From NCBI GenBank assembly GCA_021298655.1, contig JAJTFK010000019.1, positions 1-48,608 on the forward strand: a stretch of DNA of 48,608 nucleotides, in the 5' to 3' direction. Shown in pieces: positions 1 through 48,608 of the stretch; position 1 is the first letter of the stretch; each line of letters begins with the position of its first letter. Both the position numbers and the translations under genes were made by a program. Source of the stretch: Cryomorphaceae bacterium. Lineage in GTDB: Bacteria; Bacteroidota; Bacteroidia; Flavobacteriales; Schleiferiaceae. The notes under the pieces are model-generated. The model was not told where the DNA came from and made no database searches. It worked only from the letters and a program-made list of their open reading frames with translations.

Positions 1-166
1 TCCGCTGGATTTCGGCGCGAAGGGGCTTGGGAATTCCCAAAAAGGAGAAGTTGTGCTTCATGTAGGCGGCCATCGGAGCGGCGGCTAAATCGTTGGATTC
101 GGCTCGAAGGGCGGAATAAACGGCAGAGACCCAAGCAGTAGCCTCGGAATCATTATAATTAGTCAT
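1..166 (-). CDS. DNA alkylation repair protein, AlkD-like, N-terminal part (runs off the left edge)
   Basis: Reading leftwards from the ATG at 166 gives 55 residues beginning MTNYNDSEATAWVSAV and continuing through AAYMKHNFSFLGIPKPLR. The pattern 'M..YMK..F.FLGI..P.R' is characteristic of the start of AlkD-type DNA glycosylases, HEAT-repeat proteins that remove alkylated bases. The rest of the gene lies outside the window, so the catalytic Asp and the HEAT repeats cannot be checked. The gene is divergent from the exported protein at 208, with an AT-rich 41-base spacer. The family call is from motif recognition only. Confidence 0.7.
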   Translation of the reverse strand, partial: MTNYNDSEATAWVSAVYSALRAESNDLAAAPMAAYMKHNFSFLGIPKPLRAEIQR

Positions 167-195
167 TACATAATATTTATGACGCTTTTTGAACG

Positions 196-203
196 TAATT
201 TTG
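196..203 (+). promoter_or_regulatory. -7 box TAATTTTG of the gene at 208
   Basis: Exact match to the Bacteroidota -7 consensus TAnnTTTG, ending 4 bases before the ATG at 208. No convincing -33 TTG lies 19-21 bases upstream. The spacing predicts an mRNA that starts at or next to the start codon. Confidence 0.5.
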
Positions 204-207
204 GAAC

Positions 208-690
208 ATGCGCGGTATTTTTCTGTCCCTGGTGCTGCTTTGTTCGTTCTCCTTGGCTGCTCAAAGCTACTTCAGCGCCGAGCAGGCCGATGGAATGCTT
301 CGCGGGCATCAGGCAAAATTGAGTGAATTCCACTTAAAGTTGCTTGCGCGTGAGGCACCCAAAGGAGGCTACGAGTCCCGGTGGAAGGCGCTCCTCAAGG
401 AGGTACAGAAATTAGAAGGAATCATGGCTTGTGCCGACGCGGACTGGATTTATGGTCAGTTTGAGCCTCAGGTATACCGAGTTCAGGAATCCGTTGCCGA
501 TCCCGAGGTGTTTTTCACGGAACTCACGAAGCTGGTGGCACTCACATCGTACCGATTTGAGGCGATTGCTGAGCGATATGCTCAGCGTGGCTGCGCAGAG
601 GATGGCGTTCAGGCCGCGGTGCAGCGGGGCCGAAGTCACGCGGAACGCCCACGTCCCGAACTGAAGGGCATTGCCCCGGGTTCGAACTAA
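208..690 (+). CDS. Small exported protein of unknown function
   Basis: A 160-residue protein with a clear Sec signal peptide: MRGIF, a hydrophobic stretch, then cleavage probably after SLAAQ near residue 19. The mature part is largely helical by eye and has two cysteines (in MACADADW and RGCAEDG), which could form a disulfide in the periplasm. No family is recognised. The ATG at 208 is supported by a -7 box four bases upstream. The C-terminal tail is Arg/Pro-rich. It stands alone, divergent from the AlkD-like gene, and its base composition looks less GC-rich than its neighbours. The following 193 bases (691-883) hold no gene that can be seen. Confidence 0.65.
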   Translation: MRGIFLSLVLLCSFSLAAQSYFSAEQADGMLRGHQAKLSEFHLKLLAREAPKGGYESRWKALLKEVQKLEGIMACADADWIYGQFEPQVYRVQESVADPEVFFTELTKLVALTSYRFEAIAERYAQRGCAEDGVQAAVQRGRSHAERPRPELKGIAPGSN

Positions 691-883
691 TCGAGCCAGA
701 CTTCGTCCGAGGCGAAACGATTTTCTACGGAACGTTTTTGGCGTGCATCCAACACGATGCTCGAAGTGAGCCCGCGATATTGCGTTTGCTGCGCATTGGG
801 TGTGGACAGTCACATGCCGTTTCGAACAACATGTTCCTAATGGAGAGGTATTGTAGTTGCTCAAAATAGTCGGAACTTTCAGC

Positions 884-2521
884 ATGCGTTGGCTTTACTT
901 CGCCCTCACCGCAATAAGCTCGGTCCTGGCCCGTGGCCAGTGCACCGTAAGCGTAGTCAACGACAGCCTCTATGCCTGCGCCGGAGACAGCGTCACCCTT
1001 CAGGCCGTGGGCAGCGGACCCTTTCAGTGGAGTCCCGCCGCGCGGTTTTCGTGCGATACCTGCGCCACCACCCGAGCCCAGGTGACCTCGCCGGCGAGCT
1101 CGGTGACCCTTAGTTTGCAAACGAGCGGCAGCCAGCCGGCCGTAAACGGAAATTTTAGTGCGGGAAACACGGGATTTACCACCCAGTATGTACACAATCC
1201 GTCGAGTATTTGGAACGAAGGCACCTATGCCGTGGGCACGAACCCGAATGCGGTGCACCCCAATTTTGGAACCTGGGGGGACCATACAACCGGCACGGGG
1301 AACTACATGATTGTCAACGGGAGCATTTTACCCAACCGAACCATTTGGCAGCAAACCCTCACGTTTCCGTCGGGTTCGACAGTTACGCTTTCGTACTGGG
1401 TTTTGAGCTTGGCACTCCCCGCGGGCAGCTTGCGGGCGATGGTCAATGGAGTGCAGGCGGGGGCGGCCCAGGCGGCGCCCGGTGCGGTGGGGACTTGGAG
1501 CCTCCGAACTCAAACGTTTACTGCGCCGGCAAATGGGGTGTGCACGGTTGCGCTGCAGGGTGTAATTACCGCCGGTTCGGGCAACGACTTCGGATTGGAC
1601 GACATTTCCTTTACCTATTCCTGTACGGCGACCAAAACGGCCTGGTTGCTCCCGAACCCCACGCCGAGTCCCCTGGCTTGGGTTAACCGCACGAGCGGAT
1701 GCGAACCGGTTTGCGTAACCTGGCACGACGTCAGCAGCGTGGCAACCGGCCAGCTGGTTTCTCGCCTTTGGGATTTTGGCGACGGCACTACGGACACGGC
1801 CAAGGATCCGAACCACTGCTACCCCAACCCCGGGACCTACTATGCGACGTTGACGGTTTGGTCCGACTCGGGCTGTTCGGCCCAGACGGCGTCGCTTCCT
1901 GCGGTGACGGTGCACCCGCAGCCCGTGGTGGATGCGGTTTGGTCCGCGCCCGGCGGGGTTTGGGGCCGCGACACGAGCCTGCTGCTGCCCTACGGCAATC
2001 CGGCCCTGTCGGTGACGGTGGGATTGGACTCGGCATTTCTCCCGTGGACGCTTGCTCCGGGAACCTCGATGTGGGTAGATTGGGGAGACGGCCAGCGCGA
2101 CCTGCGCGGTTTTGGCGGAAGCGGTCCGCCCCAATTGGCGTTTAGCCACACCTACGGAACGCCGCAGATTCGCTACCAAATTTGTGTGGGCATTCAGACC
2201 AATCAAGGCTGTGCCGACACGCTGTGCTTCACGGTTTTGGGCAGTCCGGGCATGGAGCTCCCCAACGTGATTACACCGAACGGCGACGGCCGGAACGACG
2301 CGTGGGCGCCGATTTACTATGCCGTGGATTGGGCCGAATGGGAGGTGCGCAACCGCAACGGCGTCGCAGTGGCCCGGGGGACGCGGCCCGAAGATTCCTG
2401 GGACGGAACGCTGAACGGCCGCCCGGCTCCTGACGGGGTATACTTTGTGGTCGCGAAGGCGAAAAACGTCAATGTGGTGGAACCGGTGGTTTTGACCGGT
2501 ACGCTGCACGTAATGCGCTAA
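884..2521 (+). CDS. Secreted PKD-domain protein with T9SS type B (CHU_C) sorting domain
   Basis: Starting at MRWLYFALT (884) the 545-residue protein has a signal peptide ending near ARGQ. A central jelly-roll-like region contains 'LDDISFTYSC'. A PKD domain around residues 270-350 carries the diagnostic 'WDFGDGTTDT', and a second PKD-like copy contains 'MWVDWGDGQRD'. The last ~85 residues are the gliding-motility-associated C-terminal domain, with the signature ELPNVITPNGDGRNDAW and ending VLTGTLHVMR. That domain directs export through the type IX secretion system, so the protein is expected on the cell surface or outside the cell. No catalytic domain is visible, which suggests an adhesin or structural role. 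An in-frame start at 857 would bury the signal peptide. A degenerate -7 box (GAACTTTC) ends 3 bases before 884. The stop overlaps that of the convergent DUF3445 gene. Confidence 0.88.
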   Translation: MRWLYFALTAISSVLARGQCTVSVVNDSLYACAGDSVTLQAVGSGPFQWSPAARFSCDTCATTRAQVTSPASSVTLSLQTSGSQPAVNGNFSAGNTGFTTQYVHNPSSIWNEGTYAVGTNPNAVHPNFGTWGDHTTGTGNYMIVNGSILPNRTIWQQTLTFPSGSTVTLSYWVLSLALPAGSLRAMVNGVQAGAAQAAPGAVGTWSLRTQTFTAPANGVCTVALQGVITAGSGNDFGLDDISFTYSCTATKTAWLLPNPTPSPLAWVNRTSGCEPVCVTWHDVSSVATGQLVSRLWDFGDGTTDTAKDPNHCYPNPGTYYATLTVWSDSGCSAQTASLPAVTVHPQPVVDAVWSAPGGVWGRDTSLLLPYGNPALSVTVGLDSAFLPWTLAPGTSMWVDWGDGQRDLRGFGGSGPPQLAFSHTYGTPQIRYQICVGIQTNQGCADTLCFTVLGSPGMELPNVITPNGDGRNDAWAPIYYAVDWAEWEVRNRNGVAVARGTRPEDSWDGTLNGRPAPDGVYFVVAKAKNVNVVEPVVLTGTLHVMR

Positions 2522-3225
2522 ACTCCGAGAAGCGCCGCGATTTCGTGAAGGTTTTTGTAGCTGCGGCTGGCAGAACTCATGCTGGCCAAGCTTGCCTTGA
2601 TGCGCTCCTGGGCCGAGGCCGGTAGTTCGACCCACGGCGTCATTTCGACCCGCACGCTAAAGCCGGTCCAGCCGCCGCCCAAGGCCTTGAGTACTTGAAA
2701 CTCCGTTCGAAAAAACAGATCTTCTTCCTGGTGGGCCGCCGGACGTGCGAGGTCGGGATGCTGGCTCAGGGAGGGCAGCGCGGTCAGGGTCCATACGCCC
2801 CGCTCCACGTGGCCGCGCTTCATAACCGCGGTGATGCCGGCGCTGGCTGCGCGCAGTACCTCGCCGTCGGCCACCGGAGCGTGCACGGCGGCGAAGTCTT
2901 GGCCAAGTTTTGAGGTCGGACGAAATCCACTGGGGAAGGCAAAGGCAATGGCGGTCAGAACCCCGTCGTGCAGCAGGGCAAGGTCCTCTCGGCAACCGAG
3001 CGCGAGGTCTTCGAGGGCCTCCCCGCGCAAGCCCAAATCCCGCGCAAGCAGCGAAAGGCCCTCGGCGCAGCCCGGGAGCTGACCGAGGAGCTCGGACCGA
3101 AGGGGGCCGTTGAATTCCGCGCGTTTTTGGTTGCGCACCGATTCCGTGGGTTCACCGGCCCGCAGTGGGGCCGTCGAACGCGCAACGTCGGCCGTGACCG
3201 AAAAAGGAACGGAGACGAGCTCCAT
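2518..3225 (-). CDS. DUF3445 / heme-dependent oxidative N-demethylase family protein
   Basis: A 235-residue protein with the family's hallmarks: AFAFPSGFRPTSKLGQDF followed by 'HAPV', then 'FFRTEFQVLKAL' and a C-terminal 'SRSYKNL'. Characterised DUF3445 members bind heme and oxidatively demethylate small secondary amines such as dimethylamine. The substrate here is unknown. Members are usually 250-350 residues, so this is a short version. It lies 5 bases behind the secreted PKD protein at 3231-4208 and is probably cotranscribed with it. It is convergent with the upstream CHU_C gene, the two stop codons sharing bases 2518-2521. A heme-type TonB receptor starts about 1.1 kb away, but on the other strand. 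Confidence 0.72.
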   Translation of the reverse strand: MELVSVPFSVTADVARSTAPLRAGEPTESVRNQKRAEFNGPLRSELLGQLPGCAEGLSLLARDLGLRGEALEDLALGCREDLALLHDGVLTAIAFAFPSGFRPTSKLGQDFAAVHAPVADGEVLRAASAGITAVMKRGHVERGVWTLTALPSLSQHPDLARPAAHQEEDLFFRTEFQVLKALGGGWTGFSVRVEMTPWVELPASAQERIKASLASMSSASRSYKNLHEIAALLGV

Positions 3226-3230
3226 GGCGG

Positions 3231-4208
3231 CTAGTCTGCGAGCACTACGCGCTGGGAAACGGGTCCCCAGGACGTGGTGGCGCGCACGAAGTAGAGCCCG
3301 GCGGGCAGCCCCTCGGTAGCGAGGCTGGAAGTTCCGGTGCGCAGCACACGGCCCTGCAGGTCGGTGAGTTCCGCGAACTCGACCGAAGCATTGCTCGCCC
3401 AGGTAATCGGGGTTCCGCGTTGCGCCGGATTGGGAAGCAGGTGAAGGCGAAGCTCGGGGTATTCGGCCGTGCGAAGTTGGCTGGCGTCAATGACCTGCAG
3501 CGTGAAGCCCGCTTGGGTTTTGTAGACCAGGAACCCGGCGCTGTCGATGGTGATCGAGTCGCAGAAGGTGTCGGTGCAGCTGTAGCCGTTGGAGGTGGCC
3601 GAAACCATGGTGACGCATACGTAGTAGGTTCCCGACGCCGTGTAGTAGTGGCTGGGGTAGGCGCCCGTAGCCGTTCCGCCGTCGCCAAAGGTCCAGGCGT
3701 AGGCCGTTGTCGTCGTTGCAGCCGGACCGGTGTAGCTGGGCGTGCAGGCGTTGACTAGGTGAACAAGCCCCGGGAGTACTTGGTTGGAATCGGGGACGAA
3801 GAGGGCGTCGCAGGTCAGGGGCGTTCCGCCGCCACCGCCGCCGCCGCCCGAGGTGCACAGAACAAAGGGGCAGTTAATGGTCATGACCGATCCCGTATTG
3901 GGGCTGTAGCTGTAGGTGCTGCTCAAGGTGGCTCCGTTGCAGTTCTGGGTGCTGATAACCACCGTACCAACTACGCCAGGCAGCATGAGCGAGTCACCAT
4001 AAAATCCCGACGACGACGTGGTCAATTGGTGCGTTACCACGATGCCGGCCGTGCCCGGCGCGGGGGCCGCTGTTACGGTCACGGAATGGCCAGCTACGGG
4101 GTTGCCGGCGGAATCGGTAACGCTTCCCATGATAAGGGCAACGGCGTTTTGGCCGCTTACGGATGCAGCGGCGAGCACGAGCATCAGGGTGTAGAGGTAC
4201 TTTTTCAT
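3231..4208 (-). CDS. Secreted PKD protein with T9SS type A sorting domain
   Basis: Starting at MKKYLYTLM (4208) the 325-residue protein has a signal peptide ending near VSGQ. Residues ~25-120 form a carboxypeptidase-regulatory-like domain with 'GSVTDSAGNPVAGHSV'. A run of eight glycines follows, then a PKD domain with 'YAWTFGDGGTAT'. The end is a Por-type T9SS sorting domain (LHLLPNPAQRG ... LQGRVLRTG ... LPAGLYFVRA). The protein should be surface-exposed or secreted, probably with a binding role; no enzyme domain is seen. The start is fixed by a TACCTTTG box four bases upstream; a longer frame begins at 4232, but it lies upstream of that box. First gene of an operon with the DUF3445 gene. 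The glycine run is coded by near-perfect GGN triplets that could vary in length. Confidence 0.85.
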   Translation of the reverse strand: MKKYLYTLMLVLAAASVSGQNAVALIMGSVTDSAGNPVAGHSVTVTAAPAPGTAGIVVTHQLTTSSSGFYGDSLMLPGVVGTVVISTQNCNGATLSSTYSYSPNTGSVMTINCPFVLCTSGGGGGGGGTPLTCDALFVPDSNQVLPGLVHLVNACTPSYTGPAATTTTAYAWTFGDGGTATGAYPSHYYTASGTYYVCVTMVSATSNGYSCTDTFCDSITIDSAGFLVYKTQAGFTLQVIDASQLRTAEYPELRLHLLPNPAQRGTPITWASNASVEFAELTDLQGRVLRTGTSSLATEGLPAGLYFVRATTSWGPVSQRVVLAD

Positions 4209-4212
4209 GTGC

Positions 4213-4220
4213 CAAAGGTA
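4213..4220 (-). promoter_or_regulatory. -7 box TACCTTTG of the PKD/DUF3445 operon
   Basis: Perfect TAnnTTTG match on the minus strand, ending 4 bases before the ATG at 4208. It supports this start over the longer frame and predicts a leaderless transcript. Confidence 0.6.
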
Positions 4221-4349
4221 CCCCCGAAGCAATTGCGGTACTTGATTTAGGTATTTTTACGCGCTTGCGCTGCGCTAAAGCCACGCGGGAGTTAGAAAAA
4301 GAGGAATGAAGCTTAGCACGAAAATTGCATTGATCGGGCACCTGATGCC

Positions 4350-6518
4350 ATGACCACGAAGAATTCCACCAAAGTCCGCCTTTGGGCCGCATTGGCCCTG
4401 CCTGCGTATTTGGCTGCGCAGCAAATGCCGCCACCCCCTTCGGCGGCCACCGACACGCTGGACCTTCGCGAGGTCGTGATTTCTTCGGCGCGCTGGAAGC
4501 AGACTTCCGAGCACATTCCGGCCCAAGTGGCGGTAATCACCCCCAAGCAGGTGGCCCAGTTTCAGCCCCAGACCGCCGCGGATTTGCTGGGGATTTCGGG
4601 GAAGGTATTCATTCAAAAAAGCCAGCAGGGCGGCGGCAGCCCGATGATTCGAGGCTTTGCTACGAATCGGTTGATCTATTCGGTGGACGGCGTCCGCATG
4701 AACACGGCCATTTTTAGGTCGGGCAACATCCAAAACGTGATTAACCTCGATCCCTTCGCGATGGAGCGTACCGAGGTCGTTTTTGGCCCGGCCAGCGTGA
4801 TGTACGGCAGCGACGCCATCGGAGGGGTAATGAGTTTTACCACGATGCGGCCCGAAATTGGCCTAAAGTCGGTGGGCGGAAGCGCCCAGGTGCGCTATTC
4901 GTCGGCGAACTCCGAGCAAACGGGCCACGTCGACCTGCGCTACGGAGGTAAAAAATGGGGGGCCGTGACCAGCCTCCTCAAGGCGCGCTACGTCGAGGTT
5001 ACGCCCGACGGCGACGTGGTGCGTACACAAGCGGACTCGCTGCTGCAGATACCGTCGGGGTACCGACAAATCAACGTATTGCAAAAGATCCGCTATGCCC
5101 CCAAGGACGGCTGGGAACTGCAGTACGGCCTTCACCATTCTGCGACGTCGAGCTACGGGCGCTACGACCGGCACAACCGGGTGCGCAACGGGCTTCCGCG
5201 GTACGCCGTGTGGGACTACGGTCCGCAGACCTGGCAAATGCACAACCTGTCGCTGCATCGAGAAGCCAAGAAGCGCTACGCCGATGCCTGGACGCTTCGG
5301 GTGGCCGCTCAGCGCTTCGCCGAGTCGCGGGTTGACCGAACGCTGAATGCCCCCGAACTCCACACCCAGTCGGAGCGGGTTAACGCGTATTCGGCGAACT
5401 GGGACTTCACCAAAGAGCTCGGCTCGAAGCACATGCTTTTTTACGGCGCCGAAGGGGTGTGGAACGACGTGGCCTCTGACGGAACGCAGCGGAACGTCCT
5501 CACGGGTGTCGTGTCGGATTTGTATGCGCGCTATCCAAAGTCGACGTGGTTTTCGGCCGGGGTGTATGCGACCGAGGCCTGGTCCATCAACGACCAAACG
5601 ACCGTCACAAGCGGCCTACGGGCCAGCGCGGTGGGCCTTGATGCGGACTTTACCTCGAATTTGCCCTATTTCCCGCTCCCCTTCAGCACGGCTCGGGTGC
5701 GCGACCAGGCCGTAACGGGGAGTCTGGGCCTGACCCACCGTCCAACGGCGGATTGGGTGGTAAAGGCGAACGTGGGAACGGCCTTTCGCGCTCCCAACGT
5801 CGACGACATGGGCAAGTTTTTTGATTCGTCGCCCGGAATGCTGGTGGTTCCCAATGCGGACCTGAAGTCGGAGTACGCGTACAATGCCGACGTGGATGTA
5901 GCCAAGCTTATCGGAACGTGGCTCAAGGTGGATGTGGCGGCCTACGCGACCTGGCTTCAAAACGCCTTGGTGCGCCGGCCCTTTCAGTTGGGTGGCCAAG
6001 ACAGCGTACTGTATGACGGGGCCATGAGCCGGGTTGAAGCGATACAGAATGCCGCGCAGGCTCGGGTGATTGGGGCCTTCTTCGGATTGGAAGCGCGCTT
6101 GTCGGAGGCATGGACGGCAAAGGCGTCACTCAACGTGCAGCACGGAATCGAAGAACTTGATAACGGCGAACTAAGTCCTTCGCGGCACGCTGCGCCCACG
6201 TTTGGCATGGGCCGGATTACCTACCGGAAGGGCCGAGTCCGCGTAGATGGGTACACGCAGTTTCAGGGCGCTCGGAGCAACGACCAACTGGCTTGGGAGG
6301 AGCGCGCCAAGACCGAGATGTACGCGCTCGACGCGGACGGCAATGCCTACTGCCCCGCCTGGTACACGCTGAATGCGCGGGCCAGTATGGACCTCAAGCA
6401 CGGCATCGGCATTAATGTGGGCGTTGAAAACCTTACGGACCGGCGCTACCGCCCGTACAGTTCTGGAATTTCTGGGGCCGGACGGAATCTGGTCGTCGCG
6501 CTTTCGGCGCGTTTTTAA
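4350..6518 (+). CDS. TonB-dependent hemoglobin/heme-type receptor
   Basis: A 722-residue outer-membrane receptor. After a signal peptide (cleavage near AYLAAQ), a TonB-box-like 'TLDLREVVISSAR' leads into a plug domain with 'GGGSPMIRGFATNRLIYSVD' and 'YGSDAIGGVM', the pattern typical of hemoglobin/transferrin/lactoferrin-type receptors. The remainder is a 22-strand barrel, with 'NVGTAFRAPNVDDMGKFF' and the closing 'GVENLTDRRYRPYSSGISGAGRN'. The final residue is Phe, as expected for a barrel protein. It would import heme or another iron compound using TonB energy. Heme is the family expectation, not shown by the sequence. It stands alone, divergent from the PKD/DUF3445 operon across 141 bases in which no good -7 box for this gene is seen. 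Confidence 0.88.
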   Translation: MTTKNSTKVRLWAALALPAYLAAQQMPPPPSAATDTLDLREVVISSARWKQTSEHIPAQVAVITPKQVAQFQPQTAADLLGISGKVFIQKSQQGGGSPMIRGFATNRLIYSVDGVRMNTAIFRSGNIQNVINLDPFAMERTEVVFGPASVMYGSDAIGGVMSFTTMRPEIGLKSVGGSAQVRYSSANSEQTGHVDLRYGGKKWGAVTSLLKARYVEVTPDGDVVRTQADSLLQIPSGYRQINVLQKIRYAPKDGWELQYGLHHSATSSYGRYDRHNRVRNGLPRYAVWDYGPQTWQMHNLSLHREAKKRYADAWTLRVAAQRFAESRVDRTLNAPELHTQSERVNAYSANWDFTKELGSKHMLFYGAEGVWNDVASDGTQRNVLTGVVSDLYARYPKSTWFSAGVYATEAWSINDQTTVTSGLRASAVGLDADFTSNLPYFPLPFSTARVRDQAVTGSLGLTHRPTADWVVKANVGTAFRAPNVDDMGKFFDSSPGMLVVPNADLKSEYAYNADVDVAKLIGTWLKVDVAAYATWLQNALVRRPFQLGGQDSVLYDGAMSRVEAIQNAAQARVIGAFFGLEARLSEAWTAKASLNVQHGIEELDNGELSPSRHAAPTFGMGRITYRKGRVRVDGYTQFQGARSNDQLAWEERAKTEMYALDADGNAYCPAWYTLNARASMDLKHGIGINVGVENLTDRRYRPYSSGISGAGRNLVVALSARF

Positions 6519-6539
6519 CCCCGCCGGGGAAGCGGGCTT

Positions 6540-6587
6540 CAGGGTGGGTGTGCTCCGGCGCACCGCCCTGGAGTCCCTTATTTTTTT
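6540..6587 (+). terminator. Intrinsic terminator after the TonB receptor
   Basis: An imperfect GC-rich hairpin (arms 6540-6553 and 6558-6570, with G-U pairs and one bulge) is followed by a T-rich tract at 6578-6587. The tract doubles as the last codons and stop of the convergent oxidoreductase gene. Confidence 0.5.
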
Positions 6588-7582
6588 AGGGCGGGCTTGA
6601 TGCGTTCTCCAATCAGCTCGATGCTGCGAAGCAGCTTTTCGCGCGGAAGCTTGGCGTTGTCCATCTGAAAGGTGACGCGGTCCACGCCGCCGAGGGCCTC
6701 AGCATGGCGCAGGATTTTCTCGCCCACTTCGTCGGGATCACCGACCAGTAAGGCTCCGGTAGGCCCGTTTTGGGCATCAAAGCGTTCGCGCGAGACGGGC
6801 GGCCAGCCGCGCTCACGACCAATGCGCGTAAACGTTTCGGCGTAGCCCGGGAAGTAGTCGTTTACGGCCTCTTCGCGGGTTGGCGCCACGTAGCCCAGGG
6901 AGTGCAGGCCCACCTTGAGTTTTTCGGGGGCGTGGCCCGCTTGGGCCCCGGCGGCTCGGTAGAGGTCGACGGCCCGGCGGAAGCGGTGGGTTTCGCCGCC
7001 AATTACCGCGACCATCAAGGGCAGGCCCAGCATTCCGGCCCGCACGAAGGACTCCGGCGTTCCGCCCACGCCGAGCCAAATGGGAATTTCGGGCTGCAGC
7101 GGACGCGGGTACACCGCCTGGTTGTGGAGTGCCGGCCGAAACCGACCCGACCAGGTGATGCGCTCCTCGGCCCGCAACTGCAGCAAAAGGTCCAGTTTTT
7201 CGGCAAAAAGGGCGTCGTAGTCGCCAAAATCAAAGCCAAAGAGCGGAAACGACTCCGTAAACGAACCCCGGCCAACCACCATCTCGGCCCGACCGTTGCT
7301 CAGGAGGTCCAGGGTTGCAAACTGCTGAAAGACGCGCACAGGGTCGGCCGCGCTGAGCACGGTGACGGCGCTGGTGAGCTTGATTCGCTGGGTTTTGGTG
7401 GCTGCCGCGGCCAGGATTACCGAGGGCGCGGAGTCCAAAAATTCGGCGCGGTGGTGTTCGCCGACGCCAAACACGTCGAGCCCGACGCGGTCGGCGGTTT
7501 CAATGCGCTCGAGCAGGTGGCGCAACGCGTCAACGGGCGCCTCGTGCTCCCGGGAGGCAAAACTATCGATTCCGAGTTCCAT
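6578..7582 (-). CDS. Luciferase-like monooxygenase (LLM class flavin-dependent oxidoreductase)
   Basis: A 334-residue protein beginning MELGIDSFASREHE. It matches bacterial-luciferase-family oxidoreductases: 'VGEHHRAEFLDSAPSVILAA' near the N-terminus, 'VLSAADPVRVFQQFATLDLLS', 'RAEMVVGRGSFTESFPLFGF' and a C-terminal 'VGDPDEVGEKILRHAEALG'. Such enzymes use reduced FMN/F420-type flavins in a TIM barrel. The substrate is not predictable. The ATG at 7582 overlaps the stop of the beta-CASP gene (TGATG), and an in-frame TTG lies one codon upstream. It is the last gene of a three-gene overlapping set. Confidence 0.9.
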   Translation of the reverse strand: MELGIDSFASREHEAPVDALRHLLERIETADRVGLDVFGVGEHHRAEFLDSAPSVILAAAATKTQRIKLTSAVTVLSAADPVRVFQQFATLDLLSNGRAEMVVGRGSFTESFPLFGFDFGDYDALFAEKLDLLLQLRAEERITWSGRFRPALHNQAVYPRPLQPEIPIWLGVGGTPESFVRAGMLGLPLMVAVIGGETHRFRRAVDLYRAAGAQAGHAPEKLKVGLHSLGYVAPTREEAVNDYFPGYAETFTRIGRERGWPPVSRERFDAQNGPTGALLVGDPDEVGEKILRHAEALGGVDRVTFQMDNAKLPREKLLRSIELIGERIKPALKK

Positions 7583-8958
7583 CAAACCGCCAACGAAACT
7601 ACGTCATGAAGCTTTGGGATGGCCACGCGCCACGCGTAGGCATCCACGATTTTTTGTGCCAGAGCTTCTTGAGCCGGTCGTTCGCCGTGGATGAGGTAGA
7701 CGCATTCTGGGGCCTGCCGGAGTTCGCTCATCCACGAGATCAAGTCGGCTTGATCGCCGTGGGCCGAAAGGCTCTCCATCAGGTGAATTTCGGCGCGAAC
7801 GGGCAGGTAGCTGCCGTAGATTTTGAGTTCCTGGGCGCCCTCTAGGAGTAGACGGCCCCGAGTGCCCTCTGCCTGAAATCCGACCAAGAGCACCCGCGTG
7901 GTGGGCTGGTCAATCAGCTGCTGAAGGTAGGTGAGCACGCGCCCCCCGCTGATCATGCCGCTGCCGGCGATGATGATTTTCGGACCTTCTTCGTGGAGCA
8001 CCTTCCAGGTCTCTTCGTACGAAGTCACCACGGTGACGTCGTCCAGTATCGCGCGAAAGTCGGATTCGCGGAGTTTGTGCCAGGATGGGTGGCGCTGAAA
8101 AACCTCCAGAACGCGGTTGCCCATGGGACTATCTACGTAGACCGGAATCTCGGGCAGGGTTTTGTTCTGAAACCCCTGGTGAAGCAAGTACATCAGCGTT
8201 TGCAGTCGTTCCACGGCAAAGCTGGGCACCACGAGGGCGCCCCGGTCGGCAATGGTTTGGCGAATTAGGGGTTCGAGAACGCGCTCAAAATCATCTTTGG
8301 GGTGCAGGCGATCTCCGTAGGTGCTTTCGAGAAAAAGGTAGTCGGCCCGAGCGGGTTTTTTGGGATCGAAAAGCAGCGGATCATGGGCCCGCCCGATGTC
8401 CCCAGAAAACACCAAAATTTTGTCGTTAATCTTGACCTCAACGTAGGTCGACCCCACGATGTGCCCGTTGTACACGAAGCGGTAATGCAGGTTTTCGGCC
8501 GCATACTGCCAGGCGTCTTGGGGGACTTCCCGAAACAGGTCAATGGTTTTTTGGGCGAGTTCCAGGGTGAAAAACGGCAGGGCGGGCTCGTGCGCGCTGT
8601 AGCCCTCTTTGTTGGCTTTTTTGGCTTCCTCTTCGTGGATCCTGCCGCTGTCCTCCAAAATAATCTGGGCGATGTCCAGCGTGGGCCCGGTGCCGTAAAT
8701 GGGCCCGGAGAATCCCTGTTCGTGCAGGCGGGGCAGGTACCCAACGTGGTCCAGGTGTCCGTGGGTCAGAAGCACCAGGTCGATTTGGCCCGCGTCCACG
8801 GGAAGGGGCTCCCAGTTCATCAACCGGAGCGCCTTGAGTCCCTGAAAAACGCCGCAATCAATCAGTATGCGGGTTCCGCGGTAGGTCAAAAGGAATTTGG
8901 AGCCCGTTACCGTACCGGCACCGCCCAAAAAGGTTACGTTAGCTTCGTTCTTCGTCAC
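7582..8958 (-). CDS. Beta-CASP metallo-beta-lactamase-fold RNA nuclease
   Basis: A 458-residue protein. The zinc motif 'LTHGHLDHVG' (His66, His68, Asp70, His71) is followed by 'YNGHIVGSTYVEVKI', 'FSGDIGRAHDPLL' and 'FLESTYGDR'. The beta-CASP insertion has 'PSFAVERLQTLMYLL', 'IIIAGSGMISGGRVLTYL' and a closing 'LSAHGDQADLISWM'. This is the COG1236 group related to CPSF-73 and RNase J, which cut or trim RNA. It overlaps the ATP-cone nuclease by 20 bases and the oxidoreductase by 1, so the three are probably translated together. Length is normal for the family. The RNA substrate is unknown. Confidence 0.9.
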   Translation of the reverse strand: MTKNEANVTFLGGAGTVTGSKFLLTYRGTRILIDCGVFQGLKALRLMNWEPLPVDAGQIDLVLLTHGHLDHVGYLPRLHEQGFSGPIYGTGPTLDIAQIILEDSGRIHEEEAKKANKEGYSAHEPALPFFTLELAQKTIDLFREVPQDAWQYAAENLHYRFVYNGHIVGSTYVEVKINDKILVFSGDIGRAHDPLLFDPKKPARADYLFLESTYGDRLHPKDDFERVLEPLIRQTIADRGALVVPSFAVERLQTLMYLLHQGFQNKTLPEIPVYVDSPMGNRVLEVFQRHPSWHKLRESDFRAILDDVTVVTSYEETWKVLHEEGPKIIIAGSGMISGGRVLTYLQQLIDQPTTRVLLVGFQAEGTRGRLLLEGAQELKIYGSYLPVRAEIHLMESLSAHGDQADLISWMSELRQAPECVYLIHGERPAQEALAQKIVDAYAWRVAIPKLHDVVSLAV

Positions 8959-9802
8959 GGTATTGGGCGCATAATTGGTTCATTTCGTTGCGGATTTTTT
9001 GGGCTCGGGCCTCGGTAATGCCCAAGTCCTGGAGCACCCGGTTCTCGGCCAAAACCTGGGTGCAGAGCACCATTTTGCGGTCGAGTAAGGCCTGCTTTTC
9101 GGCTTTAGACAGCAGGGTAGAAACGGTTACGGGGTAAAGACCCGATCGGTCGATTCGGGCCTTGAGGCTGTCTCCTTCGGGGGCATCCCAACTCACCAAG
9201 TACAGGCCGGCGCAGGTCCCGTAGCGCTGGGCGTCGGCGGTAAATCGCGTGTTGGTAACCACCCAGACCGGATTGAGTTGGGACGGCGCGGGGTGCTTTT
9301 TCTCCCAGTGCGCCCGGATGTCGTTGTAGCGTGCATGGATGTACAGCGGAATTTTGACGTTGCAGTTAAAGCCTTCTTCGCTGTGGAACTTGCATTCCAC
9401 CAAAGTGAATTCAGGTCCTCGTTGGGCCACCACGTCGACTTCGTGGTCCACACAGGCCCCGGGGACGATCACGCCTACGTGGGTCCGAAATCCGGAAGCA
9501 TCGAGCAATGCGCCGATAAATGATTCAAACGGGAACCCCGTGGGACCCAATTCGTAGATGGCCTTTTTTAGGTGGTATTTGGCCGCGTAGTGCCGCTCCT
9601 TTTTCAACAGCAGCGCAAAGGCCTTTTTATAGATCTCCTTCGTGGATATTCCTTGGTACAGGTCTTCGCGAACGCGCTCGATGATGTGGTCCACCGTTTG
9701 GGCGTCGGCCCCCGAGCGCCGCAGCGAGTTCTGTAGTTTTTCCTTCGAAAAACGCACCTTCTCGCCGGACTTCTTGATGACCTCGATGGCTTCTTCTTCC
9801 AT
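8939..9802 (-). CDS. ATP-cone protein fused to a PD-(D/E)XK restriction-type nuclease domain
   Basis: A 287-residue protein in two parts. Residues 1-90 are an ATP-cone ('VIKKSGEKVRFSKEKLQNSL ... IYKKAFALLLKK'), the nucleotide-sensing module of ribonucleotide reductase and NrdR. Residues ~90-200 have a PD-(D/E)XK core, with Glu121, Asp123, and Glu136-x-Lys138 in 'VECKFH', plus 'VVTNTRFT' typical of Mrr-like restriction endonucleases. A short helical C-terminus ('LGITEARAQKIRNEM') could be a helix-hairpin-helix-like element. The predicted activity is nucleotide-gated DNA or RNA cleavage. The ATG at 9802 is chosen because the ATP-cone begins at once; a longer frame reaches 10069 but has no family support. 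Its 3' end overlaps the beta-CASP gene by 20 bases. Confidence 0.78.
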   Translation of the reverse strand: MEEEAIEVIKKSGEKVRFSKEKLQNSLRRSGADAQTVDHIIERVREDLYQGISTKEIYKKAFALLLKKERHYAAKYHLKKAIYELGPTGFPFESFIGALLDASGFRTHVGVIVPGACVDHEVDVVAQRGPEFTLVECKFHSEEGFNCNVKIPLYIHARYNDIRAHWEKKHPAPSQLNPVWVVTNTRFTADAQRYGTCAGLYLVSWDAPEGDSLKARIDRSGLYPVTVSTLLSKAEKQALLDRKMVLCTQVLAENRVLQDLGITEARAQKIRNEMNQLCAQYRDEERS

Positions 9803-9916
9803 AAAACATAACGTACCCGACCAGTAGGCAGTAAGGTCAATCCAATAAAGAACGCGTTGTCCCCCCCGCACGGGTTCAAAAACCATACCTTGTACGATAT
9901 CCAGACCCGCCCCATC

Positions 9917-10672
9917 GTGAATGCCGTTCAACCCATTTTTCTCCTGCTCGCACTTTTGGCCGAAGTTCTGGGCACTGTAGGGGGTTTTGGTTCGTCGGTG
10001 TTTTTTGTGCCCATTGCGAATTTCTACTTTGATTTTTATTCGGTACTGGGCCTCACCGCGCTTTTTCACCTATCGAGCAACCTGAGCAAACTCATGCTGT
10101 TTACGAAGGGCATAGACCAAAAAATGATCGTGCGCTTGGGCATTCCCGCGGTGCTCTTTGTGGTGCTGGGCGCATGGGCCAGTCGCTACATTGACAGCCG
10201 CATTTTGCACGGGGCCTTGGGCGTGCTTCTGGTTGGTTTCAGCCTCGTGTTTTTGATCAAAAAGAACATCGTCCTCAAGCCGAGCACCAGAAATGCGCTT
10301 TTGGGCGGATCCCTGTCGGGATTTTCGGCCGGACTTCTTGGAACCGGCGGAGCCGTTCGGGGACTCGCCATGGCGGCCTTCAACCTCGAGAAAAGCGTGT
10401 TTGTTGCCACCTCGGCCCTGATCGACTTGATGATTGATCTTTCGCGCTTTTTCGTCTATTGGAACAACGGATACCTGCACCGCCACGACCTGGGCAACGT
10501 CCCCTTCCTAGTGGTCATTGGCCTTTTCGGAACCTGGTTGGGCAAGAAAATACTCGCGCACATTCCCCAAGAGACCTTTCGAAAAATCTCACTGCTCTTA
10601 ATCCTGCTGGTTGGCCTAATTACCCTGGGTAGTTGGGTGTTCGCGTGGGTGCCGAGCAGCCAGGAACCGTAA
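9917..10672 (+). CDS. TSUP family membrane transporter (TauE/SafE-like sulfite exporter)
   Basis: About 251 residues from a GTG at 9917 (VNAVQPIFLLLALLAEVLG), with roughly eight hydrophobic segments. The family's repeated glycine-rich motif appears as 'GTVGGFGSSVFFVPIANFY' in the first half and 'SLSGFSAGLLGTGGAVRGLA' in the second. TSUP proteins export or import sulfite, sulfoacetate or other small anions across the inner membrane; the substrate here is not predictable. A TTG at 9857 would add 20 residues that look non-native. A loose -7 match (TACCTTGT, 9886-9893) lies upstream. Divergent from the nuclease operon and convergent with the next gene, with no obvious terminator between. Confidence 0.8.
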   Translation: MNAVQPIFLLLALLAEVLGTVGGFGSSVFFVPIANFYFDFYSVLGLTALFHLSSNLSKLMLFTKGIDQKMIVRLGIPAVLFVVLGAWASRYIDSRILHGALGVLLVGFSLVFLIKKNIVLKPSTRNALLGGSLSGFSAGLLGTGGAVRGLAMAAFNLEKSVFVATSALIDLMIDLSRFFVYWNNGYLHRHDLGNVPFLVVIGLFGTWLGKKILAHIPQETFRKISLLLILLVGLITLGSWVFAWVPSSQEP

Positions 10673-10712
10673 AACCCATATGGCGAAAGGGGATCAAGCC
10701 GCGGGCCGAAGC

Positions 10713-11969
10713 TTAGATTTTTTGAACGCGCAGCACTTCGGTCCCCGCTTCGGTGGCGACCACGAGTACGTAGGTTCCGCTTGCAAGCTGCGCGGCGTCG
10801 ACGGACAGGGGCTCTTGGCCGGTGCGCACGGTTTCGGCGAGCAGGGCTCCGTGGACCGAGTACAGTCGCGCGGTGGCGGGTCCCGCGCCCGACGGCGTAA
10901 GGGTCCAGTGCGTAGACGAAGGATTCGGCGAAGCCACTAGGTTTTTAGGTGATTCGCGGTCGTTCACCGACAGGGGAATGGTGGTGAATTTTACGTCGTC
11001 GAAGTAAAAGGTGGACTGGGCCGAACCGTTGCCTGTGGCGGTGCTGCCCGCGACAAAATCGAACAAAAACACGAGGCTGGGCATATCGTTTGGGACGCCC
11101 GCGAAGTTGAACGTCAGGGTTTCCCACTGGCCGGTTTGGGTGGTTTGTACGCTCCGTTCTACGCCCCAAAACGGCTTTTCGGTTTTCAGCGTAACGTAGG
11201 TTCCCGCGGGAGCCGAGGTCCAAATTTTCATGGAAATCTCGGTATGCACGGAGAAGTCTAAATTGTTGGTGAACGTGATTTTGCTGCCTCCGAACGGCGC
11301 ACCCAAGTAGCGTACGATTTTGCCCACGGTGGCGCTTGGGTTTCCGGCGTTTACGTGCGGATTCGGAATCACCGAAAGAAGCGCGCTTTCGAAGTCAAAA
11401 AAGTTGTCCTCGGTGATGCCCGTTTCAAAGGTGATGGGAAGACCGGGCAGGGGATCGGCCAGCGCCCCTTCGATTTGGTAGATGTCGTCGAAGTAAAAGA
11501 CCTTGTTTCCGCCCGGAGTGAAGGGCTGGGGCATGATGACCAGGTTCGCACTGCCGTTACTGGCCGGAATGCCAAAGTCAAAAAGCAGCGTCTCCCAGGC
11601 TCCGCTCACCGTGGTTACGGCGTCTACTTCGCCGGTGTAGGGGGCCTCCAGTTTGATTTTAATGACCGTTCCAGCCGGTTCGGCAGTAAACACCTTCAGG
11701 GCCAAAACACTGGTGGATGCAGTGGAAAAATTTAGCGAGGTCATGCCGGTGATTTTTCCGCCGGCAAACAAATTGGTGGCGGACACCTTTACAATTTTGG
11801 CCACGTTGGCGCTTGGGTTGCCCACCAAGCTGGGGTTGGGAACGACGCTAAAGCTGGCGTTGTCGTAACCCAGCATGCCCGGGGTGGCCGTTTCAAACGT
11901 GAGGGGAAAGCTTTGGGCGTAGCCCGCCGTTACGGCGGCGGCAAAAAGGGCAAGGGCAAGCGTTTTCAT
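10713..11969 (-). CDS. Secreted protein with two tandem homologous domains and a T9SS type A sorting signal
   Basis: Starting at MKTLALALFAAAV (11969) the 418-residue protein has a signal peptide ending near GYAQ. Two homologous ~155-residue domains follow: both contain 'FETGI/ATP', 'VVPNPS/VIPNPH', 'GNPSA', 'VAKIV/VGKIV', 'SGAWETLLFDF' or 'TGQWETLTFNF', and end in 'KVFYFDDIYQI' or 'STFYFDDVKF'. These resemble beta-sandwich carbohydrate-binding-like modules found in Bacteroidota laminarinases and glycan-binding proteins, but there is no catalytic domain. The last ~75 residues are a Por-type sorting domain (NLVASPNPSST ... ASGTYVLVVATEAG). Probably a surface glycan-binding protein. A longer frame to 12110 is rejected because it precedes the signal peptide. 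Confidence 0.82.
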   Translation of the reverse strand: MKTLALALFAAAVTAGYAQSFPLTFETATPGMLGYDNASFSVVPNPSLVGNPSANVAKIVKVSATNLFAGGKITGMTSLNFSTASTSVLALKVFTAEPAGTVIKIKLEAPYTGEVDAVTTVSGAWETLLFDFGIPASNGSANLVIMPQPFTPGGNKVFYFDDIYQIEGALADPLPGLPITFETGITEDNFFDFESALLSVIPNPHVNAGNPSATVGKIVRYLGAPFGGSKITFTNNLDFSVHTEISMKIWTSAPAGTYVTLKTEKPFWGVERSVQTTQTGQWETLTFNFAGVPNDMPSLVFLFDFVAGSTATGNGSAQSTFYFDDVKFTTIPLSVNDRESPKNLVASPNPSSTHWTLTPSGAGPATARLYSVHGALLAETVRTGQEPLSVDAAQLASGTYVLVVATEAGTEVLRVQKI

Positions 11970-12100
11970 GGCGCAAGGGAATAGTGCGCAAACAAACAGC
12001 TCAACGCAGGTTAGTCCGCAGCCGCAACCGGCTAAGCGATAGGTCCTAAGGTACGCCAATTGCGCGACGCAGCGACGGGCGCAATACGGGGTAAGGAAAC

Positions 12101-12134
12101 AAAAAAGCACCTGCGCCGTTGGGCTGCAAGTGCT
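12101..12134 (-). terminator. Intrinsic terminator of tRNA-Asn
   Basis: On the minus strand, arms at 12126-12134 and 12106-12114 (9 pairs, one G-U) are followed by a run of T. It lies 13 bases after the tRNA 3' end. Confidence 0.75.
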
Positions 12135-12146
12135 TGATTTTGAGAG

Positions 12147-12220
12147 CTCCTCCTGCTGGACTTGAACCAGCGACCCTCTGATTAACAGTCAGATGCTCTA
12201 ACCAACTGAGCTAAGGAGGA
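12147..12220 (-). tRNA. tRNA-Asn (anticodon GTT)
   Basis: A 74-base cloverleaf without encoded CCA. The acceptor arm is TCCTCCT/AGGAGGA with discriminator G. The D arm is GCTC/GAGC, the anticodon stem TCTGA/TCAGA with loop CTGTTAA giving anticodon GTT, and the T arm GCTGG/CCAGC with loop TTCAAGT. All stems pair perfectly. Confidence 0.97.
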
Positions 12221-12240
12221 ATTTCCTATAAAAAGGGCTG

Positions 12241-12271
12241 CAATAATACGACGCACCGGCCTACCGCACAA
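12241..12271 (-). promoter_or_regulatory. Probable promoter of tRNA-Asn
   Basis: On the minus strand a -33 TTG (12269-12271) and a -7 TATTATTG (12241-12248, one mismatch to TAnnTTTG) are separated by 20 bases, the usual Bacteroidota spacing. The -7 box lies 20 bases before the tRNA 5' end. Confidence 0.5.
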
Positions 12272-12285
12272 GGGCTTGAGGCCGG

Positions 12286-12293
12286 TATCTTTG
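12286..12293 (+). promoter_or_regulatory. -7 box TATCTTTG of the PfkB/S4 operon
   Basis: Exact TAnnTTTG match 19 bases before the ATG at 12313, giving a leader of about a dozen bases. Confidence 0.5.
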
Positions 12294-12312
12294 CGGACCA
12301 AATCAACGAATT

Positions 12313-13227
12313 ATGAGCCTATTGGTAATTGGCACGGTAGCCTACGACGGATTAGAGACCCCATTCGGGGTTCGCGAGCGAATTCTCGGCGGATCTGCAA
12401 CTTATATTGGACTAAGCGCCAGCTACTTGACTAAACCAGTGCACCTGGTTTCGGTGGTGGGTGACGATTTTGAGCAAACCCACATCGACATGCTCAACCG
12501 CCACAACGTGCGCACCGAGGGCCTCGAAGTGATGGCCGGCCAAAAGACGTTTTTTTGGAAGGGGAAGTACCACTTGGACATGAACAGCCGCGATACGCTG
12601 GACACGCAGCTGAATGTTTTGGAGCATTTTAATCCGAAGGTTCCGGATTCCGCCAAGAACTGCGACGTGCTGATGCTCGGCAACCTGGTTCCCGCGATCC
12701 AGATGAGCGTCGTGGAGCAGCTTCCGACCCGTCCCAAGCTGGTGGTGATGGATACGATGAACCTGTGGATTGAAAATACGCCAGAGGACCTGCGCAAGAT
12801 GCTGAAAAAGGTCGACGTGCTCACCGTCAACGACGAAGAAGCTCGCCAACTGAGCGGCGAACACAACCTGGTCAAGGCAGCCCGTGCCATTCGCGCAATG
12901 GGCCCCAAAATCCTAATTCTTAAGAAGGGCGAGCACGGCGCGCTGCTGTTTGGCCCAGAGGACGAAATCTTCTTTGCTCCGGCGCTTCCGCTGGCCGATG
13001 TGGTGGACCCCACGGGCGCAGGCGATACGTTTGCGGGCGGCTTCGTGGGCTACCTCGACAGCGTAGGCGACTACAGCTTTGACAGCATGAAGCGCGGGCT
13101 CATGTACGCCGCCACGATGGCGAGCTTCTGCGTTGAGGCCTTTGGTCCCGAGCGCATGATGGACCTCACCGAAGACGCGATTCGCGCCCGCCGCGCGGAC
13201 TTTGCGCAGCTCATTCAAGTAGGTTAA
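12313..13227 (+). CDS. PfkB-family carbohydrate/nucleoside kinase
   Basis: A 304-residue ribokinase-fold kinase. The N-terminal 'GGSATYIGLSASYL' is the substrate-side glycine motif and 'LVSVVGDDF' follows. The C-terminal signature 'VVDPTGAGDTFAGGFVGYL' (residues ~233-252) carries the anion hole and the catalytic Asp of the family. Residues ~170-180 have 'VLTVNDEEARQLSGE', the usual 'N..E...L' element. PfkB enzymes phosphorylate sugars or nucleosides using ATP; the substrate cannot be read from sequence. It is 3 bases ahead of the S4 gene and certainly cotranscribed with it. Confidence 0.92.
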   Translation: MSLLVIGTVAYDGLETPFGVRERILGGSATYIGLSASYLTKPVHLVSVVGDDFEQTHIDMLNRHNVRTEGLEVMAGQKTFFWKGKYHLDMNSRDTLDTQLNVLEHFNPKVPDSAKNCDVLMLGNLVPAIQMSVVEQLPTRPKLVVMDTMNLWIENTPEDLRKMLKKVDVLTVNDEEARQLSGEHNLVKAARAIRAMGPKILILKKGEHGALLFGPEDEIFFAPALPLADVVDPTGAGDTFAGGFVGYLDSVGDYSFDSMKRGLMYAATMASFCVEAFGPERMMDLTEDAIRARRADFAQLIQVG

Positions 13228-13230
13228 TCC

Positions 13231-13596
13231 GTGCGCGCCGACGTCTATTTGTGGGCGGTCCGGCTGTTTAAAACCCGGGCTGTTGCCGCCGAAGCCCTGC
13301 GCGACGGCCGAGTGAGCGTGGGCGGAACCTTGATTAAAGCGAGCAAGGAGCTCAAGGTGGGCGAAGTGTTCATTCTTCGCCGCACGGGCTACCAGCAGCA
13401 TTTTGAAGTACTTGGCCTCCCGCGCACCCGCGTGGGTGCCCCGTTGGTAGCGGGCTTGCTGCGCGACGTGACGCCCCCAGACGAGCTGGAGCGTCGGGAG
13501 CTTTGGGAGTTCGCCCAGCGCGCTTCGGCTGGCTACGGCGGACTCGGTCGACCGACCAAGAAGGACCGCCGCGACCTCAGCGACTTTATGGAATAA
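13231..13596 (+). CDS. S4-domain RNA-binding protein, Hsp15-like
   Basis: A 121-residue protein starting at GTG (13231), only 3 bases after the kinase stop. The S4 domain fills residues 1-60: 'MRADVYLWAVRLFKTRAVAAEAL ... GRVSVGG ... KASKELKVGEVF'. The C-terminal half is basic and ends RPTKKDRRDLSDFME, like the heat-shock protein Hsp15 (HslR) that binds 50S subunits carrying stalled nascent chains. Length and layout match that family. The role in ribosome rescue is inferred from family knowledge. Confidence 0.88.
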   Translation: MRADVYLWAVRLFKTRAVAAEALRDGRVSVGGTLIKASKELKVGEVFILRRTGYQQHFEVLGLPRTRVGAPLVAGLLRDVTPPDELERRELWEFAQRASAGYGGLGRPTKKDRRDLSDFME

Positions 13597-13600
13597 AAAA

Positions 13601-13622
13601 AGCCGCCCCAAACGGGGCGGCT
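13601..13622. terminator. Bidirectional terminator between the S4 gene and the Oar-like receptor
   Basis: A perfect 9-base-pair GC-rich stem (13601-13609 with 13614-13622, loop AAAC) flanked by A-runs on the left and T-rich sequence on the right. It can serve both convergent genes. Confidence 0.8.
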
Positions 13623-13644
13623 TCCGTTTTAAACGAAGCGAGGC

Positions 13645-16600
13645 TTAGTTGAAGCTGTAGCGGATGCCAAGCTGCATCTGCCATACGTCGCCCAGGGTTA
13701 CGCTCGGATCGTAGATCTCGGTGCGCAATTCACCCGCCGTGCGCGTGAACTGGTACTTGTACTCGTCGCCAATCTTGGTGTAGGTCAGCGGACGGTTCAT
13801 CACGATGCGGTCGCTCACGCCCCAGCTGCTGTTGATCATGTTGCCGATGTTGTAGAAGTCGGCGCGGAGCTGAAGGTTCTGCTTCTTGCCGCCCACCTTC
13901 ACGCTGAAGTCCTGAACGAGGTTCAGGTCAAACAGGTTCAACCAGGGAAGCACCAGTCCGTTGCGCTCCGAGAACTGGCCACGGATGCTGTTGAGGTAGC
14001 TGTTGCCCGTGATGTAGCTTTCGAAGGCAGCCTTTTGCTCGGCAGCCGAGAATACCACGTTTCCGCCGCTGGTGATGTCGGCAAAGTCCATGGCATCAAG
14101 TTCCGTGGCCGTCGGTACATACAGCAGGTCGTTGGCGGCCAGCAGGTCGCCGTTGAGGTCGCCGATAACGCTAAACGAGGTGCGGCCTTGGTTGTACCCT
14201 TGGTAGAACAAGCTCACGGTCGTGGCGGCGTTCTTGCCCCAGTTCATGCGGTAGCTTCCGGCTGCGATGGCGCGGTGGCGCTGGTCGAAGTCGCTGTACG
14301 AAAGGCCGGCACGGTTGTTACCGTTCACGGTCAACTGGTCGCGCCATGAAGAGTAGGCAATCGAACCGCCGGTCATGATGTCTTTGGTCTCGCCAAAGTT
14401 GTAGGCAGTCATGAAGTACCATCCGTTGCTGAACTGCTTCTCCAACTTACCGGTCAAGCTGTACGAGTAGCCTTGGTTGGTGTTGGCCAATACAATGGCG
14501 TCGGTGATCGAGCCGTTAATGCGCATGCCGCCGTTGGAGTTGGCAAACACATCGCGACCGTCGTCGGTACGGGTTCCCGTAGCCGCAGTTTGGTTCGCAT
14601 TGTAGTAGTAGATGTTGTTCACCGTCTTGCTCAACAAACCTTCAAGGCTGAATACGAACTCCTTCGGGAGCTTGAAGTCAACCGCCAGGTTGGAACGCCA
14701 GGTTTGCGGGAAGCGGAATCCGCGCTCGGTCAAGGCCAGGGCGTAGGATGAGGGCAGCGTCGGGTTCGACGGAATGTAGGCAGTCACGTCGTCGGTGAAG
14801 GTGTAGCCCGTCGTGTTGTCTTGACGGATCGAGCCCGTAAGCACGCCGTTGTTGCCCACTTGGTTGCTGAGCCACACGAAGGGAGGACGGCCGCTGAACA
14901 GGCCGGTTCCGCCGCGCACTTGAATGCTGCGGTCGCCTTTCACGTCGTAGTTGAAGCCTACGCGCGGTGAGAACAGCGGGTTCGTCTTCGGAAGCTCGCT
15001 GGTGTTGAACGCCACGCTGTCGCCGCTCGGGTTCATGAACTTCATGTCGTTCACGAGCGGATTCTCGAGCGCAGTCTGGCCAAATACCGGCATGTCGATG
15101 CGCGCGCCCACGGTGATTTTCAGCTTGTCGTCCAAGGCGCTGATCACGTCCTGAAGGTAGGCACCCGGCATCATCACGCGGGTCGTGGCGGTCGGAAGCG
15201 CTCCGCCCTCAAGGGCCGAGTAGGTCAGGGCGTAGCGGCGAAGCTCGATGGTGTCGTAGCCTGGGGCTTGGTTGACCATGTCTTTGAAGTCCTGAAGGCT
15301 GTTGAACACGTACTGGCCGTAGTAGGTCGGCGTGAAGGTGTTTTCAAACTTGAAGGCTTCGAAGTTGAGGCCGGCCGTGATCGTGTGGTTGCCGCTGTAG
15401 TACGTCAAGTTGTTTTGCAACTGGAAGGTGTTCGTATTCAGTACGTTGTTTGGCGTGAAGGGTTCGTAGCCAAACGACATGTAGGTGCGGCCGTCTTGCA
15501 TGATGTCCACCAGGGGGAACACGCCGTTGTCGTAGCGTCCGCCGGTAGCGCGGCTTGAACGGTAGTCGCGGTTGGCCGTGAAGCCCATCTGGAACTGGTT
15601 GCTCATCTTGTTGCTGATGCGCGTGTTGAGTTCGCCGATGGCCGAGTAGATGTCGTTGTTGATCACGTAGTTCGTGCCCTGGAAGTTGAGGGCGTCTACG
15701 GTGCCGTTGCGGTTGCCGCTCACGACGCCCGAATTGCTGGAAAGCACGTCGCGCGACGACTGCAGGTAGTTCATGCGAATCCACGCCTTGTTCTTGTCGT
15801 TGATGTTGAAGTCAAACTTGGCCAACACCTTGTCGCTCGAGGTTTGGTTCGAGTAGTTTTCGAACTCGCCCGGATTGTAGTTGAACTTATTGATAAGCAG
15901 GTTGCGGACGTCTTCAAGGTCGCTGCGCAAAACGCGGGTCTCGTTGAGGTCGGTCACGCCGTCGCCGTTGTTCGCGGTGAAAAGCGTCGCGGGGTCCACG
16001 CGGCGCTCGCTTTCGGCGTTCACAAAGAAGAAGATCTTGTCTTTCTTAATCGGACCGCCCACGCGGAAACCAAATTGGTTTACGGCGAAGTCGTTAATTT
16101 TCAGTCCGCTACCCGTGCGCACACCGTCCTTGTCGAGGTAGGTTACCGTGTCGCCGCGGAAGTTTTGGTTGCGCGTGTTGTAGAATACCGAAGCGCTCAC
16201 GTCGTTGCCGCCCGAACGGGTAATGGCGTTGACGCCGGCACCGGTGAATCCGCCCTGACGCACGTCGTAGGGAGCAATGTTCACCTGAACTTCTTCGATG
16301 GCGTCGAGTGAAATCGGCGCGGCGTTGGTTTGTCCGCCCGGACCCGAAGCCAGGCCGAAGCTGTTGTTGAAGATCGAGCCGTCAACGGTTAGGTTGTTGA
16401 AGCGGCTGTCGGCGCCCGCGAAGGACACGCCAGAACCCGCGGTAGAAGCTACCGAAGAGGGGCGGCTTTGCGGAGTCAAACGGGTAAAGTCGTTGAGCGA
16501 ACGGCTGAACGTCGGCAGCGTGTTCAGGGCTTCCACCTTAACGTTGGTGGCGGCGCCGGTGCGCTGCGAGTTCATGATTTCGTTCTTGGTCGCTACTACG

Positions 16601-16959
16601 TCTACGTCGCTGAGGGTCGTCGTCTTTAAGCCCACGGTTACGTTGAGTCGCAGGGTTTGGCCCAAGCTCAGGTATACGCCACCCAGTTCTTCGTTGCCGA
16701 CGCCTGAGGTTACGGCGACCACGTAGGGTCCGCCGATGCGAAGGCCGTCTAGCGCGTAGCGGCCGCTGTTGTCGGTAACCGCAGTGTAGCGGCTTCCCGT
16801 TGGCTGGTGCGTGACCACGACTTTAGCGTCGTTGACCTGCTGGCCAGACTCGTTCACTACGCGACCGTTGATCGACGCAGTGGTTACGTTTTGAGCGCTT
16901 GCGACGGCCGAAGCCAGCGAGAGCACCAAAGCGAAAAGATGGGTGATTTTGATTTTCAT
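13645..16959 (-). CDS. Oar-like TonB-dependent outer-membrane receptor
   Basis: A 1104-residue protein with a signal peptide ending near ASAQ (residue 23). A carboxypeptidase-regulatory-like domain follows (TASINGRVVNESGQQVNDAK), then a plug domain containing 'LDAIEEVQVNIAPYDVRQGG' and 'FTGAGVNAITRSGGNDVSAS', the hallmark of OmpA-related Oar receptors. The rest is a large barrel ('GLFSGRPPFVWLSNQVGNNG', 'NLQLRADFYNIGNMINSSWG') ending in Phe-Asn. Length is typical. The imported or displayed substrate is unknown, and no SusD partner is adjacent, so this is not a SusCD pair. Transcribed alone, with a TAGATTTG -7 box 17 bases before the ATG and a terminator after the stop. Confidence 0.92.
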   Translation of the reverse strand: MKIKITHLFALVLSLASAVASAQNVTTASINGRVVNESGQQVNDAKVVVTHQPTGSRYTAVTDNSGRYALDGLRIGGPYVVAVTSGVGNEELGGVYLSLGQTLRLNVTVGLKTTTLSDVDVVATKNEIMNSQRTGAATNVKVEALNTLPTFSRSLNDFTRLTPQSRPSSVASTAGSGVSFAGADSRFNNLTVDGSIFNNSFGLASGPGGQTNAAPISLDAIEEVQVNIAPYDVRQGGFTGAGVNAITRSGGNDVSASVFYNTRNQNFRGDTVTYLDKDGVRTGSGLKINDFAVNQFGFRVGGPIKKDKIFFFVNAESERRVDPATLFTANNGDGVTDLNETRVLRSDLEDVRNLLINKFNYNPGEFENYSNQTSSDKVLAKFDFNINDKNKAWIRMNYLQSSRDVLSSNSGVVSGNRNGTVDALNFQGTNYVINNDIYSAIGELNTRISNKMSNQFQMGFTANRDYRSSRATGGRYDNGVFPLVDIMQDGRTYMSFGYEPFTPNNVLNTNTFQLQNNLTYYSGNHTITAGLNFEAFKFENTFTPTYYGQYVFNSLQDFKDMVNQAPGYDTIELRRYALTYSALEGGALPTATTRVMMPGAYLQDVISALDDKLKITVGARIDMPVFGQTALENPLVNDMKFMNPSGDSVAFNTSELPKTNPLFSPRVGFNYDVKGDRSIQVRGGTGLFSGRPPFVWLSNQVGNNGVLTGSIRQDNTTGYTFTDDVTAYIPSNPTLPSSYALALTERGFRFPQTWRSNLAVDFKLPKEFVFSLEGLLSKTVNNIYYYNANQTAATGTRTDDGRDVFANSNGGMRINGSITDAIVLANTNQGYSYSLTGKLEKQFSNGWYFMTAYNFGETKDIMTGGSIAYSSWRDQLTVNGNNRAGLSYSDFDQRHRAIAAGSYRMNWGKNAATTVSLFYQGYNQGRTSFSVIGDLNGDLLAANDLLYVPTATELDAMDFADITSGGNVVFSAAEQKAAFESYITGNSYLNSIRGQFSERNGLVLPWLNLFDLNLVQDFSVKVGGKKQNLQLRADFYNIGNMINSSWGVSDRIVMNRPLTYTKIGDEYKYQFTRTAGELRTEIYDPSVTLGDVWQMQLGIRYSFN

Positions 16960-16976
16960 TTTATGAAAAGTTTAAG

Positions 16977-16984
16977 CAAATCTA
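16977..16984 (-). promoter_or_regulatory. -7 box TAGATTTG of the Oar-like receptor
   Basis: Exact TAnnTTTG match on the minus strand, 17 bases before the ATG at 16959, inside an AT-rich 152-base spacer that otherwise holds no visible gene. Confidence 0.5.
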
Positions 16985-17111
16985 TACCATCCTTGTGGAG
17001 GAGAGTTTACCCAAATGTTAAACGGCTTGGTGCGGTTCGTTAATAATTTTTTCGAATCCGGATATTCCCGAACGAGGATTGAGGTTTGGTATCCTTCAGA
17101 TTGTTAGTAAC

Positions 17112-17582
17112 TTAAGCAAAGCGAATCAAGGGCGCACCCTTTTCAACGGCCTGACCAGCGGTTACCAGCACCTGCGCAATTCGCCCGGCCGCGGGGCTTT
17201 TGAGGTTGTTTTCCATTTTCATGGCCTCGAGCACGAGCAGCGTCTGGCCAGGCACTACTTCGGAGCCTTCTGCGGCGTCAATTCGGAGTACCAAGCCCGG
17301 CATGGGCGCCACGACCACTTCGGGGCCTTTCGCTGCCGTTGCCGCGATGCCCAATTCGTCGAGGAGCACGTCGATTGCGCGCAGCGAGCGCACTGGGTAC
17401 ACGTCGCCGTCGATCCACCACGACGAGGTTTTGGCGGCAGGATCGTAGTCCACCAAAAAGGCGGTTTTTGCTTCGGATCCGCGCTTCAAACGGAATTCGC
17501 GGCCTTCGAGGTGCTCAATGCTCCAGCCCTCCAGGCCGTTGGGGAAGCTAAACGGCTGCTTGCCGACGTGGTGCGTTCGCAT
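17112..17582 (-). CDS. Biotin carboxyl carrier protein (acyl-CoA carboxylase type)
   Basis: A 156-residue protein. The C-terminal 75 residues are a biotinyl domain, with 'VVVAPMPGLVLRIDAAEGSE' and the biotin site 'VLEAMKMENNLKSP', whose central Lys is modified. The N-terminal half ('AFLVDYD ... DVYPVRSLRAIDVLLDELG') matches the lead region of Bacteroidota carriers that normally sit beside a propionyl- or acetyl-CoA carboxylase. Here no carboxylase subunit is adjacent, and a separate accB/accC pair lies at 43-45 kb, so it probably serves a second biotin enzyme encoded elsewhere. Divergent from rseP; a -7 box TATTTTTA lies four bases before the ATG. Confidence 0.88.
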   Translation of the reverse strand: MRTHHVGKQPFSFPNGLEGWSIEHLEGREFRLKRGSEAKTAFLVDYDPAAKTSSWWIDGDVYPVRSLRAIDVLLDELGIAATAAKGPEVVVAPMPGLVLRIDAAEGSEVVPGQTLLVLEAMKMENNLKSPAAGRIAQVLVTAGQAVEKGAPLIRFA

Positions 17583-17586
17583 GGCC

Positions 17587-17594
17587 TAAAAATA
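17587..17594 (-). promoter_or_regulatory. -7 box TATTTTTA of the biotin carrier gene
   Basis: A TAnnTTTR match on the minus strand ending 4 bases before the ATG at 17582, back-to-back with the rseP promoter. Confidence 0.45.
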
Positions 17595-17612
17595 CGTCGG
17601 GCACGATGGTTG

Positions 17613-17620
17613 TACCTTTG
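17613..17620 (+). promoter_or_regulatory. -7 box TACCTTTG of rseP
   Basis: Perfect TAnnTTTG match ending 8 bases before the ATG at 17629, so the leader can be only a few bases long. Confidence 0.6.
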
Positions 17621-17628
17621 TCGCCGCT

Positions 17629-18948
17629 ATGTTGATTCAAATTTCGCAGTTCATTCTGGGTCTTTCGCTGCTCGTCGTGCTTCACGAGCTGGGCCATTTT
17701 ATTCCGGCGGTGGCCTTCCGCACCCGCGTCGAGAAGTTTTACCTCTTTTTCAACCCCTGGTTTTCGCTGTTTAAGACCAATATTCGCGGAACCGAAGTCG
17801 GAATCGGCTGGCTTCCGTTGGGCGGATACGTGAAAATTGCCGGCATGGTCGACGAGTCCATGGACACCGAGGGCCTGGCCGAGGAGCCCAAGCCCTACGA
17901 GTACCGGAGCAAGAAGCCCTGGCAGCGCCTCATCATCATTTTGGGCGGAGTCACCGTGAATTTTTTCGTGGCCGTCGCGATTTACGCCGGCATGGGCGCG
18001 TACTACGGCGAAAAGTACGTGGACACCGCCGACTTAAAGGGCGGAATTTGGGCGACCCCGGTTGCGCAGTCCATGGGCATGAAGTCGGGCGACGTCCCCG
18101 TCGCGGTGGGCGGACGCGAGATTGCGCGCTTCGACGAGGTAAGCGTCGAAATGCTGCTCGGTTCGGGATCAAGCCTGACGGTGCTGCGCGGCGGCGAGCG
18201 GATCGAGTTGCCCATTACCCAAGAGTTTGTGGCCAAGGCCATCGAAGAAAAGACGCCCTGGATGTTTCCGCGGGTGCCCTACGTGGTCAAGGAGTTCGCG
18301 ACCGGCAGCCCGGCCGAGGCCGCCGGCATGCTCAAGGGCGACGCGCTGGTGGCCTTGAACGGGGAGCCCCTGACCTACTTTGACGAATACCTTGAGCGCA
18401 TCCCGGCCTTGGCGGGAAAGACGGCGACCATCACCGTGGACCGCGCCGGCGAGCGGGTTGACCTGCCCGTAACCGTGAGTGATGCGGGCAAAATTGGGGT
18501 GTACTATCAAGACAATTTGGCGGCCTTCTTTCCCGTGAAAACGGACTACCACAGCGGCCTTGCGGCACTGCCCTACGGGTGGAACCGCGCCGTGTCGACC
18601 CTTTCTTCGTACGCGCGCCAAATCAAGCTGATGTTCCAGCCCGAAACCGGCGCCTACAAGGAGGCCGGCGGATTTCTGACCATTTTAAAGCAGTACCCCA
18701 GCTCCTGGGATTGGGAGCACTTCTGGGGCTTCACGGCCTTTTTGAGCTTGGCGTTGGCCTTTTTGAACGTGCTTCCCATTCCGGCCCTCGACGGCGGACA
18801 CGCGGTCTTTGCGCTGATCGAGTGGGTAACTGGCCGCGCACCCAGCACCCGCGTGATGGAGGTGGCCCAGATGATTGGCTTCTTCTTGCTGCTGGCCTTG
18901 TTTGTGCTGGCGAACGGCAACGACCTTTTTAAGGCCCTCGGGCTGTAG
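17629..18948 (+). CDS. rseP: RseP site-2 zinc metalloprotease
   Basis: A 439-residue membrane protease that cleaves transmembrane anti-sigma factors and leftover signal peptides. The active-site motif 'VVLHELGHF' (His19-Glu-x-x-His23) sits in the first membrane segment. 'GWLPLGGYVKIAGM' follows, then a second membrane segment (LIIILGGVTVNFFVAVAIY). One or two PDZ domains lie at residues ~120-300 ('FATGSPAEAAGMLKGDALVA'). The C-terminal 'LNVLPIPALDGGHAVFALIE' carries the third zinc ligand, Asp. All catalytic elements are present and length is normal. It is followed by a pair of small hairpins before the convergent ZIP gene. Confidence 0.95.
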   Translation: MLIQISQFILGLSLLVVLHELGHFIPAVAFRTRVEKFYLFFNPWFSLFKTNIRGTEVGIGWLPLGGYVKIAGMVDESMDTEGLAEEPKPYEYRSKKPWQRLIIILGGVTVNFFVAVAIYAGMGAYYGEKYVDTADLKGGIWATPVAQSMGMKSGDVPVAVGGREIARFDEVSVEMLLGSGSSLTVLRGGERIELPITQEFVAKAIEEKTPWMFPRVPYVVKEFATGSPAEAAGMLKGDALVALNGEPLTYFDEYLERIPALAGKTATITVDRAGERVDLPVTVSDAGKIGVYYQDNLAAFFPVKTDYHSGLAALPYGWNRAVSTLSSYARQIKLMFQPETGAYKEAGGFLTILKQYPSSWDWEHFWGFTAFLSLALAFLNVLPIPALDGGHAVFALIEWVTGRAPSTRVMEVAQMIGFFLLLALFVLANGNDLFKALGL

Positions 18949-18956
18949 TGCAGCGT

Positions 18957-19011
18957 GCGCAGCGGTGCTGCGCGCAACCAGTTGCTAGGTACTGGCGCAG
19001 CTCCGCTGCGC
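18957..19011. repeat. Two copies of the same 7-bp hairpin around a heptamer-like repeat
   Basis: The stem GCGCAGC/GCTGCGC occurs twice, at 18957-18973 (loop GGT) and 18995-19011 (loop TCC). Between them lies CCAGTTGCTAGGTACTGG, related to the heptamer repeats elsewhere in the window. There is no T-run, so this is not a standard terminator, although its position between convergent genes would suit one. Confidence 0.55.
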
Positions 19012-19012
19012 G

Positions 19013-19825
19013 CTAGCCCAGAGCGACGTCGAGCGACATCATTACCGCAAAGCCCGCGATGAATCCGAGCGTGGCTATGTCGGTGTACTTGTCGCGCTGC
19101 GTTTCGGGAATAACTTCTTCGACGACCACGTAAATCATGGCGCCGGCCGCGAAGGCTAGGGCAAACGGCAGCACCGGCTGCATGTACAGCACGGCTACGG
19201 CACCGATTACCCCGGCGACCGGCTCCACAATGGCGGAGAGTTGTCCGAACCAAAAGCTCCGAAAGCGCGAAACGCCTTGGCGGCGCAGCGGGAAGGCCAC
19301 GGCGACTCCCTCAGGGAAGTTTTGGAGCCCAATGCCGATGGCGAGCGCTACGGCGGCTCCGAGGGAGGCTCCGTCAATGCCGGCCGCATAGGCGCCGAAG
19401 GCCACGCCCACGGCCAGTCCTTCGGGAATGTTGTGAAGGGTGATGGCCAGCACGAGCAGGGTGGTTGATTTCCAGTCCGTTTTGACGCCCTCGATTTCGG
19501 AGGGTCCAAAGTTGATGTGCAGGTGCGGCACCAGTTTGTCGAGCCCAAACAGGAATAGGGCGCCGGCGAGGAAGCCCAACACGGGCGGAATCCAGGGGAT
19601 GTAGCCTTGGGCCTCCGACATTTCGATGGACGGCGCGAGAAGGCTCCAGTAGCTGGCTGCGATCATGACGCCGCCGGTGAATCCGAGCATGCCGTCGAGG
19701 ACCTTGCGCGGCAGTTCCTTGAAAAGGAATACGAGGGCAGCTCCGGACGCGGTCACCAGCCAGGTGAAGGTGGTCGCTAAGAACGCGAGCAGCACGGGGT
19801 GGTACGAGCTAAGCGTTTCAAGCAT
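19013..19825 (-). CDS. ZIP-family divalent metal transporter
   Basis: A 270-residue integral membrane protein with about eight hydrophobic segments. The paired ZIP metal-site motifs are present: 'LAITLHNIPEGLAVGVAFG' in segment 4 and 'GIGLQNFPEGVAVAFPL' in segment 5. The loop before them carries 'HLHINFGPSE', a possible metal-binding site. ZIP proteins move zinc, iron or manganese into the cytoplasm; the metal is not predictable. The closest bacterial relatives are ZupT/GufA types. It is transcribed alone, divergent from lpxH. Confidence 0.92.
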   Translation of the reverse strand: MLETLSSYHPVLLAFLATTFTWLVTASGAALVFLFKELPRKVLDGMLGFTGGVMIAASYWSLLAPSIEMSEAQGYIPWIPPVLGFLAGALFLFGLDKLVPHLHINFGPSEIEGVKTDWKSTTLLVLAITLHNIPEGLAVGVAFGAYAAGIDGASLGAAVALAIGIGLQNFPEGVAVAFPLRRQGVSRFRSFWFGQLSAIVEPVAGVIGAVAVLYMQPVLPFALAFAAGAMIYVVVEEVIPETQRDKYTDIATLGFIAGFAVMMSLDVALG

Positions 19826-19845
19826 GGTAAACGGGTTTAATTGCT

Positions 19846-19853
19846 TAAAGATA
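19846..19853 (-). promoter_or_regulatory. -7 box TATCTTTA of the ZIP transporter
   Basis: A TAnnTTTR match on the minus strand 20 bases before the ATG at 19825. Confidence 0.45.
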
Positions 19854-19871
19854 CGTCGCGGGATTTTGCCC

Positions 19872-19879
19872 TAGGTTTG
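19872..19879 (+). promoter_or_regulatory. -7 box TAGGTTTG of lpxH
   Basis: Perfect TAnnTTTG match ending 4 bases before the ATG at 19884; a leaderless mRNA is expected. Confidence 0.6.
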
Positions 19880-19883
19880 CAGT

Positions 19884-20660
19884 ATGGTCGCCAGAGTAGA
19901 CGCGGAGTTTGAGTTGCCCGAAGGCAAGTCGGTCTTTTTCGCCAGCGATTTGCACTTGGGTGCGCCGGATGCGGGAGCGAGCGCGGAGCGCGAGCGGGCC
20001 TTCGTCGCCTGGATGGATTCCATCAAGCCCCGTGCGGCGGCCCTCTACCTCGTCGGAGACGTTTTTGATTTTTGGTTCGAGTACCGGCACGCCATTCCAA
20101 AGGGCTTTGCGCGGATCCAGGGCAGGTTGGCCGATTGGTCGGATTCGGGAATACCCGTGTTTTTGTTTACCGGAAACCACGATTTGTGGATGCGCGACTA
20201 TTTTACTCAAGAGTTTGGCATTCAAGTATTTCATGAACCTATTCGCCATGTTTGGGGCAACAAACACTTCGTGGTGGGCCACGGCGACGGCCTGGGCCCG
20301 GGCGACACCGGATACAAACTCCTAAAGCGGGTATTTACGTTTCCTCCGTTTAAAACGCTGTTTCGCTGGGTACATCCGGATTTAGGAATTGCGTTGGCCT
20401 CCTGGCTTTCGCGCGGAAGCCGCGCCCGCACCGGCCAAGAGGACTACGCCATGACCGACGTCACTCAGGAAGCCATATACCTCTGGGCCTTGGACGCTCA
20501 CCGCGCCCACCCCGCGGACTACTGGATTTTCGGCCACCGCCACTACCCGGTGAAGGCCGAGTTTCCCGATGGCCGCGGAACCTACGTGAACCTCGGCGAC
20601 TGGATAAAGTGGCGAAGCTGGGGGGAGTTTGCGGCCGAAGGCGTTCGCTTGAACCCATAA
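19884..20660 (+). CDS. lpxH: UDP-2,3-diacylglucosamine diphosphatase
   Basis: A 258-residue calcineurin-like phosphoesterase that hydrolyses UDP-2,3-diacylglucosamine to lipid X in lipid A synthesis, at the inner face of the cytoplasmic membrane. The metal-binding motifs appear in order: 'FFASDLHLGAP' (residues ~18-28), 'LVGDVFDFWFEY', 'FTGNHDLWMRDYF', 'VVGHGDGLG' and 'IFGHRHYPVK'. The 'DFWFEY' and 'GDG' surroundings are those of the LpxH group in Bacteroidota. Length is as expected. Transcribed alone, with a terminator 3 bases after its stop. Confidence 0.9.
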   Translation: MVARVDAEFELPEGKSVFFASDLHLGAPDAGASAERERAFVAWMDSIKPRAAALYLVGDVFDFWFEYRHAIPKGFARIQGRLADWSDSGIPVFLFTGNHDLWMRDYFTQEFGIQVFHEPIRHVWGNKHFVVGHGDGLGPGDTGYKLLKRVFTFPPFKTLFRWVHPDLGIALASWLSRGSRARTGQEDYAMTDVTQEAIYLWALDAHRAHPADYWIFGHRHYPVKAEFPDGRGTYVNLGDWIKWRSWGEFAAEGVRLNP

Positions 20661-20663
20661 AAA

Positions 20664-20685
20664 AACCCGGCACGGAGGCCGGGTT
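20664..20685. terminator. Bidirectional terminator between lpxH and superoxide dismutase
   Basis: A perfect 8-base-pair stem (20664-20671 with 20678-20685, loop of 6), preceded by a run of A that gives a T-run to the minus-strand transcript. It lies between two convergent genes. Confidence 0.75.
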
Positions 20686-20705
20686 CCGCAGTAAAAAGGA
20701 GCGAA

Positions 20706-21311
20706 TTACTTCTTCGCGGCGGCGTAGCGCGCAGCTACTTCGGCCCAGTTGATCACGTTGAAGAAGGCCGCGGTGTAGTCCGGACGGCGGTTCTGGTACT
20801 TGAGGTAGTAGGCGTGCTCCCAAACGTCAAGTCCGAGGATGGGGGTTCCGGCGCATCCCACATTGGGCATGAGCGGGTTGTCTTGGTTGGCGGTCGAACA
20901 GATTTCGAGCTTGCCCGCTGCGTTCACGCACAGCCAAGCCCAGCCAGAGCCAAAGCGGGTTGCGGCGGCTTTGGAAAAAGCTTCCTTGAAGGCATCGAAG
21001 CTTCCGAAGGTGGCGGCGATGTCTGAGGCCAGGGCGCCGGTGGGCTGACCGCCTCCGTTGGGGCTCATGAGGGTCCAAAACATGCTGTGGTTGTAGTGAC
21101 CGCCTCCGTTGTTGCGCACGGCGGGAACGTCGCTGTGTTCCTTAATGAGGGCCTCGAGGCTCTTGCCGGCCATGGGCGTGCCCTCGACGGCGGCGTTGAG
21201 GTTGTTGATGTAGGCCTGGTGGTGCTTGCCGTGGTGGATTTCCATGGTGAGCGCGTCGATGTGCGGCTCCAGGGCGTTGTGCGCGTAGGGCAGGTTGGGA
21301 AGGGTAAACAT
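20706..21311 (-). CDS. sodA: Superoxide dismutase (Fe/Mn family)
   Basis: A 201-residue protein from [16 protein letters not shown] (21311), the standard family start. The four metal ligands are in place: His in '[15 protein letters not shown]', His in '[14 protein letters not shown]', and Asp and His in '[16 protein letters not shown]'. It converts superoxide to peroxide and oxygen in the cytoplasm. 'NGGGQPTG' and 'FGSGWAWL' fit the manganese or cambialistic branch, but the metal cannot be decided from sequence. A longer frame to 21392 is rejected because it precedes the conserved N-terminus and overlaps the promoter region. Confidence 0.95.
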
Positions 21312-21360
21312 GGCGTAGCGTGTTAATCGTTTAAGTACGGAATTTCGTTCTTGATTAACG

Positions 21361-21368
21361 CAAAAATA
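21361..21368 (-). promoter_or_regulatory. -7 box TATTTTTG of superoxide dismutase
   Basis: Exact TAnnTTTG match on the minus strand. It leaves a leader of about 45 bases, unusually long for this window. Confidence 0.4.
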
Positions 21369-21392
21369 GGGCCTAAGGTTGGGCGGCCACAT

Positions 21393-21400
21393 TAACTTTA
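21393..21400 (+). promoter_or_regulatory. -7 box TAACTTTA of the AddA-like gene
   Basis: A TAnnTTTR match ending 5 bases before the ATG at 21406; it argues for that start rather than the in-frame codon at 21379. Confidence 0.45.
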
Positions 21401-21405
21401 GGTCG

Positions 21406-24400
21406 ATGACTCAGGCCCCAGTGGATTCCGCCCGAATTACGGTGTACAGTGCTTCGGCGGGAGCGGGCAAGACCTTTCGCTTGGCGGTGGAGTATGGCGC
21501 GGCGGCCCTGGCGCATCCCGACGATCCGGGCGCGTTTCGCCGGATTTTGGGCCTGACCTTCACGAACAAGGCGGCGCAGGAGATGAAGGACCGGGTGCTC
21601 CGCACGCTGCAAAAGGCGGTGGAGGCGGCGGATCCGCTCGACGAACCGATTGCGAAGGAAATCGCGCTGCTGCTGGGCGTGGACGGCGACGAGCTGCGCC
21701 GGCGCGCGGAACGGGTGCTTCAGGCGATGCTCCACGACTACGGCTCGGTTTCGCTGGGAACCCTGGACCAGTTTACGCACCGACTGGTGCGGACTTTTGC
21801 GCTGGAGCTCGGCCTTCCGAGCCAGTTTGAGGTGGAGTTGGACGACGACTACCTGCTGGATTTGGCCGTCTACGAGCTCATGGCCGACCTCGGCACGGAC
21901 CCGGAGTTGACGAAGCTGGTGCTGGACTTTGCGCGGGCCAACCTGGAAGACGACAAGCAGGCGGATGTGTTTGATGCGCTTAAGGGCATGGTGAAGCACC
22001 TGAGCAAGGAAGCTTCGGTGGCCGCGGTAACCGAGTTAAATGCCTGGGATTTGGCCCGTCATCGGGAAGCGCAGATTCGGCTTCAGGCCAAGGCGGCCGG
22101 ACTTCGGAGCCATTTACGGGCCGCAGCCCCCAAGCTGCTCAAGCTGCTGGCCAAGGTTCCGCCCGAAGCCGTGAACCGGCCCGATTGGTACCAGAGCTAC
22201 TTCAAAAAACTGCGAAAGGCCGACGCCAAGGGATGGGTGCCGGGGGCCCACGTGCGCAAGTCGCTAATGGGCGATGCGGTCAACCTGCTCAAGGTGGCGG
22301 CGCAAAAAGATGCCGCACTTAGGGCGCAGGCCGAGGAAGTCGTAGCCGAAATGCGGGCGCTGTTGGGAGATCCGCTCGAGACCGCCCTAGACGGGGTGGT
22401 GCTGGATTTGCTTCGCCGGCACGACCGGAGTGCCTCGGTGCTGAGCGAGTTGGCCCGAAGGCTCGAAGCCGTGCTGGACCGCTTGCGGGTGCAGCCGATT
22501 TGGAAGTTTCAGCCGCTGATTCACCGCGAGCTGCGCGCACAGCCCGCGAGCTACCTGTACGAACGCTTGGGCGAACGCTACAGTCGGTTTTTGGTGGACG
22601 AGGCGCAGGACACCTCGCGCATGCAGTGGGCCAATTTGTGGCCGCTGATGGAGGGTCCGTTGGTGGGCCGCGAGCACGGAGCCGGGGCGATGATCGTCGG
22701 CGACGGCAAGCAGAGCATTTACCGTTGGCGCGGGTCCGACGCCGAGGAATTCCTGGACCTGGTTGCCCGGGCCAAAAAGGGGCGCAGTCCGTCGGACGCC
22801 TTGCCGGGCCTCGAGGGAATGCCGTCGTTTGTGCCCATGTCCGACAACTGGCGCAGCCGTTCGGGCATCGTGGCCTTCAACAACCGTTTGTACACGGGAT
22901 TGGCGGGCAAATTGGGGCAAGCGGACCACCAAACGGCCTACGCGGAGTCCGCGCAGATTCCGCGGGGCGGCGACGGCGGCTTCGTGCGGTTGCGCGCATT
23001 GGCCGCGGAGGACAAGGCGGAGTTTGATGCCCTGGCGCTCGATGCGCTGGTGGCTGATTTGCGGAACCGGCATGCGGCGGGCTGGGCTTGGGGCGACATG
23101 GCGGTGATCATGCGCCGCCGTGCCGAGGGGCGCATGGTGGCGGAGCGCTTGGCAGCTGAGGGCATTCCGATGCTTTCGTCGGAGCTGTTGGCCGTGACGG
23201 GGTCGGCCTCGGTGCAGTTGATGGCGGCCCTGTTTCAGTGGATGCTCCGCCCGGGGGAGCCCGAGCGGGAGTGGGAGGTGCTACGCGGGCTCCGCCGCGC
23301 AGGGGTCTGGAACGTCGCCACGGCCGAATGGCTCGCCGCCGGGCAGTCGCGCCGCCGCGGCAAGGACCTTCCGTTGCCCGAGCCGTTTGAAAACGTTTTA
23401 AAACGCGTAGTTCCCCAGTGGAACCCGGACGTGGCCTGGCGGCTCAGCCTCTACGAGATGGGGGCCTACACGGCCCGTGCACTGGGCTTCAACGCCGACG
23501 CGGACGCCTTTGTGCTGCGGCTGCTCGACGCCATGCTGGATTTTTCAAAGCGCCAAGTCAACCGCTTGGAAGCGTTTATGGAAGAGTTCGCGCGGCGCGC
23601 GGACACCTGGAGCGTTTCGGCCCCGGCAGGTGCCGACGCGGTGGAGCTGCTCACGGTCCACAAGGCCAAGGGCTTGGAGTTTCCGCTGGTGTTTTTCCCC
23701 TGGGCGCAGATGGACAATCCTCGGTTTGACCCGGTCTGGCTGGATCCGCGAGGGGTCCTGGGGCCGGACGTGGACCTGCCGCCCGCGGCGCTGGTGCCGC
23801 TGACGAAGTACGGGAACAACCCCGGGCTCCTGGAGGAGGTGGGCCAGCGCTGGCCGGCCTACGCGCAGCGCGTACACGAAACCGCCGAGCGGGCGGCGTT
23901 CGACGACGCCAACTTGCTGTACGTGGCGACGACCCGCGCGGTCGACGAGCTCTGGGTCTACGTCAACCCCGAGAAGGGGTACGGAAGCTGGTGGGTGGAG
24001 CACGCGGAGGCCGATGCGCTACGTGGCGAAGCCCGAGCCGAAGGCGAGGGCCTTTGGACCTGGGGCCAGCCGGTGATTCCCGGCGAAGCCAAGCCCGCTC
24101 CGCCGACCTGGGACCAAAAAACCGTGCGCAACCGGGACTGGACCGACACGGTCAAACTGGCTCGCCCGCGCGACGAGGAGCCCGAGCAGCGCTTCGGAAA
24201 CGCCCTGCACGCGGCCCTGGAACGCATTCGGGATCCGCGCGACGCCCCGGCAGCGGCCTATTCCGCCTCCGAACGCGCCCAACTCGATGCCGCCGAGCGC
24301 GACCGGCTCGTGGACACCCTGGCGCTGGCGCTGGAAAGCCCGGAACTGGCCGAATGGTGGTCCGCGACCGAGACCTACACCGAGCGCAGCCTGCTCCATG

Positions 24401-24609
24401 AAGGCGGCGTGCTGCGCCCCGACCGCATTTACCGAAGGGCCGACGGCCGCTGGGTGGTCGCCGACTACAAAACCGGGGCGCCTCAGGCCGAACACGAAGA
24501 GCAGGTCCGCCGCTACGCCACGCTGCTGGAGCCGGTCCTGGGCGAACGTCCGCTGCCCGTCGTCCTGTACCTTCGCAAACCCACAATCCTCCGCCATGAA
24601 TTCTCGTGA
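21406..24609 (+). CDS. AddA/RecB-like UvrD-family helicase-nuclease
   Basis: A 1067-residue protein. The Walker A motif is '[13 protein letters not shown]' (Lys22), Walker B '[13 protein letters not shown]' near residue 400, motif III '[15 protein letters not shown]', and motif V/VI '[16 protein letters not shown]' and 'LLYVATTRA'. A C-terminal PD-(D/E)XK nuclease domain has 'GNALHAALE', 'LRPDRIYRR' and 'WVVADYKTG' near residue 1018. This layout is that of AddA, the helicase-nuclease that resects double-strand breaks for RecA. AddB is not in the window: the gene upstream is superoxide dismutase on the other strand. The C-terminal 14 bases overlap kbl. The start at 21406 is fixed by a -7 box. 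Confidence 0.9.
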
Positions 24610-25792
24610 AACCTTTTACCAACGCCTGCGCGACGAGCTGAAATCCGTCGACGAGCAGGGCCTTTTCAAGCGCGAACGCATCATTGCCTCGCCCCAAGAC
24701 GCGGTCATTACGCTGGCCGACGGCTCCGAGGTGATCAATTTTTGTGCGAACAACTACCTGGGCCTCAGCAGCCACCCCGACGTGGTGGCGGCGGCCCACC
24801 GTGCGTTGGACGAGCGCGGATTTGGCATGAGTTCGGTGCGCTTTATTTGCGGAACCCAGGACATTCACAAGCAGCTCGAGCGCCGCATCGCCGAGTTTTT
24901 GCATACCGAGGACACGATTTTGTACGCGGCGGCCTTTGATGCCAACGGCGGAGTTTTTGAGCCCCTGCTCGGCGAAGAGGACGCCATCATCAGCGACAGC
25001 CTGAACCACGCGTCGATCATCGACGGCGTAAGGCTTTGCAAGGCCCAGCGCTACCGCTACGCCAACAACGACATGGCCGACCTCGAGGCCCAGCTGCAGG
25101 CCGCAGATGCCGCCGGCGTGCGCACCAAAATGATTGTAACCGACGGCGTGTTTTCGATGGACGGTTACGTGGCCCAGATGGACAAAATCTGCGACTTGGC
25201 CGACAAGTACGACGCGCTGGTCATGGTCGACGAGTGCCACGCCACCGGGTTTATTGGGGCTACGGGCCGCGGTTCGATCGAGCTCCGCGGCGTGCTGGGC
25301 CGCGTAGACATCATTACCGGAACCCTCGGCAAGGCCCTCGGCGGCGCCATGGGCGGATTCACCACCGGCCGCAGGGAATTGATCGAAATGCTGCGCCAGC
25401 GCTCGCGCCCCTACCTGTTCAGCAACAGCCTTGCGCCCTCGATTGTCGGAGCCAGCCTCGCCGTACTTGACCTGCTCGACCGCACGACGGAGCTGCGCGA
25501 CCGCCTCATGGACAACGTGGCCCGCTTCAAGGCCGGCCTGCGCGAAGCCGGACTCGAGTTCAAGGACGGCGAGTCCGCCATCGTTCCCGTCATGCTGTAC
25601 GACGCGGCCCTGGCTCAGCGCTTCGCAGACGCCTTGCTGCAGCGCGGAATCTACGTCATCGGGTTTTTCTTTCCGGTCGTGCCCAAGGGCCAAGCGCGGA
25701 TTCGCGTGCAGCTTTCGGCCGCCCACACGCCCGAGCACATCGACAAGGCCGTTAAGGCTTTTGCGGAGGTGGCGAAGGAGTTGGTTGGCTAG
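24596..25792 (+). CDS. kbl: Glycine C-acetyltransferase (2-amino-3-ketobutyrate CoA ligase)
   Basis: A 398-residue PLP enzyme of the alpha-oxoamine synthase family. It starts [15 protein letters not shown], overlapping the helicase gene by 14 bases. Diagnostic segments are '[16 protein letters not shown]', '[20 protein letters not shown]', '[16 protein letters not shown]', '[13 protein letters not shown]' and the PLP-lysine motif '[15 protein letters not shown]' near residue 245. It splits 2-amino-3-ketobutyrate with CoA into glycine and acetyl-CoA in threonine breakdown. The partner threonine dehydrogenase is not in the window. The GTTRCTR-type repeat begins inside its last codons. Confidence 0.95.
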
Positions 25793-25825
25793 TTGGCTGG
25801 TTCGTTGCTAGTAACTAGTTACCTA
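25781..25825. repeat. Heptamer tandem repeat, copy at the kbl/fucP junction
   Basis: A degenerate 7-8-base tandem array (GGCTAGTT, GGCTGGTTC, GTTGCTA, GTAACTA, GTTACCTA). It starts in the last codons of kbl, provides its TAG stop and runs to ~30 bases before the next ATG. Confidence 0.65.
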
Positions 25826-25855
25826 TATTAGTAGCCAATACCATAACACATCGCC

Positions 25856-27274
25856 ATGCGCAAGCACTTCGCCATCCTGGTTTCGGTTTTCTTTTTCTGG
25901 GGATTTGTTGCGGCCAGCAACGACATTTTGATTCCGGTCTTCCAAAGCAAGCTGCAGTTGGCGCAGTGGCAGAGCCAGATGATTTCGTTCATCTTTTATG
26001 TGGCCTACACGGTGGGAGCCTTGGGGTACCTGCTGCTGACGCGCCTCTGGGGCAAGGATCTGGTGGCGACGGTGGGCTACGGAAAATCCTTGGGCATCGG
26101 CCTTTGGGTGAGCGCCTTGGGCACGCTCCTGTTCATTCCGGCGGCCAACCAGGCTTCGTTTCCGCTCCTGTTGGCGGGGCTCCTGGTGGTCGGACTCGGA
26201 TTTAGCCTGCAGCAAACCGTGGCCAACCCCTTGGCCATTGCGCTGGGAACCCCCGAGACCGGTTCGCAGCGCCTGAGCATGGCGGGCGGCGTGAACAACC
26301 TCGGAACCACGCTCGGTCCGCTTGTGGTGAGCATCGCCATTTTTGGAATTGGGGCCACGGCCGAGACCACCCTCGACATCCAGGCCGTGAAGCTGCCCTA
26401 CCTCGCGCTGGGGGCGCTCTTCACCCTGTTTGGCTTCATCTTTTGGAAGTCCGATTTTGGCGGACCCGCCACGGCATCGGCCGACTCGGAGGCCCTCGTG
26501 GAAGCGCCCGCAGGCACCCTGGGCATGACCCAAGTCTGGATGGGCATGGTCGCCATTTTTGTGTACGTTGGCGTCGAGGTTTCTACGGCCAGCAACCTTC
26601 CCGCCTACCTGGAGAAGTTTCAGGGAGTGGCCCTGCACGAAATCGCGCCCTACGTGTCGCTGTACTGGGCCTCGCTCATGATTGGCCGCTGGACGGCCGC
26701 CTCGGGCGCCATGGGCCTGCGCGGACCGGCGCGCGAAGCCATGCGCTGGGTAATGCCCCTAGCTGCCTTCGCCGTGTTTGCCGCAGTGAATTCGGCTGCA
26801 GGCCACGACGCGCTGGCCTTTTTGCCCTATTTGGCCGCTATTGCCCTTTTGACCCTGCTCGATTGGAGCACCAAGGGCAACCCGGCGCGCCAGCTGCTGT
26901 ACTACTCCGTCGCCGGAGCGGCCGCACTGATCTTGGGCATGAATGCCGAGGGCCCGCTGGCCATCTACGCCTTCCTCAGCGTCGGACTTTTTGCGTCCAC
27001 CCTGTGGCCCTGCATTTTCACCCTGGCCATCACCGGCCTCGGCGGACGCACGCCCCAAGCCTCGAATGCCCTCATCATGATGATTATGGGCGGCGGCGTG
27101 GTGAGCCTGCTCCAAGGGTACTTGGCGGACGACGCCCTACTCGGACTTCGCCAGTCGTTTTGGGTTGGGGTGGTCTGCTTTGCGTACCTGGCTTTTTACG
27201 CCGTCACCGTTTCGCGCGTGCTAAAGGCCCGCGGAGTGGATTTGGACGCTCTGGCCTCGGAAGGCGGACATTGA
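25856..27274 (+). CDS. FucP/FHS-type sugar:proton symporter (MFS)
   Basis: A 472-residue membrane protein with 12 predicted segments. The N-terminus 'FFFWGFVAASNDILIPVFQ' is the signature of the FHS group (fucose, glucose/galactose symporters), as is 'LGFSLQQTVANPLAIALGTP' followed by 'LSMAGGVNNLGTTLGPL'. The last third contains 'MNAEGPLAIYAFLSVGLFASTLWPCIFTLAI', here quoted in two overlapping halves: 'MNAEGPLAIYAFLSVGLF' and 'FASTLWPCIFTLAI', another group motif. It probably imports glucose or another hexose. Although on the opposite strand, it faces the maltodextrin operon and may take up glucose released outside the cell. Transcribed separately from kbl across a heptamer repeat. Confidence 0.88.
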   Translation: MRKHFAILVSVFFFWGFVAASNDILIPVFQSKLQLAQWQSQMISFIFYVAYTVGALGYLLLTRLWGKDLVATVGYGKSLGIGLWVSALGTLLFIPAANQASFPLLLAGLLVVGLGFSLQQTVANPLAIALGTPETGSQRLSMAGGVNNLGTTLGPLVVSIAIFGIGATAETTLDIQAVKLPYLALGALFTLFGFIFWKSDFGGPATASADSEALVEAPAGTLGMTQVWMGMVAIFVYVGVEVSTASNLPAYLEKFQGVALHEIAPYVSLYWASLMIGRWTAASGAMGLRGPAREAMRWVMPLAAFAVFAAVNSAAGHDALAFLPYLAAIALLTLLDWSTKGNPARQLLYYSVAGAAALILGMNAEGPLAIYAFLSVGLFASTLWPCIFTLAITGLGGRTPQASNALIMMIMGGGVVSLLQGYLADDALLGLRQSFWVGVVCFAYLAFYAVTVSRVLKARGVDLDALASEGGH

Positions 27275-27363
27275 GGCTGGCGCGCGCGAAAGACGGCCGC
27301 GCGGTCCCGTGGACGGTTTCGTTCGATTTAGCGCTTAAATTGGCTAAAAATGCCCGCAAATGC

Positions 27364-27374
27364 GGGGGGGGGGG
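27364..27374. repeat. Run of 11 G
   Basis: An uninterrupted G11 tract in the spacer between the convergent FucP-type and GH13 genes, just after a short CCCGC/GCGGG hairpin. Tracts this long are prone to slippage and to sequencing error. Confidence 0.9.
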
Positions 27375-27385
27375 TGCTCGATGCA

Positions 27386-28888
27386 CTAAATTAGCCTTGG
27401 TTTGGTGTAAGGTAGTTTTCGAAGGGCCTTACGCATTGGTTGGCGCGCCGCCCCGCAAGGGCGGCGCGCTTCTTTTGGCCCCAGGTCCAAAAGAAAATTC
27501 CCGCCGGGCGCAGCGCGCGCGGCGGGAATCCAACCCATCCGGATAAAACCGGATTCACCTAAATCACTTCGCTCGGCGCGCAGCGTCACGGCTTCGCCGG
27601 TGAAGTGGTTCACAAACTCGCCGGCGGGGGCGCCCGAGTACGTCACTTCGGCCTTGGCGGCGTCAAAATTGGTGAACACGACTACGCTGTTCTCCCCCTT
27701 GCTGCGGGCAAACGCATACACGCGGGGATTTCCGGTGGCGATGCGCTTCTGGGCTCCGCCAAAATCGCCGCTGTTCAACGCGGGGTTTTCGTGCTTCAAC
27801 GCGCTAACCTTGGCGTAAAAGTCCGCCTGCGACGGACGGCTCCAGTCGATCGTGTCGCGCTCAAAAAAGCGCAGCGATTTGTTCAGGCCGACCTCTTGGC
27901 CGCTGTAGATCAGGGGCATACCCTGTTCCATCGTGGCGCAAATCACGTAGGCCGCCTGGGCGTTGGCGCCAATCCGCTTTTCCACGGTTCCGTTCCACGA
28001 ATTCTCGTCGTGGTTGTCGATGAAGTACATGCGGTATCCGTCCTGGGGAAAATCCTTCTCTTGGCGGGCCAAGTAGGCGTCGATGCTGGCCACGTCCTCG
28101 CTTTGGCAGACTTTATTGAGCAGGTGGTGGAACTCCCAGCCGTAGGTCATGTCGCACTGCGACTCGTGGGCCCAGTAGAATTCGGTTTCCCCGAGCAAAA
28201 AGATCTCGGGATTCTCCGCGCGCAGCATGGCGTTGGTCTCCTGCCAGAACTCGAGGGGTTGTCCGCCCATCATGTCGTAGCGGAAGCCGTCGATCTTCAT
28301 GTTTTTGATCCACCACATCAACTCGCCCTGCATGGCCTTCCAGAGGTCCTTGTTGGCGTAGTCGAGCTCGGCCACGTCGGTCCAGTCGGTGGGCTGGTTG
28401 TGGTCGTTGCGGCCGTTGCTGATTTCGCCCGTGGCGGAATCGCGGTAGTAAAACTCGGGGTGCTCGGTCATCCAGTGGTGGTCCCAGGCGGTGTGGTTCG
28501 GAACCCAATCCAAAATCACCTTCATTCCGAGCTTGTGGGCCTCGTCCACGACGCGGGCAAAGTCCGCGCTGTCGCCGAATTCGGGGTTAATGGCGGTGTA
28601 GTCCGAGATGCTGTAGTACGAACCCAAGATGCCCTTGCGCTTTTCGACGCCAATGGGGCTCATGGGCATGAACCACAGGATGTCGACGCCCAAGTTTTTG
28701 ATGCGGGGCAACTCCTTTTCGAAGGCATCCAGGGTGCCTTCGGGGGTGAATTGGCGCACGTTGACCTCGTAGATCACGGCGTTTTTGGACCAGTCCGGGT
28801 GAAAGGCGTGGGCCGTTTCTTCGGCGGCCTTGGGGGCGCAGGCGGCAGCGAGGGCGCCGACTACGGCAAAAGCGAGGAGCTTCTTCAT
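27386..28888 (-). CDS. GH13 alpha-amylase-family lipoprotein; C-terminus probably frameshifted
   Basis: As read, a 500-residue protein with a lipobox (VGALAAAC, Cys17), so it is anchored in a membrane outside the cytoplasm. The GH13 barrel shows 'VIYEVNVRQFTPEGT', 'VILDWVPNHTAWDH', nucleophile Asp in 'DGFRYDMMGG', acid Glu in 'FLLGETEFYW' and the third Asp in 'FIDNHDENSWNG'. It should hydrolyse alpha-1,4 glucans. After 'TGEAVTLRAE' the sequence turns Arg/Pro/Ala-rich and runs through two strong hairpins. A neighbouring frame has a TAG at 27559-27561 just before a minus-strand terminator, so the real protein probably ends there, at about 443 residues. Starts 3 bases after the preceding GH13 gene. 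Confidence 0.85.
   Translation of the reverse strand: MKKLLAFAVVGALAAACAPKAAEETAHAFHPDWSKNAVIYEVNVRQFTPEGTLDAFEKELPRIKNLGVDILWFMPMSPIGVEKRKGILGSYYSISDYTAINPEFGDSADFARVVDEAHKLGMKVILDWVPNHTAWDHHWMTEHPEFYYRDSATGEISNGRNDHNQPTDWTDVAELDYANKDLWKAMQGELMWWIKNMKIDGFRYDMMGGQPLEFWQETNAMLRAENPEIFLLGETEFYWAHESQCDMTYGWEFHHLLNKVCQSEDVASIDAYLARQEKDFPQDGYRMYFIDNHDENSWNGTVEKRIGANAQAAYVICATMEQGMPLIYSGQEVGLNKSLRFFERDTIDWSRPSQADFYAKVSALKHENPALNSGDFGGAQKRIATGNPRVYAFARSKGENSVVVFTNFDAAKAEVTYSGAPAGEFVNHFTGEAVTLRAERSDLGESGFIRMGWIPAARAAPGGNFLLDLGPKEARRPCGAARQPMRKALRKLPYTKPRLI
27443..27476 (+). terminator. Hairpin with T-rich tail, plus strand (FucP side)
   Basis: A perfect 11-base-pair stem (27443-27453 with 27459-27469) followed on the plus strand by TTCTTTT. 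It probably ends the FucP-type transcript 170 bases downstream of its stop. It lies inside the distal part of the GH13 reading frame. Confidence 0.6.
27490..27528 (-). terminator. Intrinsic terminator of the maltodextrin operon, minus strand
   Basis: A 9-base-pair stem (27520-27528 with 27498-27506) followed on the minus strand by TTTTCTTTT. It lies about 30 bases beyond the alternative-frame TAG at 27559 but inside the GH13 frame as read, which argues that the frame is shifted. Confidence 0.7.
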
Positions 28889-28891
28889 GGA

Positions 28892-30292
28892 TTACTTATT
28901 GGATTTGAGGTAAACAAAGCTTTGGGCGGGCACTTCAGCCTTGAGCGTGCTCAGCGTGGCTTGGCCGGCTACGACCCGCGTGTCGGGACCCATGTCGTTG
29001 ATGCGAACGCCGACCGGGGTGGTGCCGCGGTTGAACACGACGCGCACGGTTTCACCCGGGTAGGTTCGGGTGATGATGAGCACGTTGTCGCCAAGGGTGC
29101 GCACGCTGGTCTGGCCAAAGGTCAGCGCAAGGCTGGCGCGGCGCTCGCGAAAGATCTTGGCCGTCTGTTCGCGCAGGGCCCGCTGGGCCGGCGAGTAGGG
29201 CGAGGCCTTTCCGGGTGCCTCAAAGGCCATGTCCCGGCGGTTGTCGGGGTCGTTGGCGCCCTCCAGGCCGATTTCGTCGCCGTAGTAGCAGACCGGGATG
29301 CCCGGAATCGCGCAATTGAACGCGTGAAGCATCGCCAAGCGATTCAGGCCAGTTTCGGTGGCTTTGGGCGTCTGGCGGGTGTAGCCGGCGAGCTTCGTGT
29401 CTTCTTGGGGCGACACATGGCCCGAGGCGAGCGAAACGAAGCGCGGACGGTCCTGGTTGCCGCTGATGTTGCCCATCAGGTGGTTGGGGCCGTAGGTCGC
29501 CAAGCTGGCCTCCAAGGTGGCTTGCAGCGCGGGAGCGCTTCCGCCCAAGTTGCCAAAAAAGGCGACGGCCGCGTCGTAGAGGTTGAAGTCGAACTGCGCG
29601 TCGAGCAGCCCGCTGCCCACGTAGCTGTTGATCAGCTCGGGGGATCCGTAGGTTTCGCCAATTTGGTACAGGCGACGGCCCTCGGTGTGGGCGACCTGCT
29701 CCTTGAGCTTGCGCGTCAGGGTGCGCCAGTAGAGCAAGTCCACGTGCTTCGACGCGTCGTGGCGGAAGCCGTCAAACCCGTAGTCCTGAATCCAGGGCAG
29801 CGCGGAGTCCGTCATGGCCATCACCACGCTCGGATTTTGGGAATTCAGGGTGGGAAGGTGCGTGTCGAACCAGGTCGTCAGGCGGTGTTCGTCCCAGCGC
29901 TCGGTGTTCAGCGACGAGTCGGGCAGGTAGAGCGAGGTGGTCCAGTCGGGGTGGGCCTTCAGCACCGGGTGCTCCAGGTGCACGTGGTGCCCTACGAAGT
30001 CGATCAGGGTGTTGAGTCCGCGCTCGTGGGCCACTTGGTTGAAGCGGCGAATCTCGTCTTCGGTACCCATGCGCGCGTCGGAATGCGACGTGCTCGTGGG
30101 CCAGTAGCCGTGGTAGCCCGAGAAGCGCGTGAACACGCCGCCCTTGTTCCAGAGGCCCCAGGCGCCCTGTGGGTTGCGGTGCAGCGGAGACAGCCAAATG
30201 GTGTTGAAGCCGAGGTCTTCGAAGTAGTCCTGCTCCATGCGCTTTTGGACGCCCTCCACGTCCCCCCCGTGGTAGTCGTTGGCAGGCAGCAC
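28892..30292 (-). CDS. GH13 alpha-amylase-family protein, catalytic part of a frameshifted gene
   Basis: This frame carries the catalytic barrel: 'NDYHGGDVEGVQKRME', 'LGFNTIWLSPLHRNPQGAWG', 'TLIDFVGHHVHLEHP', nucleophile Asp in 'GFDGFRHDASKHV', acid Glu in 'RLYQIGETYGS', and the third Asp in 'GNISGNQDRPRF'. It ends with a beta-sandwich and 'AQSFVYLKSNK'. The apparent start at 30292 is not a true start: the residues before it (KRPDV) continue the homology, and the N-terminal half is in the frame of 30004-31257. See the spanning entry. The stop lies 3 bases before the second GH13 gene. Confidence 0.75.
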   Translation of the reverse strand: MLPANDYHGGDVEGVQKRMEQDYFEDLGFNTIWLSPLHRNPQGAWGLWNKGGVFTRFSGYHGYWPTSTSHSDARMGTEDEIRRFNQVAHERGLNTLIDFVGHHVHLEHPVLKAHPDWTTSLYLPDSSLNTERWDEHRLTTWFDTHLPTLNSQNPSVVMAMTDSALPWIQDYGFDGFRHDASKHVDLLYWRTLTRKLKEQVAHTEGRRLYQIGETYGSPELINSYVGSGLLDAQFDFNLYDAAVAFFGNLGGSAPALQATLEASLATYGPNHLMGNISGNQDRPRFVSLASGHVSPQEDTKLAGYTRQTPKATETGLNRLAMLHAFNCAIPGIPVCYYGDEIGLEGANDPDNRRDMAFEAPGKASPYSPAQRALREQTAKIFRERRASLALTFGQTSVRTLGDNVLIITRTYPGETVRVVFNRGTTPVGVRINDMGPDTRVVAGQATLSTLKAEVPAQSFVYLKSNK

Positions 30293-31257
30293 GTCGGGGC
30301 GCTTAAGGGCCGGTCGTTGAGCGGGTTGCCGTTGCTGAAGCGGTCCACCAGCGCGAAGTACATGGTGGCGGACTCCCAGTCGTCGCGGCGCAGTTGCGCG
30401 GTGGAGCTCAGTACCGCCCCCTCGTGGAGCGGCACCATGGCCTCACCGCCAAAGCGCGCGGCGTTGTAGGTGTAGAGGTGAAGCTGGCTGCGTTCGGCTT
30501 CGCTCGCCTCGCTCGGAATGGCTACGCGGAGGCTGCCGTCTTCGGCCTTCCGAACGCCCACTTGGTAGGTGTTCCAGAACGCCACGAGCTCTTGGCCCTT
30601 GGGGAGCGCGGCCACGGCAAGTTCGCCCTCGCGTTCGCCCAGTATTCGGATCGGCTCGCAGGGTTTACCCGCTTCTTCGACCACCAGCACGTCGTTGGCT
30701 CCCCCAAGTCCGTTCGGCACTTTGGTGGGGTTGTTGGGGTCGTTGACTTCGATTCCGCCCACCGTGAACTTGTACTCGTAGCGTCCGGGTTTGAGGTTGA
30801 GCTTCAATCGGGCCACGTCGGCGGTGTCGCGCACCATGGGGTGGCTGCTGCGGTTCCAGGCGTTGAAGGTTCCGATGAGGTAGGCGGTGGCGGCACTGTC
30901 TCCGGGGTTGAGTGGAAGCGCAAAGGCTACTTCGCGCACCGGAGCTTGGCGCAGCAGCAGGTGGTAGGTTCCGCCCGCCGCCTCGATGCGCGCGACGCCC
31001 ACGGGCTGCTTCATGCGCCCTTCGACGCGCCATATGGCGGAATCTGCTTGCCATTTGACTTCGAGGCCCTCGGGAAAATTCCACTCGTCGAGTTCGCTCA
31101 GCAGGTAGTCCGTCGCGTAAATTTTGGTTACGCCGTCGGTGGCCAGGTCCACGGGCCGCCAGCCGAGGCCGGCGTATTCGCTACCCATGTCAACCGAGCC
31201 GGGTCCGCCGCAGGAAGCGAGGACGGCAGCGAGCGAAAGGAGGACGAGCTTCTTCAT
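30004..31257 (-). CDS. N-terminal part of the frameshifted GH13 gene (lipoprotein, CBM48-like)
   Basis: Residues 1-318 (31257 to about 30303) are the real N-terminus. They comprise a lipoprotein signal (LAAVLASC, Cys16), an all-beta lead region, a CBM48/AMPK-type glycan-binding domain ('AYLIGTFNAWNRSS', 'LKPGRYEYKFTVGG', 'NGLGGANDVLVVE') and the first barrel strand with 'MYFALVDRFSNGNPLNDRPL'. Beyond that the frame turns into Thr/Arg/Ser-rich nonsense down to 30004. The homology resumes in the frame of 28892-30292. The start abuts the stop of the maltose phosphorylase gene (31258), so it belongs to the operon. Confidence 0.7.
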   Translation of the reverse strand: MKKLVLLSLAAVLASCGGPGSVDMGSEYAGLGWRPVDLATDGVTKIYATDYLLSELDEWNFPEGLEVKWQADSAIWRVEGRMKQPVGVARIEAAGGTYHLLLRQAPVREVAFALPLNPGDSAATAYLIGTFNAWNRSSHPMVRDTADVARLKLNLKPGRYEYKFTVGGIEVNDPNNPTKVPNGLGGANDVLVVEEAGKPCEPIRILGEREGELAVAALPKGQELVAFWNTYQVGVRKAEDGSLRVAIPSEASEAERSQLHLYTYNAARFGGEAMVPLHEGAVLSSTAQLRRDDWESATMYFALVDRFSNGNPLNDRPLSAPTCCLPTTTTGGTWRASKSAWSRTTSKTSASTPFGCLRCTATHRAPGASGTRAACSRASRATTATGPRARRIPTRAWVPKTRFAASTKWPTSADSTP

Positions 31258-33534
31258 TTAGAGGGCATAGGTTTGTTCCGTTCCGGCGGCCAAGGTGCTT
31301 CGGGTGGATCCCACGCTAAACTCGGCAGCGGCTCCCTCTAAGTTACGCACGGTCAGTTGGTTCCGCTCCACGCGCACCGACAGCAGGGCCCCGCGCCAGC
31401 GCAGGTGGAAGGTGATTCCGCCCCATTGTTCGGGCAGGAAGGGCTTAAAGTGCAGTTCGTCGCCGACCAGGCGCATGCCGCCGAATCCGTAGACGACGGC
31501 CATCCAGGCTCCGCCCATGGCGGTCACGTGCAGGCCCTGGTACACCTCTTTGTTGTAGTCGTCGAGGTCCAGGCGCGCGGTGCGGTGGTAGAGCTCGTAG
31601 GCCTTGGCGGCGTAGCCGAGTCGGCAGGCCAGCACGGTGTGGACGCTGGGCGACAGCGAGCTTTCGTGCACGGTGAGCGGCTCGTAGAAGTCAAAGTGCT
31701 TCTGCAGGGTTTCGACCGGAGTGCGGTCTTCGAAGAAGAACATGCCCTGAAGCGTATCGGCCTGCTTGATGTAGGGCGAGCGCAGGATGCGGTCCCAGCT
31801 CCACTTTTGGTTGATCGGGCGCTCGGCGGGGTCCAGCTGGGACACCGGCACGAGTTCTTTGTCGAGGAATCCGTCCTGCTGCAGGAAGACTTCGTGCTTT
31901 TCGCTGTACGGGTAGTACATGTTGCTGCGAATCGCCTCCCACTGCTCGAGTTCGTCTTGGTCGAGGTCCATTTTGGCCGCAAGGGCTGCGTAGGCCTCGG
32001 GCTGGTTTTGGGCCAGGTATTCGGCGCATTCCGCGGCGTATTCCAGGCACCAGGCCGCCATGAAGTTGGTGTAGTAGTTGTTGTTGACGTTGTTTTCGTA
32101 CTCGTTCGGACCGGTTACGCCCAGGATTACGAACTGCTCCTTGTCGTCGCTCCAGTTGACGCGCTGGGCCCAGAATCGGGCAATGGCCACGAGCACTTCG
32201 AGTCCGCCCTCGGCCAGGTAGCCGTAGTCGCGGGTATGGCGCAGGTAGGTGTAGATTCCGTAGGAGATGGCGCCGTTGCGGTGGATTTCTTCGAAGGTGA
32301 TTTCCCACTCGTTGTGGCACTCTTCGCCGTTCATGGTCACCATGGGGTAGAGGGCGGCGCCGTCGGTGAATCCGAGTTTGGCGGCGTTTTCGATGGCTTT
32401 GTCGAGCTGCTTGTAGCGGTACACCAGCAGGTTGCGGCCGACTTCGGGGTCGGTCGATGCGAGGTAGAACGGCAGGCAGTAGGCCTCGGTGTCCCAGTAG
32501 GTTGAACCGCCGTACTTCTCGCCGGTAAAGCCTTTCGGGCCAATGTTTAGGCGCGGATCCACGCCCGTAAACGTTTGAAGCAGGTGGAAGATGTTAAAAC
32601 GGATTCCTTGCTGGGCGGAATCGTCGCCGGCGATCACGATGTCGGCGAGGTCCCACTTGGCGCGCCAAGCCTGGCGCTGTTCGGCGAGCAGGGCTTCGTA
32701 GCCGGCACCCATGGCTTCGGTAGCGCGGACTTGGGCCTGTGCTTCGACCTCGGCGGCCGGAGCGTTCATCGACGACACCACCCCCACGTACTTGTGCAGG
32801 GTGTAGGTGCGGCCGGCTTCAGCCTTCACCGTGAATTTTTGGCCGGCGTAGCCCTCGCGGCCTTCGGCCTGACCCTGTGCGCCCTCGAGCTGGCAGTTCA
32901 TGGCGGCGGCCACGAAAAAGTCCAGTTTTTTGGTGCGGGCCTTAACCCATTGGCCGGCGGCATGGCCTTCTTGGGCCCAAAAGGTTTCGTCCCAGTTGGC
33001 GTCGGAATTCACTACGTTGAAGTCCAGGTAGGGCGTCAGGACGACTTCGGCGGCGCGGTCCACCGATACCGCGTACTTCTGGGCCGAAACCTCGTCGCGC
33101 ACTACGCTCAGAAAACGCTGCGCCTCGACGGTGACGGTGGCGCCGTTCGCCAAGTTGGCGGTGAAGCGTCGGGTGAGCACCCCGTGCTCCATGTCGAGCT
33201 CGCGGTAAAAGTCCGAAACCTGGGCGGTGTAGAGGTCCACGGTTTCGCCGTTCACCTTCAGGTCGATGCCCACGTAGTTGACGGCGTTGAGGACCTTGGC
33301 GAAGTACTCGGGATAGCCGTTCTTCCACCAACCTACTTTGGTCTTATCGGGGTAGTAGACGCCGGCGATGTAGCTGCCGTTGAGGTGCTTTCCGCTGAAG
33401 GCCTCTTCGTGGTTGGCGCGGTGGCCCATGCGGCCGTTGCCGAGCGCAAAGAGGCTTTCGCTCATGATGTGGGCTTCGGGCGTCCACGATGTTTCGACGA
33501 CGCGCCAAGGATCGATCTGAATGGGGGGCTTCAT
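31258..33534 (-). CDS. Glycoside hydrolase family 65 maltose phosphorylase
   Basis: A 758-residue cytoplasmic protein of normal GH65 length. It begins 'DPWRVVETSWTPEAH' and 'SESLFALGNGRMGHRANHEE', the family's lead motif. The centre holds 'GSTYWDTEAYCLPFYL' and 'ITFEEIHRNGAISYGIYTYL', and the catalytic acid Glu is in 'GVTGPNEYENNVNNNY'. The C-terminus has 'HESSLSPSVHTVLACRLGY'. The enzyme splits maltose with phosphate into glucose and beta-glucose-1-phosphate. Trehalose or kojibiose phosphorylase are alternatives within GH65, but two GH13 enzymes and pgmB next door favour maltose. pgmB lies just upstream, with a heptamer repeat in the 20-base gap. Confidence 0.92.
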   Translation of the reverse strand: MKPPIQIDPWRVVETSWTPEAHIMSESLFALGNGRMGHRANHEEAFSGKHLNGSYIAGVYYPDKTKVGWWKNGYPEYFAKVLNAVNYVGIDLKVNGETVDLYTAQVSDFYRELDMEHGVLTRRFTANLANGATVTVEAQRFLSVVRDEVSAQKYAVSVDRAAEVVLTPYLDFNVVNSDANWDETFWAQEGHAAGQWVKARTKKLDFFVAAAMNCQLEGAQGQAEGREGYAGQKFTVKAEAGRTYTLHKYVGVVSSMNAPAAEVEAQAQVRATEAMGAGYEALLAEQRQAWRAKWDLADIVIAGDDSAQQGIRFNIFHLLQTFTGVDPRLNIGPKGFTGEKYGGSTYWDTEAYCLPFYLASTDPEVGRNLLVYRYKQLDKAIENAAKLGFTDGAALYPMVTMNGEECHNEWEITFEEIHRNGAISYGIYTYLRHTRDYGYLAEGGLEVLVAIARFWAQRVNWSDDKEQFVILGVTGPNEYENNVNNNYYTNFMAAWCLEYAAECAEYLAQNQPEAYAALAAKMDLDQDELEQWEAIRSNMYYPYSEKHEVFLQQDGFLDKELVPVSQLDPAERPINQKWSWDRILRSPYIKQADTLQGMFFFEDRTPVETLQKHFDFYEPLTVHESSLSPSVHTVLACRLGYAAKAYELYHRTARLDLDDYNKEVYQGLHVTAMGGAWMAVVYGFGGMRLVGDELHFKPFLPEQWGGITFHLRWRGALLSVRVERNQLTVRNLEGAAAEFSVGSTRSTLAAGTEQTYAL

Positions 33535-33560
33535 AGCTGGTTGCTAGTTACTGGTTACAA
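33535..33560. repeat. Heptamer tandem repeat, copy between pgmB and maltose phosphorylase
   Basis: GTTGCTA-GTTACTG-GTTACAA, three 7-base units on the plus strand. They fill the gap before the phosphorylase start and cover the last codons of pgmB. Confidence 0.65.
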
Positions 33561-34190
33561 TTGGGCGGCCTGCTCGGGCGTCAGCCGGTCAAGTCCGGCG
33601 ACCAGCAGGTCTGCCTCCAGGCCGGTGCCGATTCCGACGACCTTCATTCCGCCGCGGCGGGCGGCTTCTACGCCGGCTTCGGAATCTTCAAACACCACGC
33701 ACTCTTCGGGCGGTAAGCCCAGGCGGCGCGCGCCTTCAAGAAAAACTTCGGGGTCGGGCTTGGAGGCGGTCACCACGTTGCCGTCGACCAGGGCATCAAA
33801 CAGCGGCAGCCACCCGAGGCGTTCGAGAATGAGCGGCGCATTTTTGGACGCGGAGCCCAGCGCAACCTTGATTCCGGCGGCACGGCTGGCCACCAAAAAC
33901 GCGTGCGCGCCGGGCAGGTAGTCGTCGGCCGGCATGGCGCGAACCAGGTCGAGGTACCACTCGTTTTTGAGGTTCATCCAGTGCTGCTTCTCGGCGTCGC
34001 TGAGGGATTTTTGGCCCCATGCGAGGATTCGGTTCAGGGATTCCGCGCGCGAAACGCCCTTGAGTTGCTCGTTTTCGGCTTCGCCAAAGTGAATGCCGAG
34101 CTCGGCGGCCATGCGCTGCCAGGCTAAAAAGTGGTACTGGGCCGTATCGACCAGCACCCCGTCAAGATCAAATAGGAATCCGCGAATCAC
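33555..34190 (-). CDS. pgmB: Beta-phosphoglucomutase
   Basis: A 211-residue HAD-superfamily enzyme. The phosphorylated Asp is in 'FLFDLDGVLVDTAQYHFLAW', where 'Y/HH..AW' after the motif is specific to beta-PGM. 'LKGVSRAESLNRIL' (cap domain), 'KVALGSASKNAPLIL', 'VTASKPDPEVFLEGARRLG' and 'VVFEDSEAGVEAARRGGMK' complete the HAD motifs. It converts beta-glucose-1-phosphate, the product of maltose phosphorylase, to glucose-6-phosphate. Its start overlaps the kinase stop by 4 bases (ATGA), which indicates translational coupling. Confidence 0.95.
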   Translation of the reverse strand: MIRGFLFDLDGVLVDTAQYHFLAWQRMAAELGIHFGEAENEQLKGVSRAESLNRILAWGQKSLSDAEKQHWMNLKNEWYLDLVRAMPADDYLPGAHAFLVASRAAGIKVALGSASKNAPLILERLGWLPLFDALVDGNVVTASKPDPEVFLEGARRLGLPPEECVVFEDSEAGVEAARRGGMKVVGIGTGLEADLLVAGLDRLTPEQAAQL

Positions 34191-35062
34191 AGGGATTGGG
34201 GTTCGAGAACCCGCAGCACCTCGACGTGGTACTCCACCAAGCGGTTGACCGGCTTGGCTTGCGTCCGTCCGTAGCGCACGCCGGAGTCGGCGCAGGCCTT
34301 TTGGAGCAGCGGCTCAAAGGCTTTGGCCACCGAACCCACAAAGTTCACCTGTGCACCTTGGCGGGCCTCGGCGAAGCAGAGGACGTGAAACTCGATGAAG
34401 GCTTTAAATCCTTCGTACACAATTTCTTGCACGTAGGGATGCTCGGCGTGGTCGCCGGCAAAGCGCGCGTAGTTCGCCAGGTAGACGTTGGCGTTGGGCT
34501 CGTTGTAGACCGAATGAATGATCTCGTTCTTGCCAACCCCATAGGTTCCGACAAAGGCGGCCATCAGGTCGGCGGGGAGGCGCTTGTACAAAAAGTCGCG
34601 GACCAGGCGCTTGCCGATGTAGCTCGCCGAACCCTCGTCGCCTAAAATGTAGGCAAGGGCCGGGACCTCTTCGCGCACCGACGTGCCGTCGAAGTAGCAG
34701 GAATTCGAGCCCGTCCCGAGGATGCAGGCAATGTGGGGCTCGCCAAAGAAGGTGGCGTAGGCCGCGGCCAGCAAGTCGTGGTCGACCACGACGTGGGCGT
34801 GTTCAAAGACCCGCTTCAGGCCTTTGGCGATGACGGCGTTCAGGGGCGCCGACGAGCAGCCTGCGCCATAGAAAAACACCTTTTCAACGGCCGCCGCATG
34901 GCCCATGATGGCCGACTCCGCGCGAAGGGTGCGTTCGACCTCATCGCTGTCGTGAAAGTAGGGGTTGAGGCCCTTGACGGACCAGCGCCCCACCTCGTTG
35001 GCCGAGGCGTCCAGAAGAATCCAATCGGCCTTGGTCGAGCCGCTTTCTACGATAAAAACCAT
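34187..35062 (-). CDS. BadF/GlcNAc-kinase-type sugar kinase, probably the operon's glucokinase
   Basis: A 291-residue ASKHA-fold kinase. Phosphate-binding segments are 'VESGSTKADWILLDASANE' (residues 5-23) and 'ACILGTGSNSCYFDG', with 'VVDHDLLAAAYATFFGEP' and 'YILGDEGSASYIGKRLVRDF' between and after; the Asp of 'DHDLLAAA' is the likely catalytic base. Homologues are annotated as N-acetylglucosamine kinases or BadF/BcrA ATPases. In this operon the free glucose released by maltose phosphorylase needs a kinase and no other is present, so glucose is the inferred substrate. It lies 6 bases behind gap and overlaps pgmB by 4. Confidence 0.8.
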   Translation of the reverse strand: MVFIVESGSTKADWILLDASANEVGRWSVKGLNPYFHDSDEVERTLRAESAIMGHAAAVEKVFFYGAGCSSAPLNAVIAKGLKRVFEHAHVVVDHDLLAAAYATFFGEPHIACILGTGSNSCYFDGTSVREEVPALAYILGDEGSASYIGKRLVRDFLYKRLPADLMAAFVGTYGVGKNEIIHSVYNEPNANVYLANYARFAGDHAEHPYVQEIVYEGFKAFIEFHVLCFAEARQGAQVNFVGSVAKAFEPLLQKACADSGVRYGRTQAKPVNRLVEYHVEVLRVLEPQSL

Positions 35063-35068
35063 AATGCT

Positions 35069-36094
<1,026 letters not shown>

Positions 36095-37066
36095 TTAAAT
36101 AGAAAGGATTCGGGCAATGCGAAGCAGGTCTTCGTCGAGCGGAGCCTTGTTGAGTATGGCCATTGGAAGGTGGGTGTGGGTCAGCTGGCCGCTGACAATG
36201 CCCACCATCACGTCGGACTTGCCGTTGAGCAGGGCCTCTACGGCCGCAACCCCCAAGCGGCTGGCGTTCACCCGGTCCAGCATGCTGGGCGATCCGCCCC
36301 GCTGAACGTGGCCGAGAATGGTGACCTTGACGTCGAGATCCGGATAGTGCGACGTGAGCGCGTCGGCCAGCTCGTAGGGTGTTCCGAGGCGGTTGCCCTC
36401 GGCCACCACGACGATGTTGCTCGTTTTTTTGCGTTCAGCGCCCTGATCGATGGCCGCCAGCAGGGCTTCGAGGGTCGTGTTCCGCTCGGGCAAAATGATG
36501 CTGATGGCGCCCGTCGCCAATCCCGAGCTCAGCGCAATAAATCCCGCGTCGCGGCCCATCACCTCGACCAGAAACAGGCGGTTGTGGCTGTTGGCGGTGT
36601 CGCGAATCTTGTCGATGCTCTCGACCACGGTGTTGCTCGCGGTGTCGTAGCCAATGGTGTAGTCCGTTCCGTAGAGGTCGTTGTCGATGGTTCCGGGAAT
36701 GCCAACGACGGGCACTTGGTGCTCTTCAAACAGCTTGTGGGCTCCGGTAAAGGTTCCGTCGCCGCCGATCACCACCAGGCCGTCGACTCCCTGGTTGCTA
36801 AGGTTCTGTGCCGCCTGGGCGCGGCCCTCTGGCGTGCGGAAGGCTTGGCTTCGCGCCGACTTGAGCATGGTTCCGCCCTGCGCCAAAATGTTGCGCACGC
36901 TCTTGCTGTCCAAGGGGGTAAAATCGGCCTCGACCAAGCCGTCGTATCCGCGGTATACGCCGACGCATTCCATGCCGTAAAACGCCGAAGCGCGCACCAC
37001 GGCGCGGATGGCGGCATTCATTCCCGGCGCGTCGCCTCCCGAGGTCAAAACGGCGATTCGTTTCAT
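36095..37066 (-). CDS. pfkA: ATP-dependent 6-phosphofructokinase
   Basis: A 323-residue protein starting MKRIAVLTSGGDAPGMNAAI. The ATP site includes 'VVIGGDGTFTGAHKL', where a Gly follows GGD as in ATP- rather than pyrophosphate-dependent enzymes. The substrate site has 'GIPGTIDNDLYGTDYTIGYD' with the catalytic Asp in 'TIDND', then 'VEVMGRDAGFIAL' and 'ILGHVQRGGSPSMLDRV'. It commits fructose-6-phosphate to glycolysis. It leads the seven-gene maltodextrin operon. A frame extending to 37108 is rejected because it runs through the promoter. A TATCTTCG -7-like box lies 8 bases before the start. Confidence 0.96.
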   Translation of the reverse strand: MKRIAVLTSGGDAPGMNAAIRAVVRASAFYGMECVGVYRGYDGLVEADFTPLDSKSVRNILAQGGTMLKSARSQAFRTPEGRAQAAQNLSNQGVDGLVVIGGDGTFTGAHKLFEEHQVPVVGIPGTIDNDLYGTDYTIGYDTASNTVVESIDKIRDTANSHNRLFLVEVMGRDAGFIALSSGLATGAISIILPERNTTLEALLAAIDQGAERKKTSNIVVVAEGNRLGTPYELADALTSHYPDLDVKVTILGHVQRGGSPSMLDRVNASRLGVAAVEALLNGKSDVMVGIVSGQLTHTHLPMAILNKAPLDEDLLRIARILSI

Positions 37067-37074
37067 ACGTTCTA

Positions 37075-37097
37075 CGAAGATAGTGTTCAAAATACAC
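37075..37097 (-). promoter_or_regulatory. pfkA-operon promoter with adjoining inverted repeat
   Basis: On the minus strand, TATCTTCG (37075-37082) ends 8 bases before the pfkA ATG. Immediately upstream is GTGTATTTTGAACAC (37083-37097), an imperfect palindrome with GTGT/ACAC arms that contains a second -7-like TATTTTGA. It is a candidate operator for the divergent regulator. Confidence 0.4.
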
Positions 37098-37124
37098 AAT
37101 GCTACCAACGTGTTAGTGTCCGAA

Positions 37125-37138
37125 GTACATTTGTGTAC
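37125..37138 (+). promoter_or_regulatory. Palindrome over the -7 box of the NrtR-like gene
   Basis: GTACA-TTTG-TGTAC is a perfect inverted repeat with 5-base arms. It contains TACATTTG (37126-37133), a TAnnTTTG -7 box 7 bases before the ATG at 37141. A regulator bound here would block transcription, so autoregulation is plausible. Confidence 0.5.
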
Positions 37139-37140
37139 CT

Positions 37141-37827
37141 ATGCAGAACCCCAACGTTTCGGTTGACTGTGTTGTTTTCGGCTTCGACGGCCAAAAACTC
37201 AACGTGCTGCTCATTGAGCAAGAGGACTTTGGACAGGCTTGCCGGTTTGCGTTGCCCGGGGACCACCTCGAAGACGACGAGGACCTCGACCAGTCGGCAG
37301 CCCGGGTTTTGCGCGAACTGACCGGTTTGAGCGGACTCTACCTGCAGCAGTGCGGAACCTTTGGCGACCCCAACCGCGTGAAGGACCCCAAGGACCTTCC
37401 CTGGCTCACCCACGTCCGCAAGGATCCGACGGCCCGAGTCATCACGGTGGCCTACTACGCGCTGATCAAAATGACCGACCTCAACCTGTTGGCGTCCAGT
37501 TTTGCGGCCCGAGCATTTTGGCACGATGCCTACGAAATTCCGCGCTTAGCCTTTGACCACAACGAAATCTTTAGCGAGGCCCTGGCCACGCTGCGCCGGG
37601 AACTGAGCGAGCTCCGCGTGGGATTTGAACTGCTGCCCAACAAGTTCACGTTGACTCAGATGCAGGCGGTTCACGAGGCCATCCTCAACGCCAGTTTCGA
37701 CAAGCGGAACTTCCGCAAGAAGGCCTTGAACGACCAGTGGGTGCTGCCCCTGGACGAAAAGCAAACCGGCGTGGTCCATAAGCCCGCCCGACTCTACACG
37801 CGCAACGCCGAACGCGCCCAATCCTGA
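37141..37827 (+). CDS. NrtR-like transcriptional regulator with degenerate Nudix domain
   Basis: A 228-residue protein. Residues 1-140 form a Nudix-fold domain ('VSVDCVVFGFDGQKLNVLLI', 'FALPGDHLEDDEDLDQSAAR'). The catalytic REx2EE signature is missing: the position reads 'RVLRELTGL', so hydrolase activity is unlikely. Residues ~150-228 are a winged-helix domain ('LLPNKFTLTQMQAVHEAIL', 'FRKKALNDQWVLPLDEKQTG'), the COG4111/NrtR arrangement in which the Nudix fold senses a small ligand. Relatives in Bacteroidota control sugar genes, for example the arabinose regulator AraR. Here it sits between the maltodextrin operon and the sugar transporter, so sensing a sugar or sugar phosphate is the best inference. 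The transporter follows after 4 bases. Confidence 0.85.
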   Translation: MQNPNVSVDCVVFGFDGQKLNVLLIEQEDFGQACRFALPGDHLEDDEDLDQSAARVLRELTGLSGLYLQQCGTFGDPNRVKDPKDLPWLTHVRKDPTARVITVAYYALIKMTDLNLLASSFAARAFWHDAYEIPRLAFDHNEIFSEALATLRRELSELRVGFELLPNKFTLTQMQAVHEAILNASFDKRNFRKKALNDQWVLPLDEKQTGVVHKPARLYTRNAERAQS

Positions 37828-37831
37828 ACCT

Positions 37832-39217
37832 ATGGCATCAAGTACCGCAACGGGCCATTCCGCCGCCGCAATGAGCCCCAAAAAGACCCTGAATTTTTGG
37901 CAAATCTGGAACATGAGCTTCGGCTTCTTGGGCATCCAGTTCGGTTTCGCACTCCAGGGCGGATTCATGTCGTCTATTTTTCAAAATTTGGGAGCAAGCA
38001 AAGACGAACTGCCCGGCCTTTGGATTGCGGCGCCGCTGACCGGACTCATCGTGCAGCCGATCATTGGATACCTGTCGGACCGCACGTGGAGCCCTCGGTT
38101 TGGTCGCCGCCGCCCCTATTTTTTGGTCGGAGCGGTGTTGAGCACCCTGGCGCTCTTTTTCATTCCCAATTCCCCGACGCTGTGGATTGCCGCGGGCTTG
38201 CTGTGGGTTCTCGACGCGTCGATCAACATTTCCATGGAACCTTTTCGGGCCCTGGTTGCCGACAAACTCCCGGACGAGCAGCGCTCGTACGGCTTTGTGG
38301 CGCAGACGCTCATCATCGGCATCGGAACCTGGATCGCCTCAAACCTTCCCTGGCTGATGAGCACGCTGGGCGTTTCGACGACTGCCCCCGAAGGGCAAAT
38401 TCCGCCGTCGGTCCACTGGGCCTTCGCCGTTGGAGCCGTGGTGTTTCTGTCGTCCATTCTGTGGACGGTGTTTCGAACGACCGAAGAACCGCCCGCCGAC
38501 ATGCAGGCCTTTCGCGCCCACCGTCAAGCGACCGCAGGCTTGGGGGGAGCGCTCCGCGAAATCACCGGAAGCTTCCGCCACATGCCCAGCGTGATGTGGA
38601 AGCTTGGACTCGTTCAGTTTTTTAGCTGGTTTGCGTTTTTCACCATGTGGAATTTTGCGGGCCCTGCGCTGGCCGAGCACGTCTACCACGCCGCGATGCC
38701 CGAGGCCGGAGCCCTGAACTACCTCGCCGAAAAAGCGGCCTACAATGACGCGGCCGCGTTGGTCGGGTCGTCCATGGGCCTGTACGGCCTGAGCTCGATG
38801 GCTTTTGCGTTTGTCTTGACGGTCTACACGTCCAAGCGCGCGCTGAACCGCCGCATGGTTCACCTCGCGTCGCTGGCTGCGGGCGGACTTGGATTTTTGC
38901 TCATGCCCTACGCGACCGAGGCCAACGACGGATTGCTCAACGTTTCGTTTGCCCTAATCGGGGTGGCATGGGGAAGCATTTTGTCCATGCCCTACGCGAT
39001 TTTGTCGAGTGAAGTGGATCCGTCGAAAATGGGGATTACGATGGGCTTGTTCAACATGTTTATTGTGATTCCGCAGATTGTGGCTGCGGTAGGCGGAATC
39101 AATTGGGCCTACAAAAGCCTGTTGGGCGATGCCGTCATCAATACGATGGTGCTTGCGGGCCTGAGTCTTTTGATCGGCGCCCTGAGTTCGCTTGCGCTTC
39201 CTTCCCAGAAGGGCTAG
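37832..39217 (+). CDS. SLC45-type MFS sugar transporter (maltose/disaccharide symporter)
   Basis: A 461-residue protein with 12 membrane segments. 'FWQIWNMSFGFLGIQFGFAL' and 'PIIGYLSDRTWSPRFGRRRP' are signatures of the SLC45/sucrose-type MFS branch, found in Bacteroidota maltose loci. 'NISMEPFRALVADKLPDEQR' and 'ILSMPYAILSSEVDPSKMGI' match conserved loops. It likely imports maltose or maltodextrin with protons for the cytoplasmic phosphorylase. It is 4 bases after the regulator and cotranscribed with it. It converges on nfeD with only 2 bases between stops. ATG 37832 is used; MSPKKTLNFW at 37871 is an alternative start. Confidence 0.9.
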   Translation: MASSTATGHSAAAMSPKKTLNFWQIWNMSFGFLGIQFGFALQGGFMSSIFQNLGASKDELPGLWIAAPLTGLIVQPIIGYLSDRTWSPRFGRRRPYFLVGAVLSTLALFFIPNSPTLWIAAGLLWVLDASINISMEPFRALVADKLPDEQRSYGFVAQTLIIGIGTWIASNLPWLMSTLGVSTTAPEGQIPPSVHWAFAVGAVVFLSSILWTVFRTTEEPPADMQAFRAHRQATAGLGGALREITGSFRHMPSVMWKLGLVQFFSWFAFFTMWNFAGPALAEHVYHAAMPEAGALNYLAEKAAYNDAAALVGSSMGLYGLSSMAFAFVLTVYTSKRALNRRMVHLASLAAGGLGFLLMPYATEANDGLLNVSFALIGVAWGSILSMPYAILSSEVDPSKMGITMGLFNMFIVIPQIVAAVGGINWAYKSLLGDAVINTMVLAGLSLLIGALSSLALPSQKG

Positions 39218-39219
39218 GC

Positions 39220-39639
39220 TTAGTCTGCCCGAACGACCGTAACCGCGTTGCCTTCGCGGTGCGTGATGCGCACCTTGGTTTCGGCCGCGTAGTCGCGGTC
39301 GGCTTCAAAGCCCCAGCTGTCGCCGTCAACCTTCACGTACCCGCGCTGGCCCTGCGCCACGTCCGACTCCACCCGGCCGACCGCTCCGATCAGCGCATCC
39401 TGGTTGGTTTTGGCGCCGGTCGCGGCGAACCACGTGCGCAGCACGGGCCGGAGCAGCCACAGGGACAGGCCGCTGAAAACCGAAAAAAGGGCGAGCTGGG
39501 CCTCGAGCGGCCAGCCCAGGGCGGCTCCGGCCGCGGCGCCTGCGGCGCCCACCGCGAGGCAGGCCAGTAAAAATCCGGGGGTAAATACCTCGAGGAGGAG
39601 CAGGGCGGCGGCGGCTACGAGCCAAAGGGTCCAGGTCAT
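39220..39639 (-). CDS. NfeD-like membrane protein
   Basis: A 139-residue protein with a hydrophobic N-terminal half of three or four membrane segments ('[20 protein letters not shown]', '[20 protein letters not shown]') and a soluble OB-fold domain: '[20 protein letters not shown]', '[13 protein letters not shown]', '[14 protein letters not shown]'. This is the short NfeD/YbbK-partner form that assembles with SPFH/stomatin proteins in membrane microdomains. The expected SPFH partner is present upstream but an MFS gene lies between them. Its start overlaps the MFS stop by 4 bases (ATGA). Confidence 0.88.
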
Positions 39640-40853
39640 GCTTTAGATTTTCGGTACTGACCTAAGATAAGCACCAGCGACGTTGCGCTCAGCAGCGCAC
39701 CGGCCACAAAGGGGGCGCCGGGAAAATACACCGGCGCTCCAGCCTCGGTGAACGCTGCAAAAATTCCGGTCATCAGCGGCGGCCCCACAATGCTGGTGGC
39801 GCTCATCATGCTGCTCATGGCGCCCTGAAGCTCGCCCTGCTCGTTTTCGGGCACGCCGTTGCTGAGCAGACCCTGAAGCGCCGGTCCCGCCAGCCCCCCG
39901 AACGCGTACGGCACCAAAAAGGCGTAGAGCATCCACTGGTCCTGAACCAGGGCAAACAGAATGAGTCCGACCACGTTGCAGACCATGCCCACGATCAGCG
40001 TGCGCCAGGGCCCCAGGGCCGGTATGGCCTTGCGAATCAAAAAGCCCTGCACGAAGGCGCTCAGCACGCCCACGGCACCCAGCGAAAGCCCGATGTCTTT
40101 GGGCGACCAGTTGAATTTTTCGATGGTGAAGTAGGCCCAGGTTCCCTGTACGGCGTGGCTGGCGATGTACAAAAACACGAGCGAGCCGATCAAGCCCACC
40201 ACCGCCGGGTAGCGGCGAAGCGCGACCAGGGTTCCGAGCGGATTCGCCCGCTTCCACTCAAAAGCGCGGCGGCGCTCCGCCGGCAGCGATTCGGGCAGCA
40301 CAAAGTAGCCGTAGGCCATGTTCAGCAACGTCAGCGCGGCGGCCACAAAGAAGGGAACGCGGGGTCCCAGCTCGCCCAGGAGTCCGCCCGTGACCGGGCC
40401 GATGATGAAGCCGAGGCCAAAGGCGGCGCCGACCAAGCCAAAATTTTGGGCGCGCTTCTCGGGCGGCGACACGTCGGCGATGTAGGCAAACCCGGTGGTG
40501 AAGCTGGCCCCGAAGATGCCCGAAACAATGCGGGCCACAAACAACCAGGCCAGGGTTGGCGCAAAAGCCAGCACGAGGTAGTCCAAGCCGAAGCCCAAAA
40601 GCGAGAAAAGCAGCACGGGTCGGCGGCCGTAGCGGTCGCTTAGGGCTCCGACTAAGGGCGCGAAGAGGAACTGAAAAAACGCGTAGGCGAAGAGCAGCCA
40701 GCCGCCGTAGCGCGAAGCCTCCGACACGTCGGCCCCCGTCAGCTCCTGAATGAGCTGGGGAATGACCGGAATGATGATGCCCAGCCCGATGATGTCCAAG
40801 AGCAGGGTAACGAAGATGAAGCCCACTGCTGCGGGACGCGCCGAATTTGCCAT
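39636..40853 (-). CDS. TCR/Tet-type MFS efflux transporter
   Basis: A 405-residue, 12-segment MFS protein. '[20 protein letters not shown]' in segment 1 and '[20 protein letters not shown]' (motif A of the drug:H+ antiporter family) are typical of TetA-like efflux pumps, as is '[12 protein letters not shown]'-like '[20 protein letters not shown]'. It probably exports small hydrophobic compounds, but tetracycline resistance is not implied. The ATG at 40853 lies only 3 bases from a perfect TAGGTTTG -7 box. It is inserted between the SPFH and NfeD genes, and overlaps nfeD. Confidence 0.88.
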
Positions 40854-40856
40854 GCG

Positions 40857-40864
40857 CAAACCTA
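40857..40864 (-). promoter_or_regulatory. -7 box TAGGTTTG of the MFS efflux gene
   Basis: Perfect match on the minus strand, ending 3 bases before the ATG at 40853 and lying in the 17-base gap after the SPFH gene. It gives this gene and nfeD their own leaderless promoter. Confidence 0.55.
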
Positions 40865-40870
40865 CGCGAA

Positions 40871-41854
40871 TTACCCCTGACTTTTCAGGAGCTCTTTGAT
40901 GCCGCCCAGCGAACCGAGCACGCCCGTTGCCTCAAAGGGCAGGAACACCGTCTTGGTCTCGTTGCCGGAAGTCATTTGGTGCAGGGTTTCGAGGTACTTC
41001 TGCGCGATGAGGTACTGTACGGGGTCGCCGGCGTAGTTTTTTACGGCCTCCGAAACCAGGCGGATGGCCTCGGCTTCGGCTTCGGCCACCCGAATACGGG
41101 CTTGGGCCTGTCCTTCGGCTTCGAGAATGGCCGACTGCTTCTGTCCTTCGGCGCGCTGAATGTCGGACTCCCGCTGGCCCTCGGCCGTTAGGATTTGGCT
41201 GCCTTTTTCGCCTTCGGCTTCTAAGATGGTGGCCCGGCGGTTTCGCTCGGCGCGCATCTGCTTTTCCATGGCGTCGCGAATGGCCAACGGCGGGTTGATG
41301 TCTTGAAGCTCCACGCGGTTGACCTTAACACCCCACTTGTTGGTGGCGTCGTCCAAAATGGCGCGCAGCTTGGCGTTGATGGTGTCGCGGCTGCTCAAGC
41401 ACTCGTCGAGGTCCATTTCGCCCACCACGTTGCGCAGGGTCGTCTGGGTCAGCTTCTCGATGGCGTTCGGCAGGTTTCCGATTTCGTAGACCGACTTGAG
41501 CGGATCCACAATTTGAAAGTAGATGAGCGCGTTGATCTCGGTCACCACGTTGTCGCGCGTAATCACGTTTTGCTTCGGAAAATCGTAGACGTTTTCGCGC
41601 AGGTCGATTCGGTCCTGCAGCTTGAAAATGCTGATGATTTCGCCGTTAAACCCCGTTTCGGTGTAGCGCCAGTTGATTTGGCGCGGACGGTCAATCACCG
41701 GAATGATCACGTTGATGCCCGACTCCAGCGTGCGGTGGTACTTGCCCAGGCGCTCGACGATCATGGCTTCGGACTGCTTGACGATGCGGATTCCCTTGGC
41801 CAGCAGCACGGCAACCAGCAGCGAAAGGGTAGCGAATAGAATTAGGGTAGGCAT
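40871..41854 (-). CDS. SPFH/Band 7 (stomatin-like) membrane protein
   Basis: A 327-residue protein with an N-terminal membrane anchor ([19 protein letters not shown]). The SPFH domain follows ('[20 protein letters not shown]', '[19 protein letters not shown]', '[19 protein letters not shown]', '[20 protein letters not shown]', '[16 protein letters not shown]'). Then comes an Ala/Glu-rich coiled coil of repeated 'AEGQ/AEGE' units (residues ~205-265), which drives ring assembly. This is the paraslipin/QmcA type found with NfeD proteins. A TACCTTTA -7 box lies 4 bases before the ATG, partly formed by the heptamer repeat upstream. Confidence 0.92.
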
Positions 41855-41858
41855 AACC

Positions 41859-41866
41859 TAAAGGTA
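41859..41866 (-). promoter_or_regulatory. -7 box TACCTTTA of the SPFH gene
   Basis: A TAnnTTTR match ending 4 bases before the ATG at 41854. Its first bases are also the end of the heptamer array, so the repeat may supply part of the promoter. Confidence 0.45.
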
Positions 41867-41892
41867 ACTAGTAACTGGCAACTAGTTACTCA
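41860..41892. repeat. Heptamer tandem repeat, copy between gatC and the SPFH gene
   Basis: Read on the minus strand: GTAACTA-GTTGCCA-GTTACTA-GTTACC, four clean 7-base units. The array starts in the last codons of gatC and runs into the SPFH -7 box. Confidence 0.75.
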
Positions 41893-42182
41893 ACGGACTG
41901 TCCGCCGCGCGGAACGCGGAAGTAGTCGCTGTCGGCTCCCGGGGCGCCGCGCAGGGCGTCGGCGTGGCTCAGCGGCGCGGTCGGTACGTCGTCGCGCAGC
42001 ACGTTTTCGCGGTCGGTCATGTAGACCAGGGGCTCGACGCCGTCGAGGTCCAGCGCGCGGACCTTGTCGACAAAACCCATAATCTTATCGAGGTCGCCCA
42101 AGAGCGCGTCGGCCTGCTCCGAACTGAGTTCGAGCTTGGCGATGTCGGCGAGCTTGAGGACGTCTTCGCGGGTGAGCTTCAT
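41886..42182 (-). CDS. gatC: Asp/Glu-tRNA amidotransferase subunit C
   Basis: A 98-residue protein of normal GatC length: 'MKLTREDVLKLADIAKLELS' then 'LGDLDKIMGFVDKVRALDLD', 'GVEPLVYMTDRENVLRDD' and a C-terminal 'ADSDYFRVPRGG'. GatC bridges GatA and GatB, which convert misacylated Glu-tRNA(Gln) and/or Asp-tRNA(Asn) to the correct amides. gatA and gatB are not in the window. It overlaps plsC by 4 bases (ATGA). Confidence 0.95.
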   Translation of the reverse strand: MKLTREDVLKLADIAKLELSSEQADALLGDLDKIMGFVDKVRALDLDGVEPLVYMTDRENVLRDDVPTAPLSHADALRGAPGADSDYFRVPRGGQSVE

Positions 42183-42907
42183 GATTCGGCGGCGTAGCGG
42201 TTGAGTTCCCCCAAAATTAGGTCATAAACCCGGGCATTGAGCGCGTCGGGGTCGGCCCCGGCGGTATCGATGGGGGCGTGGACCGTGGCGCGGATTCGGC
42301 CCGGAAATCCACCCTGGTTGAAGTCCGGAAAATGCCGGCGGTTGTCGGGGAAGGTAATGGGCAAAATGGGTACGCCGGCCTCTACCGCCAGCTGAAACGC
42401 GCCGTTTTTAAACGGGGCCAAGCGCACCGTGGGGTCCTTGGGGATTCCGCCCTCGGGGTAAATGCACATGCCGCTTCCTCGGGCAAGGCGCCTGCGGGCC
42501 TTCTCGAGCACCTGGCGCTTGGAGGCAATGGAGTTGCGGTCCACGGTGATGCTGCTGCGCTTAAAAAAGAAGCCGAAGAGCGGAAGCTTCGCGAGCTCCG
42601 CCTTGCCGATGAACACGGTCGGCGACTTCACAAGCCGGTAGCAGAACATCACGTCGAGTTCCGACGAATGGTTCGAGACCACCATGTACGGACGCGACCA
42701 ATCGATGCGGGCCTCGTAGCGCACCCGGCGAATCAAGCCCATGCCGTTGAGGATCCAGGCCGCCCAGAGCCGGCCAAATCGGTAAAACCTCGGGAACTGC
42801 TCCACCCGCCGGCTGTACCACAGCAACCACGGAAAAAGACCCAAAATGCTCACGAGCATTAGGGCGTAGTACCAAACATGGTAGAGGATTCCGAAGGCGC
42901 GCTTCAC
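42179..42907 (-). CDS. plsC: 1-acyl-sn-glycerol-3-phosphate acyltransferase (PlsC-like)
   Basis: A 242-residue membrane-associated enzyme. After a hydrophobic N-terminus (ALMLVSILGLFPWLLWY) the catalytic HX4D motif appears as 'VVSNHSSELDVMFCYRLV', followed by 'IGKAELAKLPLFGFFFKRS' and the substrate-binding 'GMCIYPEGGIPKDPTVRL' with the 'EGG' motif. It acylates lysophosphatidic acid to phosphatidic acid. The start is a GTG at 42907. It is the first gene of a pair with gatC, preceded by heptamer-repeat sequence and no clear -7 box. Confidence 0.92.
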   Translation of the reverse strand: MKRAFGILYHVWYYALMLVSILGLFPWLLWYSRRVEQFPRFYRFGRLWAAWILNGMGLIRRVRYEARIDWSRPYMVVSNHSSELDVMFCYRLVKSPTVFIGKAELAKLPLFGFFFKRSSITVDRNSIASKRQVLEKARRRLARGSGMCIYPEGGIPKDPTVRLAPFKNGAFQLAVEAGVPILPITFPDNRRHFPDFNQGGFPGRIRATVHAPIDTAGADPDALNARVYDLILGELNRYAAES

Positions 42908-42916
42908 ACGATGAGC

Positions 42917-42978
42917 TTCTGGTTACTGGTTTCTGGTTTGACTAAGGGCGCTAACCAGTACCGAGTACCGAGTAACGG
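42917..42978. repeat. Heptamer repeats in both orientations, between accC and plsC
   Basis: A left array, GGTTACT-GGTTTCT-GGTTTG (42920-42940), and a right array, AGTACCG-AGTACCG-AGTAACG (about 42957-42977), both with 7-base period and in roughly opposite orientation. They fill most of the 77-base gap. Confidence 0.6.
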
Positions 42979-42984
42979 GCAGTC

Positions 42985-44322
<1,338 letters not shown>

Positions 44323-44333
44323 GGCGGGGCGAA

Positions 44334-44807
44334 TTAAGCCGGATCAACCAAGAACAGGGGCTGGCCGTACTCGACCGGCTTCATGTCGTCGGCAAGAACC
44401 TTGACTACGGTACCCGAAACCTCGCACTCAATCTCGTTGAAGAGCTTCATGGCCTCGATAATGCAGACCGTTTGGCCGGCCTTCACCGTGTCGCCCACGT
44501 TGATGAACACGGGCTTGTCGGGACTGGGCTTGCGGTAGAACGTGCCGATCATGGGAGCCGTTACGGTCACGTACTTTGACGTGTCTTCGGCCGCAGCCGC
44601 AGCCGGGGCAGCGGCAGGAGCAGCGGGTGCCGCAACCGGGGCGGCGGCAACCACGGGGGCCGCAGCAACGGCCGGAGCCTGAGCGTACACCACGCCGTCG
44701 GGTCCGGTCTTCACGGTAATCTTAAAGTCATCCGTCTCGAGGGAAACCTCTTGGGCGCCGCTCTTGGCAACGAAGCGAATGAAATTTTGTAGTTCTTTAA
44801 GGTCCAT
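44334..44807 (-). CDS. accB: Acetyl-CoA carboxylase biotin carboxyl carrier protein
   Basis: A 157-residue protein starting [17 protein letters not shown] (44807). An N-terminal helical segment, a long Ala/Pro/Val linker (residues ~50-85, flexible swinging arm) and a biotinyl domain with '[20 protein letters not shown]' and the biotin site '[20 protein letters not shown]' are all present, as in true AccB. It differs from the carrier at 17112-17582 (EAMKMEN). A frame to 44849 is rejected. The preceding gene, rpmF, is separated by a strong terminator, so accBC should have its own promoter; a weak CACTTTTG lies upstream. Confidence 0.95.
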
Positions 44808-44847
44808 AGCTAAGGAGTTAGAAGGGCAAAAGTGCGGCGAAAAAAGC

Positions 44848-44886
44848 AAAAACCCGGCATCAAGGCCATGCTTGAACCGGGTTTTT
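44848..44886 (-). terminator. Terminator after rpmF
   Basis: A 10-base-pair outer stem (44877-44886 with 44848-44857) with a nested 5-base stem, followed by T-rich sequence on the minus strand. Confidence 0.75.
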
Positions 44887-44917
44887 ATTCACAAAAGGGC
44901 CAAAAGCCCCGTAGGTC

Positions 44918-45124
44918 TTAGGCCTCAGCGGCTTCGGCGGGAGCGCTGTTGTCGATAACTACTTTGCCTTTGTAGTACATCTTGCCCTCGTGCCAGTAGG
45001 CGCGGTGCATCAGGTGGGCTTCACCCGTGGCCGAGCAAACGGTCAGCGTAGGCATAACAGCCTTGTCGTGGGTGCGGCGCTTGTCGCGGCGGGTACTGGA
45101 TTGTCGGCGTTTGGGATGTGCCAT
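44918..45124 (-). CDS. rpmF: 50S ribosomal protein L32
   Basis: A 68-residue protein: '[20 protein letters not shown]' is the invariant basic N-terminus of L32, followed by '[20 protein letters not shown]'. A single Cys in '[13 protein letters not shown]' remains of the zinc ribbon, so this is a mostly zinc-free version. It lies 43 bases behind the DUF177 gene, its usual partner. Confidence 0.97.
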
Positions 45125-45167
45125 GGTTCCTCAGTTTAAAAGTTCAACGTCTCGTCGGTCAAAAATC

Positions 45168-45647
45168 TTACTCTTCGTCGTCGTTCAAAAAATCCAAATC
45201 AGAATCGTCCCAGCCGTCTTCGTCGTCGCCAACCTCTTCGCGGAGCTCGGGTTTGACGCGCTGAAGCGGCAGCGAGAGCGCCACCAGTTCATACAGGTAC
45301 TGCTTGAGGTCTACCTCGTAGGAACCGTGCGGAAGCACCAGCACCTCGGGCTCGCTGTCGTCAAAGGCTTCGCCAAACTTGACGACGACGCTGAAGGCGT
45401 TGTGCAGCTCGAGCACGAACGGGTCGTTGCTCAGGTCGCAGGTCGTGTCCATGGCGCCTTCGAAGGCAAAGTCCAGCTCCAGCATGTGGTTGGCCTTGCG
45501 CATCAAAACGCGAACGGTCACGGGGCGCAGACCCTCAAGGTCCTGCAGGGGGAATTCTGAAAAGAACGTTTCGTCGAGGACGAACTCGAAGCGGTGCTCG
45601 CCAAGTGCAAGACCCGAAAACTGGAGTAGGGTTTCACGTGGTCTCAC
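45168..45647 (-). CDS. DUF177 (YceD-like) protein
   Basis: A 159-residue protein. 'FEFVLDETFFSEFPLQDLEG', 'VRVLMRKANHMLELDFAFEG' and the 'TCDLSNDPF' segment match the DUF177/YceD family, followed by 'YEVDLKQYLYELVALSLPLQ' and a very acidic tail of Asp/Glu residues. The family is almost always encoded before rpmF; in plants and E. coli it is linked to 23S rRNA accumulation and ribosome assembly. The TACCTTTG box 22 bases upstream gives the DUF177-rpmF pair its own promoter. Only one of the usual cysteines is visible. Confidence 0.9.
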   Translation of the reverse strand: MRPRETLLQFSGLALGEHRFEFVLDETFFSEFPLQDLEGLRPVTVRVLMRKANHMLELDFAFEGAMDTTCDLSNDPFVLELHNAFSVVVKFGEAFDDSEPEVLVLPHGSYEVDLKQYLYELVALSLPLQRVKPELREEVGDDEDGWDDSDLDFLNDDEE

Positions 45648-45669
45648 GACGAATTTCGCTTTGAGCCTG

Positions 45670-45677
45670 CAAAGGTA
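45670..45677 (-). promoter_or_regulatory. -7 box TACCTTTG of DUF177-rpmF
   Basis: Perfect match on the minus strand, 22 bases before the ATG at 45647. Confidence 0.55.
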
Positions 45678-45695
45678 CGTAAAATTCTTTACCGC

Positions 45696-46640
45696 TCAGC
45701 GCGTTGCGCGGCGATTTTTCACGATTTCGACGGCGGTGCGCAGGGCGGACTGCATGCTTCCGGCGTCGGCCAGGCCGCGGCCGGCGAGGTCCCAGGCGGT
45801 TCCGTGGTCAGGCGAGGTGCGGACCAGGTCGAGGCCGGCCGTGGCGTTCACCCCGTCGTGGAAGGCCAGCATTTTGAACGGAATCAGCCCTTGGTCGTGG
45901 TAGAGGGCGAGGGTGCCGTCCACCGAGCGGTAGCCCTTTGAGGCAAAAAAGCCGTCTGCAGCTAGGGGTCCGCGAACGTCCAATCCTTCGCGGAGCGCGC
46001 GAAGCACCACGTCGGCGAGCCAGGTTTGTTCGTCGGGGCCGATGCGGCCTCCGTCGCCGGCGTGGGGGTTCAGGGCCAGCAGGGCCAGGCGCGGGGCCGG
46101 CGCGGCGTAGTCGCGGCGCAGGGCCGCGTCGAGCGCGCGGAGCTTGGCTAAAACGAGGTCCGGCGAAAGGGCGGCGCCCACCCCAGCAAGCGGCAGGTGC
46201 TCGGTCGCGAGGGCCACCGTGAGTTCCGCCCCGCGCAGCAGCATCAACGCGTCTCCGCCCGCGGCGGCGGCCAGGTAGGACGTGTGGCCGGTGAAGCCGG
46301 GCAGCGGAACGTGTTCCTTGCTCAGCGGGGGCGTGACCAGGGCATCAATGGCCCCCGCGCGCCAGGCGTCGAGGGCGAGGTTCAGGCTGTCGAGCGCGGC
46401 CTGGCCCGACGCGGCCGTTCCCGCCCCAAAGGACCATTCGACGGGGGCCAAGGGCCATTCCAGGGCGACCGGAGGCACCGCTAGCCCCAGGGCCGCGGCT
46501 TGGGCGGCGACCAGGGCAGGGTCTGCGAACCAAATCCACTCGACGTCGGCGGGCAGCCCCGGCATGCCCAGGGCCTTGAGGACCACTTCGGGTCCGATGC
46601 CGTTGGGGTCTCCGAGGGTGATGCCGACGCGCAGGCTCAT
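45696..46640 (-). CDS. pdxA: 4-hydroxythreonine-4-phosphate dehydrogenase
   Basis: A 314-residue enzyme of pyridoxal phosphate synthesis. It begins 'MSLRVGITLGDPNGIGPEVV' (standard PdxA N-terminus). The metal-binding histidines lie in 'LPGFTGHTSYLA', 'LALNPHAGDGGRIG' and 'ALYHDQGLIPFKMLAFHDGV', and 'LVRTSPDHGTAWDLAGRGLA' closes the active site. It oxidises 4-phosphohydroxythreonine with NAD. Its ATG shares one base with the stop of the aminopeptidase gene upstream (TAATG). Length is normal. The DUF177 gene follows after 48 bases with its own promoter. Confidence 0.95.
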   Translation of the reverse strand: MSLRVGITLGDPNGIGPEVVLKALGMPGLPADVEWIWFADPALVAAQAAALGLAVPPVALEWPLAPVEWSFGAGTAASGQAALDSLNLALDAWRAGAIDALVTPPLSKEHVPLPGFTGHTSYLAAAAGGDALMLLRGAELTVALATEHLPLAGVGAALSPDLVLAKLRALDAALRRDYAAPAPRLALLALNPHAGDGGRIGPDEQTWLADVVLRALREGLDVRGPLAADGFFASKGYRSVDGTLALYHDQGLIPFKMLAFHDGVNATAGLDLVRTSPDHGTAWDLAGRGLADAGSMQSALRTAVEIVKNRRATR

Positions 46641-48058
46641 TATGCCTTGGATTGTTCCGCCAAGAAGTGGGTAAGTAGGCGCACGCCGACGCCGGTTCCG
46701 CCCTTGCCGTAGTAGGTCACGGGGCGATCCAAGAAGGCCGGCCCGGCGATGTCGAGGTGCACGTAGGGGTAGTCGATGAAGTACTCCAGGAACTTGCCCG
46801 CGGTGATCATGCCCGCTTCGGCGCCGCCGATGTTTTTAATGTCGGCGATGTCGCTCTTAATCAGGTCTTTGTAGTCGTCCCAGAAGGGGAACTCGACGAG
46901 GCGCTCGTGGGTGGCCCAGGCGCTGGCCTGCAGGGCGTCCCAGGTGGGGCGGTCGGCGGTTCCCATGGCCACGGTCGCGTAGGGGCCGATGGCGCGCGAG
47001 GCGGCTCCGGTCAAGGTGGCCAGGTCGATGACCAGCTTGGGGTTGTATTTTTTGGCGTAGTGCAGCGCGTCGGCCAAGATCAAGCGGCCCTCGGCGTCGG
47101 TGTTGAGCACTTCGACGGTGACTCCGTTCGAGATGGTGATGACGTCGCCCGGAACCAACGCGTTGTTGTTCAGTCGGTTGTCGGTGGCGGGAATCAGTCC
47201 GACCACATTCACCGGAAGCTTGGCGGCGGCCACCGCACAGAAGGTGCCGATGACGGCGGCGGCGCCCGACATGTCGCACTTCATGTCTTCCATGAAGTTG
47301 CTGGGCTTGAGGCTGATTCCGCCCGTGTCAAACACCACGCCCTTACCGACCAGCGCATAAGGTTGCTCGTTGGTGGCGCCTTGGCCAAAGTACTCGAGCA
47401 CGATAAATACCGGCGGGTCGATCGAGCCCTTGTTCACGCCGAGCAAACCGCCCATTTTCAGGGCCTCAATTTGGGCCTTGTGGAGCACCGTGCACTTGAA
47501 TCCGTGCTGCGCGGCCAGATGCTCGGCGCGCTCGGCGAGTTCCAGGCTGCCCAGCTGGAGCACCGGCGTATTTATCAGGTCGCGGGCCTCGGTCACCCCG
47601 TCGATCAGGGCGTTCCAGGCGGCGAATTCGGCGGCGTGATCGCCAACCACGTCGAGCTGCCCGAGGGTCCACTGGTCCTTGGCCTTGGTGCCAAAGAGTT
47701 TGGTGAAGCGGTAGGCGTTGAGCGCCAGGCCTTCGGCGACGGTCAGGGCCGCAGGCTGTGCGTCGAGGGTGACGGCTGTCAGCTTGTTTTTGGCGAGGAT
47801 TCCGCCCAAATCGGCGCCCAGTTGGCGCAGGGCGTGCAGGCCTTCGGGCGTCGCGGCGTCGGCATCGCAAGTGGCCAGCAGCAGGTCGCCGGTGGCCGTC
47901 GCGTGGTGCATCCAACCCTTCACCTTGCGGTCCAGGCGGGTTTGGTAGGCATTCAGGGCGGAATCTTCGATGCCTGCGGCGCGCAAAGCGTCAAGGCTGG
48001 GGCGGACTACGGCGCGCACGGCGGCGCCGGCAGAAGTGGGAACAAGGCTGCGTTTCAT
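46640..48058 (-). CDS. M17-family leucyl aminopeptidase
   Basis: A 472-residue protein. The C-terminal catalytic domain carries the two-metal site: 'ALVGKGVVFDTGGISLKPSN' (Lys and Asp), 'MKCDMSGAAAVIG' (Asp), and the invariant 'VLNTDAEGRLILADALHYA' (Asp, Glu, catalytic Arg). 'DLATLTGAASRAIG' and 'LDIAGPAFLDRP' follow. The N-terminal 150 residues match the less conserved cap domain, and length is normal. It releases N-terminal residues from peptides in the cytoplasm. Divergent from riboflavin synthase, with back-to-back -7 boxes in the 32-base spacer. Confidence 0.93.
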   Translation of the reverse strand: MKRSLVPTSAGAAVRAVVRPSLDALRAAGIEDSALNAYQTRLDRKVKGWMHHATATGDLLLATCDADAATPEGLHALRQLGADLGGILAKNKLTAVTLDAQPAALTVAEGLALNAYRFTKLFGTKAKDQWTLGQLDVVGDHAAEFAAWNALIDGVTEARDLINTPVLQLGSLELAERAEHLAAQHGFKCTVLHKAQIEALKMGGLLGVNKGSIDPPVFIVLEYFGQGATNEQPYALVGKGVVFDTGGISLKPSNFMEDMKCDMSGAAAVIGTFCAVAAAKLPVNVVGLIPATDNRLNNNALVPGDVITISNGVTVEVLNTDAEGRLILADALHYAKKYNPKLVIDLATLTGAASRAIGPYATVAMGTADRPTWDALQASAWATHERLVEFPFWDDYKDLIKSDIADIKNIGGAEAGMITAGKFLEYFIDYPYVHLDIAGPAFLDRPVTYYGKGGTGVGVRLLTHFLAEQSKA

Positions 48059-48063
48059 ACCTA

Positions 48064-48071
48064 CGAAGGTA
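48064..48071 (-). promoter_or_regulatory. -7-like box TACCTTCG of the aminopeptidase
   Basis: One mismatch to TAnnTTTG, ending 5 bases before the ATG at 48058. The same TTCG variant precedes pfkA. Confidence 0.4.
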
Positions 48072-48078
48072 GCGCCCG

Positions 48079-48086
48079 TACCTTTG
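48079..48086 (+). promoter_or_regulatory. -7 box TACCTTTG of riboflavin synthase
   Basis: Perfect match ending 4 bases before the ATG at 48091; a leaderless mRNA is expected. Confidence 0.6.
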
Positions 48087-48090
48087 CCGC

Positions 48091-48608
48091 ATGTTCACCG
48101 GAATCATCGAAAACCTCGGCCGCATCGAGGCCATCACGCCCGACGGCGGCAACGTCCATTTTGACGTGGCGTCGAGTCTTGCGCCCGAACTCAAAATCGA
48201 CCAGAGCGTGGCCCACGACGGCTGCTGCCTGACGGTGGTGGCGCTGCACGGCGAGGGGGTTCCGCACGGATTCCGCGTGACCGCCATCGCCGAGACGCTC
48301 GACAAAACCTGCCTCGGAACCTGGACCGTCGGCCGCACGGTTAACCTCGAGCGCGCTGCCCTGGTCGGAAGCCGCCTGGACGGCCACACCGTGCAGGGCC
48401 ACGTCGACTCGGTGGGCCGGGTTACCGAAGTTGCCGAAACCAACGGCAGCTGGCGCGTCGCCGTCGAGCACCCAGCCTACGAGCTGCACCGCACCGTCCC
48501 CAAGGGATCGATCACGCTCAACGGCGTGTCGCTGACCGTGGTGGATTCCGGTCCGACGCACTTTAGCGTGGCCCTGATTCCCTACACCTGGGAGCACACG
48601 AACCTCTC
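48091..48608 (+). CDS. ribE: Riboflavin synthase alpha chain, N-terminal part (runs off the right edge)
   Basis: 172 residues are visible, starting MFTGIIENLGRIEAI, the invariant start of the enzyme. The first lumazine-binding repeat runs to about residue 87 ('VAHDGCCLTVVAL', 'DKTCLGTWTVGRTVNLERA'). The second begins at 'GHTVQGHVDSVGRVTEVAET' and includes 'GSITLNGVSLTVVDSG'. The enzyme forms riboflavin by dismutating two molecules of 6,7-dimethyl-8-ribityllumazine. The last ~25-30 residues lie beyond the window. Confidence 0.95.
   Translation, partial: MFTGIIENLGRIEAITPDGGNVHFDVASSLAPELKIDQSVAHDGCCLTVVALHGEGVPHGFRVTAIAETLDKTCLGTWTVGRTVNLERAALVGSRLDGHTVQGHVDSVGRVTEVAETNGSWRVAVEHPAYELHRTVPKGSITLNGVSLTVVDSGPTHFSVALIPYTWEHTNL

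Follow-up and report, generated by a model that had tools for sequence, protein, structure and literature searches.

We propose that the NrtR/AraR-family protein encoded at positions 37,141 to 37,827 of the window, by which we mean the whole stretch of 48,608 nucleotides analysed (a single contig; the genome comprises 1.6 Mb in 45 contigs), is best explained as a sugar-responsive repressor of maltose and glycolysis genes that in some genera probably also acts from upstream sites at pckA and gapB. We regard this overall explanation as likely, and we are more confident still in the part of it that concerns the operator and the repression of the local target genes. The regulator and its neighbours are arranged as follows.

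37,141 to 37,827, plus strand: NrtR/AraR-family regulator, 228 aa (Pfam NrtR_WHD, NUDIX and AraR_C; match to BtAraR, 5bs6)
37,832 to 39,217, plus strand: GPH/MFS sugar transporter (Pfam MFS_1, 89.8 bits; NCBIfam GPH_sucrose, E 1.5e-29, 103.2 bits, which does not reach the cut-off of 511)
36,095 to 37,066, minus strand: pfkA, leading gene of the divergent operon (Pfam PFK, 367.6 bits)
35,069 to 36,067, minus strand: glyceraldehyde-3-phosphate dehydrogenase (GAPDH), gapA (Pfam Gp_dh_C and Gp_dh_N)
34,187 to 35,062, minus strand: BadF/BadG-like ATPase, a proposed sugar kinase by a weak match (Pfam BcrAD_BadFG, 24.8 bits, below the cut-off of 31.5; NagK model, 19.4 bits)
33,555 to 34,190, minus strand: beta-phosphoglucomutase (TIGR01990, 231.6 bits, cut-off 189.4)
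31,258 to 33,534, minus strand: GH65 phosphorylase, maltose phosphorylase-like (NF010380, 1078 bits, cut-off 838; Pfam GH65 domains)
28,892 to 31,257, minus strand: GH13 protein in two overlapping frames (frameshifted in the assembly)
27,386 to 28,888, minus strand: second GH13-like gene (named from sequence), last of the co-directional run

The transporter begins four bases past the regulator stop codon and hence co-transcription of the two genes is probable. The divergent operon presumably represents a route from maltose to glycolysis, in which phosphorolysis yields glucose and beta-glucose-1-phosphate and both are converted to glucose-6-phosphate. The halves of the GH13 gene at 28,892 to 31,257 abut in a single frame in all five relatives examined, and the split in the window is either an assembly error or a recent decay.

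The initial annotation had described the protein as an NrtR-like regulator with a degenerate Nudix box, and the domain searches bear this out. An N-terminal Nudix-like domain (Pfam stretch 5–86) is followed by a winged helix (161–219), which is the architecture of the NrtR/AraR superfamily, and both domains score above their cut-offs (NUDIX, PF00293, 33.3 bits against 21.1; NrtR_WHD, PF21906, 79.6 bits against 27), as does AraR_C (24.6 against 23.8). The top PDB match by sequence (4.1e-35), and also by predicted fold, is the arabinose regulator AraR of Bacteroides thetaiotaomicron (BtAraR, 5bs6), and the predicted structure, with a mean pLDDT of 88, matches both 5bs6 and 3gz6 over its full length. 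The pattern of active Nudix enzymes, GX5EX7REUXEEXGU, is reported to be impaired in both AraR and NrtR (PMC4666351). In the window's protein the box reads R55-V56-L57-R58-E59-L60, so that two of the three glutamates of REUXEE are substituted, and among the 28 aligned rows, the window's included, position 56 is valine (26) or isoleucine (2) and position 60 is leucine (26) or isoleucine (2). The alignment restored neither glutamate, with 0 of the 28 rows having one at position 56 or 60, and the uniformity of the change makes it a trait of the group rather than a local decay. Judged from its sequence, the regulator is an NrtR/AraR-family transcription factor with a Nudix fold that is catalytically dead. 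Among the matches listed, the nearest named locus belongs to a Schleiferiaceae bacterium whose regulator is 76% identical, although that list may omit records very close to the window's genome. In one genome of the window's genus (G007, 91% complete) only the paralogue was found (E 2.2e-50) and no orthologue, which is either a possible loss or a gap.

The NCBIfam model that matches the regulator best is the NtrR model (NF050029), at 106.1 bits, which might suggest a classical NrtR of NAD metabolism that senses ADP-ribose. We consider this very improbable, as the score lies far under the cut-off of 400, no NAD-synthesis gene was seen by eye among the listed neighbouring open reading frames (ORFs), many orthologues are flanked by sugar genes and the nearest structure is that of AraR; the score and the structural match are the grounds on which we rejected the NAD-type identity. 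NrtR of Shewanella (3gz5, 3gz6) and NadQ (7q91–7q94) share the Nudix-like domain and the winged helix with the window's protein, but they are NAD regulators with ADP-ribose, ATP or NAD as ligands according to the titles of their PDB entries, and they differ in giving a weaker match and in having other neighbours.

BtAraR (BT0354; PDB 5bs6, 5dd4, 5ddg, 5deq; PMC4666351) shares with the window's regulator the fold, the dead Nudix box, the DNA-reading helix and the operator core, and it is a sugar regulator reported from Bacteroidetes only. The operator in its crystal is GTGT-N7-ACAC, which is contacted by K179, R180, N181 and K184 of the helix D178–K184, and an arginine intercalates (PMC4666351). 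The recognition helix of the window's regulator, DKRNFRK, is the same as D178–K184 of BtAraR and is invariant in the 28 aligned rows; all four of the above contacts are identical, and the wing residues K204 and R205, which likewise contact DNA in AraR, are replaced by H213 and K214. As the same GTGT-N7-ACAC core stands upstream of the gene (see below), the identical helix leads us to expect that the window's regulator reads this operator. The ligand appears to be another matter. The hydrogen bonds of AraR to arabinose are described as coming from R34, R86 and H131, and its sugar is said to take the protein off DNA (PMC4666351). In the window's regulator R34 is replaced by Q27 and R86 by K94, which is variable next to an invariant R93, while H131 is kept as H140. 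The window's group also has a 15-residue insertion relative to AraR just before the ligand-contact region, with invariant P77, R79, V80, D85 and L89. From the changed contacts and the insertion with its invariant residues we infer a ligand other than arabinose, which would be a different sugar, possibly phosphorylated. The two proteins further differ in that they are only 36% identical and lie on opposite sides of the 97/98 branch of our regulator tree, and in that the candidate regulon comprises glycolysis, alpha-glucan and gluconeogenesis genes whereas that of AraR concerns arabinose; the neighbours in the window are pfkA, gapA, GH65, GH13 and the GPH transporter rather than arabinose genes. 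XylR of Bacteroides (BT0791), which governs the xylose regulon according to PMC3878776, is likewise an NrtR-family sugar regulator, a likeness drawn from its description only.

The spacer between the regulator and pfkA contains the elements listed below, where the candidate −7 boxes are named with reference to the Bacteroidetes −7 consensus, TAnnTTTG.

37,075 to 37,082, minus strand: pfkA-operon candidate −7 box, TATCTTCG (reads TAnnTTTG in numerous relatives; one base in common with operator 1)
37,082 to 37,098, no strand: operator 1, AGTGTTCAAAATACACA (core GTGT-N7-ACAC at 37,083 to 37,097; equals the first palindrome of the initial annotation)
37,115 to 37,131, no strand: operator 2, AGTGTCCGAAGTACATT (7 of 8 core bases; fuses with the −7 box of the regulator)
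37,125 to 37,138, no strand: second palindrome of the initial annotation, GTACATTTGTGTAC (right arm in this genome only)
37,126 to 37,133, plus strand: candidate −7 box of the regulator, TACATTTG (TAnnTTTG; 7 bases ahead of the ATG)

Two palindromes had originally been drawn here, over the two divergent promoters, and both letter strings are present as described, as are the regulator frame and the divergent pfkA; the first reads GTGTTCAAAATACAC (reverse complement GTGTATTTTGAACAC) at 37,083 to 37,097. Palindromes as such carry no weight in this 74-bp spacer, and their significance by themselves was rejected, as perfect inverted repeats are equally common in its shuffles (three with 4-base arms against 2.4, P 0.41; one with 5-base arms against 0.64, P 0.43). 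As for the core GTGT-N7-ACAC itself, it occurs in 2% of the spacer shuffles and only once in the 48.6-kb window. The first palindrome, with its exact conserved core and its place against the pfkA −7 box, holds as a predicted operator. The second palindrome, drawn as GTACA-N4-TGTAC, was in the wrong register: its right arm GTGTAC is found in the window's locus only, of the 20 distinct spacers with TACATTTG, whereas an AGTGT half-site precedes that box in the identical register in 21/21 loci (20 distinct). Hence we rejected 37,125 to 37,138 as an operator, conservation placing the site at 37,115 to 37,131, with a right arm that is at the same time the −7 box TAnnTTTG. The TTTG centre that the two palindromes were said to share does not stand either, as the middle bases vary between sites and in site 2 the TTTG is part of the −7 box. 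The distance from the end of that box to the ATG is 7 bases in the window (37,126 to 37,143) and 6–10 in 21 loci, and the regulator transcript may be leaderless with a box so near the start codon.

The case for the operator rests on its conservation upstream of orthologous regulators, where a shared palindrome had been sought and is indeed present. A comparison of spacers gives AGTGTA-N5-TACACT with the core GTGT-N7-ACAC. We counted the 63 loci in which the regulator is divergent from and adjacent to pfkA (34/41 from the genus, family and order, and 29/80 among the named matches listed), excluding the 58 of 121 loci that have no adjacent divergent pfkA; because L014 and L122 have the same spacer, these represent 62 distinct spacers. 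Of the 62, 55 have the exact core in the stretch separating the regulator from pfkA (41/41 outside the genus and 14/21 inside), which corresponds to 56 of the 63 loci where shuffles predict 0.19, with a 7/8 core in the other seven; the relatives' genomes are not independent, so that shuffle and Fisher values, here and below, overstate the evidence. The seven distinct genus spacers without the exact core include L009 and L010. Alternative spacings from N2 to N13 occur in 0 to 8 of the 63 loci. With the regulators thinned to 80% identity, the core is found within 330 bases upstream in 31/31 of those beside pfkA and in 10/17 representatives whose divergent neighbour is a kinase or GAPDH rather than pfkA, and it is likewise present at seven more regulators of the class that adjoin pfkA (7/7). 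Loci with the core extend to Marivirga and to Mucilaginibacter/Sphingobacterium, in which the regulator is only 47–50% identical. No operator was found upstream of the regulator in L026, L027 and L032, three of the 58 loci that have no adjacent divergent pfkA. Upstream of a remoter homologue in three genomes (L304, L307 and L310), paired GTGT-N7-ACAC cores lie about 50 bases apart, like the tandem sites of AraR.

It might be argued that these operators belong to another regulator, either an unrelated factor or a paralogue, 47% identical, that is encoded on contig C29 of the same genome (37,666–38,277, L044). Our operator model R1 matched this genome at no more than three positions (E 0.3 to 3.5), so the regulator's own regulon is either small or divergent; no exact AGTGTA-N5-TACACT and no reversed control occurs in it. 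The third of these places (G000:C29:27191-27209, L120) is upstream of a susC gene whose locus also encodes SusD, GH16-like and GH3-like proteins (identified from sequence) and is followed by the paralogue, and this site may serve either the regulator or the paralogue. A matching palindrome in the paralogue's locus is consistent with that alternative, as is the fact that BtAraR reads the same core, such that specificities may overlap. Against this, the site stands directly between the regulator and the divergent pfkA in the great majority of distinct spacers (the 55/62 above), the arginine that intercalates in BtAraR is missing from the helix of the paralogue, DKANFRK, and one genome with a single family member (G031) nevertheless has a core match before gapB. 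We therefore consider a different owner of the operators unlikely and retain the regulator itself as their predicted reader.

The suggestion that the palindromes co-control the glycolytic operon and the transporter stands insofar as there are predicted operators at both promoters, but it was too narrow. We counted 71 exact copies of AGTGTA-N5-TACACT, distributed over 23 of 60 relatives, and 16 copies of the reversed-pattern control. Of the 41 sites examined among the 71 (40 loci), five fall within an ORF of 60 aa or longer and 36 do not; among the 36, three touch the start of an ORF. Ten target proteins were named beside sites: an alpha-amylase, a sugar MFS carrier, an alpha-glucan phosphorylase, an ATP-type PEP carboxykinase, a SusC-type receptor, a long GAPDH (NF006139), an aldehyde dehydrogenase, an NADP glutamate dehydrogenase, a citrate/sulfate-type carrier and an Na+/H+ antiporter. 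Exact copies in relatives are thus placed ahead of genes for amylase, sugar carrier, glucan phosphorylase, SusC (susC), PEP carboxykinase (pckA) and the second GAPDH (gapB), and certain sites adjoin genes with no evident link (e.g., L086, L089, L091, L092 and L113). Small response-regulator-like proteins of 137–144 aa (named from sequence) adjoin the palindromes in three genomes (L082, L096 and L098). Sites and regulator also co-occur. The 11 of 60 family genomes in which the regulator is absent (no match at E 1e-40) contain no exact palindrome and no reversed control, and their pfkA promoters have the core in 0/11 cases, with a 10/12 match in G080. Family genomes outside the window's genus that carry the regulator, 13 in number, contain 44 palindromes and seven reversed controls, with no palindrome in G028 and G031.

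The sites near pfkA and those near the gluconeogenic genes differ in geometry. At pfkA, operator and −7 box overlap by a single base, the operator's last and the box's first (−1), in 34/63 loci (26 with TAnnTTTG and 8 with TAnnTTCG), and the remainder are at +1 (10), at 7 to 18 (9) or have no recognisable box (10); a site on or beside the box is placed as expected of a repressor. Upstream of the long gapB gene the distance is 76–79 bases in 14/16 sites measured, from eight genera, the others being 57 and 87, with three more sites that have no box, and upstream of pckA it is 53–56 in 10/11 measured, from four genera, the other being 63 and 7 of the 10 coming from one genus. The classes 53–56, 76–79 and 87 are apart by about two and three helical turns, and such near-fixed upstream distances at certain pckA and gapB promoters suggest activation. 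In the first 30 loci, pckA sites were found in 11/20 regulator-bearing genomes against 0/10 of the others (Fisher 0.004). None was found in 12 further regulator-bearing genomes (eight of the window's own genus and four others), nor in G007, which has no orthologue, and the overall count is 11/32 with the regulator against 0/10 without it (Fisher 0.041, and likewise 0.041 against 0/11). Sites at long gapB genes occur in 19/28 regulator-bearing genomes against 0/2 without, and in the window's own genus 3/7 more genomes reach the same threshold, with that of G016 at another place. All of the co-occurrence counts given above, those at pckA and gapB included, are confounded by phylogeny.

A simpler reading is that the protein is a purely local repressor of maltose and glycolysis genes and that the pckA and gapB sites in relatives are chance occurrences, roadblocks or inert. 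It would account for the absence of a pckA site in 21/32 regulator-bearing genomes and of a gapB site in 9/28, and it agrees with the described release of AraR by its sugar (PMC4666351). It would likewise account for the window's genus, in which no upstream pckA site was found and the gapB site is doubtful: the candidate in the window's genome (G000:C25:1924-1940) is a 9/12 match within an inverted repeat followed by a T run (read by eye) and may be a terminator. In the window's genus a gapB candidate lies 87 bases from the box in five further genomes, among them the window's own (counted by eye). What speaks against a purely local role is that the distance from site to box is nearly constant for each gene and that none of the ten genomes without the regulator has a pckA site. 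We hold the purely local role to be possible though rather doubtful, and we return to the repressor with additional upstream sites in some genera.

Cra/FruR and CggR are sugar-phosphate-sensing switches between glycolysis and gluconeogenesis that repress pfkA and act positively on pckA, and they are LacI- and SorC/DeoR-type proteins. The job proposed here is alike, but their fold is unrelated to that of the window's regulator and Cra is not known to be tied to an amylolytic operon. The Cra-like combination of repressor sites at glycolytic genes with upstream sites at gluconeogenic genes fits the geometry in only part of the relatives, and in the window's own genome it is doubtful. The most far-reaching reading, which falls somewhat short of an even chance, is a dead-Nudix master switch of glycolysis and gluconeogenesis in much of the Flavobacteriales and neighbouring Bacteroidota, which would repress pfkA-gapA and alpha-glucan genes and activate pckA and gapB from sites spaced in steps of roughly whole helical turns (operator end to −7 box: 53–56, 63, 76–79 and 87 bases). 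Such a switch would represent an independent Cra/FruR-like invention, with a second NrtR lineage at the Sphingobacteriales pfkA operon using the same core. The fuller pckA count of 11/32 lowered the probability that we assign to such a dual role.

In the mechanism that we infer, a homodimeric regulator would bind AGTGTA-N5-TACACT, with site 1 abutting the −7 box of the pfkA operon and site 2 covering that of the regulator and transporter, so that both divergent transcripts would be repressed when sugar is absent. A sugar or sugar phosphate from the breakdown of maltose or glucose would enter the Nudix pocket and release the regulator, and uptake, maltose phosphorolysis, glucose-1-phosphate conversion and glycolysis would be induced jointly. 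In relatives the regulon would have widened to amylases, carriers, glucan phosphorylase and susC, and in some genera the sites upstream of pckA and of the second GAPDH gene would probably favour gluconeogenesis in the absence of sugar. DNA binding, the dimer, the class of ligand, repression and activation are all elements of this model rather than observations, and we are least sure of activation.

The NrtR/AraR family and the operator core of AraR were already known. As far as we searched, an orthologue group centred on the Flavobacteriales beside a pfkA-gapA-GH65 operon, with a conserved operator, is new, as is a candidate regulon that would take in starch use and glycolysis and, for some of the relatives, gluconeogenesis as well. 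Among open-access titles and abstract openings, a scope that excludes most subscription journals and databases such as RegPrecise, we found no report of glycolysis or gluconeogenesis being controlled by an NrtR-family protein in Bacteroidota, and a search of passages of PMC5507952 gave no mention of NrtR. With a conserved 17-bp operator and a matched regulator, the question of how these polysaccharide degraders change from sugar to other carbon sources and back can be tested directly, and the motif can be used for regulon annotation in many uncultured genomes.

The tie between NrtR-family proteins and pfkA operons also extends beyond the window's group. In a tree of 116 regulators, the rows of which are representatives at 80% identity with BtAraR included and the root of which is placed at the midpoint only, the group falls within 86 rows on one side of the 97/98 branch, and the other side contains AraR, two paralogues from the window's genome and four Sphingobacteriales-type regulators that are also beside pfkA. 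Two lineages of NrtR-family regulators are thus associated with pfkA operons, through either two recruitments or one old one. In Geofilum (L157) and Marinifilum (L168), two regulators of a sister clade have a GPH-like transporter and a GH94-like phosphorylase as neighbours (both identified from sequence), a hint that several NrtR regulators, with differing sugars, are linked to phosphorylases.
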